Assembly (NCBI GenBank): GCA_002085155.1
Contig: NASX01000022.1
Coordinates: 5,971-69,970 of the forward strand
Length of the DNA: 64,000 nucleotides
From: Sorangiineae bacterium NIC37A_2
Lineage (GTDB): Bacteria > Myxococcota_A > Polyangia > Polyangiales > Polyangiaceae
Reading direction: 5' to 3'
A program made the position numbers and the translations under genes. How positions within the stretch are numbered: position 1 is the first letter of the stretch; every line of letters starts with the position of its first letter. The notes under the pieces were generated by a model. It worked only from the letters and a program-made list of their open reading frames with translations. It was not told where the DNA came from and did not search any database. Positions 1 through 64,000 of the stretch are shown here, piece by piece.

Positions 1-558
1 GAGCCGCTCTGCGCCCTAGCTCCTCCGGGGAGCGTCGGGATCGTGGTCCGAGATCGAGAGCTCCCTTTGGACGACTGGCTGCGGCTCGCGGAACAGGTCC
101 GAACTTTGACTGAACGCACTCACCAACGACTCATTGTCGCCGATCGGGCCGAGCACGCCGCGCGTCTTCACGCCTACGGGGTCCACCTCGGGGTGGCGGC
201 AGGCTCGCCGAGCGCGCTCCGCCGCGCTTATCCCGAGCTCGGCTGGCTCTCCCGCGCTGGGCACGGCTACTCTGATTTGCCTCAAATTGAGAAAGAGGCG
301 CTCGACGCGGTTATTGTCTCGCCGGTGTTCGCACCGCGCAAAGGTCGCGCCGCGCTCGGTCTCGAGCGCCTCGGGGAGCTGGCTCGAGAGATCGCGCCCC
401 GCGCCACGTATGCGCTTGGAGGCGCGGGGAGCGCAGACCTCTACCGGGTGCGGGAGCTCGGTGCCCAAGGAGTCGCGATGATCGAAGCGGCTTATGTCGA
501 ATCGCCTGAGTCCATCGCGCGGGCGATCGCGGCCTCGCTTTCGGCCACAAAAGGCTGA
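1..558 (+). CDS. Thiamine-phosphate synthase / TenI family protein (5' end outside window)
   Basis: The frame is open to the left edge and codons before the first GTG (43) already read like the family N-terminus, so the gene starts upstream. Visible family marks are GVHLG (phosphate/pyrimidine-site strand), VIVSPVFAPRKGRAALG (the 'GPvf.T.TK' region of ThiE) and YALGGAGSADL (the late GGI-type phosphate loop). It is a TIM-barrel protein that would join HMP-PP and thiazole phosphate in thiamine synthesis, or act as a TenI-type thiazole tautomerase. The 'NDR' signature of ThiE is ADR here and HLGQ is HLGV, so TenI-like or divergent ThiE are both possible. The stop is at 556-558. Confidence 0.65.
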   Translation, partial: EPLCALAPPGSVGIVVRDRELPLDDWLRLAEQVRTLTERTHQRLIVADRAEHAARLHAYGVHLGVAAGSPSALRRAYPELGWLSRAGHGYSDLPQIEKEALDAVIVSPVFAPRKGRAALGLERLGELAREIAPRATYALGGAGSADLYRVRELGAQGVAMIEAAYVESPESIARAIAASLSATKG

Positions 559-856
559 AGAGGCCGGCCGCGTCAGCTCTTCGGCGCTCTTGCCCCGAGG
601 AGCATCTTTCAATTTTGCGATGCTGTTTGAGAGGTGACGGGCGCGAGAAGCGGACGAGTGTCCGCTCTCTCCCAAAGCGTCTTTCATCTTTGCAACGAAG
701 GCGCGCAGCGGGGGAGGAAATTTTCCTTCGCTTCGTCAAAACGGCCCACATGGGGCGGACCTTTCGCACGACGGCCTACCGAAGTGTCCTCTTGCCGCCA
801 GGGCGTGAGCGGATCCTGTGCGACCTCGCCATATTCGGTGTAAAGTTCAGGAGTTC
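559..856. other. Intergenic region, no gene seen
   Basis: About 300 bases between the ThiE/TenI-like gene and the kinase operon. Short open frames here (for example a GTG start at 818 in frame with the kinase) have no recognisable content. It must hold the promoter of the kinase/PEGA/lipoprotein operon, but I cannot assign a clear -35/-10 pair. An AGGAG element at 849-853 precedes GTG 857. Confidence 0.4.
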
Positions 857-2182
857 GTGACGCCCGGCTACTACGTTACCCCAGCCATACGGCTCATTCG
901 ACCGCTGAGTCGAGGCGGAATGGGAGCTATTTGGCTCGCCGAGCACGAGAAGCTGAAGTCCGAGGTCGTTGTCAAATTCATCATTGGTGAAGACGCGATG
1001 CAGGAGGAGGCGCGCGCTCGCTTCGAGAGAGAAGCGACACTCGCGGCGCGCGCGAAGAGCCCCTACGTCGTCCAGGTCTTCGACCACGGTGTGACCGCGG
1101 AGGGCGTCCCGTACATCGCGATGGAGCGACTGGTCGGAGAAGACCTCGCCACGCGGATGAATCGTGAAGGTCCGATCCGCCCGGAGGTCTTCGTCGAGTG
1201 GTTCCGCCAGGCTTGTGCAGGCCTCGCCCGCGCCCACGATAAGCAAATCGTCCATCGTGATCTCAAGCCGGAGAACATCTTCCTCTGCAACGAGGACGGT
1301 GCGGTGCTCGTGAAGCTCCTCGACTTTGGCATTGCCAAGGGTGGTCCTGCGGGCAGTGGGCTCGGTGCCACGATGACGGGCGCGATGCTCGGCACCGTCC
1401 ACTACATGAGTCCCGAGCAGACCATGGGAGCGAGTGAGGTGGATGCACGGAGCGATCTGTGGGCGATGGGGGTGCTGACTTACTATGCACTCACAGGTAA
1501 GTTGCCCTTCACCGGAGAAGGCATCGGCGTCATCGTGACCCAGATTTCTCTCTCAGAGCCGCCTCCTCCTTCAGAGCTCATGCCCGGCTTGCCGAAGGCG
1601 GTCGACGCTTTCATGAAGAAGGCCCTCGCCAAGGATCCGAATCAGCGGTTCCAGTCGGCGCGTGAGATGTCGAGTGCCCTGACCCAGGCGGTCCTCGGGC
1701 ACGAGGTCGATTCGGTGCGCGACTTTGGGCTCTGGAACGACACCTCGCGCATCTCCGACGGCGTTCGCAACGTGACGACGCTGGCCCCGGCGACCGCCCG
1801 AGAGATTCGGATGCCTCTGCCTCCGAAGCGCACGCGCAACGTGGTGCTTGCTGTGTCGGGTGGGGCGCTGGTCGCTCTGGCGGCCCTCTATTGGATGGAC
1901 CGGGAGGATAGGCCCGAGCTCGTGCCCCATGGCACGGCGGATCAGATCGCCGCCCACGCGACGACGATTCCTGCGATCACGAGCGAGCCCGAGGTGCTCA
2001 CGGGACCGGCTATAGAAGAGCCGCCCGCTCCCGCTGAGCCGCCTGTGGTTCAAAGTGCGCCTGCTGTACGCGCAAAAGCTGCGCCTAAGCGGGAAGTGGC
2101 GACAAAGAAAAAAGGGGGGGGTGAATCGAAGAAGATTGCGCAGCCAAAGAAGGCGAGTGATCTGAAGATGAACCTAGAGTGA
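857..2182 (+). CDS. Membrane-anchored serine/threonine protein kinase (Hanks type)
   Basis: Full kinase domain: Gly-rich loop SRGGMGAIW (about residues 18-26), VVK lysine (about 40), catalytic HRDLKPEN (133-140), DFG as LLDFGIAK (about 154-161) and the SPE form of the APE motif (185-187). A single membrane segment follows (about 328-347), then a Pro/Glu- and Lys-rich tail predicted outside the cytoplasm. I chose GTG 857 because AGGAG lies just upstream and the protein then begins with a VTPAIRL-type kinase N-terminus; an in-frame GTG at 818 would add 13 residues. It phosphorylates Ser/Thr on unknown targets. The next gene follows after about 20 bases, so the kinase probably signals with the PEGA protein and lipoprotein downstream. 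Confidence 0.93.
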   Translation: MTPGYYVTPAIRLIRPLSRGGMGAIWLAEHEKLKSEVVVKFIIGEDAMQEEARARFEREATLAARAKSPYVVQVFDHGVTAEGVPYIAMERLVGEDLATRMNREGPIRPEVFVEWFRQACAGLARAHDKQIVHRDLKPENIFLCNEDGAVLVKLLDFGIAKGGPAGSGLGATMTGAMLGTVHYMSPEQTMGASEVDARSDLWAMGVLTYYALTGKLPFTGEGIGVIVTQISLSEPPPPSELMPGLPKAVDAFMKKALAKDPNQRFQSAREMSSALTQAVLGHEVDSVRDFGLWNDTSRISDGVRNVTTLAPATAREIRMPLPPKRTRNVVLAVSGGALVALAALYWMDREDRPELVPHGTADQIAAHATTIPAITSEPEVLTGPAIEEPPAPAEPPVVQSAPAVRAKAAPKREVATKKKGGGESKKIAQPKKASDLKMNLE

Positions 2183-2202
2183 CCGCAAGGAAGGAGAGCC
2201 CC

Positions 2203-3171
2203 ATGCTCCCCCGAGCCGCCTTGAAATACCTTTCCCTGCTCCTGAGCGTCGTGCTCGCTCTGCTTTTGTCGTTGCCCGTGCAGGCTCAAGAGAGCGATGG
2301 GCAGGCTCGCGAAACGGCTCCGCTCGCCGAGTCGCTGGGGGGGACAGCGAAGCAGGAGTACGAGGCCGCTCGCATCCTCTTCGACGACGGGGATTTCTTG
2401 GGGGCTATCGCGAAGTTCAAACGCGCCTACGAGCTCTCGGGAGATCCGCGTCTGCTCTGGAACCAGGCGGTCTGTGAGAAAGAGCTCCGCCATTACGCGC
2501 GCTCCGCCGAGCTCATCCGTCGTTACCTCGCTGAAGGGGCGGACCTGCTCGAACCCCAAAAGAAGGACGAGGTTCAGCGAATCCTCGATTCCCTCAAGCG
2601 CTTCTCGAGCCGCGTGGTGTTTTCGGGGGTTCCAAACGGCGCCTCTCTTCGCATCGACGGGGAGGCGATCGGCGTGATGCCCCTTTCCGGGCCGCTTGTG
2701 CTCGATCTCGGAACACACAAGATCGAGATCTCTTTCCCGGGCTATCAGACCTGGGTCCGTGAGGTCGACATTCCCGGCTCGGCGCCGGTGAATGTGCGCG
2801 TCAAGCTCAAGCCCGAGACCCAGCTCGCTCAGCTCTCGATCCGCACCCATCGCGGCGCCTCGATCCAAATTGATGGCGCCTTCGTGGGAGAGGGACGCTA
2901 CGATGGGGCCCTCGAGCCTGGCTCTCACACGATCGTCGTCTCCCAGAAAGGGAAGAAGACTGAAACGCGCACGATCGACCTCCTCTCGGGCGGCCGGCGC
3001 ACCCTCGACGTGAGCCTGAGGGACAGCGCGGGGGCGGGCCCGCTGCCTTGGATCTTGGGCGGCGCGGTTCTCGTGGGCGGAGCGGTCGCGACAGGTTTCC
3101 TCATGACACAACCGGGCAACTTCGAAGGACCGACGGGAACGCTCGGCACGATCGACGCGAGGAATCGATAA
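2203..3171 (+). CDS. Secreted TPR/PEGA-domain protein
   Basis: 322 residues. An N-terminal signal peptide (hydrophobic core about residues 8-25, cleavage probably after VQA) is followed by a TPR-like helical segment (EYEAARILFDDGDFLGAIAK onward, about 45-120). Two PEGA-type beta modules follow (about 135-205 and 210-275; PNGASLRIDGEAIG and HRGASIQIDGAFVGEG are typical), then a C-terminal hydrophobic segment (PWILGGAVLVGGAVATGFLM). ATG 2203 is preferred over an overlapping GTG at 2179 because AAGGAGAG sits at 2191-2198. PEGA domains are surface or scaffold modules; the usual myxobacterial context is next to Ser/Thr kinases, as here. Exact function unknown. Confidence 0.85.
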   Translation: MLPRAALKYLSLLLSVVLALLLSLPVQAQESDGQARETAPLAESLGGTAKQEYEAARILFDDGDFLGAIAKFKRAYELSGDPRLLWNQAVCEKELRHYARSAELIRRYLAEGADLLEPQKKDEVQRILDSLKRFSSRVVFSGVPNGASLRIDGEAIGVMPLSGPLVLDLGTHKIEISFPGYQTWVREVDIPGSAPVNVRVKLKPETQLAQLSIRTHRGASIQIDGAFVGEGRYDGALEPGSHTIVVSQKGKKTETRTIDLLSGGRRTLDVSLRDSAGAGPLPWILGGAVLVGGAVATGFLMTQPGNFEGPTGTLGTIDARNR

Positions 3172-3177
3172 CGGCCC

Positions 3178-5463
3178 ATGGCGGTACGGACCTTTCTTCC
3201 CGCAAGACGAATTGCGACCCTTGGGCTCGGCCTCTTCTGTTTCGCCCAGAGCGGGCTCGTGTCTTGCACAAACGTGACGCGCTCCGGTGGGCTGATGCTT
3301 CGGATCGATCGCGACCCGGAGCTCGAGATGGATGCAGTGTCGGTCTCGGTGACCACTGACACGCGCGTCCTCGAAACGGAGCAGTACCCTCTACGTTCGA
3401 GCAAGGACTTCCCCGCGACCCTCGGCATCGCCACCTCCGGTAAGGACGCCACGATCCGGCTGCGCTTGATCGCTCTCTCCAAGGGCACACCTGTCGACGT
3501 GCGCGACTACAAAGTCGAGCACATCGAGAGTAGCCGCATCAAACTGCTCGAGGTCTACTTCAGCGCCGCTTGTCGTCCGCTTGTGTCGATCGAGGACGAT
3601 GAAGTCACGAGCACCTGCAGCTCCGGCAAGACCTGCGATCCCGAGACGGCCTCCTGTGTGAGCGGGACCCGAGACGCGGTCGAGCTCCCTGACTACGACG
3701 GGAAGGACGGCGGGGGGGACGACGGGCCGGACGACACCCATCCGGGGACCGGGGGCGGCGGCGGGATGGTGGAAGACGAGCTCGATCCAGCCTGCTCCGG
3801 GCGCGCCGCTGGGGACGCCTATTGCGCCGAAGACGAGCGCTACCGCTGCGGAGACGACCTCCTCCTTGCCCAGACGACGCTCGATCCTTGCGAAAACGGG
3901 CGCTGCGTTGAAGCTTCTGGAGAAGCTCACTGCGTGAGCTCCTGCGGCTTCAATAACGGTGGCTGCGCGGACGGGATCGAGTGCATCGATACGCCGGAAG
4001 GCGCAAGGTGCGCCGGCTGCGCCGAGGATGAGTTCTCTCCGAGCGGCGACGGGACGGATTGTCGCCCGCGCGTGGTCTGTGAGCCCGGCACCTATGTCAC
4101 CGATCCTGGGTCGGCGAGCACGGATCGGAAGTGTGCTCCTTGTAAGAAGGAGACCTTCTCGAGCTCGGTGAACCAGATGAGCTGCGCTGCCTGGACCGTA
4201 TGCACGGGCAACATGGTTGAGGCGGAGAAGCCGAGCCCGACCTCGGATCGGCGCTGCGTCGATTCGGGACGGCGCTTCCTCTCCTCCGGAGGGAAGGACA
4301 CTATCTCCTCGATCGCCCACGCTGCGACGGGGCTGCTCTGCGTCGGTGGCTCAACGGACGGGCAGTTCGAGGGACAAGAGAACGCGGGCGTCATGGACGC
4401 CTTCATCGCTTGCTTCGACGCGGAGGGACGCCTGCTCTGGCTCGATCAGTTTGGGACCCAGGGCCAAGACACCGTCCAAAAGATCATCTTTGATCGTCGA
4501 GGCGATCTCTTGATCGTGGGCTCGGTGGGCGGAGAGCTCGCGTCGGAGCTCCTGGGCGAAAAGGACGCCTATGTGCGCAAGTACTCGGCGGGCGGGCGTG
4601 TCCTTTGGACGAAACAGTTTGGGGGGCGCTCGGCGGACGTCGCAAACGCGGTCGCGGTCACGAGCGACGATGCGATCGTGGTTGTGGGGGTCCAGGGGAA
4701 CGCAACGATCGGCCCCGGGGCGACGGGGGATGACGCGTCGGTTTTGGTGCTCGATGACGGCGGCAGTGAGCTCTTTAAGACCACGATCGCCACGGCCCTG
4801 GAGGACAAGGCACACGGTGTGGCCGCGGACGGTCGCGGGGGGTTCTACGTCGTCGGGGCGACCTCGGGGACGTTGCCTGGGCTGCCGCTCCGCCAGGGAC
4901 AATCCGCTTTCGTTCGCAAGTATAACCGCATGGGCATGGGCTACGCGGCGGGTTTCACGGAACAGTTCGGAGCCGGTTCAGCCTCGGCCGCCTGGGCTGT
5001 GGCCTACGACGTCTTAGCGGAGCGCCTGGGCGTATTTGGAAACACGAACGGGGCCTTCGGCCAAAATCTGACCAAAGGCGCCGGGCGCGAGCTCTTTGTC
5101 CGGAGCTACAAGCAAGACAAGGAGCAGTTCACTGTGCGGCTCGGCAGCAGTGACAACGACGACGCCAAGGACATCGCGTTCGACAGCGAAGGGAACCTCG
5201 TGCTCGTAGCGGATGTGCGCGGGGACGTCGGGGCTGGCTACCTGGGAGGCATCGACGTGCTTCTCGCGCGCCTCTCGCCCGAGGGGACCCTCAAGGGGCT
5301 AGCGACACTCGGCACCGATCAGGATGAAACAGTGAGTGGTCTCGTCCTTTTGCCCGAGGGAGTCTGGCTCGGGCTCGGGACAGCAGGAGATTTCGCGGGC
5401 GCGTCCGGCAGCAAGATGAAACCGGCTGCGCTCGCCTATCTAGCGCCTCTCCCGAGCGACTGA
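3178..5463 (+). CDS. Large Cys-rich lipoprotein with beta-propeller-like C-terminus
   Basis: 761 residues. Signal peptide with lipobox LVSC (Cys30) marks it as a lipoprotein. The segment to about residue 165 is a beta-rich N-terminal domain. A Gly/Asp-rich linker (about 170-200) leads to a Cys-rich stretch (about 205-365) resembling EGF/TNFR-like modules (CGFNNGGCADGIECI, CEPGTYVTDPG, CAPCKKETFSS). The rest (about 370-755) is a run of repeats with LLWLDQFGTQGQDTV and VLWTKQFGGRSADVANAVAV blocks, like SBBP/beta-propeller surface repeats. It begins 6 bases after the PEGA gene, so it is third in the kinase operon, and ends 3 bases from the convergent ileS stop. Probably surface exposed; ligand unknown. 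Confidence 0.8.
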   Translation: MAVRTFLPARRIATLGLGLFCFAQSGLVSCTNVTRSGGLMLRIDRDPELEMDAVSVSVTTDTRVLETEQYPLRSSKDFPATLGIATSGKDATIRLRLIALSKGTPVDVRDYKVEHIESSRIKLLEVYFSAACRPLVSIEDDEVTSTCSSGKTCDPETASCVSGTRDAVELPDYDGKDGGGDDGPDDTHPGTGGGGGMVEDELDPACSGRAAGDAYCAEDERYRCGDDLLLAQTTLDPCENGRCVEASGEAHCVSSCGFNNGGCADGIECIDTPEGARCAGCAEDEFSPSGDGTDCRPRVVCEPGTYVTDPGSASTDRKCAPCKKETFSSSVNQMSCAAWTVCTGNMVEAEKPSPTSDRRCVDSGRRFLSSGGKDTISSIAHAATGLLCVGGSTDGQFEGQENAGVMDAFIACFDAEGRLLWLDQFGTQGQDTVQKIIFDRRGDLLIVGSVGGELASELLGEKDAYVRKYSAGGRVLWTKQFGGRSADVANAVAVTSDDAIVVVGVQGNATIGPGATGDDASVLVLDDGGSELFKTTIATALEDKAHGVAADGRGGFYVVGATSGTLPGLPLRQGQSAFVRKYNRMGMGYAAGFTEQFGAGSASAAWAVAYDVLAERLGVFGNTNGAFGQNLTKGAGRELFVRSYKQDKEQFTVRLGSSDNDDAKDIAFDSEGNLVLVADVRGDVGAGYLGGIDVLLARLSPEGTLKGLATLGTDQDETVSGLVLLPEGVWLGLGTAGDFAGASGSKMKPAALAYLAPLPSD

Positions 5464-5466
5464 GGC

Positions 5467-8400
5467 TCAGACCTTCGCCTTCTCGAGCTCGATTTGGACC
5501 TTGGTGCCGTTCAGATCGAGCTCCTGGCCTTTGAGGCCCGGGCTGGGTTCGACGGCGGTCGCGAGGACCTCGAGCGCGACCCAAGCGGCACGATCCCGGA
5601 GCGCGGCTTCGACCGCGGGCTCGGAGCAGGCGAAGCGGACGGAGACGCGGTCCGTGACCTCGAGGCCGGCGTTCTTGCGTGCGTTCTGCAGTTGGCTGAT
5701 GAACTCGCGGGCGTGCCCTTCGGCGATGAGCTCGGGGGTGAGGGCGGTGTCGAGGGCCACCGTAAGGTTGCCGTCGGTGGCCACGGCGGCGTCGCCTCGG
5801 GAGGAACGCTTGAGGACGACGTCTTCGAGGCTGAGCGTTTCGCCTTCGATCTCGAGGGACTTGCCGCCTTCGAGGTCCCGAATCGCGTCCGCGCTGAGGC
5901 CGGCGAGGGCTGTGCCGATCGGGCCGAGCTTCTTGCCGCAGCGTTTGCCGAGGGTCTTGAAGTTCGGTTTGACTGTGACGGTGGTGAAGGCGCTCTCGTC
6001 CGCGGCGGTCACGACCTCCTTCACATTGAGCTCATCTTTGATCAAGTCGGCGAGGCTCTCAGCGCGAGCGCGAACGACCGGATCCCGGTGGACCACGGTC
6101 AGCTTGGCCAAGGGCTGACGCACCTTGAGCTTGTGATCCTCGCGCACCTTGCGGCCGAGGGAGACCAAATCCTGAGCGAGCGCGGTGGTCGTTTCAAGCT
6201 CGAGATCGATGAGTTCGAGCCGCGCCATGGGGTAGTCGCAGAAGTGGACGCTCTTCGGAGCGTTCGGATCGACTGAGACCACGAGCTTCTGGTGCACGAG
6301 CTCGGTCAAAAATGGCATAAACGGCGCGAGCACGCGGGAGAAGGTCACGAGGACCTCGTAGAGGGTGCCGTAGGCGCTCGCCTTGTCGGAGCGGAGAGCT
6401 TCGGGGCTCTGGTTCGAGCGCTGTCCGGCCCAGAAACGCGGCCGCGCCCGGCGCACGTACCAATTCGTGAGCTCATCGATGAAGCGCGTGAGTCGCGGCA
6501 CTACAGCGAACAGACGATAGGCCTCCATCTCCTGGTTCACGTCCCGGACCAAGGTAGAAAGCACGCTCAAGATCCAGCGATCGAGCGCGGGGCGATCTTT
6601 GGGCTCCGGCGCGGCCCACGCGGGATCCCGCGGATCGTAGCCGTCGATCACCGCGTAGGTCGTGAAGAAGGACAGCACGTTGAAGTACGGCAGAACTACG
6701 GTGCGCACGATCTCCTTCAGACCGCGCTCGGAGAAGCGCAGCGGCTCCCCCCGCACGACCGGCGAACTCACCATGTACGCGCGCAGCGCGTCGGCGCCGA
6801 AGGCCTCGATGGTCTCGGCCGGATCCGGGTAGTTCTTCTTGCGCTTGCTCATCTTCTGGCCGTCCTCAGCCAAGATGAGTCCGTTCACGATCACGTTCCT
6901 GAAGGGCGTCTTGCCGAAGAGGGCCGTGCCGAGAACGAGCAGCGTGTAGAACCAGCCGCGCGTCTGATCGAGCCCTTCGGCGATGAAGTGCGCAGGGAAG
7001 AACTTGCGGAAACGTTCGTCGGACCCCGGGCCCGAGGGATCACCGGCGCGCCCCTCCCGCGCGTCGCCGGGACGGAACGGGTAGTGCTGCTGGGCGTAGG
7101 GCATGGACCCGGACTCGAACCAGCAGTCGAGGACCTCCGGCGTCCTCTTGTAGGTCTTGCCGTCCTTTCGGATCACAACCTGGTCGACGACGTGTTTGTG
7201 GAGGTCTTTGACCCGCACGCCCGAGAGCGCCTCGAGCTCGTCGATGCTGCCGACGCAGATCATGTCGTTCGGATCGTCGACGTTAACCCAGATCGGGATG
7301 CAGCTGCCCCAAAAGCGGTTGCGGCTGATGTTCCAGTCGGCGGCGTCTTTCAGCCAGTTGCCGAAGCGATTCTTGCCGACAGCTTCCGGAACCCAGTGGA
7401 CGGTGTCGTTCTGCGCGACCAGCTCATCCCGGAGATCGGTCACGCGCACGTAGAAGGCTTCGATGGCGCGGTAGATGAGCGGCGTGTCGGTGCGCTCGTC
7501 GAAGGGATAGGAGTGGACGATGGTGTCCCTCTGGACGAGGCGGCCGTCGCTCTTCAGGTCCTGCATGATGGCGGCGTCCGCGTCCTTGCAGAACTGTCCC
7601 TGATAGTCGGGAACCTGGCTCGTGAAGCGCGCCTCAGCGTCGAGGGGATCGACCAGGTCGATGCCCGCCGAGCGGCAGACCCGGAAGTCGTCCTCGCCGT
7701 AGGCGGGGGCCATATGGACGATGCCGGTGCCGTCGCCGGTGCTCACGAAGTCATCACTCAGGACAACAAACGCGCCGGGCTGGTCCTTGAAGTAGGGGAA
7801 GAGCGGTTCGTAGTGGGCGCCGGCGAGATCGCGGCCGAGGCAGCTGAAGACCTTCTCGACGGTCGATTTCTTGAAGAGCGCGGGGAGACGCGCCTCGCTC
7901 GCGACGTAGATCTCAGGTTGGCCATCGATCCGGACGCCTGTGTATTCGATGTCGGGCCCCACGCAGAGGGCGAGGTTCGACGGTAGGGTCCAGGGGGTCG
8001 TCGTCCAGGCCAGGATGTAGACGCTGGAGCTCGAGAGCGCGCCGGCAAGGGGCGTATTTTCGGGCGCCTCCTTCACGCGGAAGCGGACGGTGATGGCGGG
8101 ATCCTGGACGTCTTTGTAGTTCGCGTTCGCTTCAAAGTTCGACAGCGGCGTCGTCAGGCGCCAGCTATAGGGCATGATCCGATAGCTCTTGTAGACGCGG
8201 CCCTGGTCGTAGAGTTGCTTGAAGACCCACCACACGGTCTCCATGAACTCCGGGTCCATCGTCTTGTAGTCGCGATCGAAATCGACCCAGCGCCCCATGC
8301 GCGTAACCGTCTGACGCCACTCACTGACGTAGGTCTGCACCATGCTGCGGCAGGTCTCGTTGAAGGTGTCGACACCCTTTTCGAGGATCTGCGCCGTGCC

Positions 8401-8721
8401 TTTCAGACCGAGCGCGTCCTGAGCCAGCGCTTCGATGGGCAGACCATGGCAATCCCAGCCGAAGCGGCGCTCGACCGGGTGCCCGCGCATGTTCCAATAA
8501 CGGGGAACGATGTCCTTGATCGTGCCGGCGAGCAGATGTCCGTAGTGGGGAGTGCCGGTCGCGAAGGGGGGCCCATCGTAGAAGATGAACGGCTCGTTGC
8601 CTTCGCGGCGGCGGTTCGACTCGTGGAACGCGTCGAGCTCCTCCCAGAGCTTCAAAATGGCGTGCTCCTCCGCGGCGAACTGGACCTGGGGGGAGACTTT
8701 CTCGAAAGGACTCTTGCTCAT
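5467..8721 (-). CDS. ileS: Isoleucyl-tRNA synthetase, type 2 (IleRS2)
   Basis: 1084 residues; charges tRNA-Ile in the cytoplasm. The class I signatures are the HIGH-equivalent PHYGHLLAGTIKDIV near residue 58 and KMSKRKKNYPDP. The phrase ERRFGWDCHGLPIE and the long C-terminal region without a zinc-finger Cys cluster are typical of the eukaryote-like type 2 branch, which is known to tolerate mupirocin. The CP1 editing domain is present (TGDGTGIVHMAPAYGEDD). The frame remains open upstream to 9192 and overlaps cyaY, but homology begins at MSKSPFEKVSPQVQF, so ATG 8721 is used. The HYGH signature is in the canonical order, not the swapped GxHH order seen in hyper-resistant enzymes. Confidence 0.96.
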   Translation of the reverse strand: MSKSPFEKVSPQVQFAAEEHAILKLWEELDAFHESNRRREGNEPFIFYDGPPFATGTPHYGHLLAGTIKDIVPRYWNMRGHPVERRFGWDCHGLPIEALAQDALGLKGTAQILEKGVDTFNETCRSMVQTYVSEWRQTVTRMGRWVDFDRDYKTMDPEFMETVWWVFKQLYDQGRVYKSYRIMPYSWRLTTPLSNFEANANYKDVQDPAITVRFRVKEAPENTPLAGALSSSSVYILAWTTTPWTLPSNLALCVGPDIEYTGVRIDGQPEIYVASEARLPALFKKSTVEKVFSCLGRDLAGAHYEPLFPYFKDQPGAFVVLSDDFVSTGDGTGIVHMAPAYGEDDFRVCRSAGIDLVDPLDAEARFTSQVPDYQGQFCKDADAAIMQDLKSDGRLVQRDTIVHSYPFDERTDTPLIYRAIEAFYVRVTDLRDELVAQNDTVHWVPEAVGKNRFGNWLKDAADWNISRNRFWGSCIPIWVNVDDPNDMICVGSIDELEALSGVRVKDLHKHVVDQVVIRKDGKTYKRTPEVLDCWFESGSMPYAQQHYPFRPGDAREGRAGDPSGPGSDERFRKFFPAHFIAEGLDQTRGWFYTLLVLGTALFGKTPFRNVIVNGLILAEDGQKMSKRKKNYPDPAETIEAFGADALRAYMVSSPVVRGEPLRFSERGLKEIVRTVVLPYFNVLSFFTTYAVIDGYDPRDPAWAAPEPKDRPALDRWILSVLSTLVRDVNQEMEAYRLFAVVPRLTRFIDELTNWYVRRARPRFWAGQRSNQSPEALRSDKASAYGTLYEVLVTFSRVLAPFMPFLTELVHQKLVVSVDPNAPKSVHFCDYPMARLELIDLELETTTALAQDLVSLGRKVREDHKLKVRQPLAKLTVVHRDPVVRARAESLADLIKDELNVKEVVTAADESAFTTVTVKPNFKTLGKRCGKKLGPIGTALAGLSADAIRDLEGGKSLEIEGETLSLEDVVLKRSSRGDAAVATDGNLTVALDTALTPELIAEGHAREFISQLQNARKNAGLEVTDRVSVRFACSEPAVEAALRDRAAWVALEVLATAVEPSPGLKGQELDLNGTKVQIELEKAKV

Positions 8722-8816
8722 GGGCGGGCGGGTTTCTACGGCAAGCTTGGCACCGCCCGCAAACCGCTGCCCCGATTTTCCGGGCCGCGCGGGGCTCAGT
8801 CCGCGCTCGCCCGTGC

Positions 8817-9167
8817 TCAGCCCGCGCGCTGGAGGCTGATCTTGCGCCCCAGTCGGCCGCTGAGCGCGCTCTCGAGGGTCGTCCAGAGCTCCTCGGAGGT
8901 CTTCTGTGCCACCCAGCGCTCTTCGTCCTTCAGGTAATCGAAATGCCAGGCGGTCCGATCGGCGGCGAGCCAGAGCTGACGCGCGGCGCGGTGCGAGTTC
9001 AGGACGAAGGGGGGGCCTCCGGGCAGGGTGATGGTGACGATCCCGTTCGAGAGCTCCGCGTCGAGGACTCCTTCGAAGTCGGCCTGGAGCTCGTCGAGGG
9101 CGTCGATCAGGCGGGAAAGCTCGCGGTCGGCCGCGGCGATGTATTCGGATTCGGTCAGAGAGGACAC
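8817..9167 (-). CDS. cyaY: Frataxin-like iron-sulfur protein CyaY
   Basis: 116 residues, the normal size for CyaY. Family marks are the acidic first helix (ESEYIAAADRELSRLIDALD), the strand GIVTITLPGG, RQLWLAADRTAWHFDY (the RQIWLAS..G.HFD core) and a C-terminal helix. Frataxins bind iron and tune cysteine-desulfurase activity in Fe-S cluster assembly. Start is GTG 9167 and the gene is followed 95 bases later by ileS in the same direction. A cysteine desulfurase is encoded elsewhere in the window (29245-30363), but the two are not adjacent. Confidence 0.9.
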   Translation of the reverse strand: MSSLTESEYIAAADRELSRLIDALDELQADFEGVLDAELSNGIVTITLPGGPPFVLNSHRAARQLWLAADRTAWHFDYLKDEERWVAQKTSEELWTTLESALSGRLGRKISLQRAG

Positions 9168-9275
9168 GCGGGTTCTTTCGGGGCCCCTTCAAGAGCGAAG
9201 CGAGCGCTGTGGGGAGAGCCTACGAGAAAGGGCGAGCTTCGCAATGCGGGGCTTTGGACACTCGCTCTGCCCCCG

Positions 9276-11714
9276 TTAGGCTCGGGACCAAACACCGGAC
9301 GGCAGCTCGCTCGCCTGAGTCAGCTCGAAGACCTCGAGCAGCGTGAGCGCGAGGTCTTTCCGCGACGAGCCCTCCGAGGGCCCGACGCAGGCCGGACAAC
9401 CACTGTCGCAGGGACAGGCGACGATGAGCTCCCGGGCTCGCTCGATGAGCTCACTCGAGCGCGCGTGGATGCGTGGGGCGAGCCCGACGCCTCCGGGCAC
9501 CGTATCGAACAGGTGCAACGCGATGGCTCGGGAGGAGCCATTTTCGTCCGACTGTTCTTCGCCCTCGTTCAGGGTGCGCCCGAGATCTCGCGTGTCGCAC
9601 ATGAGCGCGAGGCTCGCGACCGTCTCGAGGGCCTGACCGAAGCCCGACAGGGCATCGAGGCAGGCGGGGCGGGTCGCTCTCCCCGAGGCGACGAAGGCTG
9701 TGAGGGTCGGCTCCGGGAACGTGAGCCAGAAGCTCGTCGTGTGCATCTCCATTTCCGGCAGGTGCACGTCGCCGTAGCCCGAGTTCTCGTGGGTGAAGAA
9801 CTTGATCTTTTTGTAGCCCGTCACCCGCTCGCTGACGCGCACGTCGCCGTAAGCGCTCTGAGCGCGGCCGAGGGGCCACTCTTCGATCGTGCTGAGGATG
9901 TTCACGCGGCGATAGGTGAGCGCGGTGGTGAAGTAATCGGGCTCGACCTTGCGCACGTAGGCTTTGTGGTTCTCAAAATCGAGCCGCTCGACCTGGTACT
10001 GCTCGGCGTCCTGCTGGTAGATCGCCTGCTCGTGGAGCATGGTGTGAGTGGCTCGGTAGTCGAGCTCACCGATCGTCCGCTCCGTGGGCTGCTCGGGGGT
10101 ACCCTGGTCGATGATGACGAAATTGTCCCAGCCGACGTTCCGCAAGGAGACGTTCGAAGCGGGGAAGGGGTCTCCGGCGTAATGGTAACGGCCGCCGGAT
10201 TTGTGCAGGATGCCGAGGCCAGTCAGGTACTCGAGGGCGCCGCGGGTGTTCTCGAGATCGAGGGGCCCGTAGCTTTCGCCTTCGGCGGCCTCGGGCGAGG
10301 ACAGATTTGCGCCCGGCGGGCGCATGGAGAAGGGCGCTTCGAAGGCGGCGCACTTGAGGTGAGACAGGACAACCTCGGGGTTTTCTGGCTCAATGAGAGC
10401 TTGCTCTGAGGCTCTGTCGAGGAGGAACGCAGGGTCGCGGGCGAGGTATTGATCGACAGCGCCGCTGCCACAGACGAGCACGGCGATCGAGCGGCTGCCG
10501 CGACGTCCCGCGCGTCCGAAGCGCTGCCAAGTTCCCGCGACCGTTCCGGGGTAACTCGCGCAGATCACCGCGTCGAGATCGCCGATATCGATGCCAAGCT
10601 CGAGGGCATTGGTCGAGACGACGGCCAGGATTTCACCTTGTCGCAGTCCGCGCTCGATGTCCCTTCGCATGGCGGGCAAATAGCCGCCGCGGTAGCCCAT
10701 GATGGCGCGCTCGGGGACAATTCCGCTCTTTTTTAGGGCAGGTTCCGCCTTCTCGCGCAGATATTTCAGCATCACCTCGACGCTGTTGCGCGAGGGGGCG
10801 AAAAGAATTGTCGAGACGCGGCGCGAGACGAGATCGGAAGCGAGCTCGACCGCGGCCTTGAGGGTGCTGCGGCGGACACCAAGCTCAGCGTTGACGATGG
10901 GAGGGTTATAGATGAACACCTCCCGGGGCGCGCTGGGGGCGCCGGAGCGATCGATGAGCGTGACGTCGTCGGGAGCTTTCCCGAAGATGCGCGCGGCGTG
11001 CTCGCGGGGATTGCCGATGGTGGCGGTGGCGCCGATGAAGCGGGGGCGCGCGCCGTGGAATTCGGCGAGCCTCTTGAGGCGCGCGATCACGTGAGCCATG
11101 TGTGAACCAAACACGCCGCGGTAGGTGTGGAGCTCGTCGAGCACAACGAAGCTGAGTCCCGCCAAAAACGAGGCCCATTTGGTGTGGTTCGGCAGGATGC
11201 CCGCGTGGAGCATGTCGGGGTTCGTGAGCAGGATGCGCGCTTTGGTGCGCGCTACGGCGCGCTGATCGCCGGGCGTGTCTCCGTCAAAGACGACTCCGGG
11301 TAAGCCGAGCTCTGCGTCTCGAATCAGGCTCTGGAGCCCATGTTCTTGGTCTCGGGAGAGCGCTTTGGTCGGGTAGAGGAAGAGCGCGGTGCGCGAGGGG
11401 TCGCGGGCGAGGGCGTCGAGGACGGGGAGGTGAAAACAGAGGCTCTTGCCGCTCGCGGTCGGCGTGGCGATGACGAAGTCGCGACCGCTCTGGGCCGCTT
11501 CGAGAGCTTCTACCTGGTGGCTATAGAGGGCCAGGACCCCGCGCTTTTGAAGAGCGACCGCAATGCGGGGATCGAGGGGGGGCATGGCCTTCGTCTCGGC
11601 GCTCTGAGCGGGGAGATGGCGCGTCGCCGCGAGACAGGGGCGAACCCTGCCTTCGGAGAGCCATTCGTCGAGGACGCTCGTGAGGCCCGTATCGCTCTGC
11701 CAGGGTGGCTTCAC
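9276..11714 (-). CDS. DEXH-box DNA helicase with DUF1998 Cys cluster (MrfA/YprA/Hrq1 family)
   Basis: 812 residues. Order of elements: Q-like motif YSHQVEALEAA, Walker A ATPTASGKS, DELH box (VVLDELHTYRG), motif III GATATIGNPREH, then the second RecA domain with ALELGIDIGDLDAVI and GRAGRRGSRS. The DUF1998 region ends in a CPCDSGCPACVGP four-cysteine metal site. This layout matches Bacillus subtilis MrfA (YprA), a 3'-5' helicase for mitomycin-type lesions, and the Hrq1 family. An MrfB-like exonuclease is encoded at 18385. GTG 11714 is used; an in-frame TTG at 11732 would add six residues, and neither has a strong ribosome site. Expected role: DNA repair in the cytoplasm. Confidence 0.88.
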   Translation of the reverse strand: MKPPWQSDTGLTSVLDEWLSEGRVRPCLAATRHLPAQSAETKAMPPLDPRIAVALQKRGVLALYSHQVEALEAAQSGRDFVIATPTASGKSLCFHLPVLDALARDPSRTALFLYPTKALSRDQEHGLQSLIRDAELGLPGVVFDGDTPGDQRAVARTKARILLTNPDMLHAGILPNHTKWASFLAGLSFVVLDELHTYRGVFGSHMAHVIARLKRLAEFHGARPRFIGATATIGNPREHAARIFGKAPDDVTLIDRSGAPSAPREVFIYNPPIVNAELGVRRSTLKAAVELASDLVSRRVSTILFAPSRNSVEVMLKYLREKAEPALKKSGIVPERAIMGYRGGYLPAMRRDIERGLRQGEILAVVSTNALELGIDIGDLDAVICASYPGTVAGTWQRFGRAGRRGSRSIAVLVCGSGAVDQYLARDPAFLLDRASEQALIEPENPEVVLSHLKCAAFEAPFSMRPPGANLSSPEAAEGESYGPLDLENTRGALEYLTGLGILHKSGGRYHYAGDPFPASNVSLRNVGWDNFVIIDQGTPEQPTERTIGELDYRATHTMLHEQAIYQQDAEQYQVERLDFENHKAYVRKVEPDYFTTALTYRRVNILSTIEEWPLGRAQSAYGDVRVSERVTGYKKIKFFTHENSGYGDVHLPEMEMHTTSFWLTFPEPTLTAFVASGRATRPACLDALSGFGQALETVASLALMCDTRDLGRTLNEGEEQSDENGSSRAIALHLFDTVPGGVGLAPRIHARSSELIERARELIVACPCDSGCPACVGPSEGSSRKDLALTLLEVFELTQASELPSGVWSRA

Positions 11715-11855
11715 GGGCGGATCAGAGCACAAGCTTTAGCACTAAACAAATGTTCCCTTCTGGTTCCGGTGCGCCCTGAAATCTGGTAGGTTCGCGCGCG
11801 GGCCCGGGGAGCGCGGTTGTTCCGAATGTCGCGTCCTCCAGAGGAAACGTCGTCC

Positions 11856-12665
11856 ATGTCCGAAAAGCTTTCGTTCCGTTTGGTCACAGGCCGCTTTGCG
11901 CCGGGCTGGGTGCTTGCGTCCGTTGCCCTCTTGGGCTGTCAGTCTCCCGAGGTGAAGGCCTGCCATACTGCCATGACCACGTCTCAGGGCGCGCTCCTGT
12001 CGGTCGACAAGGAGAGTCGCGCTTCTGTGGAGTCGGTGCTCGCGGAGGTCGAAAAGGCCCGGGACGCTTGCAAGAGCGCGGGACTGAAGTCGGAGACGAA
12101 GAGCACTGAGGACGCGGTGCGGAGCCTGCGCACCCTGCTCGAGGTTCAGCAAGAGCGCGCGAAGCGGGCCCAGGTGAAGCCCCTTTCTCCCGAGGAGCAG
12201 GCCGAGCTCATCAAGAAGGGCGATCCTTCTTGTCCCCGCGGAGAGGCTTATCAGCTCGGCGAGCCGCCGAAGCTGGTCCGCTGTACGGGCGCGACCCTCT
12301 TCGAGATGGACGAAAAAGCGGCGCGGGCGGCGCTCGAGCGTGACGGGTATCGTTTCCTGACGGAACCCGGCGACAAGGTCCAAAAGGCCGAACACGGCTC
12401 GAAGACGTTCCTCCTCGAGTTCGGGGAGACCAGCGCACCACCGATCTGTGTGCGCGCTCTGGCGAAGCCTGGGGTTCCTTGGCAGGAGACAGCGGCTCGC
12501 TTGCTCGGCGTCCAGCCTCAGAAGCTGATGGCGGGCAAAAAGGTGAGCACCAAGCGCGGTGAGGTCCTCGTGCAGATCGAGGGCGCGCCGCCTCAAGAGA
12601 CCGTGCTGGTGGGCGACTGCGAGCGCTGGGTCGATCCGATGGCTCAAGCGGCCGCGCAGCAGTGA
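11856..12665 (+). CDS. Lipoprotein of unknown function
   Basis: 269 residues. Signal peptide with lipobox ALLGC (Cys28), then a coiled-coil-prone helical stretch with a conserved-looking Cys pair (KACHTAM, KARDACKSAG; about residues 30-100) and a basic linker. A C-terminal domain from about 125 contains KGDPSCPRGEAYQLG and GETSAPPICVRAL. I do not recognise a family. ATG 11856 is chosen because AGAGGAAA lies at 11840-11847 and the signal peptide then has normal length. It stands just upstream of lspA and lgt, the enzymes that process lipoproteins, but the 106-base gap leaves co-transcription open. Confidence 0.7.
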   Translation: MSEKLSFRLVTGRFAPGWVLASVALLGCQSPEVKACHTAMTTSQGALLSVDKESRASVESVLAEVEKARDACKSAGLKSETKSTEDAVRSLRTLLEVQQERAKRAQVKPLSPEEQAELIKKGDPSCPRGEAYQLGEPPKLVRCTGATLFEMDEKAARAALERDGYRFLTEPGDKVQKAEHGSKTFLLEFGETSAPPICVRALAKPGVPWQETAARLLGVQPQKLMAGKKVSTKRGEVLVQIEGAPPQETVLVGDCERWVDPMAQAAAQQ

Positions 12666-12771
12666 GGCGAGCTGTGCTCTGCGCCTTCATTTCTCGGCGT
12701 TTCATGGCGCCCGCTTTTTTTGCGGAGAGCGCGTGTGGCTTGCGCTCGGATCCTGGACTAAGGAAAGCGCG

Positions 12772-13764
12772 ATGAATTTGAGCGATGAGCGTCCCCTCGG
12801 ATCTTCACCTGCCGCGCCGGAGACGGTGAACGAGCCCGCGCCTGGGGCCGCGCCTGGGGCCGAGGCTGCGCCCGAGGCTGCGCCCGGGCTAGGGGCTGAG
12901 CCCGAGACTGTCGCGACCCGAGGGGCGGCGGCCGAAGAGCCCGCCTCCGAGAAGCTCGCTCATCTGATCCAGTCGACCCTGGAGACGCTGCCCAGCGCGG
13001 TCCAGGCGTCCGAAGCGGCTTTTGTGGCCACGAAGTCGGAAGAGCCCCTCGTGATCCCCGAGCTGGGGGCAGCGCTCGGGGCCTCCGGGCCGACCGCGCA
13101 GGAACAACCGGGTGCAGCGGCTCCCGTCGCCGCCGAAGAGGCGCCGGCGCTCGCCTATCGTCCGAGTTTCTTCTTCTTGGGAGTGGTCTCCTCCCTCACG
13201 CTCTTTGCGGACATCGCGACCAAAGGTTGGGCCGAGGTAGCGCTGAATCGACGCGGTTTCGAGCCGATCGAGGTCATCGATGGCTATCTGAGCATCATCT
13301 TGGCCTATAACCGCGGCGGCGCTTGGGGCCTCTTGCAGAACGCGAGCGAGTACCTACGAAAGCCCTTCTTCCTCGGGGTGAGCGTGATGGCGATCGTCTT
13401 CATCGTCTCCCTCTACTCGAAGCTTCACAGGTCCCAGCGCGCGCTCACCTGGGGGTTGCCCCTCGTGCTCGGCGGAGCCCTCGGAAACCTGAGCGATCGC
13501 ATCACGCGCTCCCAGGTCGTCGACTTCATCGACTACCGCTCGGACTGGGTGCTCTCAGCGAACCTTTTCGTTCAGAAGTACGTAAAGACCTGGTCTATCA
13601 CCGATCACTGGCCGACGTTCAACGTCGCCGACATCGCGATCTGTATCGGCGTGATCCTGATGGCGGTCGATATGCTCACGACGCGGCGTCCCGCGGCCGG
13701 AGAACCGCGCCCGGTGCTCGACAGCAGCAGCGTCCCAGCCCCCACACCCTCCTCCTTGGGCTGA
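12772..13764 (+). CDS. lspA: Lipoprotein signal peptidase LspA with long N-terminal extension
   Basis: 330 residues against 160-170 for typical LspA. Residues 1 to about 129 are an Ala/Pro/Glu-rich low-complexity extension with repeated PGAAPGAEAAPEAAPG-type units. The protease core begins at about 131 (PSFFFLGVVSSLTLFADIATK, first membrane helix) and has the motifs NRGGAWGLL, GGALGNLSDRI, SQVVDFIDY and FNVADIAI, in which the catalytic Asp pair is expected in VVDFI and FNVAD. About 20 extra residues (LSANLFVQKYVKTWSITDHW) sit between those Asp motifs. AAGGAAAG at 12760-12767 supports ATG 12772, so the extension is probably real. It removes signal peptides from diacylated prolipoproteins in the inner membrane; lgt starts 8 bases later. 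Confidence 0.94.
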   Translation: MNLSDERPLGSSPAAPETVNEPAPGAAPGAEAAPEAAPGLGAEPETVATRGAAAEEPASEKLAHLIQSTLETLPSAVQASEAAFVATKSEEPLVIPELGAALGASGPTAQEQPGAAAPVAAEEAPALAYRPSFFFLGVVSSLTLFADIATKGWAEVALNRRGFEPIEVIDGYLSIILAYNRGGAWGLLQNASEYLRKPFFLGVSVMAIVFIVSLYSKLHRSQRALTWGLPLVLGGALGNLSDRITRSQVVDFIDYRSDWVLSANLFVQKYVKTWSITDHWPTFNVADIAICIGVILMAVDMLTTRRPAAGEPRPVLDSSSVPAPTPSSLG

Positions 13765-13772
13765 GAGAAGCC

Positions 13773-14774
13773 GTGCGCCCGGAACTGTTCGAGCTCTTTG
13801 GGACGAGCTTTCCGAGCTATTTCGTCCTGCTCATCTTCGGGTTCACACTCTCGACGGCCGTCGGCGTGCTCTGGGCACGCCGGCTCGGCATGAACCCCGA
13901 CGTCATCGTCGATCTCGGGCTCGTGACCCTGCTCACCGGCGTCCTCGGAGCGCGCCTCCTGCACGTGCTCGTAGACGGCTATTTCTGGGACTACGTGCAC
14001 CTGTGCACGGCCCCGGAGCTCGTCTCCTGGCCGATTCGTCGGGCGGAGTGTGAGCGGATGGTGACTCCGGATTTCGTCGCGGAGCTCTTCGGCGCCACGC
14101 CCCAGGCGACCGGGGTATGGGACGAGGCGGCGAACGTGTGTCGGCCCGCCGAGCGCGATTGTTTTGCCTGGGCTCGTTTTTGGGCCGGGGGGCTGACCTA
14201 CTACGGAGGCTTCATCGGGGGCAGTTTGGGCGCCTATTGGACCCTGCGGCGGGACCGTTTCCCCTTCTGGATGGCGGCGGACATGGCAGCGCTCGTGATC
14301 CCGATAGGCCTCGGCCTCGGGCGCATGGGCTGCTTGCTCGGGGGCTGTTGCTTCGGCAGCCCAGTGAGCGAGCCTTTCGGGATTTCGTTCCCGGCCATGA
14401 GCCCGGCGAGCTTGGCTCAGGCCCGCGCCGGCCTCTTGCCGAGCGATCACCTGCACTCGCTGCCGGTTTATCCAACCCAGCTCCTCGAGAGCTTCGCCTC
14501 TCTCGCGCTCGGTGCGTGGCTCTTCTTCGTTTTTCACGGCAAAAAGCGGTTCCACGGGCAGGTGTTTGCGGCGTTTGTTCTTGGTTATGCGGCGCTGCGC
14601 TTCGTGATCGAGTTCTTCCGGGCGGACGACCGGGGAGGCCTGCTTTGGTTCAGCACGAGCCAGTGGCTGGGCCTTTTGCTGGGCGCTCTTGCGCTGGCCC
14701 TCCACCGGGTTCTCCAGCGGCGTGCGCTCAGGCTGGAGGCCGCCCTGCGCTCGGAGTCTTCCGCGGCGGACTGA
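13773..14774 (+). CDS. lgt: Prolipoprotein diacylglyceryl transferase
   Basis: 333 residues. It transfers diacylglycerol from phosphatidylglycerol to the lipobox Cys, the first step of lipoprotein maturation. Several membrane helices are visible, with FWAGGLTYYGGFIGG, the Lgt signature region IGLGLGRMGCLLGGCCFG, SLPVYPTQLLES and RFVIEFFRADDRG. A Cys-containing insertion of about 65 residues (YVHLCTAPELVS to PAERDCFAWARF) lies between the first helices and the GGL loop and is probably periplasmic. GTG 13773 follows GAGAGAAG at 13763-13770 and starts 8 bases after the lspA stop, so lspA and lgt form one transcription unit. Confidence 0.94.
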   Translation: MRPELFELFGTSFPSYFVLLIFGFTLSTAVGVLWARRLGMNPDVIVDLGLVTLLTGVLGARLLHVLVDGYFWDYVHLCTAPELVSWPIRRAECERMVTPDFVAELFGATPQATGVWDEAANVCRPAERDCFAWARFWAGGLTYYGGFIGGSLGAYWTLRRDRFPFWMAADMAALVIPIGLGLGRMGCLLGGCCFGSPVSEPFGISFPAMSPASLAQARAGLLPSDHLHSLPVYPTQLLESFASLALGAWLFFVFHGKKRFHGQVFAAFVLGYAALRFVIEFFRADDRGGLLWFSTSQWLGLLLGALALALHRVLQRRALRLEAALRSESSAAD

Positions 14775-14853
14775 AAGCAGGCGGTCCGAGACCGGCTCGG
14801 CCGTTTCTCGACGGAAACTGCGCGAGGGGCCCTAGCTCTGCTATGATCTTAGG

Positions 14854-15771
14854 ATGTCCCTCAGCCCCGGCTTCCGTTGTCTGCGGCGATTTCGTCTCTT
14901 GGGCCTTGTCGTGCTCGGGCTGCCCGCGTCGGTCGCCTGTACCGAAAATGGTGAAGCGCCTCCTTATTGGGAAGGCGGAGGCGCGCGAGGTCCGGCGAGT
15001 CCCGGGGGGGCGCGTCCGGGCGGTCGCGGCGGCGCGAAGAACGACGACGGGGAGGGGATCGGCGGCGATATGGGGGATACGGGCGGAACCGGAGGTACCG
15101 ACGCTGCGGGCGGAACCGGAGGTACCGACGCTGCGGACGGAACGGGCGGGACGGAGGGTGCTGTCGCCGAATGGCCCACGACGCTCGCGGTCCGTGAGCT
15201 CGATGAGGATTTCGGCCTAGGCAGTCGAAACTTCGCCGACGACGGTACCGTGCACCTTCGCCTCGGGAGCGGCGGCTGGTCGTCGACGAAGTACCAGGGG
15301 AGCCCTATCGACCTCGAGGCGACAGGGAGTGCACTGTGGGCCGCGTTCGTTCCGAAGAGCGACAAGAACCATTTCATCACCATCAGGCAGCTGACCCCGC
15401 TGTCGCCGGTGCTCGCTGTCGCCCGCCGTCGGACCTTCCAGGATATCTTCCAGGCCCTGAGTGTCCCGGCGGATCCGGATCCTCTTCGGGCTCAGATCCT
15501 GGTCCGCGTGACCAACCGGCGCGGGGAGCCGCTCGCGTTTGTGATCCCACAAGTGCGGGATGCGCGGGTCATCATGTACCGGACCTTCGGCAGCTGGACG
15601 GAGTTCGGCGAACAAACCTCGGGCGATGGGATGTTTTTGGCCGCGGATGTACCGGCTTCGTCCTTCCCAGGCTCGATCGCGAAGGTGATCCTGAGCGGAG
15701 CAGTTTCCGCCTCGTTCGAGGTTCCCGTCGCCGCAGGAGCAGTCACGCTTTTCGACGCCGCCGTCGATTGA
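14854..15771 (+). CDS. Lipoprotein with Gly/Thr tandem repeat linker
   Basis: 305 residues. Signal peptide with lipobox SVAC (Cys29), then a Gly-rich linker (about 40-105) with the nonapeptide GGTGGTDAA repeated. The remaining beta-rich domain (about 110-305) contains TTLAVRELDEDFGLGSRNF, VHLRLGSGGWSSTKYQG and VILSGAVSASFEVPVAAG. Gly/Thr-rich spacers after the lipid-anchored Cys are common in myxobacterial surface lipoproteins and probably hold the domain off the membrane. No family recognised. It follows lgt by 79 bases in the same direction. Confidence 0.7.
   Translation: MSLSPGFRCLRRFRLLGLVVLGLPASVACTENGEAPPYWEGGGARGPASPGGARPGGRGGAKNDDGEGIGGDMGDTGGTGGTDAAGGTGGTDAADGTGGTEGAVAEWPTTLAVRELDEDFGLGSRNFADDGTVHLRLGSGGWSSTKYQGSPIDLEATGSALWAAFVPKSDKNHFITIRQLTPLSPVLAVARRRTFQDIFQALSVPADPDPLRAQILVRVTNRRGEPLAFVIPQVRDARVIMYRTFGSWTEFGEQTSGDGMFLAADVPASSFPGSIAKVILSGAVSASFEVPVAAGAVTLFDAAVD
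15082..15135 (+). repeat. Two 27-bp tandem repeats inside lipoprotein linker
   Basis: Two adjacent 27-bp units beginning GGCGGAACCGGAGGTACCGA encode the repeated GGTGGTDAA linker. The length is a multiple of three, so copy number can change without frameshift. Confidence 0.75.
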
Positions 15772-15830
15772 GTCGAGCTCGGACGCTCGGATCTGCCCGC
15801 GCCACGCTCGGTCGTGTATAAGCGCGAGCC

Positions 15831-16688
15831 ATGGCACTCATCTTGGACGGTAAGGCGATAGCGGCCCGCGTTCGCGCGGAAATTGCGGAAGAAGTCGAAG
15901 CATTTCGCAAGGCCGAGGGGCGCGCGCCGGGGCTCGACGTGGTTCTCGTCGGTGACGATCCGGCCTCTGCTGTCTACGTGCGCAACAAGGAGAAAGCGGC
16001 GCAAGAAGTCGGCATGGTCGGCCGGGTGCATCGCCTGCCGAAGACGACGAGTGAGGCGGACCTGTTGGGTCTCGTGCAGTCTCTGAACCTCGATCCGCGG
16101 GTCGACGGCATTCTGGTGCAGTTTCCCGTCCCGTCTCAGATCAGCCAGGCGAAAGTGGTCGCGACCATCGCAGCCGCGAAGGACGTCGATGGGCTGCACG
16201 CCGAGAGCGTCGGGCATCTCTGGGGCGGCGAGCCCCGCCTTGTGTCCTGTACTCCCCTCGGCTGCATGCGGCTCCTCGCGGAAGCCAAGGCGGAGCTCCG
16301 CGGGAAACGCGCGGTGGTCGTCGGACGCAGTCACCTCGTTGGTAAGCCGATGGCCGCGCTGCTCTTGGCCGAAGACTGTACGGTGACCGTGGCGCACTCG
16401 AAGACTCAGGATCTGGCGAGCGTGTGCCGCGAAGCGGACATTTTAGTGGCAGCCGTGGGGCGCGCGGAGCTGATCCGGAAAGAACACGTGAAACCTGGCG
16501 CGATTGTGCTCGACGTGGGCATGAACCGCGGAGCCGATGGAAAGCTCGTCGGCGATGTGGCCTTCTCCGAGGTGGAGCCGATCGCGGGCGCGATCACGCC
16601 GGTTCCCGGCGGCGTTGGACCGATGACGATCGCGATGCTCCTGTCCAATACGCTCAAAGCCGCAAAAATGCGCGAACTTTGGCGATGA
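15831..16688 (+). CDS. folD: Bifunctional methylene-THF dehydrogenase / methenyl-THF cyclohydrolase
   Basis: 285 residues, full length. It interconverts 5,10-methylene-THF, methenyl-THF and formyl-THF with NADP in the cytoplasm. Diagnostic segments are [15 protein letters not shown] (catalytic Lys region), [43 protein letters not shown] (dinucleotide-binding loop) and [15 protein letters not shown] near the end. The last 35 bases overlap the 3' end of the convergent coaE gene. Confidence 0.97.
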
Positions 16689-17268
16689 GCGGCTCGATCT
16701 GGGCGGCGAGCTCTTCGAGCGATCCGCTATTTTCGAGCACGAAATCAGCGCGGGCGAGCTTCTCCTCGAGGGGAAGCTGAGCGCCTTGTTTGCGGTAGAA
16801 ATCAAGATGATCTGTCCCATCGCGAAGGAGGACACGCTCGAGCCTCTTGGGCTCGGGCGCGCTCACGACGACGACAGGACGTAAGCGCTCCTCTTGGCCT
16901 GTCTCGAAGAGCAGCGGGATGTCATAAGCGGCGAGATCGTGGCCTTCTTCGCCGAGCGCGCCGAAGGCGCGCTCGGCTCCTTGTCGAATCTTCGGATGCA
17001 AGATGGAGTTCAGAAGCGCGCGCCGCTCGGGGTGCCCGAGGGTCAGCGCGCCGAGCTGAGCTCGATCGAGCGTCCCGTCCGGCTGCAAAATCCGGGGGCC
17101 GAAGGCCTCAGCGAGCTCTTCGAGCGCCGGCGCGCCCGGAAGAACCACCTCCCGCGCGAGCGCATCCGCGCTCACCACCGGCACGCCGCGCTCCTCGAGG
17201 AGGCGCGCGACGGTGGACTTTCCGCTTCCAATACTGCCGGTCAGGCCAAAAACCCGGGGACGTTTCAC
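16654..17268 (-). CDS. coaE: Dephospho-CoA kinase
   Basis: 204 residues; phosphorylates the 3'-OH of dephospho-CoA, the last step of CoA synthesis. P-loop [21 protein letters not shown] starts at about residue 9. Other CoaE marks are [12 protein letters not shown] (substrate Asp), HPKIR and [10 protein letters not shown]. Start is GTG 17268. The 3' end overlaps folD by 35 bases on the opposite strand, so the C-terminal codons of both enzymes share the same DNA. Confidence 0.95.
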
Positions 17269-17320
17269 CTCGCTGCACCTTGCGATGAGGCTGAGTTTCG
17301 GGCAAGGCCCCCTGCCGGTG

Positions 17321-18337
17321 ATGATCCGCGTCCTCTTCCGCCTGATCTTCGCGCTCGCGATCTCCGTTTCGCCGAGGAGCGGATCCGCCGAACCGACCGC
17401 GTCCGCCGAGGCAGGGCGCTTCGACCTCTCCTGCGTCTCGGGGGGCGCGCCGCTCGTGGCTCCTCCTTCCTTTGACGGGCGCGATCGCTTCTATTTCGCG
17501 ACGACGGATGCCGCGATTCACAGCTTCGAGGCGGATGGGCGCTACCGTTTCACGGTGACTCTGAAGGCGCTCCCAGTGGGCCTTCTGGTGCGAGAGGATG
17601 GGAGCTTCTTCGTGGCGACTGCTGACCGTCAGCTTCTTTCCTTCTCGTCCGAGGGGCTCCTGCGCTTCAGTATGGCGCTCCTCGACATCCCGCGCGTGGG
17701 GCCTTTTGTCGTCGGCCCTTCTCGGATCGGGGTGCTCGGGACCCGCGGGCAACTCCTTGTCTTTTCGGACAATGGGACGCGCCTCTACACGGTGCGCGTC
17801 TCGGGCGCCGAGCGGGCACCCGTGGCGTCCGGGAAGCTCCTCTGGTTCGAGACGGGCCAAAGTGAGCTCCTCGTGCTCGAGGGCGCTTGGCGCCTGAATA
17901 CCCTGGACGCTGGCGGCCGGGTTTCGCTCGTCGGCCCGCTCTCGGGGGCTGCGCTCGCGCTCCGGAGCACGGATCTGCTGCGCGTGACCTTCTCCGAGGC
18001 AGCGCTCCTCGCCCCGAACGTCCTTTTCGCCTCCGGGTCGCCTTTGGGAGCCGGGCTTGTCATTGAGGGGCAAGGAGGGGCCCAGGAGTTCGTCTGGCTC
18101 GATGCATCGGGAAAGCGGACCCGGTCGGAGCCCCTCGCCGGGAAAGCCCGTCTCGCGCCTGCTGTGGGGCCGGAGCGGTCCTGGATCTTGCTCGAGGACG
18201 GGAGGCTGCAGAGCGTCGCCGCGGCCGGGGAGGGCCAGCTTGTGGTCGGGCCCCGGGATTTGCCCCTGGCGCTCGCCTCGGGCCGACGGACCCTGCTCGG
18301 GCTCTTCGACAAGGATCGCGTGTGCGTTCTGCCCTGA
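17321..18337 (+). CDS. Secreted beta-propeller-like protein
   Basis: 338 residues. Signal peptide MIRVLFRLIFALAISVSP followed by repeated strand blocks such as FYFATTDAAIHSFEADGRYR, LLVREDGSFFVATADRQLLS and VLGTRGQLLVFSDNGTRLYT, which look like the blades of a PQQ/WD-type propeller. No catalytic motif is visible. ATG 17321 gives a clean signal peptide; in-frame upstream codons would add non-hydrophobic sequence. It is divergent from coaE with about 50 bases between starts. Probable envelope protein of unknown role. Confidence 0.65.
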   Translation: MIRVLFRLIFALAISVSPRSGSAEPTASAEAGRFDLSCVSGGAPLVAPPSFDGRDRFYFATTDAAIHSFEADGRYRFTVTLKALPVGLLVREDGSFFVATADRQLLSFSSEGLLRFSMALLDIPRVGPFVVGPSRIGVLGTRGQLLVFSDNGTRLYTVRVSGAERAPVASGKLLWFETGQSELLVLEGAWRLNTLDAGGRVSLVGPLSGAALALRSTDLLRVTFSEAALLAPNVLFASGSPLGAGLVIEGQGGAQEFVWLDASGKRTRSEPLAGKARLAPAVGPERSWILLEDGRLQSVAAAGEGQLVVGPRDLPLALASGRRTLLGLFDKDRVCVLP

Positions 18338-18384
18338 ACTTCTGTTCCGCTCCTCGGCCTTTGGACGTAGATTGAGCGGCGGCG

Positions 18385-19644
18385 ATGGCTGCGTCTCGCT
18401 TTCTCGGCCGCCTCGAGCGCATCGAACCTGCCCGTACGGCGCCGGACGGCGGTCGTGACCTCGCGGAGTTGCGCGCGAAGATGGCGGAAATTCTCGGGCG
18501 CCCCCGGGAGGCGGCCGAAGAGCTCCGGGTGCAGTCCAGTGCGCCGCGTGAGCTGCCGCTCGCTCCCTACGAGACGGAGGAAGGCGTAGCCCGACGCAAG
18601 CTGCGCCGCGTCTCCGGCGGGGAACACGTCGGGAGCATTCCGCTCTCGGGGGCCGGGAGCGCCTTTATGGAGCTCTTGGCCCTGCTCGCGCTCTCGCCGG
18701 AGCTCGCGGAGCTCGATCCGACGCGCCTTCTCTACTTCGATACGGAGACCACGGGCTTGTTTGGCGCGGGAGTCGTGCCTTTTGTCTGTGGTTTGGCCTG
18801 GTTTGACGCGGAAAAGACGCTGCATTTCGAGCAGATTTTCCTGCCGTCGCCCGGCGACGAACCGGTGCTCTTGCGGCGGCTCGGGGAGCTGTTTGAAGAG
18901 TGTGATGGCATCGTGAGCTTCAACGGGCGCACCTTCGACGAACCGCTGCTCCGGAGCCGCGGCGTCATGAATCGGATGCCCCGCTTGCCCGAGCGGCCTC
19001 ATCTCGACCTTCTGCACGTCGCGCGCCGCCTCCATAAGGCGCGCATCGGGCGCACGCGGCTCGTCGACCTCGAGAGTGAGGTGCTCGGCTTCTTGCGAGG
19101 TGACGACGTCTCGGGGGCCGAGATTGCGCCCCGGTATGCCCATTTTTTGCGCACCGGTGACGCGAGCGCGATCGAGCCGATCCTCACGCACAACGAGTGG
19201 GATGTGCTCTCGATGGTGGCGCTGGTCGGGCTCTATGGCGATCCGGTGGACCTTTTGCACCCGGCGGATCTCGCCGAAGGGGCGAGGGTGCTCTCGCGGG
19301 CCCGCGAGTTCGAGACAGGGATTTCCTGGGCCGAGATCGCCCGCGAAAAGGGCGCGAGCGTGGCGGCGAATCGCGCGCTCGCTTGTCTCCACCGCGCTCG
19401 GGGCGATCGGGCCCGCGCTCTCGTAGCCTACGAGGAGCTGGCCCAAGAGATCCAGGACCCCCGCGTCCGGCTCGAGCTCGTGAAGCTCTACGAACATCAT
19501 GAGAAGGACTTCCGGCGCGCGCTCGAGATCCTGGAGCTCGGCACCGGCGAGCCACCCGAGCGCCTCTCCGCGCGGCGCGCGCGCCTTGAGCGCAAAGCTC
19601 AGTGTCCGCCGAAGGCGCGGAAGCGCAAGGGGTCGCCCGCCTGA
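18385..19644 (+). CDS. RNase H-like DEDDh exonuclease with C-terminal TPR (MrfB/YprB family)
   Basis: 419 residues. The 3'-5' exonuclease fold is shown by FDTETTGLFG (Asp/Glu of motif I, about residues 119-128), SFNGRTFDEPLL (motif II Asp), RTRLVDLESEVLG and THNEWDVLSMVAL (motif III His and Asp). The C-terminal part (about 305-400) reads as TPR-like helices (ARALVAYEELAQEIQDPRVR), as in Bacillus subtilis MrfB (YprB), the nuclease partner of MrfA. The N-terminal 80 residues are poorly conserved. The MrfA-like helicase gene lies 6.7 kb away on the other strand. Expected role: cytoplasmic nuclease in repair of mitomycin-like lesions. Confidence 0.82.
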   Translation: MAASRFLGRLERIEPARTAPDGGRDLAELRAKMAEILGRPREAAEELRVQSSAPRELPLAPYETEEGVARRKLRRVSGGEHVGSIPLSGAGSAFMELLALLALSPELAELDPTRLLYFDTETTGLFGAGVVPFVCGLAWFDAEKTLHFEQIFLPSPGDEPVLLRRLGELFEECDGIVSFNGRTFDEPLLRSRGVMNRMPRLPERPHLDLLHVARRLHKARIGRTRLVDLESEVLGFLRGDDVSGAEIAPRYAHFLRTGDASAIEPILTHNEWDVLSMVALVGLYGDPVDLLHPADLAEGARVLSRAREFETGISWAEIAREKGASVAANRALACLHRARGDRARALVAYEELAQEIQDPRVRLELVKLYEHHEKDFRRALEILELGTGEPPERLSARRARLERKAQCPPKARKRKGSPA

Positions 19645-19738
19645 GTTCTTGGCGCTCTCCGGCGGCCTCTCTGCGCGGCGAGACAAGGACACTCGAGGGT
19701 GAGTTCCGAGCGCGCTTCTGCTATGTGACGCCACCCCC

Positions 19739-22417
19739 ATGGCGTACGACCATAAGTCCGTTGAAGCGCGCTGGCAGGCGTTTTGGAAAGAGAACAAGAC
19801 CTTTCGTTCCGAGCGCCGCCCGGGGCGCCAGAAGTATTATGTCCTCGATATGTTCCCCTATCCGAGCGGGAGCGGTCTCCACGTAGGACATCCTGAAGGC
19901 TACACCGCCACGGACATCGTTGCGCGCTACCGGCGCATGAAGGGCGACGACGTGCTCCATCCCATGGGCTTCGACGCCTTTGGCTTGCCCGCGGAGCAGT
20001 ACGCGATCCAAACCGGGACCCATCCGCGCGAGACCACCGAGAAGAACATCCAGCGCTTCAGGAAGCAGCTTTCGGCGCTCGGGTTCGCCTACGACTGGGA
20101 CCGCGAGGTGAACACCACGTCCCGCGACTACGTGCGCTGGACCCAGTGGATCTTCTTGAAGCTCTTCGAGCGAGGCCTCGCGTTTCAGAGCGAAATTCCC
20201 GTCAACTGGTGTGAGGCGCTCGGGACCGTCCTCGCCAACGAAGAGGTCATCGACGGGCGCAGCGAACGCGGCAACCACCCTGTCGAGCGACGCCCCTTGC
20301 GTCAATGGCAGCTCAAGATCACCGCTTACGCCGACCGCCTGGCGAGTGAGCTCGACGGGCTCGACTGGCCCGAAACCCGAGAAAAACAGCGCGATTGGAT
20401 CGGGCGCAGTGAAGGGGCGCGCGTGCGCTTCGAGGCGCGGGCCGCCTCCGGGCCCGTCCCGATCGAGGTGTTCACCACGCGCCCCGACACGCTCTACGGC
20501 GCTTCTTATCTCGTGATCGCTCCGGACCACCCCCGCGCAAGCGATCTCATCGCTCCTGAGCAGCGCGAGGTCGCGACCGCGTACCAGGAGCGCGCCAAGC
20601 GAAAGAGCGATCTCGAGCGCACCTCTGCCAAGGAGAAGACCGGCGTGTTCACGGGCAGCTACGCGGTGCACCCGCTCCGCGGTGACAAGATCCCGGTTTA
20701 CATGGCCGACTACGTGCTCGGCGCTTACGGCACCGGCGCGATCATGGCCGTTCCGGCCCATGATGAGCGCGACTTCGAGTTTGCCAAGGCCTTTGGGCTG
20801 CCGATCGTGGAGGTGGTGAGCCCGGACGGGACCCTACACGACGGCCTCGAAGAGCCTTTTGTCGACGACGGGATCGCTGTGCGCTCGCCGCTCATCGACG
20901 GCAAAAAGACGCCCGACGCGAAGAACGCGATGATCGCGTACCTGGAGGAGAAGGGCCTCGGCGTACGGCAGGTGAATTACAAGCTGCGCGACTGGGTCTT
21001 CTCTCGCCAGCGCTACTGGGGAGAGCCGATCCCGATCTACTTCCCCGTAGAGACGGACGGGGACCCACGCAAGGGCGCCGATTACACGATCGACTATTCG
21101 AAGCCGATTCCGCTCGAAGAAAGTGAACTGCCCCTCGAGCTCCCTGATCTCGACGACTTCCGCCCCGGCGATCCGGCCGGTGCCCTCGTGAAGGCCCTCG
21201 ATTGGCGCTTCTTCCAGAAGGACGGAAAGTGGTACGCGCGGGAGACGAACACCATGCCCCAGTGGGCGGGCTCCTGCTGGTATTATCTACGTTACCTCGA
21301 TCCGAGGAACGAGGAAAAAGCCTTCTCTGAGGAGGCCTACGACGCCTGGATGCCCGTCGATCTGTACGTCGGCGGCAGCGAGCACGCCGTGCTCCATCTC
21401 CTCTACGCCCGCTTCTGGCACAAGGTGCTCTACGACGCCGGCATCGTGAAGCACCCGGAGCCGTTTCTGAAGCTCGTGCACCAGGGGATGATCCTGGGCA
21501 TGGTGTACCGCTATTTCGTCGAGCTCGCTCCCGATGGCTCGGTGAAAAACGCGTTTCCCGGTACGGATACGGCGATTCGCCCGGACGCAGAAGGCGGCGG
21601 GTACTCCCGGGACGGACTCGCTCTCGAAGCTCGTTATCTCGTCGAGAGTCAGATCACCCTGCGCGACGGAAAGCCGGTGCACCCCGAGTACGGCGTTGAG
21701 CTCCTGCCCGTCGCGGAGAAGATGAGCAAGGCTCGCGGCAACGTCGTGAACCCCGACGACGTGATCGAGGAGTTTGGCGCGGACAGCCTGCGTCTCTACG
21801 AGATGTTCATGGGACCGCTCGAGCAGGTGAAGCCCTGGCAAACGAGCGGCATCCTTGGCGTGCGCCGCTTCCTCGACAAGGTCGACGCCCTGACCCACAA
21901 GGCCCGGGACGTCGCTCCTTCGGAGGAAACCCAGAAGCTCGAGCACCGCACGGTGAAGAAGGTGACCCAAGACCTCGAGGGTCTCCGCTTCAACACCTGC
22001 ATCTCGACGATGATGATCTTCGCCAATCACCTCTCGTCGCTCTCCGAGGTGCCGCGCTCGTCGCTTCGCACGCTGTTGCTCTGCCTGTGCCCCTTTGCGC
22101 CGCATCTCGCGGAGGACTGCGCCGTGCGGCTCGGTCTCGAAGAGAGGCGGCCCCTCGAGGAGGCGCGGGCGGCCTGTCTTTCGGACGCGACCTGGCCGAC
22201 CTGGAACGACGAGTACTGCATCGACCATGTGATCACGATCCCGGTCCAGGTGAACGGCAAGGTGCGCGGCCGCGTCACGGTGCCCCGCGACAGCACCCAG
22301 GATCAGGTCCAGGAGCTCGCTCTGGCCGACGGTGGCGTCCGCCAAGCCATCGGCGACAAGGCCATCAAGAAGGTTGTCTACGTGGACGGCAAGATCCTGA
22401 ACCTCATCGTCGGATAA
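19739..22417 (+). CDS. leuS: Leucyl-tRNA synthetase
   Basis: 892 residues; charges tRNA-Leu. HIGH region is YPSGSGLHVGHPEGYTATD (about residues 40-58); the KMSKS-equivalent is KMSKARGNVVNPDDV. The CP1 editing domain shows TTRPDTLYGASYLVIAPDHP, the Thr-rich SAKEKTGVFTGSY and GTGAIMAVPAHDERDFEFA. The C-terminal domain ends in IKKVVYVDGKILNLIVG, a LeuRS hallmark. ATG 19739 agrees with the family start (MAYDHKSVEARWQAFW). A strong hairpin follows the stop. Confidence 0.97.
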   Translation: MAYDHKSVEARWQAFWKENKTFRSERRPGRQKYYVLDMFPYPSGSGLHVGHPEGYTATDIVARYRRMKGDDVLHPMGFDAFGLPAEQYAIQTGTHPRETTEKNIQRFRKQLSALGFAYDWDREVNTTSRDYVRWTQWIFLKLFERGLAFQSEIPVNWCEALGTVLANEEVIDGRSERGNHPVERRPLRQWQLKITAYADRLASELDGLDWPETREKQRDWIGRSEGARVRFEARAASGPVPIEVFTTRPDTLYGASYLVIAPDHPRASDLIAPEQREVATAYQERAKRKSDLERTSAKEKTGVFTGSYAVHPLRGDKIPVYMADYVLGAYGTGAIMAVPAHDERDFEFAKAFGLPIVEVVSPDGTLHDGLEEPFVDDGIAVRSPLIDGKKTPDAKNAMIAYLEEKGLGVRQVNYKLRDWVFSRQRYWGEPIPIYFPVETDGDPRKGADYTIDYSKPIPLEESELPLELPDLDDFRPGDPAGALVKALDWRFFQKDGKWYARETNTMPQWAGSCWYYLRYLDPRNEEKAFSEEAYDAWMPVDLYVGGSEHAVLHLLYARFWHKVLYDAGIVKHPEPFLKLVHQGMILGMVYRYFVELAPDGSVKNAFPGTDTAIRPDAEGGGYSRDGLALEARYLVESQITLRDGKPVHPEYGVELLPVAEKMSKARGNVVNPDDVIEEFGADSLRLYEMFMGPLEQVKPWQTSGILGVRRFLDKVDALTHKARDVAPSEETQKLEHRTVKKVTQDLEGLRFNTCISTMMIFANHLSSLSEVPRSSLRTLLLCLCPFAPHLAEDCAVRLGLEERRPLEEARAACLSDATWPTWNDEYCIDHVITIPVQVNGKVRGRVTVPRDSTQDQVQELALADGGVRQAIGDKAIKKVVYVDGKILNLIVG

Positions 22418-22428
22418 CAAACGAGCAG

Positions 22429-22448
22429 CGGGAGCCCGAGGGCTCCCG
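22429..22448 (+). terminator. Hairpin after leuS, probable terminator
   Basis: Inverted repeat CGGGAGCC/GGCTCCCG with loop CGAG, starting 12 bases after the leuS stop. The stem is long and GC-rich but no U-tract follows, so termination could need Rho or be weak. Confidence 0.5.
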
Positions 22449-22544
22449 AACGCGGCTTCCTCCGGACGCTCCCCGCACGCGGGCTGATTTCGTTCCATCC
22501 GGGCGCTGCCGTACGCGGGAGCGCCTTGACGCCCTCCGGGCGCG

Positions 22545-23128
22545 TCACCCCAGGATCTCGGCGAACATCCAGTGGTATCCCTCGGGATCTTCCGCCACGT
22601 AGCGTCGGTGCCCGTGTTCGTTCATCGGCTCGACGATGATCTTGGCGCCTTTTTCGCGGACGGAAGCGCAGTGGGCATCTACATCATCGACGATGACATA
22701 GAGCCCGTGGGTCTGGACGCCGCCCGCGAGCTTCGGGCTCAGGCATTTGTGCTCGGGGGACACGATGCCCACCATCACGATGCCCCCGCGGTGTTCGAGT
22801 TCTCCGTGCACCACCGTGCCGCCGGGGCCGGGCACCTTCATGCGCACCGTAAACCCAAACACCCGCACCAGCCAGTCGAAGCTGGCTCCGTCCTCGTAGT
22901 AGAGAAACGGGGTGATGGAGGGGTAGGCGCTCGCGTCGTATGTGAGCTCCTCGAGGGTGACGTCGAAGGCGGCGGCCAGAGAGCGGAGCGTCTCCGCGGA
23001 GAGAACACCATCTTCCGCCCGCTGCAACAGTGCGGGGCGAGATCCCGGCCGCCTCCGCGAGGTGCTCCTGAGTCCAGGCTTTTTTTGTCTCTGAGCCGGC
23101 GGATATTGTTTCCGATGTGGATCTGCAC
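22545..23128 (-). pseudogene. XRE-type HTH / VOC (glyoxalase-like) fusion gene, two frameshifts
   Basis: The intact 3' part encodes a VOC domain (ITPFLYYEDGASFDWLVRVFG, GGTVVHGELEHRGGIVMVG, GHRRYVAEDPEGYHWMFAE). The 5' part encodes VQIHIGNNIRRLRDKK in one frame, AWTQEHLAEAAGISPRTV in the next, and QRAEDGVLSAETLRSLAAAF in the third. Removing one A from an A7 run (23080-23086) and one base from the TT at 23026-23027 joins these into a complete Cro/C1-type helix-turn-helix fused to VOC. The start would be GTG 23128 (or TTG 23131), with AGGAGG just upstream. Either the gene is decaying or both are single-base homopolymer sequence errors; in the latter case it is an intact DNA-binding VOC regulator. 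Confidence 0.75.
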
Positions 23129-23512
23129 CAAGGCGCCCTCCTGTTTCTTCGTGGTTGGATTCGCAGCGAGCGAGCGCGGGGAGCTTGTCGGCCTCCGCGT
23201 CCGCCGTTTTCCCGTTTCTATCCGGCGTGCCTTCCCGTCGCCACGACGACAGCACGACAGTTTCCCGCCAAAGAGCTCCCCGGGCACTCGCCGTGTGGGC
23301 CAAGGAGCGTCCCCCGGATCGGCGACTCCAACCAAAAACGTGAACTTAGACGCTTCGGCACCGCGGCGGGCTCAACAGAAGCATCGCTTCGCGGGCGCCC
23401 AGTTTCGGGAGCTTCGGCTGCTGCCGCGTCTTGCTCCACCTTCTCACACATGAGCCTTCGCACAGTGGACACATGGCTTCGGGTGAACAGGCGCGCTCAT
23501 GTGGATAAATTG

Positions 23513-23530
23513 TTGTTTAACGTTAAACAA
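23513..23530. promoter_or_regulatory. Perfect 18-bp palindrome, operator-like
   Basis: TTGTTTAACGTTAAACAA reads the same on both strands. It is strongly AT-rich in GC-rich surroundings, and its size and symmetry fit a dimeric helix-turn-helix operator. It lies about 385 bases upstream of the XRE-VOC start, whose product would be a candidate binder. No other full copy was noticed in the window. Confidence 0.5.
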
Positions 23531-23797
23531 TCCCAAGGATGTCCCCAGGGTCCTGTGGGCGGCCGCAGTGGGTCGATCGAGCCAAAATGGCGGGGTTTGT
23601 TGCGATTGGGGGCAGCGCGGGGGTGGGGGCTGGGCGCGGCCTGTGGGTGGCTTGTGGGTAAGTGAGAATTTCGAGAGCGGCGGGACAGGGATTCGCACCC
23701 TTTTCCCAAGATGCTGGAGGTCCGCGCCGGGTTCCTAGGAAGAGCCGCCCCACGCCGGGGGCCGGTGCTTGGGGGGCGAGCAGGTGGGGCCCGGGGT

Positions 23798-23821
23798 GAC
23801 CCTCAAGAGCGCTTGAGGGTC
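23798..23821. other. Hairpin with 10-bp perfect stem
   Basis: GACCCTCAAG, loop AGCG, CTTGAGGGTC. It lies in the gene-free region with no gene ending nearby and no U-tract, so its role is unclear. Confidence 0.45.
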
Positions 23822-24115
23822 GACGGGGCCTTCATGACCGCCGAGGCAGAGTGCGCTGTCCGCGCCGCGACCGAGGCCTCCGCGGACGCTCTGAGCGTCG
23901 ACGCATTCGAGGCGCGGCGGCACGCGCCAGGGGCCCCGGGGGGGCGATTTTCGCACGCGCCCCTCGGGCGCTCGGTGCAATCTCTGCCGTTGCTTGGTGG
24001 AGTCTCTGCCGTTGACTGAAAATGGCCGCGCGTCCTCCGTCGCGGCTGGGGGTTGGACGGGAACCCGCCGCATCCGGGCCTCCCGTGGGGCCGTACGGAC
24101 GAAACACCGCTCAGC

Positions 24116-24763
24116 TCACTCGCCGACCGCTTTTCGGAAGCGCTTGGCGTCCGAGAACATATCGACGTTGGCGAAGATGTAGTGGGCCTTTTGGTCTCGG
24201 CCGCCGTCAGCGATCATGGCGAGCTCTTCGATCGCGGGATCTTCGTAGCGGCTCTTGCGACCGGCCGGGCCGGGCAGGCGATAGTAGGCTTCCTGGCGCT
24301 TCGAGAGGCCGTGGGACAGAGGGTCGCGGGCAGCCAAACAGCCGACCTCTTCCGCGAGGGCGTCCGCCTCATCCGGCTTCCAGCCGGGCGCCTCAAAGAC
24401 GACCCGCTGGTAGGAGGGGAGCACAGCCTTCAAGAATTCGCGCAGGTTCCCTTTGTTCGTGCGTGTGGGGGCGAACTCGGGGGGCGCCGTGAAGACGGCG
24501 GTGGTGGCGTTGAGCTGATCGCGAACGGTCGCGAGGCCCTCGAGGGACGAAGTGACCGTCGGGCTCAGCTTGAAGTTTTCTTGAGCGCATTCGCGCGGGG
24601 CGAGCAAGGCGAATTCGAAACCCTTCGGTGCCTCACGGGCCCAGCGGCGTACCGTTCCTTGTCCAGGAATAGCCAAATGCGTCTCTTGGATCTCAACGAA
24701 TAAATATTCCTTGAAATAGCGCGTGGCGGGGACGGCGAAGCCGGCGCAACCGACAGTGAACAT
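24116..24763 (-). CDS. DUF72 (YecE-like) family protein
   Basis: 215 residues. Starts MFTVGCAGFAVPATRYFKEY, the usual 'iGtsGw..p.' first strand of the DUF72 TIM-barrel, then FVEIQETHLAIPGQGTVRRW (the 'vEinsTFY..p' region) and PKGFEFALLAPRE. The later WKPDEADALAEEVG and AHYIFANVDMFSDAKRF match the C-terminal 'y..fNN....A' element. Biochemical function of the family is not established. Stands alone; about 85 bases downstream of the next lipoprotein gene in the same direction. Confidence 0.82.
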   Translation of the reverse strand: MFTVGCAGFAVPATRYFKEYLFVEIQETHLAIPGQGTVRRWAREAPKGFEFALLAPRECAQENFKLSPTVTSSLEGLATVRDQLNATTAVFTAPPEFAPTRTNKGNLREFLKAVLPSYQRVVFEAPGWKPDEADALAEEVGCLAARDPLSHGLSKRQEAYYRLPGPAGRKSRYEDPAIEELAMIADGGRDQKAHYIFANVDMFSDAKRFRKAVGE

Positions 24764-24847
24764 TACGGCGCGGACTCTAGCACAAAGGCTCGGGGACTGT
24801 GAGGGCGTTCACGACGGTTCTCGAAAGCCAGAAGCGGGTTTCTGCGC

Positions 24848-25501
24848 TCAGAGCCCACATTCCGCCTGGCAACCGTCCGGATCCTCGTCCGTTGTCAGGC
24901 CGAGCAGACACGCGGCAAGGTCCGTGGTGACGGGGCTGGCAAGCTCGGGATCGCACTCGGCGGAACCACACTGCATCTGGCAGCTCTCGAGATCGACCTC
25001 ATCGCCGATGAAGTCCTCATCAGCGACGAGCGCCGCGAAACACTCGAGCATACAGTCGAACTCGCCTTCGACCGTGCCGCCATCCACCATGTAGGAGGTC
25101 GAGCCGTAGAGACAGGAGCTGTCAGGATCGACGGAGTAACAGGTCCGGAATTCGCTCCCACAGTTCGTCAGGAGACACTCGGAACAAGCGCTCGAACGGG
25201 CGGGGGGAGCGTAACTGCCTTCGGCGGTCCCGTCCGCCTGACAGTCGAGCTTCGCCTGGGCGCCTCCGCCCTGACCACCCGTGCCGCCGCCGCTGCTCGC
25301 CTCGCCGGCAGAGCCTCCGCTCGCCTTTCCGCCCGTGCCGCTCTTTCCTCCGGAACCCTTGCCCCCGGAACCTTTCCCGCCGGAGCTCGGAGCACCTCCG
25401 AAATCTCCGTCGCTTCCTACGACAACAGAGCAAGCAGCGCTCATCAGCGAGCCAAGAGAGAGGAGCGAGACGAGGGCGAGAGCGGGTTTCAAGCGAAGCA
25501 T
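24848..25501 (-). CDS. Gly-rich, Cys-rich lipoprotein
   Basis: 217 residues. Signal peptide with lipobox SAAC (Cys24), then a Gly/Ser/Lys repeat linker (GGKGSGGKGSGGKSGTGGK, about 40-80), and a compact domain with about 14 Cys (SSACSECLLTNCGSEFRTCY, CMLECFAALVAD, SCQMQCGSAEC). The even spacing suggests disulfides outside the cytoplasm. Similar small Cys-rich lipoproteins are typical of Polyangia genomes. No known function. Confidence 0.7.
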   Translation of the reverse strand: MLRLKPALALVSLLSLGSLMSAACSVVVGSDGDFGGAPSSGGKGSGGKGSGGKSGTGGKASGGSAGEASSGGGTGGQGGGAQAKLDCQADGTAEGSYAPPARSSACSECLLTNCGSEFRTCYSVDPDSSCLYGSTSYMVDGGTVEGEFDCMLECFAALVADEDFIGDEVDLESCQMQCGSAECDPELASPVTTDLAACLLGLTTDEDPDGCQAECGL

Positions 25502-25841
25502 GGCGAGTTCGGATCAGGTTTTGTCAGTTCGGCGCTCAGGGTCAAGAATCCAGCGCCGTCGGCTCCGGGCAAAAATTTGCTTGCTGAGTGTTAAGCAGGA
25601 TTTGTGCCAGGGGTAGAATCGGCGAGAGCGAAGGCGCGGAAACGGCGCGCTGACCCCAACGACGGCTAAAAGCTTCAAGATTTTAGCCATATACGTCGGT
25701 CCGCTGGGGGCGGAATGCCGGCCGGGGCGCTGCCAAATAGGCGGAAGCTCCCATGAGGTCTGACAGCGGCGTCAGGGGTCCACTCAGGCGCCGAAGGTGA
25801 GGGGCGTTAGGGGTCCACTCAGGCGCCGAAGGTGAGGGGCG
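25502..25841. other. Intergenic region with hairpin and tandem duplication
   Basis: No gene seen. It is upstream of the Cys-rich lipoprotein gene and downstream of lnt, both on the minus strand, so it should carry the lipoprotein promoter. A hairpin GGCTAAAA/TTTTAGCC (25664-25688, 9-base loop) and a 35-bp tandem duplication are present. Confidence 0.45.
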
Positions 25842-25843
25842 TT
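25774..25843. repeat. Perfect 35-bp tandem duplication at the lnt 3' end
   Basis: Two head-to-tail copies (25774-25808, 25809-25843) of a unit beginning AGGGGTCCACTCAGGCGCCG. The right copy reaches into the lnt stop codon; a third copy would begin AGGG just after. It looks like a recent slippage duplication. Confidence 0.8.
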
Positions 25844-27455
25844 AGGGCGTGACCGCGCGGGCTCGGAGCCAGGGGAAGCGCCGGGTGAAGGCGAGGACGA
25901 TCGCGATCACGCTGAGGGCCCAGTCGGGAGCGTTGCCGAGGAACTGGTAGAGGGTGCGCTCGGTGCGGAAGGAGACAGGGGCCGCGAGGGAGGCTTGTTC
26001 GAAGGTCTTCGTTTTCGCCAGGATGCGCCCAGCGGGATCGACGAAGCCGCTCACGCCACTGTTCGTCGAGCGCACGAAGTAGCGGCGGTGCTCGACGGCG
26101 CGGAAGACGGAGAGCGCGAAATGTTGCCAGGGTTCGATGGTGTCGCCGAACCAGGCGTCGTTCGTCATGTTGACGATGAGCTCGGGGTTGCCCGTGTTCA
26201 TGAGACGGTTGACGAAGTTCGGGACGATGTCTTCGTAGCAAATGATGAGCGCGATCGAATGGTCCCCGAAGGGGATCGGCTCGAGGGTCGTGCCCGGTGT
26301 AAAGCGACCTGAGCGCGGGGAGATCTCGTAGAGCTCAGGGAAGGCCTCCCCGAAGGGTAAATACTCCCCGAAGGCGAGCAGGAAGTGCTTGTCGTAGCGG
26401 CCCTGGATCTTGCCCTTTTTGTCGGCGATGAGCGCCGAGTTGAAGTAGACGTGGCCGCGGGCGTCGTCGACCTCGCGCACGAGCACTGCTCCGAGAATCG
26501 TCGGAACTTTGAGCGAGCGCGTCAGGTTCCGCTCGTAATAAGCGTAGGCTTCGCTCTCTTCGACAGCGCCGGCGAGGGAAGTCTCGGCCCAGATCACGAG
26601 CTCGGCTTTGTCTTCTTTGCGGAGCTTCTGGGTCAGGGTGAGGTGTCTACGGCGGCCTTCTTCGTAGTTCGTCCGCTTCTCCATCAAGCCCATGTTGGCT
26701 TGGACGAGGCCGACCTGGATCTTATCCTCTTGGGCGAGGGCCGCGTCGATTTGGCCCAGGCGCAGCTTGCCGTAGACGAGGCTTATGGCGAGGACCCCGA
26801 AGCCGCCGACGAGCGCGCCCCGATTCGCCGTGAAGAGCGGACGGCCGAGGGGGAGCCCTGCTTTGCGGAGGGAGAGCGCGGTCAGGATCAGCCGCGCAAG
26901 AGCCCAGTTCGGGCCAAGCAAGGCGAGCGCGACGGCGAGCTGTCCGCCGAGATCCGCTGTCTGGAGCAGGATGGGCAGCGGCACCGCGGAGGCGGCGAAC
27001 GTGAACGGGAACAGCATCGGCCAGAGCAGCTCGCTCGCCGCGAAGGCTGCGACGAAGACGAAGCCGCGCACGTAACCGTTCTGGGCTCCGCGGGCATAAA
27101 GAAACCCGAAGAGCGCAAAGCGAGCGCCCTGATACGCGCACACAATCAGCATGAAGAGTGCGCAGAGCGGCGTCGGGAAACCGCTGAAGGTCTCGAGCAT
27201 CTCGAGGAGCCAGTGAAACCCAGCCACGCCGCTCACGATGCCCATGACGAGCCCGGACCAGGTAGCGCGCTTGGGCGTCATCGACTCGAGGGCGATGAGC
27301 CAGGGGACCCAGGCGATGAAGGCGAGGGGCCAGAGGTCGACGCCTGGGAAGGAGAGGAAATAGAGGAGGCCGGAGAGGGCCGCGGCCAAGAGGCCCAGCC
27401 CGAGGGAGGGCGAGGCGGGGGCGCTCGGGGTGGAGAGAGTGCTCGGCACGGACAC
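25842..27455 (-). CDS. lnt: Apolipoprotein N-acyltransferase
   Basis: 537 residues; adds the third acyl chain to lipoproteins in the inner membrane. N-terminal membrane helices (LGLLAAALSGLLYFLSFPG onward, to about residue 220) are followed by the nitrilase-like domain with the expected catalytic Glu (VIWAETSLAGAVEE), Lys (YDKHFLLAFGEYLPFGE) and Cys (LIICYEDIVPNFV). A last helix (DWALSVIAIVLAF) precedes the stop. GTG 27455 is used with weak ribosome-site evidence. The response-regulator gene ends 11 bases upstream, so the two may be co-transcribed. Confidence 0.94.
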   Translation of the reverse strand: MSVPSTLSTPSAPASPSLGLGLLAAALSGLLYFLSFPGVDLWPLAFIAWVPWLIALESMTPKRATWSGLVMGIVSGVAGFHWLLEMLETFSGFPTPLCALFMLIVCAYQGARFALFGFLYARGAQNGYVRGFVFVAAFAASELLWPMLFPFTFAASAVPLPILLQTADLGGQLAVALALLGPNWALARLILTALSLRKAGLPLGRPLFTANRGALVGGFGVLAISLVYGKLRLGQIDAALAQEDKIQVGLVQANMGLMEKRTNYEEGRRRHLTLTQKLRKEDKAELVIWAETSLAGAVEESEAYAYYERNLTRSLKVPTILGAVLVREVDDARGHVYFNSALIADKKGKIQGRYDKHFLLAFGEYLPFGEAFPELYEISPRSGRFTPGTTLEPIPFGDHSIALIICYEDIVPNFVNRLMNTGNPELIVNMTNDAWFGDTIEPWQHFALSVFRAVEHRRYFVRSTNSGVSGFVDPAGRILAKTKTFEQASLAAPVSFRTERTLYQFLGNAPDWALSVIAIVLAFTRRFPWLRARAVTP

Positions 27456-27466
27456 GGGGGAGAGGC

Positions 27467-27862
27467 TCAGAGGCCGAGCGTCTTGCGCACTTTCGCGGTG
27501 ACGTCGTCGATCTTGAAGGGCTTCGTGATGTAGTGGCGAGCGCCGGCTTGGATGCCTTTGATGGTGTCGCTCGCGTTGTCCCGGGCTGTGAGGAAAATGA
27601 TAGGAACGGTGCGCAGGCCCGGAATATTTCGTGCTTGTGCGGCGACGGCGAACCCATCGAGTCCAGGCATCATCACATCGAGGATCATGAGATCGGGATG
27701 GATCTGTTCGGCGAGCTGGAGCGCGGCGCGCCCGTCGCTCGTGGTGGCGACGTCGAACTCGTAGCCGAGGATCCGCTCGAGGAGACGGCTGATGGCGGGA
27801 TCGTCATCGGCGATCAGGATCCGCTTACGCGCGGCCGTTCTCTCGGAGGGGGCGCTGGACAT
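27467..27862 (-). CDS. Single-domain response regulator (receiver)
   Basis: 131 residues, a CheY-like receiver only. The acidic pocket is ADDD (residues 18-21), the phospho-acceptor Asp is in LMILDVMMPGLDG (Asp62), and the conserved Thr and Lys are in IFLTARDN and YITKPFKIDD. No output domain. It is divergent from a receiver-histidine kinase gene (start 28028) with 165 bases between them, which makes that kinase a plausible partner, and it lies 11 bases upstream of lnt. Confidence 0.92.
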   Translation of the reverse strand: MSSAPSERTAARKRILIADDDPAISRLLERILGYEFDVATTSDGRAALQLAEQIHPDLMILDVMMPGLDGFAVAAQARNIPGLRTVPIIFLTARDNASDTIKGIQAGARHYITKPFKIDDVTAKVRKTLGL

Positions 27863-28027
27863 GAGGAAGGAAGGCTCCTGGGCGGGCGAAAGCTCGCGCC
27901 CTCATAACCCCAGTTCCTGCCACGCAGCAACCTCGGCGCCAGGAAAATGCGCGGCTTTCCTATCGCCGGAGCGCGTTCCCCTTGAACCTCGCGCAGCCTC
28001 CTGGGATGTACCAGGGAAAGAGCCGCC
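27863..28027. promoter_or_regulatory. Divergent promoter region
   Basis: 165 bases between the ATG of the receiver gene (minus) and the ATG of the receiver-histidine kinase (plus). Both promoters must lie here. AGGGAAAGA at about 28013-28021 is the likely ribosome site for ATG 28028. No clear operator seen. Confidence 0.45.
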
Positions 28028-29248
28028 ATGCGTCGCATATTGTACATCGAGGATGATCCCGCGAGCCGTCTGCTCGTCCGCAAGCTCTTGACCCCGGCCG
28101 GCTTTGAGGTCGTCGACGCGACCGACGGCATCGATGGTATCAAGAAGGCGCAAAGAGGATCCTTCGATCTGATCCTCGTCGACATCGCGATCCCCGGACT
28201 CGATGGCTACGAGGTGACGCTGCGTTTGCGCTCGCTGCCCTCCCTCAAGGACGTGCCGATCATCGCGGTCACCGCCGAAGGGAGCCGAAACACCAGCCTT
28301 TCCGTCGGTTGCACGGGCTTCATGCAGAAGCCGATCAACGCGCGCACCTTCGTCGACGTCGTCGAGTCCTACCTCGGCGGCAAGCGCGAGGGGTTGAACG
28401 CAGAAGAGTCCGGGGAACACCTGCGGCAGCAGAGCCAAAGGATCGTGGGCCACCTGGAGCAGAAGGTCGCCGAGCTCTCCCAGGCCAACGAGCGGCTCAT
28501 CGAGCTCGACCAGGCCCGCAAGGAGTTTTATCGAAACATCTCCCACGAGCTCTCGACCCCCATGACCCCGATCGTCGGCTACGCGAAGCTCTTGCTCGAC
28601 GAGGAGCTCGGAACGCTCACCCCGGCACAGCAGAAGGCGCTGCGCTCCCTGAGCCAATGTGTCGATCGGTTGCGCGGGCTCATCGATAACTTGCTCGATG
28701 TGACCGGTCTCGAGACGGGCAAGTTGAAGTTCCATAGCTCCCCCTTGGACCTGCTGCAGGTGCTGCGGGAAGCGGAGCAGGAGACCCTCGAGCTGCGCCG
28801 CAAGAAGTCCCAGACCCTCATCGAAGACATCCCGGGGGCGGCGGCGTTCCCTTTGCGGGGCGATGGTCCGCGGCTCGGGCGCGCCCTTTCGCAGCTGCTC
28901 GAAAACGCGAGCAAGTTTAGTCCGTCGGGCGGACGCATTGGGCTCTTGGTTCAGCCTTTCGGATCCGGGGTCGAGATCATCGTCGCCGACGAGGGCGCGG
29001 GCATCGCCGAGCCTTACCGAGAGCGCATTTTTGAGCCATTTTTCCAGATCGATGGGACCCCGACCCGCGCTCAGGGCGGAACCGGGGTCGGGCTCGCGCT
29101 CGTGCGCGGGGTCGCGCGAGGGCACGGCGGAGACATCTCCTTCTCTCCCAATCCCATCACGATCGGCGGCGTCGAGTTCAAAGGGGCGGTCTTCCGCCTC
29201 GAGCTGCCGGGTCCGGACGCCACCTCGCGTCCGCCTGCCGCGCCATGA
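28028..29248 (+). CDS. Receiver-histidine kinase (REC-HisKA-HATPase)
   Basis: 406 residues, cytoplasmic with no membrane helix. A receiver domain comes first (IEDD at 7-10, phospho-acceptor Asp52 in LVDIAIPGLDG, Lys101 in FMQKP). A coiled-coil linker (about 130-165) leads to the HisKA helix with His173 in NISHELSTPMTP, then an ATPase domain with LSQLLENASKFS (N box), IIVADEGAGIAEPY (G1), FEPFFQID (F box) and GGTGVGLALVRGVARGHGG (G2). It probably accepts a signal through its receiver and autophosphorylates. The cysteine-desulfurase gene overlaps its stop (ATGA). Confidence 0.93.
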   Translation: MRRILYIEDDPASRLLVRKLLTPAGFEVVDATDGIDGIKKAQRGSFDLILVDIAIPGLDGYEVTLRLRSLPSLKDVPIIAVTAEGSRNTSLSVGCTGFMQKPINARTFVDVVESYLGGKREGLNAEESGEHLRQQSQRIVGHLEQKVAELSQANERLIELDQARKEFYRNISHELSTPMTPIVGYAKLLLDEELGTLTPAQQKALRSLSQCVDRLRGLIDNLLDVTGLETGKLKFHSSPLDLLQVLREAEQETLELRRKKSQTLIEDIPGAAAFPLRGDGPRLGRALSQLLENASKFSPSGGRIGLLVQPFGSGVEIIVADEGAGIAEPYRERIFEPFFQIDGTPTRAQGGTGVGLALVRGVARGHGGDISFSPNPITIGGVEFKGAVFRLELPGPDATSRPPAAP

Positions 29249-30363
29249 ACCGCTACCTCGACTGGAACGCGACGACGCCGCCCTCGGGGGGGGTGCTCGA
29301 GGCGATGGCGGCGGCGCGGGAGGTCGCCTGGGGGAATCCGTCGAGCGTTCATGGGCACGGGCGGCAGGCCCGAAAGCTCCTCGAGAGCGCCCGCGAGACG
29401 GCCGCGGGGGTGCTCGGGGTGCATCCGCGGGATGTCCTTTTCACCGGGAGCGCCACCGAAGCGAACCATCTGGCCCTCTCAGGGGCGAGTTCGATTGTCA
29501 CCTCCTGGCTCGAGCACCCCTCGGTCAGCAAGATGGCCGAAGAGTACCGCGCCCGCGGTCGGCCCGTTCGCTTCGTCCCGGCGCGCCCGGACGGCACCAT
29601 CGAGCTCGAGGCGGTCCGAGCGGCCTTCGAAGAGCTCAAGGAGACCGGAGAGCTCGGCGGCCGACCGCTCCTGGCTCTCTTGGCGGCAAGCCACGAGACG
29701 GGCGTCCTCCAGCCCCTCGAGGGGGCCCGGGCCCTCTGTGACGAGCTCGGGGTCGAGCTCCACGTCGACGCGGTCCAGCTCCTCGGCCGGGGCCCCCACA
29801 ACGAGTCCCTCGCCTGCGCCGACAGTCTGTCCATCGCTGCCCATAAGATCCGGGGCCCCAAGGGGATTGGCGTCTTCGCCTTTCGCTGCGGGCGTGCGCC
29901 CGTGCCGCTCGGGCGCGGCGGGGCTCAGGAGCGCGGGCTCCGCCCCGGGACTCAGGACGCGGCGCTCGCCGCGGGCTTCGAGCGAGCGCTCCGCGAGCTC
30001 GAGGAGCTCCGGGCCGGCTTCGCTCGGGCGGAGGCCGCGCGGGGGCTTCTAGAAGCGGGGGTCCGGGAGCTCGGCGGAACTGTGCACGGCGCGGAGGTCC
30101 CGCGTCTCCCCCACGTCTCGAACTTTCGGCTTCCGGGTTGGCAGGGGGACGAGCTCGTGGCCGCCCTCGACCTTCGAGGCTGGTCGGTCTCGAGCGGGAG
30201 CGCCTGTTCGGCGGGCACCGCGGAGCCGTCTCCGGGCATCGAGGCTATGCTCGGACGAGAGGCGGCGCGGGGGGCGCTTCGGGTCAGTTTCGGGCCGGAC
30301 GCGAACCTCAGGGACGCTGAACAAATACTCAACGAGCTCCGGAAGCTAGCGGGGGCCGGGTGA
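29245..30363 (+). CDS. Cysteine desulfurase (NifS/IscS-type class V aminotransferase)
   Basis: 372 residues; PLP enzyme that takes sulfur from cysteine for Fe-S clusters or thio-modification. Seen: MNRYLDWNATTPPS start, FTGSATEANHLAL, ASHETGVLQP, HVDAVQLLGR, the PLP Lys201 in SIAAHKIRGPKG and the catalytic Cys321 in SSGSACSAGTAEPSP. The Cys loop is like that of IscS/NifS. ATG 29245 overlaps the upstream kinase stop by four bases, so translation is probably coupled. No iscU or other Fe-S assembly gene is adjacent. Confidence 0.92.
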   Translation: MNRYLDWNATTPPSGGVLEAMAAAREVAWGNPSSVHGHGRQARKLLESARETAAGVLGVHPRDVLFTGSATEANHLALSGASSIVTSWLEHPSVSKMAEEYRARGRPVRFVPARPDGTIELEAVRAAFEELKETGELGGRPLLALLAASHETGVLQPLEGARALCDELGVELHVDAVQLLGRGPHNESLACADSLSIAAHKIRGPKGIGVFAFRCGRAPVPLGRGGAQERGLRPGTQDAALAAGFERALRELEELRAGFARAEAARGLLEAGVRELGGTVHGAEVPRLPHVSNFRLPGWQGDELVAALDLRGWSVSSGSACSAGTAEPSPGIEAMLGREAARGALRVSFGPDANLRDAEQILNELRKLAGAG

Positions 30364-30520
30364 AGAAAAACTTGAAGGGTTACCTGGCAACTGATTGAAT
30401 TCTCTTAGAAATTTCTTCTTATATTTTGGCGAGCGCGCGTTCTATTGAATGGAGCGCGCGGGGGCCCGGGCGGGACGCCACGGGATGACCTGGAGATGCG
30501 GCGTCCGGCGGGGGGGCGGG
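30364..30520. other. AT-rich segment after the cysteine-desulfurase gene
   Basis: About 70 bases (30365-30435) are unusually AT-rich for this genome, with TTAGAAATTTCTTCTTATAT, and are followed by GC-rich sequence leading into the repeat array. No gene seen. It could hold a promoter or a transcript end. Confidence 0.4.
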
Positions 30521-31021
30521 GAGTGTACCCGGGACGTCAACGGGCGGCGGTGAGTTGGGTGGTCCGGTGGGAGGCGGGCCGAAGGCCCGCCGGCGGCGCC
30601 GAGTGAAGGGGCGTCTGGGAGAGCGCCGGAGGCGCCGGGGGCGCCCGGGGCGCGGGGAGTGTACGTCGACTCAAAAAGGGGCATCGGCGTTCCGCCGGGG
30701 GCGCCCGGGGGGCGGGGAGTGTACCCGGGGACGTCGACGGGCGACGGTGGGTTGGGTGGTCCGGTGGGAGGCGGGCCGAAGGCCCGCCGGCGGCGCCGAG
30801 TGAAGGGGCGTCTGGGAGAGCGCCGGAGGCGCCGGGGGCGCCCGGGGCGCGGGGAGTGTACATCGAGCGACGTGACCTCAAGAAGCCCCGAAACGGGGGC
30901 GCCCGGGGCGCGGGGAGCGTACCCGGGGCGTCGACGGGCGACGGTGAGTTGGGTGGTTCGGAGGGAGGCGGGCCGAAGGCCCGCCGGCGGCGCCGAGTGA
31001 AGGGGCGTCCGGGGGAGAGCG
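30521..31021. repeat. Composite non-coding tandem repeat array (about 197-bp period)
   Basis: The marker GAGYGTAC occurs at 30521, 30657, 30717, 30854 and 30915, giving alternating spacings of 136, 60, 137 and 61 bases. The long blocks (A) are nearly identical and each carries the hairpin GGCGGGCC-GAA-GGCCCGCC (30573-30591, 30770-30788, 30967-30985). The short blocks (B) differ in their first half and share the GC-rich end GGGGGCGCCCGGGG. The third A block is cut short at about 31021. The period (196-198) is not a multiple of three, so proline-rich open frames on the minus strand are not preserved between copies. Lies between the cysteine-desulfurase and rlmB 3' ends. Confidence 0.85.
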
Positions 31022-31166
31022 TCCGGTGGGGGCCCCCCGAGGAGGCGGGGGGAGGAGGGCACTCGCCGTGGGGGCTTGGCCGAGGGCAGGGGAGCCCGGC
31101 GACTCCAAGAAGGGAAGAAAGGGGGCTTTCTTGGCGTACGAGTGAGGTTGGGGTGAGGTCTGCGGC
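31022..31166. other. GC-rich spacer between repeat array and rlmB
   Basis: 145 bases downstream of the rlmB stop (minus strand). No gene or clear terminator seen. Confidence 0.35.
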
Positions 31167-31967
31167 TTAGGACCTTCGGGCCATGGCCGCCAGGTAGAGG
31201 GCGACGCCGGCGGCGACGGAGGCGTTCAGGGATTGGACCGCGCCGCTCGAAGTGAGGCGGGCAAAGTGTGTACAAGCCTTGCGGGTGGCCCGCTGCAGGC
31301 CCGCCTCTTCACTGCCAATCACGAGGACCGTGGGCCCGCTCATTGGGACGTTTTCGAGGGCCAAGTCTCCGTCGGGGACGAGGCCAACGATGGTCGCGCC
31401 GCGGGCCCGAGCATCGACAAGGAAGGCGGGGAGCGAGCGGACACGGCAGAGCCGGGCGTGTTCGACCGCGCCGGCCGAGGCTCGGAAGGTCGCGGGAGTG
31501 AGGGGAGCCGAGGCGTTCTCTCCGAAGACGACGGGGGCGCGGGCGATCCCCACGGCGCTCCGGATCACGGCGCCGAAGTTCTGGGGGTCGACGACGCCAT
31601 CGAGGGCGAGCGCCAGGAGCTCAGGGTCATCGAGCAGAGCCTCGGGGGCGATGAGCTCGAGCTCCGGGGCCCAGGCCAGCACTCCCTGATGCCGCCCGCT
31701 GCCGCCGATGCGGTCGAGCTCCCCGCGCGGTGCGCTCTCGACGCGCACTCCGTGGTCGGCGGCGAAGCGGCCGAGGGCGGCGAGGCGCGGGTTCGGGTCG
31801 TGTTCAATGAGGACGAAGCCGAGCTGGGAGCCGTGCACAGCGATCGCCTCGCGCACCGGGTTCTGACCCAAGATCAGGCGAGGCGCGCCCGGGGGGCCAC
31901 TCGGGCCATCGGGCTTCTTCGGCCGAGCGGCGCCGCGGCCCGGACCAGGGCGATTAGGCCTCGGCAC
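31167..31967 (-). CDS. rlmB: 23S rRNA 2'-O-methyltransferase, RlmB/TrmH (SpoU) family
   Basis: 266 residues. A Lys/Pro-rich N-terminus is followed by the substrate-binding subdomain (LILGQNPVREAI, HQGVLAWAPELEL) and the SPOUT knot: LDGVVDPQNFGAVIRSAVG (motif 1), GPTVLVIGSEEAGLQRATRK (motif 2) and GAVQSLNASVAAGVALY (motif 3). It would methylate a guanosine ribose in 23S rRNA. GTG 31967 fits RlmB length and overlaps the pyrF 3' end by 14 bases; the frame is open further upstream within pyrF but that part has no family similarity. Confidence 0.9.
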   Translation of the reverse strand: MPRPNRPGPGRGAARPKKPDGPSGPPGAPRLILGQNPVREAIAVHGSQLGFVLIEHDPNPRLAALGRFAADHGVRVESAPRGELDRIGGSGRHQGVLAWAPELELIAPEALLDDPELLALALDGVVDPQNFGAVIRSAVGIARAPVVFGENASAPLTPATFRASAGAVEHARLCRVRSLPAFLVDARARGATIVGLVPDGDLALENVPMSGPTVLVIGSEEAGLQRATRKACTHFARLTSSGAVQSLNASVAAGVALYLAAMARRS

Positions 31968-32682
31968 GGGGCGTCTCGAGGGCCCCGCGCATTTCGCGCA
32001 GGATGCCTTGGGCGGCCTGGATGGGGTCGGCTGCGTCGCGGATCGGGCGGCCGACCACGAGCAGATCGGAACCGGCGAGGAGCGCATCCCGGGGATTGGC
32101 GACGCGCTTCTGGTCGCCGACGTCGCTCCCTGTCGGACGGATTCCGGGGGTGCAGAGGAGCATCGACGGACCGACGACGGCGCGGATCTCGCGGACCTCC
32201 TGGGCCGAGCACACCAGGCCCGCGAGTCCCGCTTCCTTGGCGAGCAGGGCGAGGCGCTCCGCCTGGGCGCGGGGATCGGCGCGGTAGCCGATGCGCTCGA
32301 GATCTTGAGCGTCGAGAGAAGTCAGGACCGTGACCGCGAGGAGCTTCAGGTGACCGCCTTCTTTTTCGGCGCGGGCCTGTGCTCGCTCGAGCATGCGCGG
32401 CCCACCGGAGGCGTGCAGCGTCAGGTAGGTCACCCCGAGCTGGGCGGCGGAGGCGACGGCTCGGTCGACGGTCTCGGCGATGTCATGGAGCTTCAGATCG
32501 AGGAAGATCTGAGCTCCTTGAGCGCGGAGCGTGCGCACGATCTGAGGACCGCCGCGGATGAAGAGCTCGAGGCCGACCTTCAGACACCCGACATACGGAC
32601 CGATCTCCCGGCCGCGCGTCTCCGCTTCGCCGGGGCTGTCATAGTCGAGCGCGAAGATCAGCCGTTTTCTGGCTTCTTCCAA
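31954..32682 (-). CDS. pyrF: Orotidine-5'-phosphate decarboxylase
   Basis: 242 residues; converts OMP to UMP, the last step of pyrimidine synthesis. Core: LIFALDYDSPGEAE start, LKVGLELFIRGGPQIV (Lys), and the catalytic FLDLKLHDIAETVDRAV (D-x-K-x-x-D). Late loops PGIRPTGSDVGDQKR and LLVVGRPIRDAADP bind phosphate. TTG 32682 is chosen because AGGGAGAG lies six bases upstream and the protein then starts MEEARKRLIFALDYD, as in the family; earlier in-frame GTG codons would overlap the upstream gene. rlmB overlaps its 3' end, indicating an operon. Confidence 0.94.
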   Translation of the reverse strand: MEEARKRLIFALDYDSPGEAETRGREIGPYVGCLKVGLELFIRGGPQIVRTLRAQGAQIFLDLKLHDIAETVDRAVASAAQLGVTYLTLHASGGPRMLERAQARAEKEGGHLKLLAVTVLTSLDAQDLERIGYRADPRAQAERLALLAKEAGLAGLVCSAQEVREIRAVVGPSMLLCTPGIRPTGSDVGDQKRVANPRDALLAGSDLLVVGRPIRDAADPIQAAQGILREMRGALETPRAEA

Positions 32683-32702
32683 CGCACTCTCTCCCTGAGA
32701 GC

Positions 32703-33476
32703 TCACAGGTTCCCGCACATCGGATCGCCCGGAGCGCAATCCGGACCGGAGGGACGCGGCTTCGCGGCGGGGGCGCTCGAGCTGCCCGTCGAGCGCGGCT
32801 TCGACGCGGCGGCGCCCGTGCTGCGGGTCTCCTTCACGTCCTGGCCCGCCTTCTCGGCAGCGGCCTTTGCCTTGCGGAGCTCTTCTTCGAGCTTGGCCTT
32901 TTCGGCTTCGCCGAGCGAAGCGGTATTTTCGAGCTTCGACTGCAGCTCGCGCACGTTGCGATCCGCTTCGGCCTTGGCGGCTTCCAGCTGTGCCAAGAGA
33001 GCGGCCTGCTTCCTTTCGGCCTCGGCCTGCGCGGAGGAGAAGTAGGAGAAGGCACCGATGCCGCCGAGGATGAGCACGGCGATCGAGCCGGCGACCATCA
33101 GCTTCAGCTTCTTCTTGCTCTTGTCCTGCTGGATGGCGGCGAGCTGCGCCTCATGGGACTGCTGCTGAGCGAGCTGTTCCATGCGCGCCTTGTGCTCCAT
33201 CTCCATGCGCGCCTTGTCGATTTCGGCCTGGCGAGCGGCCTCGATGCGCGCTTCTTCCTCGCGACGACGGAGCTCCTCCGCGCGGCGGGCTTCTTCAGCG
33301 GCGCGCAGGCGGGCCTCTTCCTCTTCGCGCTGGCGGCGGGCTTCCTCCTCGGCTTTCGCGCGAGCTTCGGCCTCCCGGCGGGCTTTTTCAGCCTCTTCTT
33401 CGGCGATGCGTCCTTCCTCCAGGGTCATCAATTCCTGGAGCGAGAACAGTACGGAGCTTTCTTCCTTTTCAGCCAT
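32703..33476 (-). CDS. Coiled-coil single-pass membrane protein, function unknown
   Basis: 257 residues. A short N-terminal motif (SSVLFSLQELMTLEEGRIAE) leads into a long charged coiled coil rich in Glu/Arg/Ala (about 20-120). A Lys cluster (DKSKKKLKL) and one membrane helix (LMVAGSIAVLILGGIGAFSY, about 127-146) follow, then a second coiled coil (about 150-215) and a Ser/Pro/Ala tail ending in CAPGDPMCGNL with two Cys. The Lys cluster suggests the N-terminal coil is cytoplasmic and the C-terminal part periplasmic. I do not recognise the family. It ends 20 bases before the pyrF start. Confidence 0.75.
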   Translation of the reverse strand: MAEKEESSVLFSLQELMTLEEGRIAEEEAEKARREAEARAKAEEEARRQREEEEARLRAAEEARRAEELRRREEEARIEAARQAEIDKARMEMEHKARMEQLAQQQSHEAQLAAIQQDKSKKKLKLMVAGSIAVLILGGIGAFSYFSSAQAEAERKQAALLAQLEAAKAEADRNVRELQSKLENTASLGEAEKAKLEEELRKAKAAAEKAGQDVKETRSTGAAASKPRSTGSSSAPAAKPRPSGPDCAPGDPMCGNL

Positions 33477-33654
33477 GATCTGTAGGGGGGAGCGGAGGGG
33501 GGACCGGTAGAGCCGGCCGGGAAGTATCAACTAGACTGGAACAGCGTCAAGCACTCTCGTAAAGAGGGCACCTTCGTGTTGCCTCATTTTCGGTGGGTTC
33601 GGTGACCACAGGGACTTGGACGTGCGAGGGGGCGCAGAAGATCTCGAGCGAAGA

Positions 33655-34677
33655 TCAGTCCTTCCAGAGAATCTTCCACGGATTTTGTTTCAAGTCTCGT
33701 ACGAGCTCCTGCAAATCGTCATAAAGCGCTTCATCCATCAAGAGCGCCCCGGCGCTGCCTTTGCCGGCCTTGATCTCCGAAACGATGCTCTGGGCGTCGT
33801 TTGCCACGGATTTGGCCGTCGTCAGCAGGGCTTTGGTGTCCTTTGCGGCGACGCGGATGGTCTCGAGCTGCTCCGGCTCGGCCAGGACGCTGACAACGGC
33901 GCTCCCATCTTTCAGCACAGTGCGCGTGTCCTTCAGCATCGGCTCTAGGTTTTCGTCGAGGACGCGGGTGATGTTGTCGAGGCGAGTCAGGATGCGCTCG
34001 ATGCGCGGGCCGTCGACGTACTGCGTCCGAACGGCGGCGAGGAGCTCTTCGCTGTGGGCTGCGATCGAGTCGGCCCGCTTCAGGAGAAGGTCGACCTCTT
34101 CTTTTCGATCGCCGAGCAGCGCAGCGGTGCCCTTGAGGGTCTGATGCAGAGCGTCGATGGTCTCGCCGATCTGTTTCTCGCGGCCGACGGCGCCTTCATA
34201 GGCGCGGTGCATTAGTTCGTAACCTTCCCCGAGCAGCTGATCGATGCGGGGCGGGGAGACGCCGAGCACTGTCGCGTCGGAAGGGAGCACCGGGAGCGAA
34301 GGCGTTCCGGGTTCAATGGCGAGGTGCATCTCGCCGAGCACCCCTTGAGCGGTGATGAAGAAGACCGCATCCTCGTGGATCACGTTTTTGTAGTTGGCGT
34401 CGATGGCGGCGACCACGCGCACCGGAGGCGCCTTTTGTCCTGTGCGCGGGCTGATTTGATCGCCTCGGAACTCGATGGCCTGGACGCGGCCCACGCGGAT
34501 GCCCGCGATGCGCACCGGTGAGCCGGACTGCAGACCGCCGGGGTTCTCGAATTCGACGAAGATGCGGTGGCTCGGCTGCAAACTGAGCCCTCCCATCATG
34601 ACGACGAAACCCACGAGCAGGACGACGGACAGCGCCATCAACCCGCCCACTTTCATTTCCATCGATCGTTCGCTCAT
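33655..34677 (-). CDS. MCE/MlaD-family substrate-binding protein
   Basis: 340 residues. N-terminal membrane anchor (GGLMALSVVLLVGFVVMMGG, about 11-30), then a single MCE domain (about 37-135: FENPGGLQSGSPVRIAGIRV and VFFITAQGVLGEMHLAIEPG), then a long helical region (about 150-340). MlaD proteins form hexameric rings in the periplasm that shuttle phospholipid between membranes. Last gene of a five-gene operon with overlapping start/stop codons. The extended helical tail could form a needle or tunnel as in other MCE proteins. Confidence 0.9.
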   Translation of the reverse strand: MSERSMEMKVGGLMALSVVLLVGFVVMMGGLSLQPSHRIFVEFENPGGLQSGSPVRIAGIRVGRVQAIEFRGDQISPRTGQKAPPVRVVAAIDANYKNVIHEDAVFFITAQGVLGEMHLAIEPGTPSLPVLPSDATVLGVSPPRIDQLLGEGYELMHRAYEGAVGREKQIGETIDALHQTLKGTAALLGDRKEEVDLLLKRADSIAAHSEELLAAVRTQYVDGPRIERILTRLDNITRVLDENLEPMLKDTRTVLKDGSAVVSVLAEPEQLETIRVAAKDTKALLTTAKSVANDAQSIVSEIKAGKGSAGALLMDEALYDDLQELVRDLKQNPWKILWKD

Positions 34678-35420
34678 GTCGTCTCGAGGGGGCCTTCCGG
34701 TTTGCCGTGGATGAACTGCCCTACGACGGGATCGGTCGACCCGAGCAAGTCCTCTTGCGTGCCGCTCGCAAGAACTTTCCCTTTGTAGAGCATCGTCACC
34801 CGGTGTGCGATGCCAAAAATGCTCGGCAGATCGTGGGACACCACGATGCAGCCCACGCCTCGCTTCTCGGCCAGCTCGGCGATCAGCGCGTCGACGCGGC
34901 GGGCGCTCAGGGGGTCGAGGCTGGTCGTCGGTTCGTCGAACAGCATGTACTCGGGCTCGAGGGCCAAAGCGCGGGCAACGGCGACCGATTTTCTCATGCC
35001 GTCCCCGAGCCGCACCGGCAGCGCCGTCGCATAGTCGGCCATCCCGACCTCCTCGAGCAGGCTCCGAGCCCGAGCGAGCGCCGCTTTTTCGCTGAGGTCT
35101 GTGTGTTTGAGGAGAGGTAGACTCACGTTCTCCTCACACGTCATGGAGTCGAAGAGCGTCGCGTGCTGGAGCACGAGCGCGCACTTCTTTCGGATCGGAT
35201 AGAACTGTTTTTCGGTGAAATGGGTCACGTCGACGCCATCGACCAGGACCTGGCCTCGGTCCGGCCGGAGCAGGCCTACGATGTGCTTCAACAGCACGCT
35301 TTTTCCGGCGCCGGAGGTGCCAATCACAAAATGGATCTCGCCTTCTTTGGCGCTGAGATCGACGCCGTCCAAGATGACCTTTTCGCCGAAGCTCTTGTGG
35401 ATCCCGATGAGCTCGATCAA
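34674..35420 (-). CDS. MlaF-like ABC ATPase with degenerate signature motif (ATPase 2)
   Basis: 248 residues. Walker A GTSGAGKS (34-41), Q-loop Gln85 (LVLQHATLF), Walker B YMLFDEPTTSLDP (Asp162, Glu163) and H-loop His196 (IVVSHDLPS) are intact. The signature motif, normally LSGGQ or LSGGM, is LGDGM (138-142, in VRLGDGMRKSVAVARA). It would energise phospholipid transport with the MlaE-like permeases beside it. The defect is the complement of that in the first ATPase of the operon, which has an intact signature and no H-loop His. Overlaps both neighbours by four bases. Confidence 0.9.
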   Translation of the reverse strand: MIELIGIHKSFGEKVILDGVDLSAKEGEIHFVIGTSGAGKSVLLKHIVGLLRPDRGQVLVDGVDVTHFTEKQFYPIRKKCALVLQHATLFDSMTCEENVSLPLLKHTDLSEKAALARARSLLEEVGMADYATALPVRLGDGMRKSVAVARALALEPEYMLFDEPTTSLDPLSARRVDALIAELAEKRGVGCIVVSHDLPSIFGIAHRVTMLYKGKVLASGTQEDLLGSTDPVVGQFIHGKPEGPLETT

Positions 35421-36268
35421 GACCCCCCCACGATTTCGACGAAGGCGCCGATGATGAAGCCGAGGATGATCACGGCGAGGGACGACTGAACCACTGCGCG
35501 GGTCGTCGCGTCGCCGACGCCCCGGGAACCGCCCTCCGCGTAGAGGCCCGCGTGGGAGCTCACGAGCGGCACCGCTGCGCCAAAGACGAGGCTCTTGACG
35601 ATGCCCATGGCGATGTCGACTCCGTCGACGAAGCGGAAGTCGAGGAAGGTGGTCGGGTTGATTTCGAAGGCGAAATAACCTGTCGCGACGCCCGAGACCA
35701 CGGCGACCGCCCCGCCGATCAGGGTGATGAGGGGCGTGTAGATGAGGCTCGCGAGCACCCTCGGCAAGACCAAGGTCACGACGGGATCGGCGCCGGAGAG
35801 GCGGAGCGCGTCGAGCTGGTCGGTGACGCGCATGCCGCCGATTTCGGCCGCGATCCCCGCGCCGACGCGGGTGGCGAGCATGAGCGCGGTGAGGGTGGCG
35901 GCCAGATCCCGCGTCAGGATCTCGAGATAACTCGGGCCAATCGTGGTCATGTCCGGGACCACGCGGGCGGCCTGAATGCCCGCCTGGTAGACCAAAATCG
36001 AGCTCACGAAGGCGAGGACCAAGGCGACGAACCCGAGGGAGCGGATGCCGTCCTCGGCGATGCGATCACTGACGCCGCCCCGCTCGAGGCGCGGAAACGC
36101 CGCGGTCACCGCGCTCATGGTTCGGAAGATGTTGCCTTCTTCGTCGCTCGGCAGAACGAAGCCGGGCATCGGCCTCTGCACGACGAGCTCCGTCTGTTTC
36201 GGGGGGATCGAGGCGCGCCGAATCTCGTCGCGGGTGCGGAGCACCGGTTCGTCCTCAGGTTGACTCAT
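35417..36268 (-). CDS. MlaE-family ABC permease (permease 2)
   Basis: 283 residues. A cytoplasmic N-terminal extension of about 70 residues precedes the membrane part. The MlaE hallmark cytoplasmic coupling region reads ATLTALMLATRVGAGIAAEI, then GGMRVTDQLDALRLSGADP. Four to five membrane helices follow the usual MlaE plan, ending with VVQSSLAVIILGFIIGAFVEIV. It would form the phospholipid channel in the inner membrane, probably as a heterodimer with permease 1 encoded directly upstream. Four-base overlaps at both ends. Confidence 0.9.
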   Translation of the reverse strand: MSQPEDEPVLRTRDEIRRASIPPKQTELVVQRPMPGFVLPSDEEGNIFRTMSAVTAAFPRLERGGVSDRIAEDGIRSLGFVALVLAFVSSILVYQAGIQAARVVPDMTTIGPSYLEILTRDLAATLTALMLATRVGAGIAAEIGGMRVTDQLDALRLSGADPVVTLVLPRVLASLIYTPLITLIGGAVAVVSGVATGYFAFEINPTTFLDFRFVDGVDIAMGIVKSLVFGAAVPLVSSHAGLYAEGGSRGVGDATTRAVVQSSLAVIILGFIIGAFVEIVGGS

Positions 36269-37038
36269 GGTGCGAGCGCCTCCGCGGCAAAAGAAACGAG
36301 AGCATCAAAGACGAAGATCATCAGCGCCGAGAGCACGACACTTTGATTCACCGCGCGACCCACCCCGGGCGCGCCGCCCCGGGCGTGCAGGCCGAAGGAG
36401 GTGCTCGTAGCGCCGATGATGATCCCGAAGATGAGCGCTTTGAGAGCGCCGTGGAGCACATCCTCAGGGCCGATCAGGCCGCTCACGAGACCGTTCCAAA
36501 AAGTCACCGGGTGCACCCCGAGCAGCCCAAATCCGCTGAGAGCCGCGCCGAGGAGCGCGACCGCCATCGACAGCAGCGTGCCGAGGACGGTCGTGAGCAC
36601 GATGGCGAGGACGCGCGGAGCGACCAGATAGGGCCCGGGATCGACAGCGATCGCGCGCAGACCGTCGACCTGTTCGGTGACCGTGAGCGTGCCGAGCTCG
36701 GCGGTGTTGTTGCTCCCGGCGCGTCCGGAAATCATGAGGCCGGTGAGGACGGGGCCGACTTCACGCAGGATGCCAAAACCCGCGCCCCAGCCGAGCAGTC
36801 CGTGGGCCCCGAAGCGGGTGATGAGGGGCGCGGATTGGACGACCATGATGCCGCCCACGAACAGCGCCGTGGCGACGATGACGGGGATCGAGCCAACTCC
36901 GAGCCGCAAGAGGCTGTCGCGGAGCTGGCGACCGTCGACCTTACCGCGCAAAGTGCCGTCGAAGGTCGTGGCGAGCACGACCCCGAGGCCGCCGAGCCCC
37001 TGCAGGAAATCACCGAAGAAGCGGAGAAGTTCCCTCAT
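36265..37038 (-). CDS. MlaE-family ABC permease (permease 1)
   Basis: 257 residues. N-terminal amphipathic helix (MRELLRFFGDFLQGLGGLGV), membrane helices beginning IPVIVATALFVGGIMVVQSA, and the coupling region REVGPVLTGLMISGRAGSNN, then TAELGTLTVTEQVDGLRAI. This is the more canonical of the two permeases; it differs clearly from permease 2 in sequence and lacks the N-terminal extension. Overlaps both neighbouring genes by four bases. Confidence 0.9.
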   Translation of the reverse strand: MRELLRFFGDFLQGLGGLGVVLATTFDGTLRGKVDGRQLRDSLLRLGVGSIPVIVATALFVGGIMVVQSAPLITRFGAHGLLGWGAGFGILREVGPVLTGLMISGRAGSNNTAELGTLTVTEQVDGLRAIAVDPGPYLVAPRVLAIVLTTVLGTLLSMAVALLGAALSGFGLLGVHPVTFWNGLVSGLIGPEDVLHGALKALIFGIIIGATSTSFGLHARGGAPGVGRAVNQSVVLSALMIFVFDALVSFAAEALAP

Positions 37039-38066
37039 TTCTTCCTCCAGGAGTCCGGCGGGCTCGGCTCCGACTCACTCGGGGGCGGGGGCGCCTCCGC
37101 CCAGGAGTGCCGCGCCGGAGCGCTGCTCGGAGGAGGCACACTTGCGTCGGCTGAGCCGGGGAGCTCGGGGGAGTTCCAAGGGGGGGCGGAGGGTGAAGGC
37201 CTCCAAGCGGGCACCTCGGGTTTGGCTTGAGCGAGCACGTGGGCCAAAAGCCCCTCTCCTTGTTGGGGAGCTTCGGGGCGTTTGAGCGTACCAGAGGAGC
37301 TGAGCAGTTCGTCGAACGCCGCGACAGAGATCCTCTCGCTCGGCGAGAAGGCGCCGCCCAAAAACTCCCGCACGAAGTCCATGCGCGCGCTCCGCGCTTC
37401 GCTGGCGGGCCCTTCGTAAACGACGCGCCCGGCCCGGAACACCGCCACGCGATCGACGGACCCGAGCACACTCGCGACGTCACTCGAGACGACTGCGATC
37501 GTCGCGCCCGTTTTTTCTTGCTGCCGCCGGAGGAGCGCGAACGTGCGCGCGGAGGTCACCGGGTCGAGGCCGGCCGCGGGCTCGTCATAAAGGAGATAAG
37601 CGGGCCGATGGATCGCGGCGCGCGCGAGTCCCACGCGCCGCTTCTGGCCCCCCGAGAGCCCCTGGACCGCGCGTTCCTCGAAGCCTGCGAGGCCGACCGT
37701 TGCGAGCGCTTCGGCGACGCGACTCCGGATCTCGCTCGGATCGCGGACCCCGCGCCGCTTGAGCGGAAAGGCCACGTTCTCTCCGACCGTCAGGTGCTCG
37801 AAGAGGGCGATGTTTTGGAAGGCCATTCCGAGCCGCTCCTGCAGCCGCGCCCGCTCGGTGTAACGAGCGCCAACCATCTCCTCGCCTTGGATGCGGATGC
37901 TCCCGGCGTCCGGCTCGATGAGTCCTGCGATGGCCCTGAGCGTGAGGCTCTTGCCCGAAGCGGGCGGCCCCACGATGCCGAGGATCGTCCCATCGGGCAC
38001 CGTGAGCGCGACCCCTCGCAGCGCAGGCAGATCGAAGGACTTATAGAGGCGCTCTACCGAGATCAC
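37035..38066 (-). CDS. MlaF-like ABC ATPase lacking H-loop His, with Pro-rich tail (ATPase 1)
   Basis: 343 residues. Walker A GPPASGKS (33-40), Q-loop Gln84 (MAFQNIALF), canonical signature LSGGQ (137-141) and Walker B YLLYDEPAAGLDP (Asp161, Glu162). The H-loop His is replaced by Ser195 (AVVSSDVASV). After about residue 235 there is a non-conserved tail, Pro/Ser-rich at the end (SAPARHSWAEAPPPPSESEP), about 100 residues longer than a plain MlaF. First gene of the MCE operon. With ATPase 2 it would form one complete ATP site (its signature plus ATPase 2 Walker/H-loop) and one degenerate site. Confidence 0.88.
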   Translation of the reverse strand: MISVERLYKSFDLPALRGVALTVPDGTILGIVGPPASGKSLTLRAIAGLIEPDAGSIRIQGEEMVGARYTERARLQERLGMAFQNIALFEHLTVGENVAFPLKRRGVRDPSEIRSRVAEALATVGLAGFEERAVQGLSGGQKRRVGLARAAIHRPAYLLYDEPAAGLDPVTSARTFALLRRQQEKTGATIAVVSSDVASVLGSVDRVAVFRAGRVVYEGPASEARSARMDFVREFLGGAFSPSERISVAAFDELLSSSGTLKRPEAPQQGEGLLAHVLAQAKPEVPAWRPSPSAPPWNSPELPGSADASVPPPSSAPARHSWAEAPPPPSESEPSPPDSWRKK

Positions 38067-38146
38067 TTGGCGTCCTGCCAGCTTATACGCGGTTGTCCGC
38101 GGGCCGCGAGATTCCGGACAAGACGGCCCCGCGCCGCGGGACTTCA

Positions 38147-38160
38147 GGGGCGGGCGCCCC
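38147..38160 (-). terminator. Short GC hairpin after the pseudokinase gene
   Basis: GGGGC-GGGC-GCCCC, a 5-bp stem five bases beyond the pseudokinase stop on the minus strand. No U-tract, so termination here is tentative. The rest of the about 100-base gap to the MCE operon holds no gene. Confidence 0.3.
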
Positions 38161-38165
38161 GAGCC

Positions 38166-39788
38166 TCAGAACTTGGTTCGGGTGATGTCGAGCTTCGGGT
38201 GGCTCGGGAAGCTCATCGCCCGCACTCGGCTCGCAATGCAGGACTGGATCTGCGGATTGCGCGGGGTGGTCGTCACCGTGACGCCGACAGCGCGGCCATT
38301 TTGGATGGCCGCGCACACGTTGACGCCCATGCTATCGGGGACTCCACAGCTATTGAGGTACGCTCCGTGCCCGAGGATGGCCTGGAATTGGCCTGCGGTG
38401 AGATCCGCCTGGCCGCCCTTGGCGCCGATCTTCATCTCCTCGACGTAGGCGTTTTGGGCTGCTTCACAGCTCATGCCGCCCGAGAGCTGGGGGATGCCTC
38501 CGACGGAGCCGGTGACCCGGCCGACGCCGCCGCCCACGGACTTTTTCTTGACGAGGCCCGCGTCTGACTCGACGTTCGCCGCGGTTTCTTCGACGACCGC
38601 GACGGCATCGCTCTTCTGACCGCGTTTGGTCAGGATGAACACGACGGCGGCGGCCCCGAGCAGCCCGAGGGCGATCACACCGATCAGCGCTTTGCCGCGG
38701 AGGCTGCGCGACTCCTGGACTACGGCCTGAGCGATCGCCGCCTTTTCGGCTTTTTCGTGGCGATGGAGCCGCGCGTGACGCGCGAAGGGAGCGAAGTCGG
38801 GGTGATCTTTGATCGCGATCGGCTCGTGAGCGCCGATGCGGAGAAGGTCCTCCTCCTCGAAGGTGTGGCTCGCGATCTGCTGTAGGAGCTCGACGGCGCG
38901 GAAGGGGCCATGATCCATGCCGCTCTTCACGACGACATAGCGGGGCGCGGGATCGGCCTCCAGCCGCATCTTGATCGCGTGGAGCTCGTCGGCCGTCTGG
39001 GCCATGGGGATCGCTCCGGGGATCGGAGCGGGACCGGGCGAGGGGGGCCGGGGAGCTTCTGCGCCCATTCCGGGACCGGGCTTCGGCATGAGCGACATCG
39101 ACACGTCGATCTCGATCGAGTGCTGCATGGGGCGGATGGCGGGCGCAGCAGGGGCCTCGGGGCCGAGGGAGAAGTGGATCTGAGGCGCGGAGAAGTGGGC
39201 GGAGCCCACTCCTGGCCCGGGGGAGGTGATCACGGGAGCGGGCGCTTCAGGCGCCGCCGCTCGGGGAGCGGCGGCGGCCGGAGCGCGCGAGACCTGTTGG
39301 TGGATCTGGTAGAGGGCCTGGGCCAGCGCGTGGAGGTCGTCGGGGCGCGCGGCGGGATCGCTTGCGAGGGCGAAGGAGAGGGCCTGATCGAGCTCAGGCG
39401 GGGTTCCCGGCGCGACCTGAGACAGGGGCCGCATGCCCGGACCGACGCTCTGCAGGGAAAGGAGCTCGTAGAGGATGGCCCCGACGCTGTAGACCGAGGC
39501 CCGGGCGGATCCGGGGAGCCGGCCCTGGGACTCGGGGGGGAGACAGGCGAGGTCCCGGGGATCTGTCGGCGGCTGGGCCGAAGCGGGCCCGGCGTGGAAG
39601 AGCTGGTCCTGGCCGAAATACAGAGCGCTCGGGTAGACGAAGAACGTGTAGCCGGCGCGATGTTGCTCGGCGAGCTCGGCCGCCAGCGCTCCCGCGATGG
39701 GGAGGGCCTCCTCGAGGCTCGCGGGCTGCCCCTGGGCGCGCCTAGTTTCGATGAGAGTGCGGAGGGTGGGTTCAGAGGTCGAGGACAT
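38166..39788 (-). CDS. Pseudokinase-GYF-transmembrane protein
   Basis: 540 residues from ATG 39788. Residues about 25-165 look like the C-lobe of a Ser/Thr kinase (ASVYSVGAILYELLSLQS; ASDPAARPDDLHALAQALY), but there is no Gly loop or VAIK Lys, and the catalytic-loop position reads GYTFFVYPSALYFGQ instead of HRDLKPxN. A Pro/Ala-rich linker (about 166-280) leads to a GYF-like domain (about 283-340: RYVVVKSGMDHGPFRAVELL), a basic segment, one membrane helix (about 367-386) and a C-terminal domain with a Cys pair ending QSCIASRVRAMSFPSHPKL, similar to TonB/AgmX-like tails. Probably a signalling scaffold. Divergent from a giant TPR gene 165 bases away. Confidence 0.75.
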   Translation of the reverse strand: MSSTSEPTLRTLIETRRAQGQPASLEEALPIAGALAAELAEQHRAGYTFFVYPSALYFGQDQLFHAGPASAQPPTDPRDLACLPPESQGRLPGSARASVYSVGAILYELLSLQSVGPGMRPLSQVAPGTPPELDQALSFALASDPAARPDDLHALAQALYQIHQQVSRAPAAAAPRAAAPEAPAPVITSPGPGVGSAHFSAPQIHFSLGPEAPAAPAIRPMQHSIEIDVSMSLMPKPGPGMGAEAPRPPSPGPAPIPGAIPMAQTADELHAIKMRLEADPAPRYVVVKSGMDHGPFRAVELLQQIASHTFEEEDLLRIGAHEPIAIKDHPDFAPFARHARLHRHEKAEKAAIAQAVVQESRSLRGKALIGVIALGLLGAAAVVFILTKRGQKSDAVAVVEETAANVESDAGLVKKKSVGGGVGRVTGSVGGIPQLSGGMSCEAAQNAYVEEMKIGAKGGQADLTAGQFQAILGHGAYLNSCGVPDSMGVNVCAAIQNGRAVGVTVTTTPRNPQIQSCIASRVRAMSFPSHPKLDITRTKF

Positions 39789-39953
39789 GAGCGAAACGCC
39801 AAACGGCTGGCCGGGGTACTTCCGAAGGCCGGGGGGATGGCCGCTCGCTTTTGTGGCCGATCCCGTCTCGAAACACCGCGGTGAACGCCTTCCTATCAAA
39901 ATCGTGGCGCCGTTGCTACAGTGAGGGTGAAAGTGATAGCGTCGAACTAGCCA
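39789..39953. promoter_or_regulatory. Divergent promoter region
   Basis: 165 bases between the pseudokinase and giant TPR gene starts. It must hold both promoters. No clear -35/-10 or operator could be assigned. Confidence 0.4.
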
Positions 39954-42900
39954 ATGGATGCGCGACAGCTGGATGCCCTTGCGAAAAGATTAGGTCAGGA
40001 CCCCGGAGACGCGGAGGCCCTCAGCGCGGCGTACGAGCATGGGCAGACCGATCCTCGTGGCTACGCGGTATTTTTGGAGAAAGCCGGCGCTACCTCGACG
40101 GATCCTGCGAGCGGAGCCCATTGGTACGTCGAAGCTTCTCAGGTCTGGCTCACGAGTCTGAACGACGCCCATCGCGCTGTGCGGGCGCTCATGTCCGCCG
40201 TCGAGAAGGACCCGACCCACGAGGTCGCCGCCGAGAAACTCGCCGGGATTTACCGGGAAAAAGGCGATTTGAAGGGAGTTTTGGCGCTGCTCGATCGGCG
40301 CGCCAAGCTCATTGAGAAATTACTCCCGACGCGGCCGGACCTGCTCGACGTCGCCTCCGCGGTGCTGATTGAGCTCGCTCGAGTGCAGTCGGAGGAGCTC
40401 GGGCGCCCCGATGGGGCGCTCATTGCTTACAAACGGGCGATCGCCCTGAACCCGGGTGACTCATATTCGATCTACATGGCGCGCGAGCTGCTCAAGGCCG
40501 CGGGCAAGTGGAGCGAAGCGCTACCCCTCTTCGCCGCCGAGCAAAAACTGCTCGAAAATGACCCGGAGCGCTCTTACGCCCTGTACCTCGACGAGGTGGA
40601 GGTGTGCCGGAGCGCCGGGGACACCCTCGGCCTCCAGAAGGCTCTCCGCAAGGCGCTCGCGATCGATGCCAGCGATCCCGGCCTCAAACAGCAGCTCGGC
40701 GCCGCGATTCTCGAGCGGATCCAGGCGGGCGACCGTGTGCCTGCGGAGGAGGCCGCGGAGGCTTGTGATTTGTTTGTGAGCCTGGCGGAGATGTACGACG
40801 GCGAGTACGGCATTTCCTACGCGACGTGCGCGCTCGGCTGCGACGCGGGCAATGACCGCGCGCTGCAGCTCGCCATCTTCTACGCCGACTCCCTCTCGCG
40901 GCGCGACGAGCTCGCTCCTTTTGCGGCAGGCTATCTGACGAAAAACCCGGATGGAGCCGTGGCTCGTGAGGCGCGCGAGGTCCTACGCGGGGTGCTCGAG
41001 ACGACCTTCGACGAGAGTTACATCACAGCGCTTCGCCCCTCGAAGGGCGCGACGGAAGAGGAGCGCGCCGAAGCCCTGGCAACGATCGGCAAAGCCTATA
41101 TTGCCCACGCCAAGAAGTCCGAAGGTGAGCGCTCCTTCCGCGAGGCGCTCGCGTCGAACCCGGCCCAGCCGGACGCTCTCGAGTACCTGACGGCGACCTA
41201 CAAGTCCCAGGGGAAACACCGAGATCTCTACGAGCTCTACTCACGCGCGGCGCGCTCCGAGGGCGCATCTCTGACGGATCGAGCCGCTTGGCTCGAAGAA
41301 GCTGCGGCTCTGGCCGATGGCCCGCTCCACGACGTGGCGGCGGCGATCGAGGCGCGAAGGCAGCTCGTTCTGCTCGACCCGTCCGACGAGAGCGCTGCGG
41401 ATCAGCTCGAAGCGACCCTGTCCGAAGCGAAGAAGTGGGACGAGCTCGCAGAGCTCGTGGCCCGACGCGCGGAGGTCGCGACGGACATCGAACTGCGCCT
41501 GAGCCGGCTCCGAAAGCTCATTGTCCTGCAAAGGGACAAGCGAGGCGACAAACGCGGGCTCGCCCTCGCGCTCTCGAGCCTGGCTCGTCTCGAGCCGGAC
41601 GAACCGGAACACGCCGAGCAAGCGACCGAGGCCTATCGGGCCGTCGACGAAAAAGACGCGCCGATCGCCCTGCTCGAGGAGCTCCGTCGGCAGATTGCGC
41701 CCTCTGAGACGAGCGCCCGTTATAGCCGCCTGCTCGGAGAGCTCTACGTCGAGAAGAACGAGGCCCTCCTCGCAGGAAGCGCCTTTGCGGAGGCCGCGGA
41801 CTTGCTCGCTGATAGCTCTTTGTGGGCGAAGGCGGAGGCGGAGTTTGAGCGCGCCGGAGACCGCGAGCAAGCGGCGAGGGCAGCGCGCGCGCGGGCCGAC
41901 CTCGCCAAAGATCCGGTCGAGAGAGCGAACCTCCTCAGGTCCGAAGCGCATCACCGCGCGGCTCTCGGGGACGTCCAGGGGGCGACCGATTGTCTACTGG
42001 AGGCGGTGCGTACCGCTCCCGGTCAGAAGGAGCTCGCCGACGAGCTCGAGGCTCGGTACCGCGAATACGGTCAAATCGACGCGGTGGCACGGCTCCTGCT
42101 CGAGCTCGCCGAGGCCCATGAAAATCAGAGCCGCAGAGCGGAGCTGCTCCGTCGCGCCGCCGAGGTGCTCAAGACCGAACTCAAAGACGACGAGGGGATG
42201 CGCCAAGCGCTCATCCTCCTCCTCGAGAGCGAGGAAGATCCCGAGGCGCTCAGGGTGCTGGCTGACGACGCAGAGTCGCTCGGGGATCTCTCGGGAGCCC
42301 TCAGCTATCTGGCTCGTCTCGAAGCCCTTTCCGAGGGACCCGAGCTCCGCGCCCTGGCCCATCGTTCGGCGCGCCTCATGCAAGAGCTCGGCGACGACGC
42401 CGGAGCCCTCAGCCGCTATGATATCGCCCTCGAAGTCGATCCTGACGATATCGAGGCCCTGACCCAAAAGGCCGAGCTCGAGCTCAAGCTCGGCGACCCC
42501 GCCGCAAGCGCCAAGAGCTACAAAACGCTCACAGAAAAGACGACCGGCGCCGTGCGGCTCGAACACGCACGCAAGCTCTCGGTCTTGCTCGAAGATGAGC
42601 TCGGCGACGCCGAAGGCGCCGTGAGGGCGCTCGAGATCGTGATCGAGCTCGACAAAGACGATCTCGGCGCGGTTGAACGCATCGCCGCTCTCTCGGAGCG
42701 GCTCGGCAATTGGGCCGCGTTTGCTGGTTACCAGGCGCAGCTCGTCGAGTTCGAAGGGGATCCCGAAGAGGCCTATCGGATGGCCGAGAAGCTCGCGAAC
42801 GTCCTGGTCGAGGAGCTCGATCGGAAAAAGGACGCGATGGCGGTCCTTTTGCCCTTCGCGAAAGATGGCGTCGAGGAAGCGCGCACGCGCTACATCAGCC

Positions 42901-45509
42901 TCGGCGATGAGCTCGGGGTCGTCGGAGAGGTCGCAGAGTCGGTCCGCGCCTGGCTGCCGATGACGCCCCCGGGGCCGAAGCGGAATCACCTCCTGCGCGC
43001 CGCCTTTGATCGCTTTGTTGAGGCGGACCGGAAGGCCGATGCGCGAGACCTGGGAGTGGACCTGGCGCGACTCAAGGGGGTCGACCGGGAGGTCGCCGAG
43101 AAGCTCGAGTCGATTGCGCTCGAACTTGAGGACGTGGGCGCCCTCCGGGCAGCTTTTGTGGCGCTCGGGCGGGACCTGACTGGCAGCGCACGGGCCGACG
43201 AGTTCGTGCGTCAAGCGGAGGTCCTTCACGGCGCGGGTGTGCCGGTGACGGAAGCCATCGTGCACGGCGAGGAGGCGCTCTCGAGCGTCCCCGCGGAGGA
43301 CGCGGAGCCTTATTTGGCGCGCCTCGCGGCCCTGACGGACGACAAGGCGATCCAGATCACGGTCTATGAAAGGCAGGTCGCGCGAGCCAAGAGCATCGAG
43401 GAGCGTCGCTCCGCTCTCTGTCGCGCCGCAGAGGTCGCTCTCGGCCACGAAGAGAACGACAAGGCCCTCGAACTGCTCACCTTGGCCCTCGCGGGCACGA
43501 CACCGGACGAGGGACTCGACGAGCTGGTCGATGAGGTGCGCGCTCTCGACGAGCGCGCCAAGACGACTGGACTCCGCAGGCTCTTGCTCGACGTGCTCTC
43601 GGAGGCAGGCAAGACGCTACGCGACGGCGGCCGGACCCGCGGCCTCCTGCTGCGGCGCGCGGCGCGCCTCGCGTTCTCGGAGCTCAAAGACGCTGAGCGC
43701 GCCTTCGAGCTCTTCCGAGGCAGCCTGATCGCGCACGCAGAAGAGGAGACGCTCACGGAACTCGAAGATGTCGCGAGTGACAGTGGGAACCTCAAGGCGG
43801 CCAGCGACGTCATCGGTCAGGCCCTCGAAGAGGTTCACGATGCGCCGCTCGTGCGGATGCTGCTCCGCTACCGGCACGGGCTCCGCAAGGATCGTCTGGG
43901 AGATGAAGCGGGCGCGGTAGAAGATCTCAAGAAGCTGTACGAGATCTCGCCCGGCGACGCGGAGATCGCCGATCAGCTCGAAACTCACTATCAACTTACG
44001 AACGACACTCGTGGTCTCGTGCACCTGTACGAGGACCGGATCCTGCGCAGCCGCGACGCGCTGCTCCGAGCGGAGCTCGCACGCAAGGTCGCGGTCCTTT
44101 GGCAAGAAGAGCTCAAGAACCCGCGAGAAACCGCCGATGCCTGGCGTCGGGTGCTGCGCCTGAATCCGTCCGATCTCGAGGCGAAAGAGAACCTCGAGCG
44201 CGCTAAGCTCGAGATGCGGAAGATCACCGCGGCGGATCTTGCGAAATCGGAGGAGGCCGAGCGGGCCCGTCTCCGGGAGCTCGAGGCGAAAGAGGCCGAG
44301 GAGAGGGCACGAGCCCTCGCCGAGGCTGAGCGCATTCGCAAGGAGAAGGAAGAGCGTCTCCGGGATCGGCTCAAGGACTCGCTCCCGCCGCCCCCGTCGC
44401 CTGACGATCTGCCGCCTCCTTCCTCCCAGCTGGAGGCGGAGGAAGCGCCGCTGCCGCCGGGGGTCGAGGAGCCTGCCTCCGACGAGGCAGGTTCCCTGGC
44501 CGAGTCCCGGAAGGACGAGTCTCCGAAGGACGAGAGCGAAACTCCGGCCGAGGCAGCGCCTGAGCAGTCCGATGAGCCTCGGGCCGAGGCCGCCTCGGAC
44601 AAGACTGAATCGGAGCAAGGGGCCCCGACTCAAGACGCTGGCCCCGGGGCGCAGTCGGAGGCCTCCGAGGCCCCCTCCGGTGACGCAGAGACGGCTCCGG
44701 CTACGCCTGCATCCAAGGAGCCTGACTCCGCCGAGAGCACGGAAGCAGCCCAGGCGGAACCCGAGAGCGGCGATGCGCCCGGCGCAGAAGCGACCGACGA
44801 AGAGCCCCAGGCTGCTCCGACCGCTGACGCGCTCTCGGAGACGTCTCCCGCTCCCGTGGTGGATGCAGAAAAAGGCGGGTTCGAGCCCGTCGAGCCTGCT
44901 TCCGAGGTGCCCCTGGTCGGGCGCACGGAAGGCCGCACCGTCGAGCTCAGCCCCGAAGAGGCGCGAAAGCTCATGGACGAGGCCGAGGCCCAGACGGCCG
45001 AGAGCTCCGAGGAACAACCGACCCCCACGCGCTCGCTCTCTGCGATTGAAAAAGGCGCGCTCGATTTCACCGGCGAGGATGAGGTCACCGCCCTCCACAC
45101 GCTCGATCCCGCGCTGTTCGAAGGCGCGACGCCGGAGGAGGGAACGCCCGAGGACACGGACGAAGAGGGGCGCGCTGAGGTCGAGGATCAAGAGCTCTTC
45201 GACGCGGATTTCGACGAGGGAACCATCGCCGGCGATGATGCGATCGTGATGCTCGATCCCGGTCCCGGCCCGAGCGTCCCGCCGCCGCTGCCGACCGCGC
45301 CCCGTTCGCTGCCGCCGCCGCTGCCCGGCGCTGTGGGCGCAAAGCCTGGAGCTCCCCCGGCGCCCCCCTCGGGCAGCAAGGCGCCGCCTCCCCCGCCACC
45401 TCCGAAGACCGGGCGCGCCGCGCCTCCGCTTCCGCCTCCCGGGCGCGGAGCCGATGGCCCAGCGAAACGTCCTCCTCCTCCGCCGCCGCCCGGGGCGAAG
45501 AAGGTCTAA
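39954..45509 (+). CDS. Giant TPR protein with acidic region and polyproline tail
   Basis: 1851 residues, no signal peptide. From the start to about residue 1425 it is a continuous helical-repeat (TPR-like) array, with units such as PDGALIAYKRAIALNPGDSY and GDDAGALSRYDIALEVDPDD. A charged coiled coil follows (ERARLRELEAKEAEERARAL, about 1430-1475), then a long Glu/Ala/Ser/Pro acidic region (to about 1760) and a polyproline tail (SKAPPPPPPPKTGRAAPPLP; ends PPPPPPPGAKKV). TPR arrays bind proteins; the tail resembles ligands of GYF/SH3-type domains, and the divergent neighbour encodes a GYF-like domain. The 3' end overlaps the convergent LD-carboxypeptidase by four bases. Confidence 0.8.
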   Translation: MDARQLDALAKRLGQDPGDAEALSAAYEHGQTDPRGYAVFLEKAGATSTDPASGAHWYVEASQVWLTSLNDAHRAVRALMSAVEKDPTHEVAAEKLAGIYREKGDLKGVLALLDRRAKLIEKLLPTRPDLLDVASAVLIELARVQSEELGRPDGALIAYKRAIALNPGDSYSIYMARELLKAAGKWSEALPLFAAEQKLLENDPERSYALYLDEVEVCRSAGDTLGLQKALRKALAIDASDPGLKQQLGAAILERIQAGDRVPAEEAAEACDLFVSLAEMYDGEYGISYATCALGCDAGNDRALQLAIFYADSLSRRDELAPFAAGYLTKNPDGAVAREAREVLRGVLETTFDESYITALRPSKGATEEERAEALATIGKAYIAHAKKSEGERSFREALASNPAQPDALEYLTATYKSQGKHRDLYELYSRAARSEGASLTDRAAWLEEAAALADGPLHDVAAAIEARRQLVLLDPSDESAADQLEATLSEAKKWDELAELVARRAEVATDIELRLSRLRKLIVLQRDKRGDKRGLALALSSLARLEPDEPEHAEQATEAYRAVDEKDAPIALLEELRRQIAPSETSARYSRLLGELYVEKNEALLAGSAFAEAADLLADSSLWAKAEAEFERAGDREQAARAARARADLAKDPVERANLLRSEAHHRAALGDVQGATDCLLEAVRTAPGQKELADELEARYREYGQIDAVARLLLELAEAHENQSRRAELLRRAAEVLKTELKDDEGMRQALILLLESEEDPEALRVLADDAESLGDLSGALSYLARLEALSEGPELRALAHRSARLMQELGDDAGALSRYDIALEVDPDDIEALTQKAELELKLGDPAASAKSYKTLTEKTTGAVRLEHARKLSVLLEDELGDAEGAVRALEIVIELDKDDLGAVERIAALSERLGNWAAFAGYQAQLVEFEGDPEEAYRMAEKLANVLVEELDRKKDAMAVLLPFAKDGVEEARTRYISLGDELGVVGEVAESVRAWLPMTPPGPKRNHLLRAAFDRFVEADRKADARDLGVDLARLKGVDREVAEKLESIALELEDVGALRAAFVALGRDLTGSARADEFVRQAEVLHGAGVPVTEAIVHGEEALSSVPAEDAEPYLARLAALTDDKAIQITVYERQVARAKSIEERRSALCRAAEVALGHEENDKALELLTLALAGTTPDEGLDELVDEVRALDERAKTTGLRRLLLDVLSEAGKTLRDGGRTRGLLLRRAARLAFSELKDAERAFELFRGSLIAHAEEETLTELEDVASDSGNLKAASDVIGQALEEVHDAPLVRMLLRYRHGLRKDRLGDEAGAVEDLKKLYEISPGDAEIADQLETHYQLTNDTRGLVHLYEDRILRSRDALLRAELARKVAVLWQEELKNPRETADAWRRVLRLNPSDLEAKENLERAKLEMRKITAADLAKSEEAERARLRELEAKEAEERARALAEAERIRKEKEERLRDRLKDSLPPPPSPDDLPPPSSQLEAEEAPLPPGVEEPASDEAGSLAESRKDESPKDESETPAEAAPEQSDEPRAEAASDKTESEQGAPTQDAGPGAQSEASEAPSGDAETAPATPASKEPDSAESTEAAQAEPESGDAPGAEATDEEPQAAPTADALSETSPAPVVDAEKGGFEPVEPASEVPLVGRTEGRTVELSPEEARKLMDEAEAQTAESSEEQPTPTRSLSAIEKGALDFTGEDEVTALHTLDPALFEGATPEEGTPEDTDEEGRAEVEDQELFDADFDEGTIAGDDAIVMLDPGPGPSVPPPLPTAPRSLPPPLPGAVGAKPGAPPAPPSGSKAPPPPPPPKTGRAAPPLPPPGRGADGPAKRPPPPPPPGAKKV

Positions 45510-46390
45510 GAGAGGGCCGCGAGCGCCCCGAGCACGATCGGGGCGTTCCGGGCGCCGTGGCCGATCGGCAGGTCAAAGAAGATGGGCCTGCCGAGGGGCT
45601 CGAGGCGCTCGCGGAGGACATCCTTCACGGGGACTTCGAACTTGCCTGGTGAGCAATCTGTGAACTCGCCGAGCAACAGCGCTTTTACGGAGCTGAGGTG
45701 TCCGCCATCGATCAAGGCCGTGAGCATGCGATCGACGCGATAGCTCGTCTCGCTCACGTCCTCGAGCAGGAGGCAGCAACCAGGCGGGACCTTGAGCCGG
45801 CCGGACGCCGCTTCGCTGAACAGGATCGTCAAGTTGCCGCCGAAGACGGGCCCGTTGATGCCCCCGGCCTCCGCTGGCACGGGGAGCCTCGTCTCGCCTC
45901 GGGCGAGCGCCTCGAAGGTCGCTGTCAGGTCCTGTTCCGGGACGCGCGAGAGGCCGGTCACGTTCGAAGCGTGAAGGCTCGGGATCCCGAGCTCTGCGAG
46001 GCGACAGTGGAGCACGGTGGCGTCGGAGAAGCCGACGATCCAGCGGGGCCTCAGGGCGAAACGAGCGAAGGAGAGGCGCGGCAGGATGCGCGCGAGCCCG
46101 TAGCCGCCGCGGGCGATCCAGATGGCCCCGAGGTCGGGATCATCGAGGGCCTCTTGGAGCTCCCGGGCGCGCTCGTCATCGGAGCCGGCGAGGAACCCTC
46201 GCCGGCGTTCGGCGAGGCGGGGCAGGACGCGCACGTCGTAGCGCTGCCTGAGCAAAGTGAGCCCCGCCTCGAGGAGCGTCGGGTCTGAGGGGCCTGAAGG
46301 GGCCACCACGGCGATCCGGGCGCCAGGCTCGAGGGGTGGGGGGAGGCGGGGGACCCTGGCGAGGCCCGAGGGCGCGGCGGAGGAGGTCAT
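45506..46390 (-). CDS. LD-carboxypeptidase (peptidase family S66)
   Basis: 294 residues. It cleaves the L,D bond of murein tetrapeptides for recycling. Seen: IAVVAPSGPSDPTLLEAG N-terminal strand, AIWIARGGYGLARILPRL, nucleophile Ser122 in WIVGFSDATVLHC, Glu in LLLEDVSETSYRVDRML and His in PIGHGARNAPIVLG. No signal peptide, so cytoplasmic like LdcA. ATG 46390 is chosen; upstream in-frame codons lack family similarity. Its TAG and the TAA of the giant TPR gene overlap on opposite strands. Confidence 0.9.
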   Translation of the reverse strand: MTSSAAPSGLARVPRLPPPLEPGARIAVVAPSGPSDPTLLEAGLTLLRQRYDVRVLPRLAERRRGFLAGSDDERARELQEALDDPDLGAIWIARGGYGLARILPRLSFARFALRPRWIVGFSDATVLHCRLAELGIPSLHASNVTGLSRVPEQDLTATFEALARGETRLPVPAEAGGINGPVFGGNLTILFSEAASGRLKVPPGCCLLLEDVSETSYRVDRMLTALIDGGHLSSVKALLLGEFTDCSPGKFEVPVKDVLRERLEPLGRPIFFDLPIGHGARNAPIVLGALAALS

Positions 46391-46543
46391 GATGAAGATG
46401 GCGCGGGCTCCCCGGAGGGCAGCGGGCGGTCCCGCGGAAGCTACGCCGAGCCGCTGCCGTTTTCGAGCTGTCGCGATGCGGGCGCTTCGGACTAGGAATC
46501 TAGGCACTTCTCGCTAACCTGGAGAGCTCTCTCGAGTCCGCCC

Positions 46544-47470
46544 ATGAGAAGTTCCCACCCCTTAGCTCGCCTCGCGGACGTCGCGAAGACCACGACTCTC
46601 CCCTGGTTTGAGGGGGTTTTGGACGTGGTTCGCAAGAAAACCGAGGATTTTTCGAATTTTCTCCTGGGGGAAGATTTCGAAGAGCGGGTGAACTGGCTGC
46701 GCAACCGTTACGACACGCTCGGGGGCGACCCGTTTGGCCTCGATCCCGAGGTCGCCAAGGGCGCGGTCACGGTGCTCTCCTTCTTCCACCGTCTCTACTT
46801 CCGCACCGAGAGCTTCGGCCTCGAAAACGTCCCCGAGCAGCGGGCGCTGCTCGTCGCGAACCATTCGGGTCAAATTCCGATCGACGGAGCTATCATCGGA
46901 AGCTCACTCTTCCTCGACCATTCGCCGCCCCGCGTGGTGCGGGCCATGATCGAAAAATGGGCAGTGTCCTTGCCTTTCGCGTCGACCTTTTTCAACAAGG
47001 TCGGTCAGGTCGTCGGCGTGCCTGAAAATGCTCGACGGCTGCTCGAAATGAACGAGCTGCTCTTGGTGTTCCCCGAAGGGGTGCGCGGGATTTCGAAGCC
47101 GTTCTCACAAAGATATCAGCTTCAGGATTTTGGGCTCGGTTTCATGCGTCTCGCCATCGAGACCGGGACCCCGATCGTTCCCGTCGCCGTCGTCGGCGCT
47201 GAGGAGCAATACATCAACCTCGGGAACCTGGAGTGGGCGGCGCGGGCCCTGGGCATCCCGGCTTTCCCCGTCGTGCCCCAGATCCTGGTGCCCGGAGGGC
47301 AACTGCCGCTCCCGACCAAGTACCGCATCTATTACGGCGAGCCGCTCCGTTTTGGCGGCGATCCTGCGGACGACGATACGGTCCTGCGGGACAAGGTTTG
47401 GCTCGTGAAGCAGTGTATTCAGGACATGCTGAATCGCGCGCTCGCGACGCGCACAGGGCTCTTCGTCTGA
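46544..47470 (+). CDS. Lysophospholipid acyltransferase-like protein (PlsC family)
   Basis: 308 residues. Acyltransferase block I reads LLVANHSGQIPIDGAII, with the His-x6-Asp spacing of the 'NHSG' subfamily instead of the usual His-x4-Asp. Block III is LLVFPEGVRGISKPF, and block IV lies in GTPIVPVAVVGAEEQYINLG. It probably acylates a lyso-lipid or other lipid acceptor at the inner membrane. An SDR gene starts on the next base, and a similar acyltransferase-SDR pair (Rv0502/Rv0501) exists in mycobacteria as far as I recall, so the two are likely partners. Confidence 0.85.
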   Translation: MRSSHPLARLADVAKTTTLPWFEGVLDVVRKKTEDFSNFLLGEDFEERVNWLRNRYDTLGGDPFGLDPEVAKGAVTVLSFFHRLYFRTESFGLENVPEQRALLVANHSGQIPIDGAIIGSSLFLDHSPPRVVRAMIEKWAVSLPFASTFFNKVGQVVGVPENARRLLEMNELLLVFPEGVRGISKPFSQRYQLQDFGLGFMRLAIETGTPIVPVAVVGAEEQYINLGNLEWAARALGIPAFPVVPQILVPGGQLPLPTKYRIYYGEPLRFGGDPADDDTVLRDKVWLVKQCIQDMLNRALATRTGLFV

Positions 47471-48406
47471 ATGGCGCGCTCGGCGGTCCTCGTCACTGGC
47501 ATCTGTGGTCGGCTCGGGCACCGGGTCGTGCGTGCGCTGCACCGTGAGCGCCCCGTCATCGGGCTCGATCGCCGCCCATCGTCGGATCTTCCGCAAGACG
47601 TCGAGCACATCCAGGCCGATCTGATGCGGAGCGCGACCAGGCAGCTCATCCGCGGCCCAGAGCTCGGCGCCATCGTTCACCTCGGGATCACCCACGATCC
47701 CCACGTTCCCAGCGCCGAGCGCCACACCCGAAATCTGCTCTCCCTCGAGAAGCTGTACCGGATGGCGGAGGACTTTGAGATCCCGAAGCTCGTCGTGCTC
47801 TCGACGGCCAACGCCTACGGGCCCCGGGCCGGCAACGCGCAATTTCTGACCGAAGATGCGCCGCTGCTTGGGAGCGGGCGCTCGGTGGAGCTCCGGACCC
47901 TGGTTGAGCTGGACATGCTCGCCCAGTCCTTCGCCCTTCGTTCCTCGAAGTGCAAAGTTGTCATCCTGCGCCCGGCGAACATCCTCGGCCTCGTAAAAAA
48001 TGCCGCGAGCAATTACCTCCGGCTGCCGGTGGTTCCGACGCTGCTCGGCTTCGACCCCATGGTCCAAGCGGTCCATGAGGATGACGTCGTGCGAGCCATT
48101 TCGCTCGCCCTCAAAGCCGACGTGAGCGGCGTCTTTAATATCGCAGGTCCCCCGCCGATCCATCTGTCCCGGGCGCTTTCGCTGCTCGAAAGGCGCACCG
48201 TCGCTGTCCCCCACACAGTGGCCCAGGCCGCCCTCGGTAGCCTGTTCGCGGCCCGAGTGACGCGCTTTGAGAGCACGGAGCTCGACTTCATTCGTTATGT
48301 TTGCATGATTGATGACTCGCGGGCCCGTCGTTTGCTCGGCTACGAGCCGGCTTGTGACTTGAAGGAGACGCTCTTGGCGGTCGATCGGGAGAGGTGGGTC
48401 GGATGA
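47471..48406 (+). CDS. Extended SDR (NAD-dependent epimerase-like), atypical active site
   Basis: 311 residues. Rossmann motif VLVTGICGRLGHRVVRAL and second-strand Asp (VIGLDRR) bind NAD(P). LVVLSTANAYGPRAG marks the catalytic Ser/Thr strand, but the Tyr-x3-Lys helix expected about 30 residues later reads ELRTLVELDMLAQSF, without Tyr or Lys. RPANILGLVKN and a C-terminal substrate domain complete the fold. Starts immediately after the acyltransferase gene; a small lipoprotein gene overlaps its stop. May sense or bind a nucleotide-sugar or lipid rather than act as a classical epimerase. Confidence 0.8.
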   Translation: MARSAVLVTGICGRLGHRVVRALHRERPVIGLDRRPSSDLPQDVEHIQADLMRSATRQLIRGPELGAIVHLGITHDPHVPSAERHTRNLLSLEKLYRMAEDFEIPKLVVLSTANAYGPRAGNAQFLTEDAPLLGSGRSVELRTLVELDMLAQSFALRSSKCKVVILRPANILGLVKNAASNYLRLPVVPTLLGFDPMVQAVHEDDVVRAISLALKADVSGVFNIAGPPPIHLSRALSLLERRTVAVPHTVAQAALGSLFAARVTRFESTELDFIRYVCMIDDSRARRLLGYEPACDLKETLLAVDRERWVG

Positions 48407-48711
48407 GGACGAGTGAGTGGATGACGGCCGTGGCGCTCGGTCTGTGGGGACTCGGCTGCGGTGGTGCTCAGGCTCCGGCCGAGCGAGCTCGTTATGAGCC
48501 GCCGCCGGCCTTGCCGCCCTATGAGCCAGAAACGAAAAAAGGCGACCCGCTGGATGCCCTCGATGAGCTCGAGGCCGCGGCGAAGGCCGAGCAGCACCGC
48601 TCGGAAAATGCGCCTGGTGAGGGCGCGGAGAGAGGCGAGGAGGCGCCCGGAGAGGTGAATTCGGACAGCGAGGGGCCGAAAGAGCCTGAAAGCCCAGGCC
48701 CGTCGCCTTGA
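48403..48711 (+). CDS. Small lipoprotein
   Basis: 102 residues. ATG 48403 overlaps the SDR stop (ATGA). Signal peptide MRTSEWMTAVALGLWGLG ends in the lipobox GLGC (Cys19). The mature part is charged and low-complexity (PLDALDELEAAAKAEQHRSE), with no fold recognised. Probably translated together with the acyltransferase-SDR pair. Confidence 0.65.
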   Translation: MRTSEWMTAVALGLWGLGCGGAQAPAERARYEPPPALPPYEPETKKGDPLDALDELEAAAKAEQHRSENAPGEGAERGEEAPGEVNSDSEGPKEPESPGPSP

Positions 48712-48789
48712 CGCCTCCGGCCGGGAGTGGCAAGTGCATCCGCCCCCCGGGGTATACGAGAGAACTCCCAGAAAGGCACCCAACCGAGC

Positions 48790-49203
48790 GTGGCATCCGC
48801 TGAAGACCAATCCCCCGAAGCCGCAGGCGAGCTCGCAAGGCAACTCGCGCTGCTTGCTGCCCAAGCGGGCATCGACAAAAAAGCCCTCGGCATCGAGATC
48901 ATCGACGTGCGAGGCTCGGTTGATTACGCGGATTTCCTCGTGCTCATGACCGGCACGAGCGATCGTCATAGCGCGGCCATCGCACGCGGCGTCGACGAAG
49001 ATCTCGCCAAGCTCGGCCATAAGGCGCTCTCTGTCGAGGGTCTCCCCGAGGCCAACTGGGTCCTGCTCGACTTCTTCGACATTGTCGTGCACGTCTTCTC
49101 AGAGGACGCGCGAGGTCTCTACGATCTCTCGGGCCTGTGGATGGACGCGAGCCGGGTGCCGATCCCCGCTCGGAACCAGCCGAAGGCGACGCCCGAGGCC
49201 TAA
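48790..49203 (+). CDS. rsfS: Ribosomal silencing factor RsfS
   Basis: 137 residues. It binds L14 and blocks joining of ribosomal subunits in starvation. Family core: IDKKALGIEIIDVRGSVDYA, DFLVLMTGTSDRHSAAIA and LLDFFDIVVHVFSEDARGLY. GTG 48790 gives usual family length; an in-frame GTG at 48727 would add 21 non-conserved residues. Followed by rlmH, a very common pairing. Confidence 0.92.
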   Translation: MASAEDQSPEAAGELARQLALLAAQAGIDKKALGIEIIDVRGSVDYADFLVLMTGTSDRHSAAIARGVDEDLAKLGHKALSVEGLPEANWVLLDFFDIVVHVFSEDARGLYDLSGLWMDASRVPIPARNQPKATPEA

Positions 49204-49218
49204 AGGGCGAGCGCCCTT
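49203..49218 (+). other. Small hairpin between rsfS and rlmH
   Basis: AAGGGC-GAGC-GCCCTT overlaps the last base of the rsfS stop codon. A 6-bp stem without a U-tract; could stabilise the rsfS message end or weakly attenuate rlmH. Confidence 0.35.
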
Positions 49219-49254
49219 CGAATAGCTTCGTTTCGGCCTGAAGGCGAAGGACCC

Positions 49255-49683
49255 TTGAAGATCACCATCCTCGCCGTCGGTAAGCTGAAGGAGCGGGAGG
49301 TGCGCGCGATCGCCGACGACTATTGGGGGCGGATCCGCCGGGTCGTGAGGGGGATCGAGCTCGAGGTGAAAGACGACGCGCAGCTCCGCGCCGCGGTCCC
49401 GAACGCGGACGTCATCGTTGCCCTTGAGGTCGACGGGAAAGCTCTGACGAGCGAAGCCTTCGCTCGAAAGCTCGAGACCTGGGGGCAGAAGGGCAAGGGC
49501 GAGATCGTGTTTCTGATCGGGGGCGCTGAAGGGATTCCGGAGGACGTCTCGCGGAAAGCTCACGAACGACTCAGTCTCTCCTCGATGACCCTTCCGCACC
49601 GCCTCGCCCGCGTGTTGCTCCTTGAGCAGATTTACCGCGGGCTCTCGATCCTGCGCGGTGAGCCCTATGCGAGAGAGGGATAG
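49255..49683 (+). CDS. rlmH: 23S rRNA (pseudouridine-1915-N3)-methyltransferase RlmH
   Basis: 142 residues. SPOUT methyltransferase with KITILAVGKLKEREVRAIAD start, the SAM-binding knot EIVFLIGGAEGIPEDVSRKA and MTLPHRLARVLLLEQIYRGL near the C-terminus. Start is TTG 49255, with GAAGGA about five bases upstream. Pairs with rsfS upstream. Confidence 0.93.
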   Translation: MKITILAVGKLKEREVRAIADDYWGRIRRVVRGIELEVKDDAQLRAAVPNADVIVALEVDGKALTSEAFARKLETWGQKGKGEIVFLIGGAEGIPEDVSRKAHERLSLSSMTLPHRLARVLLLEQIYRGLSILRGEPYAREG

Positions 49684-49729
49684 CTGGCCCCAGGTGAGGC
49701 CGGCATGAACATTGCGTTGTTGTCTGGTT

Positions 49730-50197
49730 ATGACGTCACGAACGGGAAATTGTGCCAGATTGTGCCAAACGGCGCTCATCCTCCTGACAGCAGTGTCGTG
49801 GCTCGCTGCCACGGGCTGTGACGGGTCCGGTGAGGACAAAGGGGGAGGCGGCGAAGCGCCGACGACAGGTGGCCGCGGTCCTACGGGAGGCTCTGGTCCT
49901 ACGGGAGGCTCCGGTCCTACGGGGGGCTCGGCAGGCGAAGAAGGGTCAGGAGGAAAGTCCTCGGGAGAGGCCTGCCGTTCGGGCGAGGGCCGTGGGGGCA
50001 TCGTCGTCCCCACACAATCGCAATGTCTCCTGGATGACGCATTCTGTGAACGGCGCCCGGACGGCTCCTATTGCACGGGATCGCGGCCCTTCGTTTGTCC
50101 GCCCGGTCAAGTGCGCGTGGACTGGCTCCGATGTGAACCCATGGGCCAGGGCGGAGCTGGAGGCGAAGGCGGAGCCGGCGGCGAGAGCGGAGAGTGA
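49730..50197 (+). CDS. Gly-rich Cys-containing lipoprotein
   Basis: 155 residues from ATG 49730. Signal peptide with lipobox AATGC, then a Gly-rich linker with (GPTGGS)x3, a small domain with six Cys (ACRSGEGRGGIVVPTQSQCL, DDAFCERRPDGSYC, FVCPPGQVRVDWLRC) and a Gly/Glu-rich tail. The Cys spacing suggests disulfides outside the cytoplasm. No known family. Confidence 0.62.
   Translation: MTSRTGNCARLCQTALILLTAVSWLAATGCDGSGEDKGGGGEAPTTGGRGPTGGSGPTGGSGPTGGSAGEEGSGGKSSGEACRSGEGRGGIVVPTQSQCLLDDAFCERRPDGSYCTGSRPFVCPPGQVRVDWLRCEPMGQGGAGGEGGAGGESGE
49877..49930 (+). repeat. Three 18-bp tandem repeats in lipoprotein linker
   Basis: GGTCCTACGGGAGGCTCT and two near-identical copies encode GPTGGS three times. 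Only single-base differences between units. Confidence 0.8.
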
Positions 50198-50299
50198 ATG
50201 AGCCATTGGTGAGGGGGGGCGCTGGCTCTGGCATTTCGTCGGGCGACGCTGAAATGCCGGGCTGCCCCGTGGGCGATTTTCGACTACGCTTGTCGCCCT

Positions 50300-50998
50300 A
50301 TGAGGAGATGGCCCTTGGCTCTTGGTGCGCTGGCCCTTTCGGTGGCCTGTCGGTCGCAGCCGGGGCCCTCGGGCAAGGATGCGCAGGGCGACACTCCGAT
50401 TCCGGAGCAAAAACCGTCCGTTTCCGGAGAGACCTCAGCCCGCGCGCCGGGGCAGTCGAGCCCGGTGAGCCGGAAGACCCCCGCGGAGGTCTGGACGAGC
50501 TTCGCGAGCGCCTGGAACGCGGCCGCGGACCAGGGCGGCTCCGGGAGCGAACTCGGGGCCTTTCGAGCGGAGGACGGGCTGGTCGCCTTGGACAACCCGG
50601 GCGCCTTTGTGCGGCTGCGGGCCTTCGAAGGGGTCGAGGGGCTCTTTGCTCTCGACGGCGAATACGATCTCGCGCGGCTGAAGAAGGTGCGCCTTCGGCC
50701 CGAGCTCATGAGGGGGGATGCTCCGCCGCCGACCTGTGAAGGCGACCCTTCAGTGAAAGGGGTCTTCTTGGTGCCTGTGCGCCGCTTCGAGCTCGACCTG
50801 CGCTTCGGGGCGCTCAGGCAATACGAGCTCGCCTCCGAGGAGGAGATCGCGCGGCTCCGCGGGGTCGTCGACGCCGCGCGGGCGAAGGCTCACTACGCGG
50901 TTTACGACCTCGAACAGAACGTCGGGTTCCTGTTCGGCTTCGAGGGAGAGAAACCCGTTCTGCTCGGCGTCGACGCGGTGATTCCTTGCTCCGCTTGA
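50300..50998 (+). CDS. Lipoprotein of unknown function
   Basis: 232 residues. Signal peptide with lipobox SVAC (Cys17), a Ser/Pro linker, then a mixed alpha/beta domain (about 60-232) including TPAEVWTSFASAWNAAADQG and VFLVPVRRFELDLRFGALRQ. A Cys lies in PPPTCEGDPSV and another at the very end (VIPCSA). Not recognised. About 100 bases after the preceding lipoprotein. Confidence 0.65.
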   Translation: MRRWPLALGALALSVACRSQPGPSGKDAQGDTPIPEQKPSVSGETSARAPGQSSPVSRKTPAEVWTSFASAWNAAADQGGSGSELGAFRAEDGLVALDNPGAFVRLRAFEGVEGLFALDGEYDLARLKKVRLRPELMRGDAPPPTCEGDPSVKGVFLVPVRRFELDLRFGALRQYELASEEEIARLRGVVDAARAKAHYAVYDLEQNVGFLFGFEGEKPVLLGVDAVIPCSA

Positions 50999-51318
50999 GC
51001 GACGGCTGAGCTCTCTTCGGGAGCGCCCGGGCTCGTTGCTCCGCTGGAGCGACGGTTGAGCGACGGTTGAGCTCTCTCCGGGAGCGCGGGGAGCGCGCGC
51101 TCGGTCTTGGGAGGATCCGGGGGGCGGGGGCGCCGCTCGGGGCTCGGATGATCGGGGGCGAGCGCCTCGAGGGAAGGCGGAGGGAAGAGGGCTCTTTGGG
51201 GCTACCGCGAGAGGAGGGCGAGGGCGCTCGCAGGCGGAGGCGGGCGAGGCGGTGGACTATGGAGAAGGCTCGGTCGGGCCCCGGCGGAAGTGATGGGCCG
51301 GGGCCAAAAAACCGCACT
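50999..51318. other. Intergenic region with imperfect direct repeats
   Basis: About 320 bases between convergent lipoprotein and tatC genes; no gene recognised. A block reading TTGCTCCGCTTGAGCGACGG then a GAGCTCTC element (from about 50987, overlapping the lipoprotein end) recurs about 46 bases later, with an internal GAGCGACGGTT duplication. A perfect 12-bp palindrome GAGCGCGCGCTC lies at 51091-51102. Confidence 0.5.
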
Positions 51319-52122
51319 CTAGGCGCTCTCTGTGACCTGTTTGGCGCGGCGTTTGCTCATGACAAAGGCGATGCCGATGGACAGCGCGTAGAGCAGGATG
51401 AGCGGGGTGGCCAGGAGGATCTGGCTGAGGGGATCGGGCGGCGTGATGATGGCGCTGATCACGAAGGCGACCACGATGAAGTAGCGGAAGAACTTGATCA
51501 GGTGTTTGTGGGTGATGAGCCCGATCGCCGACAGGAAGAAGATCACGACCGGGATCTCGAAGACCACACCGAAGGCGACGAGGGCCTGGATGATGAACTC
51601 CAGGTACTGGTCGATCATCACGTTCGCTTCCACGCGGAAGGGCGCCCCCTCCGGGAGCTCCTGGAAGTTCAAGAGGTATTCGAAGGCGACCGGGAACACG
51701 AGGCGCCAGCCGAAATAGGCTCCGGCGGCGAACAGGCCCGTGCTCGAGATCACAAACGGGATCGCGATCCTCTTCTCCTGTGCGTAGAGGCCGGGCGCGA
51801 TGAAGGCCCAGATTTGATAGAGGATGATGGGAAGGGCGAGGACGCCGCCGCCGAGCAAGGAGAGCTTGATGTAGGCGATAAAGAGGGTCGCGGGAGCGGG
51901 AAAGTAGAAGCCCGCCTGGCGGCCGTCGGGGCTATGCCAGCCTTCGACGTAGGGCCGCGCGATCCACATCAGGAGATCTTCCTTGAACCACCAAGCGACG
52001 ACGCCTCCGGCGACGAAGGCGAGGGCGATCCGGATCAGGCGCGTGCGCAGCTCTTCGAGATGCTCGAAGAAGGTCATCGTCCCGGGCTCGGGCGCCGGTT
52101 CGGCTTTTTTCGGGTCGTTCAT
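51319..52122 (-). CDS. tatC: Sec-independent translocase TatC
   Basis: 267 residues with six membrane helices; the twin-arginine receptor with TatB in the inner membrane. Family marks: TFFEHLEELRTRLIRIAL (first cytoplasmic segment with conserved Glu), FIAPGLYAQEKRIAIPFV, and the final helices around IKFFRYFIVVAFVISAIITP. A four-base overlap with tatB indicates translational coupling. Confidence 0.95.
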   Translation of the reverse strand: MNDPKKAEPAPEPGTMTFFEHLEELRTRLIRIALAFVAGGVVAWWFKEDLLMWIARPYVEGWHSPDGRQAGFYFPAPATLFIAYIKLSLLGGGVLALPIILYQIWAFIAPGLYAQEKRIAIPFVISSTGLFAAGAYFGWRLVFPVAFEYLLNFQELPEGAPFRVEANVMIDQYLEFIIQALVAFGVVFEIPVVIFFLSAIGLITHKHLIKFFRYFIVVAFVISAIITPPDPLSQILLATPLILLYALSIGIAFVMSKRRAKQVTESA

Positions 52123-52628
52123 GGGGCGGGGGGCTTGAAAGGTGGGGTGCCCTCGGGGCTCGATTCCTGCGCTCCGCTCGGGGTCTCAGCTGAGGGGGCG
52201 GTGGGCTCGGGGCTCACGGCCGCGGCGGTTTCGGAGACTCCGTCGGGACCAGCCTGGGGGGCAGCATCGGGCTCCTCGGGGAACCAAAGGTCGTCGGGCA
52301 GCGCGTCTCCGATGTCGGCGCCTTCGACAGGGTACTCGTCTGTCTCCTGAGGTTCGGCGCCCGCCTCGTAACTCGGGCTCTTGCCCTGCCAATTGCGGTT
52401 GCCGACTTCGCCGCGCAGAAGCGCCCGGAGCTCTCGGACCCCATCGATGCCTTCTTCCCGGAGGATCTCGTCGATGCCCGTCTGGGCGCGCACCTCGGTC
52501 GTGAGTCGGCGGAGCTTGCCGACCCATTCTCCCGCCGTGCGCAACAGGCCCGGGAGCTTCTGAGGCCCAACGAAGATCAGAGCGACCACACCGATCACGG
52601 CGAGCTCGCTCATCGAGATGCCAAACAC
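52119..52628 (-). CDS. tatB: Sec-independent translocase TatB (TatA/B family)
   Basis: 169 residues. Starts FGISMSELAVIGVVALIFVG with the conserved early Glu and FGP-like hinge (VGPQKLPGLLRT), then an amphipathic helix (AGEWVGKLRRLTTEVRAQTG). The Pro/Glu-rich C-terminal tail is long, which favours TatB over TatA, as does position before tatC. Start is GTG 52628. No tatA gene is seen in the window. Confidence 0.88.
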   Translation of the reverse strand: MFGISMSELAVIGVVALIFVGPQKLPGLLRTAGEWVGKLRRLTTEVRAQTGIDEILREEGIDGVRELRALLRGEVGNRNWQGKSPSYEAGAEPQETDEYPVEGADIGDALPDDLWFPEEPDAAPQAGPDGVSETAAAVSPEPTAPSAETPSGAQESSPEGTPPFKPPAP

Positions 52629-52691
52629 GTGCGGAAGCTAGCCTTGGGGGTCGCGCCTCGCAACGCCCCAAGGCGGCGAAACAGGGGGTTC

Positions 52692-53849
52692 TTAGCCTTT
52701 GGCGCTTGCTGTCCGGGCCAGAGAGCGCGCGATCACGACGCGCTGGATCTGGCTCGTGCCCTCGTAAATTTGGAGCACCTTGGCGTCTCGCATCAGCTTC
52801 TCGACGGGGTAGTCTTTCACGTAGCCGTTCCCGCCGAAGATCTGGACGGCGTCCAGGGCGGTCTGCATGGCCCGGTCGGCGCCGAAGGCCTTGGCGTAGC
52901 TCGAGACGATCGGATCCCGGGAGCCGGTATCGAGGTTCCAGGCGGCCTTTTGGTAGAGGAGGCGCGTCGCCTCACAGTGGATGGCCATGTCGGCAAGCAT
53001 CGCCTGGACCATCTGGTGCTCGATGATGGGCTGGCCGAAGGCCTTGCGTTCGCGGGCGTAGGCGAGGGACTCGTCGAGGCAGCGCTGCTGGAGACCGGTG
53101 GCCATGGCGCCGATGTCCGGGCGCGTCTGGTTGAAGGTTTCCATGGCGAGCTTGAAGCCCTCCCCCTCGGGGGCGAGCAGGTTCTCCTTCGGCACGACGA
53201 CCTCTTCGAAGCTCACGGCCGCAGTGTCGCTCGCCCGCTGGCCCATCTTGTCTTCGTGTTTGCCGACTGTGAGTCCGGGGGTGTCGCGGTCGACGATGAA
53301 CGCGGCGATGCCTTTGTGGCGGAGCTCCGGGTTACTCGTCGCGAACACGACGTAGAACGAAGCGAGGCTGGCGTTTGTGATCCAACACTTCTCGCCGTTG
53401 AGGACGTAGTCGTCGCCGCGCTTCTCGAAGCGCGTCCGGAGCCCCGCGACGTCGCTGCCCCCGGTCGGCTCGGTCGTACAGTAGCTCGCGAAGAGGGGCT
53501 CGGAAGTGAGCATGCCGAGGTACTTTTTCTTCTGCGCTTCGCTCCCCGCGAGCAGGATGGGCGTCAGAGCGAGAGTGTTGGCGAGCATGCTCGTCTGGAT
53601 GCCGGTGCAGCCATAAGCGAGCTGTTCGGCGATCATGGCGTTGTCGAGCTCACCGAGCCCGGCTCCTCCGTATTCGGGCGGCACCGTCGGGTTCACCAGC
53701 CCGAGCTCCCATCCATCCTTGAAGACGTCGATTGGGAAGCGCGCCTCTCGATCACACTCGGCCGCCACTGGGATGATCCGCTCCCGCGTGAAGCGGGCGG
53801 CCATCTCTACGAGAGCGCGTTGCTCATCTGAAATTCGAAAATCGATCAT
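52692..53849 (-). CDS. Acyl-CoA dehydrogenase
   Basis: 385 residues; FAD enzyme forming the trans-2 double bond of acyl-CoA in beta-oxidation. Seen: MIDFRISDEQRALVEMAARF start, YCTTEPTGGSDVAGLRTRFE (flavin and substrate site), KCWITNASLASFYVVFATS, KAFGQPIIEHQMVQAMLADM and the catalytic Glu363 in LQIYEGTSQIQR. The position and sequence around Glu363 match the short/medium-chain group. ATG 53849 is used. Sits between tat and ccm genes in the same direction, 45 bases after the small membrane-peptide gene. Confidence 0.93.
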   Translation of the reverse strand: MIDFRISDEQRALVEMAARFTRERIIPVAAECDREARFPIDVFKDGWELGLVNPTVPPEYGGAGLGELDNAMIAEQLAYGCTGIQTSMLANTLALTPILLAGSEAQKKKYLGMLTSEPLFASYCTTEPTGGSDVAGLRTRFEKRGDDYVLNGEKCWITNASLASFYVVFATSNPELRHKGIAAFIVDRDTPGLTVGKHEDKMGQRASDTAAVSFEEVVVPKENLLAPEGEGFKLAMETFNQTRPDIGAMATGLQQRCLDESLAYARERKAFGQPIIEHQMVQAMLADMAIHCEATRLLYQKAAWNLDTGSRDPIVSSYAKAFGADRAMQTALDAVQIFGGNGYVKDYPVEKLMRDAKVLQIYEGTSQIQRVVIARSLARTASAKG

Positions 53850-53894
53850 GATCCCCTCATCGGACGCTTTCCCGGGGACCAATAGGGCGCCGAG

Positions 53895-54020
53895 TTAGCG
53901 TTTGGCTTGTTTCTTCGCTCGGGCCATCTCCTCACGAACGGCTTTCGCCCCGAGGGAGTAGCCAATGAGCGTTCCGATCAATAGCACGCCCGGGATGTAG
54001 AGAATATGTTCGAAGGTCAT
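53895..54020 (-). CDS. 41-residue single-pass membrane peptide
   Basis: ATG 54020 overlaps the ccmD-like stop by ATGA. The peptide begins MTFEHILYIPGVLLIGTLIG, giving one membrane helix (about 6-25), and continues with a strongly basic tail (AKAVREEMARAKKQAKR). The four-base overlap, codon pattern and clean helix-plus-charged-tail design argue that it is translated. It is below the size limit of most gene finders. Likely an accessory subunit of the cytochrome c maturation (CcmC/CcmD) complex or of the membrane cluster; function not known. Confidence 0.7.
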   Translation of the reverse strand: MTFEHILYIPGVLLIGTLIGYSLGAKAVREEMARAKKQAKR

Positions 54021-54256
54021 GCGGAGCGGTCCCGCGCCTCGACGTTCTTTTCGAGCTCATCCAGGCGCGCGAGCGCCCGCGCTTGCCTCTTGTATGTGAA
54101 GATCGCTAGCCCGAACACAGACGCCCACATCAGCACATAAGCGATCGTGAGCAGAAGTTCGGCAGAGGACGTCGCTTGCGGACCGCCCTCGACGGGGACG
54201 AACTCCTGAGAACGGCTCTCGACAGAGGGTACGAGCTTTGCGTTTTCGTCCTTCAT
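54017..54256 (-). CDS. ccmD: CcmD-like heme exporter subunit
   Basis: 79 residues. After a polar N-terminus, one membrane helix (LLLTIAYVLMWASVFGLAIF) is followed by YKRQARALARLDELEKNVEA. This is the CcmD plan: a small protein that frees holo-CcmE from CcmC and CcmAB. Follows ccmC by 12 bases. Sequence is too short for certainty; gene order carries the call. Confidence 0.7.
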   Translation of the reverse strand: MKDENAKLVPSVESRSQEFVPVEGGPQATSSAELLLTIAYVLMWASVFGLAIFTYKRQARALARLDELEKNVEARDRSA

Positions 54257-54268
54257 GTTCGTTCCTCG

Positions 54269-55024
54269 TTACTCTGCTTCCCGGGAATCGTCGAGATCGA
54301 AGAGGCGATCCTCGAGCTCACGGACGCGCGTGTCGATGACCGCCGCGCGCGTACGGAGGATCAAGAGAATGATGGCGAGGCCGGTCATCGTCAGAAAGCC
54401 AAAGCCGAGCGCAAAGCGCATCTCCGGGCTCGCGAGGCCCCCGCCGCCTTTTCCGATCACGGTCGGGTGGTTGCCGCCCCAGAGCTGCACGGAATAGTGA
54501 ATGACCGGCAAGAGCGTCGTCCCGAGCACGCCGAAAGCCGCAGCGAAGCGCCTTTCTGCGTCCCCGTCGCCGACGAAGCGACGAAAGATCACCATCGAGA
54601 GGTAGAGAAGGACAGCGAGCAGCAGCGTCGTCAGGCGCGGATCCCACGTCCAATAATAACCCCACGCCTTCTTCGCCCAGATAGGCCCACTGGTCAGCAC
54701 CATGAGTCCGAACACCGTAGCGACCTCTGCTGCTGCCTGAGCGAGGGCGTTGCGTCCGAGCGTGGGTTTGACGATGTAGGCGGCGCTCGCCGCGAAACAG
54801 ACGGCGCCGGAGAGGTAGAGTCCGTAGGCGGCGGGAGCGTGGAAATAGAGGATCTTCTGGGTCAGTCCGCCCGCCTCGGCCTGAGCCGCCGGCGTCTGGG
54901 TGAAGATGAACCAGATGTGATAGAAAAACAGGACGGCCAGGCTCGCGACGGCGACGGAAAAGAAGACCGAAGCGAAGGTTCTCGGGGGTTCGGAAACGGG
55001 GCTCGCCGGCCTCGACGCGTTCAT
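54269..55024 (-). CDS. ccmC: Heme handling protein CcmC / CcsA family
   Basis: 251 residues with about six membrane helices. The tryptophan-rich heme motif reads AKKAWGYYWTWDPRLTTLLL (WGxxWxWD), and flanking histidines are seen in LYFHAPAAYGLYLS and LLPVIHYSVQLWGG, as expected for heme ligation. CcmC loads heme on CcmE in the periplasm for c-type cytochromes. ATG 55024 is chosen (AAGAGG just upstream); an in-frame GTG at 55057 overlaps the tolC stop. No ccmA, ccmB or ccmE gene is seen in the window. Confidence 0.9.
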   Translation of the reverse strand: MNASRPASPVSEPPRTFASVFFSVAVASLAVLFFYHIWFIFTQTPAAQAEAGGLTQKILYFHAPAAYGLYLSGAVCFAASAAYIVKPTLGRNALAQAAAEVATVFGLMVLTSGPIWAKKAWGYYWTWDPRLTTLLLAVLLYLSMVIFRRFVGDGDAERRFAAAFGVLGTTLLPVIHYSVQLWGGNHPTVIGKGGGGLASPEMRFALGFGFLTMTGLAIILLILRTRAAVIDTRVRELEDRLFDLDDSREAE

Positions 55025-55053
55025 GGTCCTCTTATAGCGCTCTCGGGCGCGCT

Positions 55054-56481
55054 TCACAGATCACAGGAAGCGAGCACCAAAAACGCCTGGATCCTCGAGC
55101 GCAGGACCTCAAACTCGCGCACCGTCACGTCGAGCTCGGCCTCGCGTTTTGCGCGTTGGGTGTCGACGACGTCGAAGGAGGAGCCGCTGCCGAGCATGAG
55201 CTTGGCGCGGGCGAGCGCGGCGTTTTTTGTCGCGGCGTTGCGCGAGTCTTCAGAGACCTTGAGGGCGTTTTCGGCGACGGTGACGGCCCGGAGCGCGCGG
55301 TTGACCTCGATGGTGGCGCTCCGGCGGAGCTCTTCGGTGGTCGCGGCTGCTTGTTCGACTTCCGCTTCGCGCTGTCGCTTGAGCCCGTAGCGGACCCCAC
55401 CATCATATAAGTTCCAGTTCAAAACCGCGCCGATGGTCCAGGTCGTATTTCCGCCGTTCGGGCTGAAGCGGGAAAACCCGTTATAGGAGAGGGTCGAGTT
55501 CGCGGTGAGGGTCGGCAGGAAGGAACGGGCCACGCTCTTGACCCGGCGCCTGCCGAGATCTTCCGCGGCGCGCTGCGCCAAGATGTCCGGGCGATCGTCG
55601 ATACTGCCCTTGCTCTCACAGGTGGCCTGGGCGTCCCGCGAGAGATCGTCGAGATCGAGATCCGGCGTGATCCCCGCGGGCTCAGCCAGGCCGAGCGCGA
55701 GGCCGAGCGCTTCCCGCGCGCGCTCCACGGCCTCGTTGGCGTTGATCACCTGCGCTCGACTGCGCGCCACTTCTTGTTCCGCGCGCAGGACGTCAATCTG
55801 GACGCCCATGCCGAGCTCGGCCCGCCGTCGATTCAGCTCCAGGCTCCCGAGCGCGCCTTCGAGGCTGACGCGGCTCACCTCAGCGGTGCGCTCCGTGGTC
55901 AAGAGCGAGACGAGCGCTTCGGCGAGCCCGGCGATGACGCGCCGCTCGGTGTCCTTGTAGGCGAGCTCTGACTGGCGAATTTGATCCTTGGCGGTTCCAT
56001 AGTCGAACCAAGCCGCGGGCGCGAAGAGCGGCATCTGGAGGTTCGCGTTGGCGCCCCAGATGGTCTGCGGGTTCGGCTGGGTCACCGTTTGGCCATTCAC
56101 GTCCGTGATCGTGCCCGTGATGAGATGATGATTGAGCTGGGCGCTGGCGGAGAGGGTCGGGAGCGCCGCTGCGAGGGCCACACGGGCCTGGCCTCGAGCG
56201 GCTGTGACCTGGGCATTGGCTCGCCGGAGGTCGAGCGAGTTCTTGCGCAAAAGGTCGAGGGCCTCCCGCCAACTCTGGACGACGCGTTTCGGCGGCGGCA
56301 AGGCAGCGAGCAGAGGATCGCTCGGGATCTTGGGGTCGGCGGTCGGCACCAGGTCGGAGGCCGTTTGGATCGTTTCACCCTCGTCCGCGGGGTCTTCCGC
56401 CGCGTAGGCGGGGAGCGCCGCACAGAGACTGAGCGAAGCCCAGGCGAAGACGCGAGGTAAGGCAGGAAGATCGAGGCTCAT
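55054..56481 (-). CDS. TolC-family outer-membrane efflux protein
   Basis: 475 residues. Signal peptide (VFAWASLSLCAALPAYA), then two OEP repeats typical of TolC with the coiled-coil segments SWREALDLLRKNSLDLRRAN and GALGSLELNRRRAELGMGVQ, and a C-terminal KLMLGSGSSFDVVDTQRAKR. TolC trimers form the outer-membrane exit duct for tripartite efflux or type I secretion. No inner-membrane pump or adaptor gene is adjacent. Upstream of ccmC in the same direction. Confidence 0.92.
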   Translation of the reverse strand: MSLDLPALPRVFAWASLSLCAALPAYAAEDPADEGETIQTASDLVPTADPKIPSDPLLAALPPPKRVVQSWREALDLLRKNSLDLRRANAQVTAARGQARVALAAALPTLSASAQLNHHLITGTITDVNGQTVTQPNPQTIWGANANLQMPLFAPAAWFDYGTAKDQIRQSELAYKDTERRVIAGLAEALVSLLTTERTAEVSRVSLEGALGSLELNRRRAELGMGVQIDVLRAEQEVARSRAQVINANEAVERAREALGLALGLAEPAGITPDLDLDDLSRDAQATCESKGSIDDRPDILAQRAAEDLGRRRVKSVARSFLPTLTANSTLSYNGFSRFSPNGGNTTWTIGAVLNWNLYDGGVRYGLKRQREAEVEQAAATTEELRRSATIEVNRALRAVTVAENALKVSEDSRNAATKNAALARAKLMLGSGSSFDVVDTQRAKREAELDVTVREFEVLRSRIQAFLVLASCDL

Positions 56482-56501
56482 CGAAGGGGCACAGAATGCG
56501 C

Positions 56502-57074
56502 TCAGCGCGTCCAGGACTCCAGAAGCTCCTGCGCTTCTTGTTCATTCCCGAGGGCCTGGGCGAGCTCCTTTTGGGCCCCTTTTTTGTCCCCGCTCTGAAG
56601 GAGCGCGTGGGCCAGGGAGCTTGCGATCTCCGGCTCGTGAGGCAAGCCTCGGCGCGCTATCCAAAGGAAGGGCAGGGCTTCCCGCGGCCGATCCAGGGCG
56701 ACGTCGAGCAGGTGACCCAGGTTGTGGGCGTACCAGGGACAATGCGGCACAAGGGCGAGGGCCGAGCGGTAGGCCTTCTCCGCGGACCGGTAGTTGCCCA
56801 TGAGCATGTGCGATAGCCCGAGCACCGCATAAGCGCGGTCATCGTCCCGGACCGCGAGCACGCTCCGCGCCAGGCGGGCCGCTCGGAAGGGGGAGCGACG
56901 CACGATCAGCTCGGCGAGATTCCGCTGAGCGTAGATGAAATACTCAGAGCGCGGGGTCGCGGCCTTGGCGAGCCTCTGGAGCATGGCAATCAGGTCGCGC
57001 TCGGGCAGACCTTGTGCGAGGGCCCATTCGACGTCCGCGTAGAGACCCTCGATTTGTCGACTCTCTGATTGCAC
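56502..57074 (-). CDS. TPR protein
   Basis: 190 residues from GTG 57074. No signal peptide. Repeated helix pairs including AYAVLGLSHMLMGNYRSAEK, AYRSALALVPHCPWYAHNLG and ASSLAHALLQSGDKKGAQKE make a short TPR solenoid of about four repeats. Twenty bases upstream of tolC in the same direction. Probably a protein-binding adaptor. Confidence 0.75.
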   Translation of the reverse strand: MQSESRQIEGLYADVEWALAQGLPERDLIAMLQRLAKAATPRSEYFIYAQRNLAELIVRRSPFRAARLARSVLAVRDDDRAYAVLGLSHMLMGNYRSAEKAYRSALALVPHCPWYAHNLGHLLDVALDRPREALPFLWIARRGLPHEPEIASSLAHALLQSGDKKGAQKELAQALGNEQEAQELLESWTR

Positions 57075-57189
57075 CTCGACCTTTAGGTTGACCGATGGCG
57101 GCTCGTTTGGCCAGAGCGCATCCGTATTCTCGAGCTCCGCAAAGCCTATTTCTGGCTGCGCGTCGCCCTGAGGGTGAGGTGTGCCCCCG

Positions 57190-57212
57190 GGTCCCCGGGA
57201 CGCCCGGGGGGA
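57190..57212 (-). terminator. GC-rich hairpin after the DEAD-box helicase
   Basis: GTCCCCGGG / CCCGGGGGGAC with two unpaired G, about 35 bases beyond the helicase stop on the minus strand. No U-tract. The surrounding about 170 bases hold no gene. Confidence 0.35.
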
Positions 57213-57245
57213 CGGCCCCCGAGACCGGGCGACCTTGCCTCGAGC

Positions 57246-59054
57246 TCAGTTCGCGTCAGCGTCCGAGCGCGGGCGAGCGGTCTCAGCGCGCACCTTGCGC
57301 CCGAGGACCTCCGCGCCATTGAGCGCATCGAGAGCCTGGGCGGCGAGGTCAGGGCGGACCGAAACGAAAGAGTGTTTCTCCTTCACTTTGACCGAGACGA
57401 TGTCGCTCTCGGAGAGGCCGGCCGCTTTGAGGAGGTGGATCCACTCGTCGGCTCGGACGCCGTCGCGCTTGCCGGAGGAGACGAAGAGCTTCACCCGCTC
57501 CTCGGCGGGCTCATCCGGTTCCTCGGAGGCTTCGCGGGGGGCCACCGGTTCCGCGTCAGCTTCGACCGTCCGGGGACGTTCGGACTTCCGCTTGCGCTCA
57601 TCACGGCGCCGCGAAAGGCGCGCGGCTTTGGTCTCGCCGCCCGCGGAGTCAGTTCCCACGAATTCTCGAGGGGCGCGGGGCGCCCGCGGAGCGCGCGGCT
57701 CTTCAATAGCTCGCTCGGGGGCCTTGTCGGCGATGCCCTCGTAGCTCCGGAGCAGGCTCATCACGAGCTCTTCCGCCTGCTCACTGGCGAGGAGACGGCG
57801 GGCGAAGCTGCGCTCTCCGTCGCTGAAGCGCGCTCCGGCAAGGCGTGCCTCGAGCTTCTCCAGCCGCGCCACTTCCGCCCGGGCCTTGAGGTCTTCGGGG
57901 GTCGGCAGAGCGCGTTCGACTGGGAAGATCTTGTAGGTGAGGCGGAGGATGTAGAGGTTTCCGATGTCTTGGGGCGCGATCAAGCTGAGCGCGCGGCCGG
58001 TGCGCCCGGCGCGGCCGGTGCGGCCGGTGCGGTGGACGTAGTTCTCCGCGGACTCAGGGAAGTCGGCGTTGATGACGTGCGTAAGATGCGAGATGTCGAT
58101 GCCGCGGGCGGCGACGTCGGTCGCGACCAAAAAGCGCAGCTTGCCCGAGCGGGTCTCGCTCATGACTCGCTCACGATCGGACTGAGACAGATCGGCGTTC
58201 AGCCAATCGGCGGCGAAGCCCTGGGCCTTGAGAGCGGTCGCGATGCGCTTCGTCTGATCGCGGGTGTTGCAGAAGACGATGGCGCTTTCGGGATTTTCGG
58301 CCTGGATGATCTGGATCAACTCATCGGCTTTGTTGCCGCGGCTCGGGTAGGTGTAATGTTCGATGGAGAGCGCGCCGATGTGGTCGCCGCTCAGCGTGAT
58401 GAACTCCGGGTTCTTCAGGCGAGACTCGGCGATGCGACGCACGTCCGGGGGCACCGTTGCGCTGAAGAGGAGCGTTTGGCGCTGGGTCGGCAGGTGGTCG
58501 AGGATCGCGTTGATCTGAGGCAAAAAGCCCATCGAGAGCATCTCGTCGCTCTCGTCCAAGATCACGATCCGGAGGCTCTCCGGATTGAGGGTGCCGCGCT
58601 CGAGATGGTCAAGGACGCGCCCTGGAGTTCCAACGATGATCTGTGCGCCTTCGGCGAGGGCGCGCACCTGAGGCTCCATGGCTGCGCCGCCGTAGATGGC
58701 GACCTGATCGATGGGCAAAAACTGACCAATGCGACCGAGCTCACGCGTGATCTGCAAAGCGAGTTCACGAGTAGGGCTCAAGATCAGAGCTTGCGCCTTT
58801 TTTTCGCCGCGTTTGATCAGACGATCGAGGAGCGGCAGACCAAAAGCGGCGGTCTTGCCGGTGCCGGTGCGCGCTTGGACGACGAGATCGCGTCCTTCTG
58901 CGGCGGGTTCGAAGACTGCGGTTTGGACTGGCGTCGGACTCTTGAAGCCGAGTTGATCGATCGCGCGCCGCACCTCGGAGGAGAGCGGTAGGACCGAAAA
59001 CGTGGGCGGAGCGGCGCTCGCGTCAGAAGAGTCGAGAGGAGAACTAGAATTCAC
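57246..59054 (-). CDS. DEAD-box RNA helicase with C-terminal RNA-binding domain
   Basis: 602 residues. Q motif FKSPTPVQTAVF, Walker A ARTGTGKTAAFG, PTRELALQ, motif II LDESDEM (DESD instead of DEAD), motif III FSATVP, and HRTGRTGRAGRTG. A basic Arg/Lys linker (about 460-520) leads to a DbpA-type RNA-binding fold (VKLFVSSGKRDGVRADEWIH ... KVKEKHSFVSVRPDLAAQAL). The architecture matches CsdA/DeaD helicases of ribosome assembly and RNA decay. A small membrane protein gene upstream overlaps its start by four bases. Confidence 0.93.
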   Translation of the reverse strand: MNSSSPLDSSDASAAPPTFSVLPLSSEVRRAIDQLGFKSPTPVQTAVFEPAAEGRDLVVQARTGTGKTAAFGLPLLDRLIKRGEKKAQALILSPTRELALQITRELGRIGQFLPIDQVAIYGGAAMEPQVRALAEGAQIIVGTPGRVLDHLERGTLNPESLRIVILDESDEMLSMGFLPQINAILDHLPTQRQTLLFSATVPPDVRRIAESRLKNPEFITLSGDHIGALSIEHYTYPSRGNKADELIQIIQAENPESAIVFCNTRDQTKRIATALKAQGFAADWLNADLSQSDRERVMSETRSGKLRFLVATDVAARGIDISHLTHVINADFPESAENYVHRTGRTGRAGRTGRALSLIAPQDIGNLYILRLTYKIFPVERALPTPEDLKARAEVARLEKLEARLAGARFSDGERSFARRLLASEQAEELVMSLLRSYEGIADKAPERAIEEPRAPRAPRAPREFVGTDSAGGETKAARLSRRRDERKRKSERPRTVEADAEPVAPREASEEPDEPAEERVKLFVSSGKRDGVRADEWIHLLKAAGLSESDIVSVKVKEKHSFVSVRPDLAAQALDALNGAEVLGRKVRAETARPRSDADAN

Positions 59055-59560
59055 GGAGCTGAGTTCGGAGACGAGGGAATGGGATCGAGGGCACGGACCA
59101 GAGCCGGGGCTACGGAGCGCTTACGAGCCAGATCCAGGGACTCGGTCCGTACGTGCCGTTCCTCGGCATAGCGGAGGAAACGCACCGCGCGAAAGGCCCG
59201 AAGTGCTTTCTCGTCGCCTTCCTCTTCGCAGAGTCGTCCGAGGGCCGCCTCTGCGCCCCACTCGGGCAAGAGCGCGCTGCGGAAGGTGGCGAGGGCTTCC
59301 CGCTCTCCCACGTTCTCACCGGCCGGCACCTGAGCTCGGGCTCGTTCGGTCGCGTGGAGGAGCGCTTGGACACCGCTCCGGCAATCGCTCGGAGGCTCGG
59401 AAGAGGCTGGAAAGAGGGCCCGGGAGATGACCTGGACGCTCCCGGTTCCGGTGAGCACGGCGATCAAGAGGGCCACGAGCCAAAAGGCCCCGCGGCGGAT
59501 TTTCGCGCCAGTCGTCCTTCCGCCGACCCGCGAGGGGTTCTGATCTTGTTGGTCGGGCAC
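59051..59560 (-). CDS. Single-pass membrane protein, function unknown
   Basis: 169 residues from GTG 59560. One membrane helix (AFWLVALLIAVLTGTGSVQV, about 25-45) after a basic N-terminus, then a helical periplasmic-type region with two Cys (SDCRSGVQALLHATERARAQ, ALGRLCEEEGDEKALRAFRA). No family recognised. Overlaps the helicase start by four bases, so translation is likely coupled, though a functional link is unclear. Confidence 0.65.
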   Translation of the reverse strand: MPDQQDQNPSRVGGRTTGAKIRRGAFWLVALLIAVLTGTGSVQVISRALFPASSEPPSDCRSGVQALLHATERARAQVPAGENVGEREALATFRSALLPEWGAEAALGRLCEEEGDEKALRAFRAVRFLRYAEERHVRTESLDLARKRSVAPALVRALDPIPSSPNSAP

Positions 59561-59647
59561 GTGCTTTCCCCTATAGCGACCGCCCGAAACTATCGGAAGG
59601 GCCTGTCCGCCGCTTGAGTTTCCGGGGTTCCTCCTTCATAGTTTCAA

Positions 59648-59662
59648 AACTTTTTGAAAGTT
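59648..59662. promoter_or_regulatory. Inverted repeat in divergent promoter region
   Basis: AACTTT-TTG-AAAGTT, AT-rich, between the small membrane protein gene (minus) and the prenyl synthase gene (plus). Overlaps a second inverted repeat TTTCAA/TTGAAA. A candidate operator for either gene. Confidence 0.4.
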
Positions 59663-59685
59663 CGCGACCCGCAGCGAAGCCCCCA

Positions 59686-60741
59686 ATGACGCTCCCCATC
59701 GAATCGGCACTGAACGTACTATCAGCAGCAGGGAGGAGCCGTGGCGCGGATGAGCTCGTTGAGCGGCGCATCGGGGCTGTTCAGACCTTCCTCGCCGAGG
59801 ATCTGCTCGCCGTCGAGCGGGTGCTCGGGGATACAAGCGACCAGGCCTCGCGCCCCGCCGCAGACGCCGCGCGGCACCTCGTGGACCAGGGGGGCAAGCG
59901 AGTTCGTCCGATGGCCCTGCTCCTCGGGGCCCGCTGTTTCGTTCAGGAAGGGAGCGAGGCCCTCGAGCGCATCCGGCGGCCCTTGATTGAGATGGCCGCC
60001 GTGGTCGAGCTGGTTCACTCGGCGACCCTGCTCCACGACGACGTGGTCGACGAAGGAATGGAGCGTCGCGGCAGCATCACGGCGCGCCGCCGCTACGGCA
60101 ATGGCATCAGCGTCCTGGCCGGAGATTTCCTTCTGGTGCAGGCCCTCGAACGGACTGGGCGGCACGCTCCGGCTTTGCTCGGTGATTTGATCCAGACCCT
60201 CGGTCGGCTGGTCGACGGCGAGATCGTCCAGCTGCGCGGGCGCAGCGAGCTCGACGCGAGCGAAGAGACCTATCTCCGGATCCTGAGCGACAAGACGGCG
60301 TCACTGTTCGTGTTCGCGACGCGAGCGGGTGCGCTGCTCGCGGGCGCGTCCCCGGCCCATGTGGACGCTCTCGCTTCTTACGGCGAGTCCCTCGGCGTCG
60401 CGTTCCAGCTCGTCGATGACGTGCTCGACTACTCGGGGGGAAATACCGGCAAGAACCTCTTCGCGGACGTGGTCGAAGGGAAGATGACCCTGCCGCTCGT
60501 GCTCGCGATGAAAGACGACGCCGCCTTGCGTGAGCTCGTGCGGGAGCTGCACCAAGGACGTCAGGAGAACGTGCCGCGGATTGTCGAGCGAGTGCTCGCT
60601 TCCGGCGCCTGCGACACCGTGCGCAAGCGCGCTCAAAACGTCACTCAGAGCGCCGAACGAGCCCTTGAGGCTCTTCCGCAGAGCCCTGCTCGAACGCTTT
60701 TGTCTGTGGTGGCGTCCGAGATGACGCGGCGCATGAGCTAG
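59686..60741 (+). CDS. Trans-polyprenyl diphosphate synthase
   Basis: 351 residues from ATG 59686. It condenses isopentenyl diphosphate units into a long prenyl chain, probably the quinone side chain. Both Asp-rich motifs are present: HSATLLHDDVVDEGMERRG (first DDxxD) and FQLVDDVLDYSGG (second), together with GGKRVRPMALLL. Length and overall layout fit the octaprenyl/solanesyl type. Product length cannot be read from sequence alone. Confidence 0.93.
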   Translation: MTLPIESALNVLSAAGRSRGADELVERRIGAVQTFLAEDLLAVERVLGDTSDQASRPAADAARHLVDQGGKRVRPMALLLGARCFVQEGSEALERIRRPLIEMAAVVELVHSATLLHDDVVDEGMERRGSITARRRYGNGISVLAGDFLLVQALERTGRHAPALLGDLIQTLGRLVDGEIVQLRGRSELDASEETYLRILSDKTASLFVFATRAGALLAGASPAHVDALASYGESLGVAFQLVDDVLDYSGGNTGKNLFADVVEGKMTLPLVLAMKDDAALRELVRELHQGRQENVPRIVERVLASGACDTVRKRAQNVTQSAERALEALPQSPARTLLSVVASEMTRRMS

Positions 60742-60797
60742 GGGCGAAAAGCAGGCGGCTCTGACCGATTTTGAGTCGGCCGCCCCCGGAAGAAGCC

Positions 60798-60831
60798 AAA
60801 AAGGGCCGCTGCCGCATGCGCGGAGCGGCCC
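60798..60831 (-). terminator. Rho-independent terminator for the TPR/pseudo-zincin gene
   Basis: GGGCCGCT (60803-60810) pairs with AGCGGCCC (60824-60831), with an inner CCGC/GCGG extension. On the minus strand the stem is followed directly by TTTTT, so it is a classical intrinsic terminator about 40 bases past the TPR gene stop. It lies between convergent genes and may also stop transcription from the prenyl synthase side. Confidence 0.75.
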
Positions 60832-60872
60832 TCGTTCGACGCGGTTCGTCTTCAGTTCGACGCTGTTTGCCT

Positions 60873-61862
60873 TCAGTTCAGCGCGCTGCCTTCGGGGGGC
60901 GGCGTCAGATCGTCGCCGAGCAGAGCGGCGGCGACTTCCCGCTCGATGGCGTCGCGGATCTCTTCGGAGAGACGATCGATCGAGCCAGCGATGCGTTCGA
61001 TATTCTTTTGGTAGACGAACACGCGCACGGTTCCGTCGTCTTCGAGCACGTCGACGAGCACGGGCGCGCGAGGATCGGCGCCTTCGACGATGGCTTCGAC
61101 GCCGGGCAGGTCCGCCGTGTAAATCTCCCGCTCGTCGAGGGACGCGCGCAAGCGAGGCGTGACCGAGAGGGCAGCCTTGCGCGTCGTGGCGAGGAAAGCT
61201 TCTCGAGAGAGACTGAAAGGGGGACCGGGGGTGAGGCTGTCCAAGTGGCGCGAGCGGAGCAGAGCGTCGGTGGCTCCCGCGATGTCGCCGCGCTGGTCGA
61301 GGATCAGCGCGAGGTAGTAAGGCGGATCGGGGCTCTCGGGCTCACGCTTGGCCGCATCGAGCAGCAGTTCTTCCGCGACCTCCAGCTCGCCCATCTCGAA
61401 ATAGGCGCGTCCGACCAGGAAGGCGTGCCCTGGGTTCTCGAAGGGACCCTTCGGGATCTGGCGTAAGGTCGCGAGGGCCGCGTCTTTGTCGCCGAGCCCA
61501 AGCAGAGCATCAAACTTGAGCAGGAGAGTGTCGGTGAGCTCGTCGCCGGACTCCACGAGGTTCAGGGCGTCGTCGCAGAGGGCGATCGCCTCCTCGTATT
61601 CGCCGAGCGGATGGATACAAAGCTCGGCGGCGTTCAAGATCGCCTCGAGGAAGGTGTCATCGAGGGCGATCGCCTGGCGATAATACTCCATCGCCTCGTC
61701 GAAGTCCCCGCGCAGCGCGGCGGCGAAGCCGAGCAGGTTGTGTGCTTCGGGAGACTGTGCCTCGAGTTCGAGAGCCTTGCGCGCGGAGGCCTCGGCGCCT
61801 GGCGCGTCCCCGCGTTGTGCGAGATCCCAGCCGCGGTCGAGGTGGGCCGTGAGTTGGTCCAT
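60873..61862 (-). CDS. TPR protein with degenerate zincin-like C-terminal domain
   Basis: 329 residues, no signal peptide. TPR repeats fill about residues 1-215 (PEAHNLLGFAAALRGDFDEA; AFLVGRAYFEMGELEVAEEL). The C-terminal part (about 225-320) resembles the small 'zincin-like/possibly metallopeptidase' family: VRVFVYQKNIERIAGSIDRL followed by SEEIRDAIEREVAAALLGDD, which aligns with the family's HExxH helix, but the HEVxHH positions read REVAAA. So the fold may be kept while zinc binding is lost. Ends 40 bases before a clear terminator. Confidence 0.72.
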   Translation of the reverse strand: MDQLTAHLDRGWDLAQRGDAPGAEASARKALELEAQSPEAHNLLGFAAALRGDFDEAMEYYRQAIALDDTFLEAILNAAELCIHPLGEYEEAIALCDDALNLVESGDELTDTLLLKFDALLGLGDKDAALATLRQIPKGPFENPGHAFLVGRAYFEMGELEVAEELLLDAAKREPESPDPPYYLALILDQRGDIAGATDALLRSRHLDSLTPGPPFSLSREAFLATTRKAALSVTPRLRASLDEREIYTADLPGVEAIVEGADPRAPVLVDVLEDDGTVRVFVYQKNIERIAGSIDRLSEEIRDAIEREVAAALLGDDLTPPPEGSALN

Positions 61863-61902
61863 TCTGCCGGCTATTTGGGCCGGTTCGCCCCGACTTTCAA
61901 GC

Positions 61903-63603
61903 TCAATCGTGGACGACCACGTAAGAGCCAGGACGGTCCTTCGTCGACCAGGCGCCGGCGTACCCTTCGTGGAGCTCCGGGCCCGCGAAATAGAAGACCC
62001 ACTTCGCGTCCAAAGGCGCGAGGTTGATGCAGCCGTGGCTCATCTGGCTTCCGTAGTTTTGATGCCAGAAGGCCGCGTGAGTGGCGTACGACTGGTGGTA
62101 GTACATCACATAGGGAACATCTTCGATGGAGTAGGGCAGATCGCCCGCGGCGGTGCCGTCACCGTCCATCGTGGACACGATGTGTTTCTCTCGGATCCGC
62201 CACATGCCGCGGGGCGTCGAGTGATCCTTCTCTTTGATCTTCGACTCGCGACCGCTCGAGATCAAAGTCGCGTACTTCGGTGTATCGCCTTCGAATGCGA
62301 CCAACATCTGTTCGCTGATGTCGACGTCGAGCCAGCGCTCCTTTTCGCCGATCTCGGGGGGCCTCGGGTTCGGCGTCGTCTTTCGGATCGCGGAGCCGAG
62401 AATGTACGTGCCGTTCTTCAGCTCGTAGTAGTCTTTGCCCTGGATTTTGAGGGTCTTGCCCGTCAGGGGCAAAGGTTCCCACTTCTTGGCCGCGCCTTTC
62501 GGCTTCATGCGCAGGGTGTTCTCGTCGATCTCGTAGGTCACGACGCTCTTCTTCGTGCCGTAGACGAAGCCGACTGGCAGCGTGATTTCCTCGCCGTCAA
62601 TCTCGACGCCGTGGAAGGTGGAACCCTTCACCTGCCACATTCGATCGGCCGGAGCGATGAGGCCTTTGGTGGTTTTGTACCAGGCGCGACCGCTCCAGCG
62701 GATGGTCTTGTCGACGGCGACATAGAATCCCTTGAGCATGTGACGCGCAACAAACGGATCTCCCTTGAGCTCCAGTTTGTCGTGTGTGACTTGATGGAGG
62801 CGCTCTTCGTCCTCCCAGGGCTTGAGCTCGGGGGGCGGCGTCGCTTCCGGCGGTTCGCCGAGCGATTCCGCCGCCGCGAGCAGGGCTTGTTCCGTGGCGC
62901 TGTTTTCGCGGGGGGCTTCGGCGGTCTCGTTGCTCTCGCTGCTCGGCGGAGCGGTCGTATCCGCGCTGGGGGCCGCCTCGGCTTGCTTCGCGGCCTCAGC
63001 GGCTGCCTTCTCTTCTTTCTCCTTCTTCGTCTCGCAGGCGTAGGGCTCGTAAGTGCACATCTTCGAGCGCGACGGGATCGACTTGTAGAGCGGCGTGCCG
63101 TGGTGGGCGTTGCGCACGTAGGTGTAGGGGAGGATGTCCTCGATGTTCGGCTGGCGCGGAGGGAACCGAGCCTCGGTGTGCTTCGGATCCATCGTGCCGA
63201 TCATGCTGCAGACGAAGCCGCCGCTCGGGAGCTTGAGCCAGCCTCCGGAGCAGTCGGGGCCCTCGACCTTTTCGGCGAGCACGGGGATCTTCGCGCCGCG
63301 CTTGACGTACCCGAGCTTTTGGGCCGAGTCCTTCTTCGGCGTCGCGTAGATCCCCGCCGAGACGCGCGTCACCCAAAGCCAGGGGCCCGGATGGGGCGGG
63401 GGCGGAGTGTCGTCGGGTTGCTCGATCGGGGCGGGCTCCTCGAGCTTGGCCTCCGGCTGCGGCGCATTCGCAGGCTCAGCGGGGATCTCCGGGGCCGGCA
63501 CGGCCGGGAGGTCGGAAGGCTTCGGGGCATCCTTGGAGGAATCACAGCCGAGCGCGAGGCCGCCTGCGGCCCAAATGGTCGTTACGAGGAGTCTACGTCG
63601 CAT
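61903..63603 (-). CDS. L,D-transpeptidase (YkuD) lipoprotein
   Basis: 566 residues. Signal peptide with lipobox LALGC (Cys20), Pro/Glu-rich linker (about 25-75), an SH3-like segment (about 80-150) and a YkuD domain at the C-terminus. The catalytic motif is QMSHGCINLAPLDAKW (Cys525), with a preceding HxxYATHAAFWH-type His strand. These enzymes cross-link murein or attach proteins to it in the periplasm. An Ala/Glu-rich stretch (about 190-245) is inserted in the middle. Long for the family. The stop is 40 bases from the TPR/pseudo-zincin start in the same direction. Confidence 0.9.
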   Translation of the reverse strand: MRRRLLVTTIWAAGGLALGCDSSKDAPKPSDLPAVPAPEIPAEPANAPQPEAKLEEPAPIEQPDDTPPPPHPGPWLWVTRVSAGIYATPKKDSAQKLGYVKRGAKIPVLAEKVEGPDCSGGWLKLPSGGFVCSMIGTMDPKHTEARFPPRQPNIEDILPYTYVRNAHHGTPLYKSIPSRSKMCTYEPYACETKKEKEEKAAAEAAKQAEAAPSADTTAPPSSESNETAEAPRENSATEQALLAAAESLGEPPEATPPPELKPWEDEERLHQVTHDKLELKGDPFVARHMLKGFYVAVDKTIRWSGRAWYKTTKGLIAPADRMWQVKGSTFHGVEIDGEEITLPVGFVYGTKKSVVTYEIDENTLRMKPKGAAKKWEPLPLTGKTLKIQGKDYYELKNGTYILGSAIRKTTPNPRPPEIGEKERWLDVDISEQMLVAFEGDTPKYATLISSGRESKIKEKDHSTPRGMWRIREKHIVSTMDGDGTAAGDLPYSIEDVPYVMYYHQSYATHAAFWHQNYGSQMSHGCINLAPLDAKWVFYFAGPELHEGYAGAWSTKDRPGSYVVVHD

Positions 63604-63882
63604 CGTTTGTCAAAGGACTACGGCGCTGGCCCCAGAGGAGCTCTGCGCAACCAACACAAGAGATCGTCGAGCTAGAAGCGAAGGGAAGCCGATGCGCGAG
63701 AGCTTGGCTGTCACCATTTCGGACTGTTCTAGGACACAATTCAGGAAATGCCACGTTTTCCGGGGAAGCGGGCGGGGGCGCGCTGCGCGGCGCTTCGTTC
63801 GCCGAAAAGGGGGCGATGATCTCCGGTCAGCGGCGAACACGATGGAAAGGGCTTTAGTCGGCCCGTTGCTGCTTGTCGAATC
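63604..63882. other. Intergenic region, no gene seen
   Basis: About 280 bases upstream of the L,D-transpeptidase lipoprotein, so its promoter should be here. No convincing open frame or motif. Confidence 0.4.
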
Positions 63883-64000
63883 GTGTTCGAGCGATCCCTG
63901 ACAGCCTTGAATGAGGCTGAAAAGAGCGCCGCGAACTCGTCGGCCGCAGAAGCTTCGGTCGCCGCTCCCCGCGCAGAAAATCGCGCGCGGGAGGAATACT
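63883..64000 (+). CDS. Possible start of a further gene (3' end outside window)
   Basis: GTG 63883 opens a frame to the right edge reading FERSLTALNEAEKSAANSSA and further Ala/Glu-rich sequence. No ribosome site is evident and codon use does not decide between frames; an ATG start in another frame is equally open. Reported only as a tentative partial gene. Confidence 0.22.
   Translation, partial: MFERSLTALNEAEKSAANSSAAEASVAAPRAENRAREEY

Follow-up and report, generated by a model that had tools for sequence, protein, structure and literature searches.

A predicted asymmetric MCE transporter with two permeases and two ATPases in Myxococcota

The window that we analysed, a stretch of 64,000 nucleotides from Sorangiineae bacterium NIC37A_2, contains an operon that very probably specifies an MCE lipid ABC transporter built from two permeases and two ATPases, in which the ATPases are predicted to form a heterodimer that hydrolyzes ATP at one site. 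Because the lesions of the two ATPases are complementary, a complete site is absent from either homodimer and occurs exactly once in the heterodimer, and the operon is predicted to encode a pair of composite sites, a consensus one and a degenerate one. The transporter likely represents an ancient, phylum-wide asymmetric MCE class whose second site was lost in either of two chemical ways, through Glu to Asp or through His to Ser. One-site asymmetry is known in CFTR-like and drug-pump transporters, and in our reading the two-ATPase form would add a new variant to the Mla/Mce (type VIII) ABC transporters. The literature searched, with subscription papers and preprints mostly outside its coverage, nowhere described an MCE system with two ATPases, in keeping with the preliminary description of this DNA, which had known of no MCE precedent.

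Operon organization and family membership

Five open reading frames at positions 33655–38066, all on the minus strand, encode ATPase1, permease1, permease2, ATPase2, and an MCE protein in this order, and the DNA shows a four-base overlap at every gene junction (successively ATGA, ATGA, TTGA, and ATGA); the gene order and overlaps reported in the preliminary description are thereby confirmed. The corresponding Pfam matches (ABC_tran, MlaE, MlaE, ABC_tran, and MlaD) all lie above their curated cut-offs. Permease1 (36265–37038, 257 residues) and permease2 (35417–36268, 283 residues) both belong to the MlaE family, with PF02405 scores of 202 and 174 bits (cut-off 22.5), and fall into separate clades on the tree, P1 and P2 (support values 99 and 100). 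The best PDB matches of the permease2 profile are MlaE chains. The MCE protein (33655–34677, 340 residues), identified from its reading frame and Pfam, carries one MlaD/MCE domain (PF02470, 60 bits against a cut-off of 25.1) and is the product of the only MCE gene in the operon. A search at the locus showed that none of the five overlapping genes codes for a STAS protein (MlaB) or for MlaC, and the flanking reading frames had no Pfam match; an Rfam search gave no match either.

Both ATPases were assigned from their reading frames and Pfam matches, together with motif reading for ATPase1 (37035–38066, 343 residues, GTG start) and structural matching for the MlaF-like ATPase2 (34674–35420, 248 residues, TTG start). 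When their structures were matched as predicted monomers, MlaF and MceG were among the best hits, and ATPase2 matched the MlaF structure best, at 1.5 Å over 247 columns. Since ATPase1 and ATPase2 score 132 and 185 bits, below the MlaF equivalog cut-off of 441 bits, their sequences mark both as relatives of MlaF rather than MlaF itself. With MlaE permeases, an MCE protein, and MlaF/MceG-type ATPases all present, the operon encodes an MCE (Mla/Mce, type VIII) ABC transporter; a lipid is the predicted substrate, by analogy with the MCE family.

We rejected the idea that the operon is a pseudogene, as all five reading frames are uninterrupted and overlap, and the motifs are conserved across the phylum. 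Chance or sequencing error was likewise rejected as the source of the motif oddities described below, because the same residues recur in orthologues of ∼43–60% identity from dozens of genera.

Complementary lesions in the two ATPases

ATPase1 of the window has an intact Walker A motif, an intact Walker B motif (Asp161-Glu162), and an LSGGQ signature (residues 137–141, positions 37644–37658) that is predicted to complete the working site, and Ser195 (AGT, 37482–37484) occupies the position of the H-loop histidine. In ATPase2 the Walker A motif, Walker B motif (Asp162-Glu163), and H-loop His196 (CAC, 34833–34835) are retained, and the signature is degenerate, reading LGDGM (residues 138–142, positions 34995–35009). 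These motifs were read from the DNA, with the H-loop positions also compared among orthologues, and the signatures and H-loop residues given in the preliminary description proved correct to the residue.

Its proposal that the two defects are complementary, leaving one full and one degenerate site, was borne out well beyond the window. In all 71 loci in which both ATPases could be read (∼60 of them distinct), one and the same composite site is damaged: ATPase1 has lost either the His or the Glu, and ATPase2 has always lost the signature. Of the opposite half-sites, the Glu and His of ATPase2 are intact, and so, with one mild exception, is the signature of ATPase1. The pairing of a degenerate ATPase2 signature with an ATPase1 defect thus passed the suggested co-occurrence check at 71/71 loci, and the genes themselves co-occur genome by genome. 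The narrower pairing with a missing histidine holds in Polyangiales and their relatives; in other families ATPase1 typically loses the Walker B Glu instead.

Among 91 distinct ATPase1 sequences, 90 have lost the H-loop His, the Walker B Glu, or both, and an SGG signature remains in 90. One exception (L295) retains Glu and His and has a D-loop altered to GRDP; another (L293) carries the mildly deviating signature LAGGL. Walker A is intact in 89/91, the region being missing from the remaining two. In Polyangiales and related families the lesion is His to Ser with the Glu kept, in other families (Anaeromyxobacter/Myxococcaceae-like) it is Glu to Asp with the His kept, and a few families combine both. 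The ATPase1 lesion thus changes in chemistry while the site stays the same. The preliminary description had mentioned neither the phylum-wide range of the system nor the second lesion type, Glu to Asp outside Polyangiales and their relatives, which offers what we consider the strongest support for its interpretation. The window's own copy is divergent, with long branches and ∼43–51% identity to orthologues, and ends in a low-confidence C-terminal tail of ∼100 residues found in no other aligned orthologue.

ATPase2 shows the reciprocal pattern. In a set of 109 sequences, defined by a filter that left out LSGG signatures, Walker A is intact in 109/109, Glu and His are kept in 109/109, and SGG occurs in 0/109. 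Because this definition of the class is circular, we dropped it in favour of a tree from which the motif columns had been removed, which serves as an unbiased check. On that tree ATPase1 forms one clade (support 100) and ATPase2 another (support 99, L274 included), both apart from canonical MlaF. By comparison, 71 other MlaF-like or related ATPases from the same set of loci keep the H-loop His in 71, the Glu in 70, and SGG in 69 cases, and L274, one of the two that lack SGG, is the sequence that groups with ATPase2. As the sequences are related by descent, this large number of observations goes back to a small number of independent events: the tree shows about three changes for each ATPase1 trait (Walker B Glu and H-loop His), and the signature of ATPase2 appears to have been lost once.

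The presence of two permeases and two ATPases could also mean that the operon encodes two homodimeric transporters, an ATPase1 dimer on permease1 and an ATPase2 dimer on permease2, and some families (f17) do have ATPase1-permease1 and permease2-ATPase2 on separate contigs. An ATPase1 dimer, however, would lack His or Glu at both sites and an ATPase2 dimer would lack both signatures; neither would have a complete site, yet the motifs are nearly invariant across the phylum. Moreover, each operon has a single MCE gene and the permeases co-occur with both ATPases. We therefore regard two homodimers as highly improbable.

Proposed mechanism and comparison with known transporters

From the observed gene content, gene order, residues, conservation, co-occurrence, and phylogeny we propose a heterodimer of ATPase1 and ATPase2, which would act at the inner membrane with permease1 and permease2, one kind of MCE subunit extending the machine in the periplasm. 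The composition of ABC sites is established, and efficient hydrolysis needs both the catalytic Glu and the H-loop His (PMC7544095). In the proposed machine, the complete site would combine Walker A, Walker B, and the H-loop of ATPase2 with LSGGQ of ATPase1 and would hydrolyze ATP. The second site would pair the Walker motifs of ATPase1 with LGDGM of ATPase2, lacking a normal signature as well as the His (in other families, the Glu). Since Walker A and the Q-loop are kept, this site most likely binds ATP and rarely hydrolyzes it, and it may hold the ATPases together through the cycle, by analogy with the degenerate site of TM287/288 (PMC5216877). Because ATPase1 of the window keeps its Walker B Glu, slow hydrolysis might persist there.

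A heterodimer that hydrolyzes at both sites, is functionally symmetric, and simply tolerates the substitutions would accord with the Walker A, Walker B Glu, and Q-loop that ATPase1 keeps in Polyangiales and with the conservative nature of the Glu-to-Asp swap elsewhere. Against this stand the dependence of efficient hydrolysis on both residues and the fact that two different catalytic losses strike the same site, with the facing signature lost in every case. Selection for hydrolysis at that site is hard to square with this coincidence, and we consider two active sites extremely improbable.

The proposed one-site heterodimer shares an MlaE-fold permease, an MlaF-fold ATPase, and a one-domain MCE protein with the MlaFEDB complexes of E. 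coli, Acinetobacter, and Pseudomonas (type VIII; PDB 6xbd, 7d06, and 7cha). The solved complexes, however, contain one ATPase and one permease sequence, whereas the myxococcal system has two diverged kinds of each, and the operon in the window is without STAS (MlaB) and MlaC genes. Mycobacterial Mce1 (PDB 8fed) likewise uses two different permeases, YrbE1A and YrbE1B, as a heterodimer (PMC9882608), and in structure its ATPase MceG ranks with the best matches of both ATPase1 and ATPase2; unlike these, MceG pairs with itself, its gene lies elsewhere in the genome, and several systems share it, and Mce1 has six different MCE proteins rather than one kind. In TM287/288, TmrAB, TAP, and ABCB11, catalytic loss in one NBD accompanies a signature change in the other, leaving one composite site intact (PMC5216877, PMC7544095). 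These heterodimeric exporters differ in transmembrane fold and family, so that the likeness is one of convergent site logic.

MCE transporters, so far described with homodimeric ATPases, may on this evidence be fully heteromeric, which would bear on the directional movement of an asymmetric lipid. Related asymmetry is familiar from CFTR, whose NBD1 is without the catalytic Glu and has Ser at the H-loop, opposite a non-canonical NBD2 signature, and from ABCG5/ABCG8, an asymmetric lipid transporter; these proteins are eukaryotic and not linked to MCE. If the proposal is true, the myxococcal machine would be a bacterial lipid-transport counterpart to the CFTR/TAP/ABCG5-G8 type of ABC asymmetry. 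Since a single phylum offers this four-protein machine in at least two lesion types, and the same genomes also encode intact symmetric MlaF paralogues, nature would already supply a series in which swaps and reversions could be made.

Distribution and co-occurrence

Permease1 was found in 120 of the 284 Myxococcota genomes sampled; ATPase2 and permease1 occur together in 114 and are both absent from 158. Among 59 relatives, 40 have ATPase1, ATPase2, and permease1 and 14 have none of them; one genome of the window's genus (G001, 98% complete) is without the system. No closed or near-closed genome among those checked has a lone ATPase, which the preliminary description held would speak against its heterodimer. 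Five relatives are discordant (G002, G003, G026, G030, and G036), all of them MAGs in 550–1500 contigs; among these, G030, 91% complete, stands as an exception with ATPase2 and without ATPase1. In G002, of the same genus as the window, the ATPase2 reading frame is broken (L261). Among the best 80 loci of the matches listed in a GTDB scan, on which the range outside Myxococcota rests, LGDGM-type ATPases are confined to records that carry Myxococcota or Deltaproteobacteria in their names, and the listed loci of other phyla have LSGGM/LSGGQ-type signatures.

The preliminary description had also raised the possibility of an intact third ATPase. The same genome does encode an intact MlaF (C109, L263) that could drive the permeases, with ATPase1 and ATPase2 being regulatory or on their way to loss, and in mycobacteria MceG is encoded far from the several MCE systems that it serves (PMC9882608). 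This MlaF gene, however, adjoins an MCE gene of its own, and every one of the 59 relatives searched has MlaF-type ATPases, also the 14 without the two-ATPase system. ATPase1 and ATPase2, moreover, keep Walker A, the Q-loop, and each its half of one full site phylum-wide, as decaying genes would not. A third ATPase as the motor is accordingly very unlikely.

Gene arrangement varies among the relatives. In Sorangium cellulosum So0157-2, locus L152 (NC_021658.1) carries ATPase2, permease2, and permease1, with ATPase1 placed elsewhere. In f17, the contigs with ATPase1-permease1 are distinct from those with permease2-ATPase2 (L283/L284 versus L255/L256). We considered whether such splits pair ATPase1 with permease1 and ATPase2 with permease2 and set the idea aside as a hint at most, since f17 and f25 agree with it, G010 disagrees, and counts of gene order are misleading where loci are short. 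In G018 (L147), G029 (L146), and G034, the two ATPases lie together, away from the permeases.

Two ATPases in one operon and their conservation

The operon (source assembly 5.0 Mb, 150 contigs, 98% complete) encodes, all on the minus strand, ATPase1 (37035–38066; Pfam ABC_tran), permease1 (36265–37038; MlaE), permease2 (35417–36268; MlaE), ATPase2 (34674–35420; ABC_tran), and an MCE protein (33655–34677; MlaD). The order and four-base overlaps of the preliminary description are as it gave them, each junction being ATGA or TTGA, and so are the residues: LSGGQ and Ser195 in ATPase1, LGDGM and His196 in ATPase2. AlphaFold monomers model ATPase2 with a mean pLDDT of 93.5 and the ATPase1 domain above 90 along most of its length, while the extra C-terminal 100 residues of ATPase1 are of low confidence (mostly under 50). 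The best solved structural matches of both domains are MceG and MlaF. The Pro/Ser-rich C-terminal tail of ATPase1 (37035–37350, ∼100 residues) is absent from aligned ATPase1 orthologues, which terminate near a conserved GPL; mycobacterial MceG likewise has a long C-terminal extension, which contacts its partner.

Permease1 orthologues (48–57% identical, with a clear score gap beneath) occur in 41 of 59 searched genomes, including the window's own. In the 40 neighborhoods read, ATPase1 shows LSGGQ...DEP...SSD and ATPase2 LGDGM...DEP...SHD, almost without exception. In whole-genome profile searches, true ATPase1 and ATPase2 scored above 340 and 390 bits, respectively, and other MlaF-like ATPases below ∼285 bits; the only true copies beneath these bounds were contig-end pieces or had broken frames. 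Within the window's genus, one genome (G001, 98% complete) lacks the two-ATPase system, and another (G002), lacking permease1 and ATPase1, has an ATPase2 whose frame diverges past residue 198 (L261); a recent loss within the genus is possible. At two loci of the window's family (L064:8004–8858 and L060:7563–8354), the gene immediately upstream of ATPase1 belongs to YscJ/FliF, a family of type III secretion/flagellar rings. At a further locus (L291:4345–5967), the opposite strand just downstream of the MCE gene encodes another ABC ATPase, whose signature is partly divergent (-SGGQ) and whose H-loop reads THQ.

Distribution of the lesions across the phylum

Among 284 genomes sampled across the phylum, 120 have ATPase2 relatives, 120 have permease1, 114 have both, and 158 have neither. 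The 12 discordant genomes are mostly fragmentary MAGs, and in two of them (G182 and G188) the seemingly absent ATPase2 is present at the locus, in a copy that is divergent or lies at a contig end. His and/or Glu is missing from 90 of 91 distinct ATPase1 sequences, and SGG is kept in 90 of 91. Glu and His are both present in all 109 distinct ATPase2 sequences, and SGG in none; this class was pre-filtered against LSGG signatures, and a motif-stripped tree is the unbiased check. Other ATPases (n = 71) have His in 71, Glu in 70, and SGG in 69.

In that tree, built after stripping the columns for signature, Walker B DE, and H-loop, ATPase1 and ATPase2 each form a single clade (SH-aLRT 100 and 99), with canonical MlaF-type ATPases outside both. 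The sequence at L274, classed by score as "other," falls inside the ATPase2 clade. The permeases also form two clades (support 99 and 100).

The defects proposed as co-occurring do so: they are complementary at 71 of 71 two-ATPase loci (∼60 distinct). The lesion chemistry varies, and the site affected is always the same, ATPase1 Walker/H-loop with ATPase2 signature. In families outside Polyangiales and its relatives, the H-loop His of ATPase1 is retained, its Walker B Glu is replaced by Asp (YDDPTAGLDP), and ATPase2 signatures include FGDGM, IGDGL, VGDGL, VGPSE, LGAGL, and LPAGE. In some families of the window's class (L249 and L250), ATPase1 keeps Glu and has Ser for His, and ATPase2 has LSDGM; in a few cases (L072 and L284), ATPase1 has lost both residues. 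In the sole ATPase1 with both (L295, genome G290), the D-loop is altered, and the same genome's ATPase2 (L241) still carries FGDGM. Walker A is intact wherever its region was readable. Because the Glu and His traits changed only about three times apiece on the rooted ATPase1 tree, independent events are few, and the phylum-wide counts are therefore not independent trials.

A predicted heterodimer with one complete ATP site

In an ABC site, one ATPase supplies Walker A, Walker B, Q-loop, and H-loop and its partner supplies the signature; efficient hydrolysis needs Glu and His (PMC7544095). From these motifs, neither homodimer is predicted to contain a complete site, and the heterodimer alone would contain one. 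Since Walker A is intact, the other, degenerate site probably binds ATP; it may keep ATPase1 and ATPase2 in contact, by analogy with TM287/288, whose degenerate site holds the nucleotide domains in contact (PMC5216877). Comparative evidence supports the asymmetric heterodimer of the preliminary description as a predicted complex, with predicted one-site hydrolysis and lipid as the putative substrate.

In Mce1, the permeases are heterodimeric and MceG is homodimeric (PMC9882608), whereas the window's system has two diverged ATPases. The solved Mla or Mce complexes found in a PDB search contain one ATPase sequence each. A survey of proteobacterial MCE neighborhoods describes one-domain MCE genes with permease and ATP-binding genes on their upstream side, and no arrangement with two ATPases is mentioned in the portions consulted (PMC5561183); we found no description of an MCE system with two ATPases in the open-access literature.

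Other MlaE permeases and MlaF-like ATPases

An intact third ATPase preferred by these permeases would speak against the heterodimer. An intact MlaF-like copy does exist in the window's genome (L263, contig C109; LSGGM, DEP, THD), but it adjoins an MCE gene there. All 59 relatives searched have MlaF-type ATPases, among them the 14 without the two-ATPase system, and these ATPases are therefore separate from it. One MlaF-like ATPase outside the system (L267:3799–4893, genome G048) has Walker B DDP with His and LSGGM intact.

The window's genome has four MlaE permeases: two in the operon, one alone on contig C84 (L035), and one on contig C20. At the C20 locus (L036:4035–5683), the permease overlaps an ABC ATPase with DDP for DEP, GTNR lacking the H-loop His, and an MSFGN signature. 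Homologues lie beside MlaE in six further genomes (L318–L323), all with DDP, the H-loop His missing in the five readable copies, and LSFG or LSAG signatures. This C20-type ATPase is conserved and, judging from its motifs, apparently hydrolysis-dead, with no adjacent ATPase partner in the locus examined.
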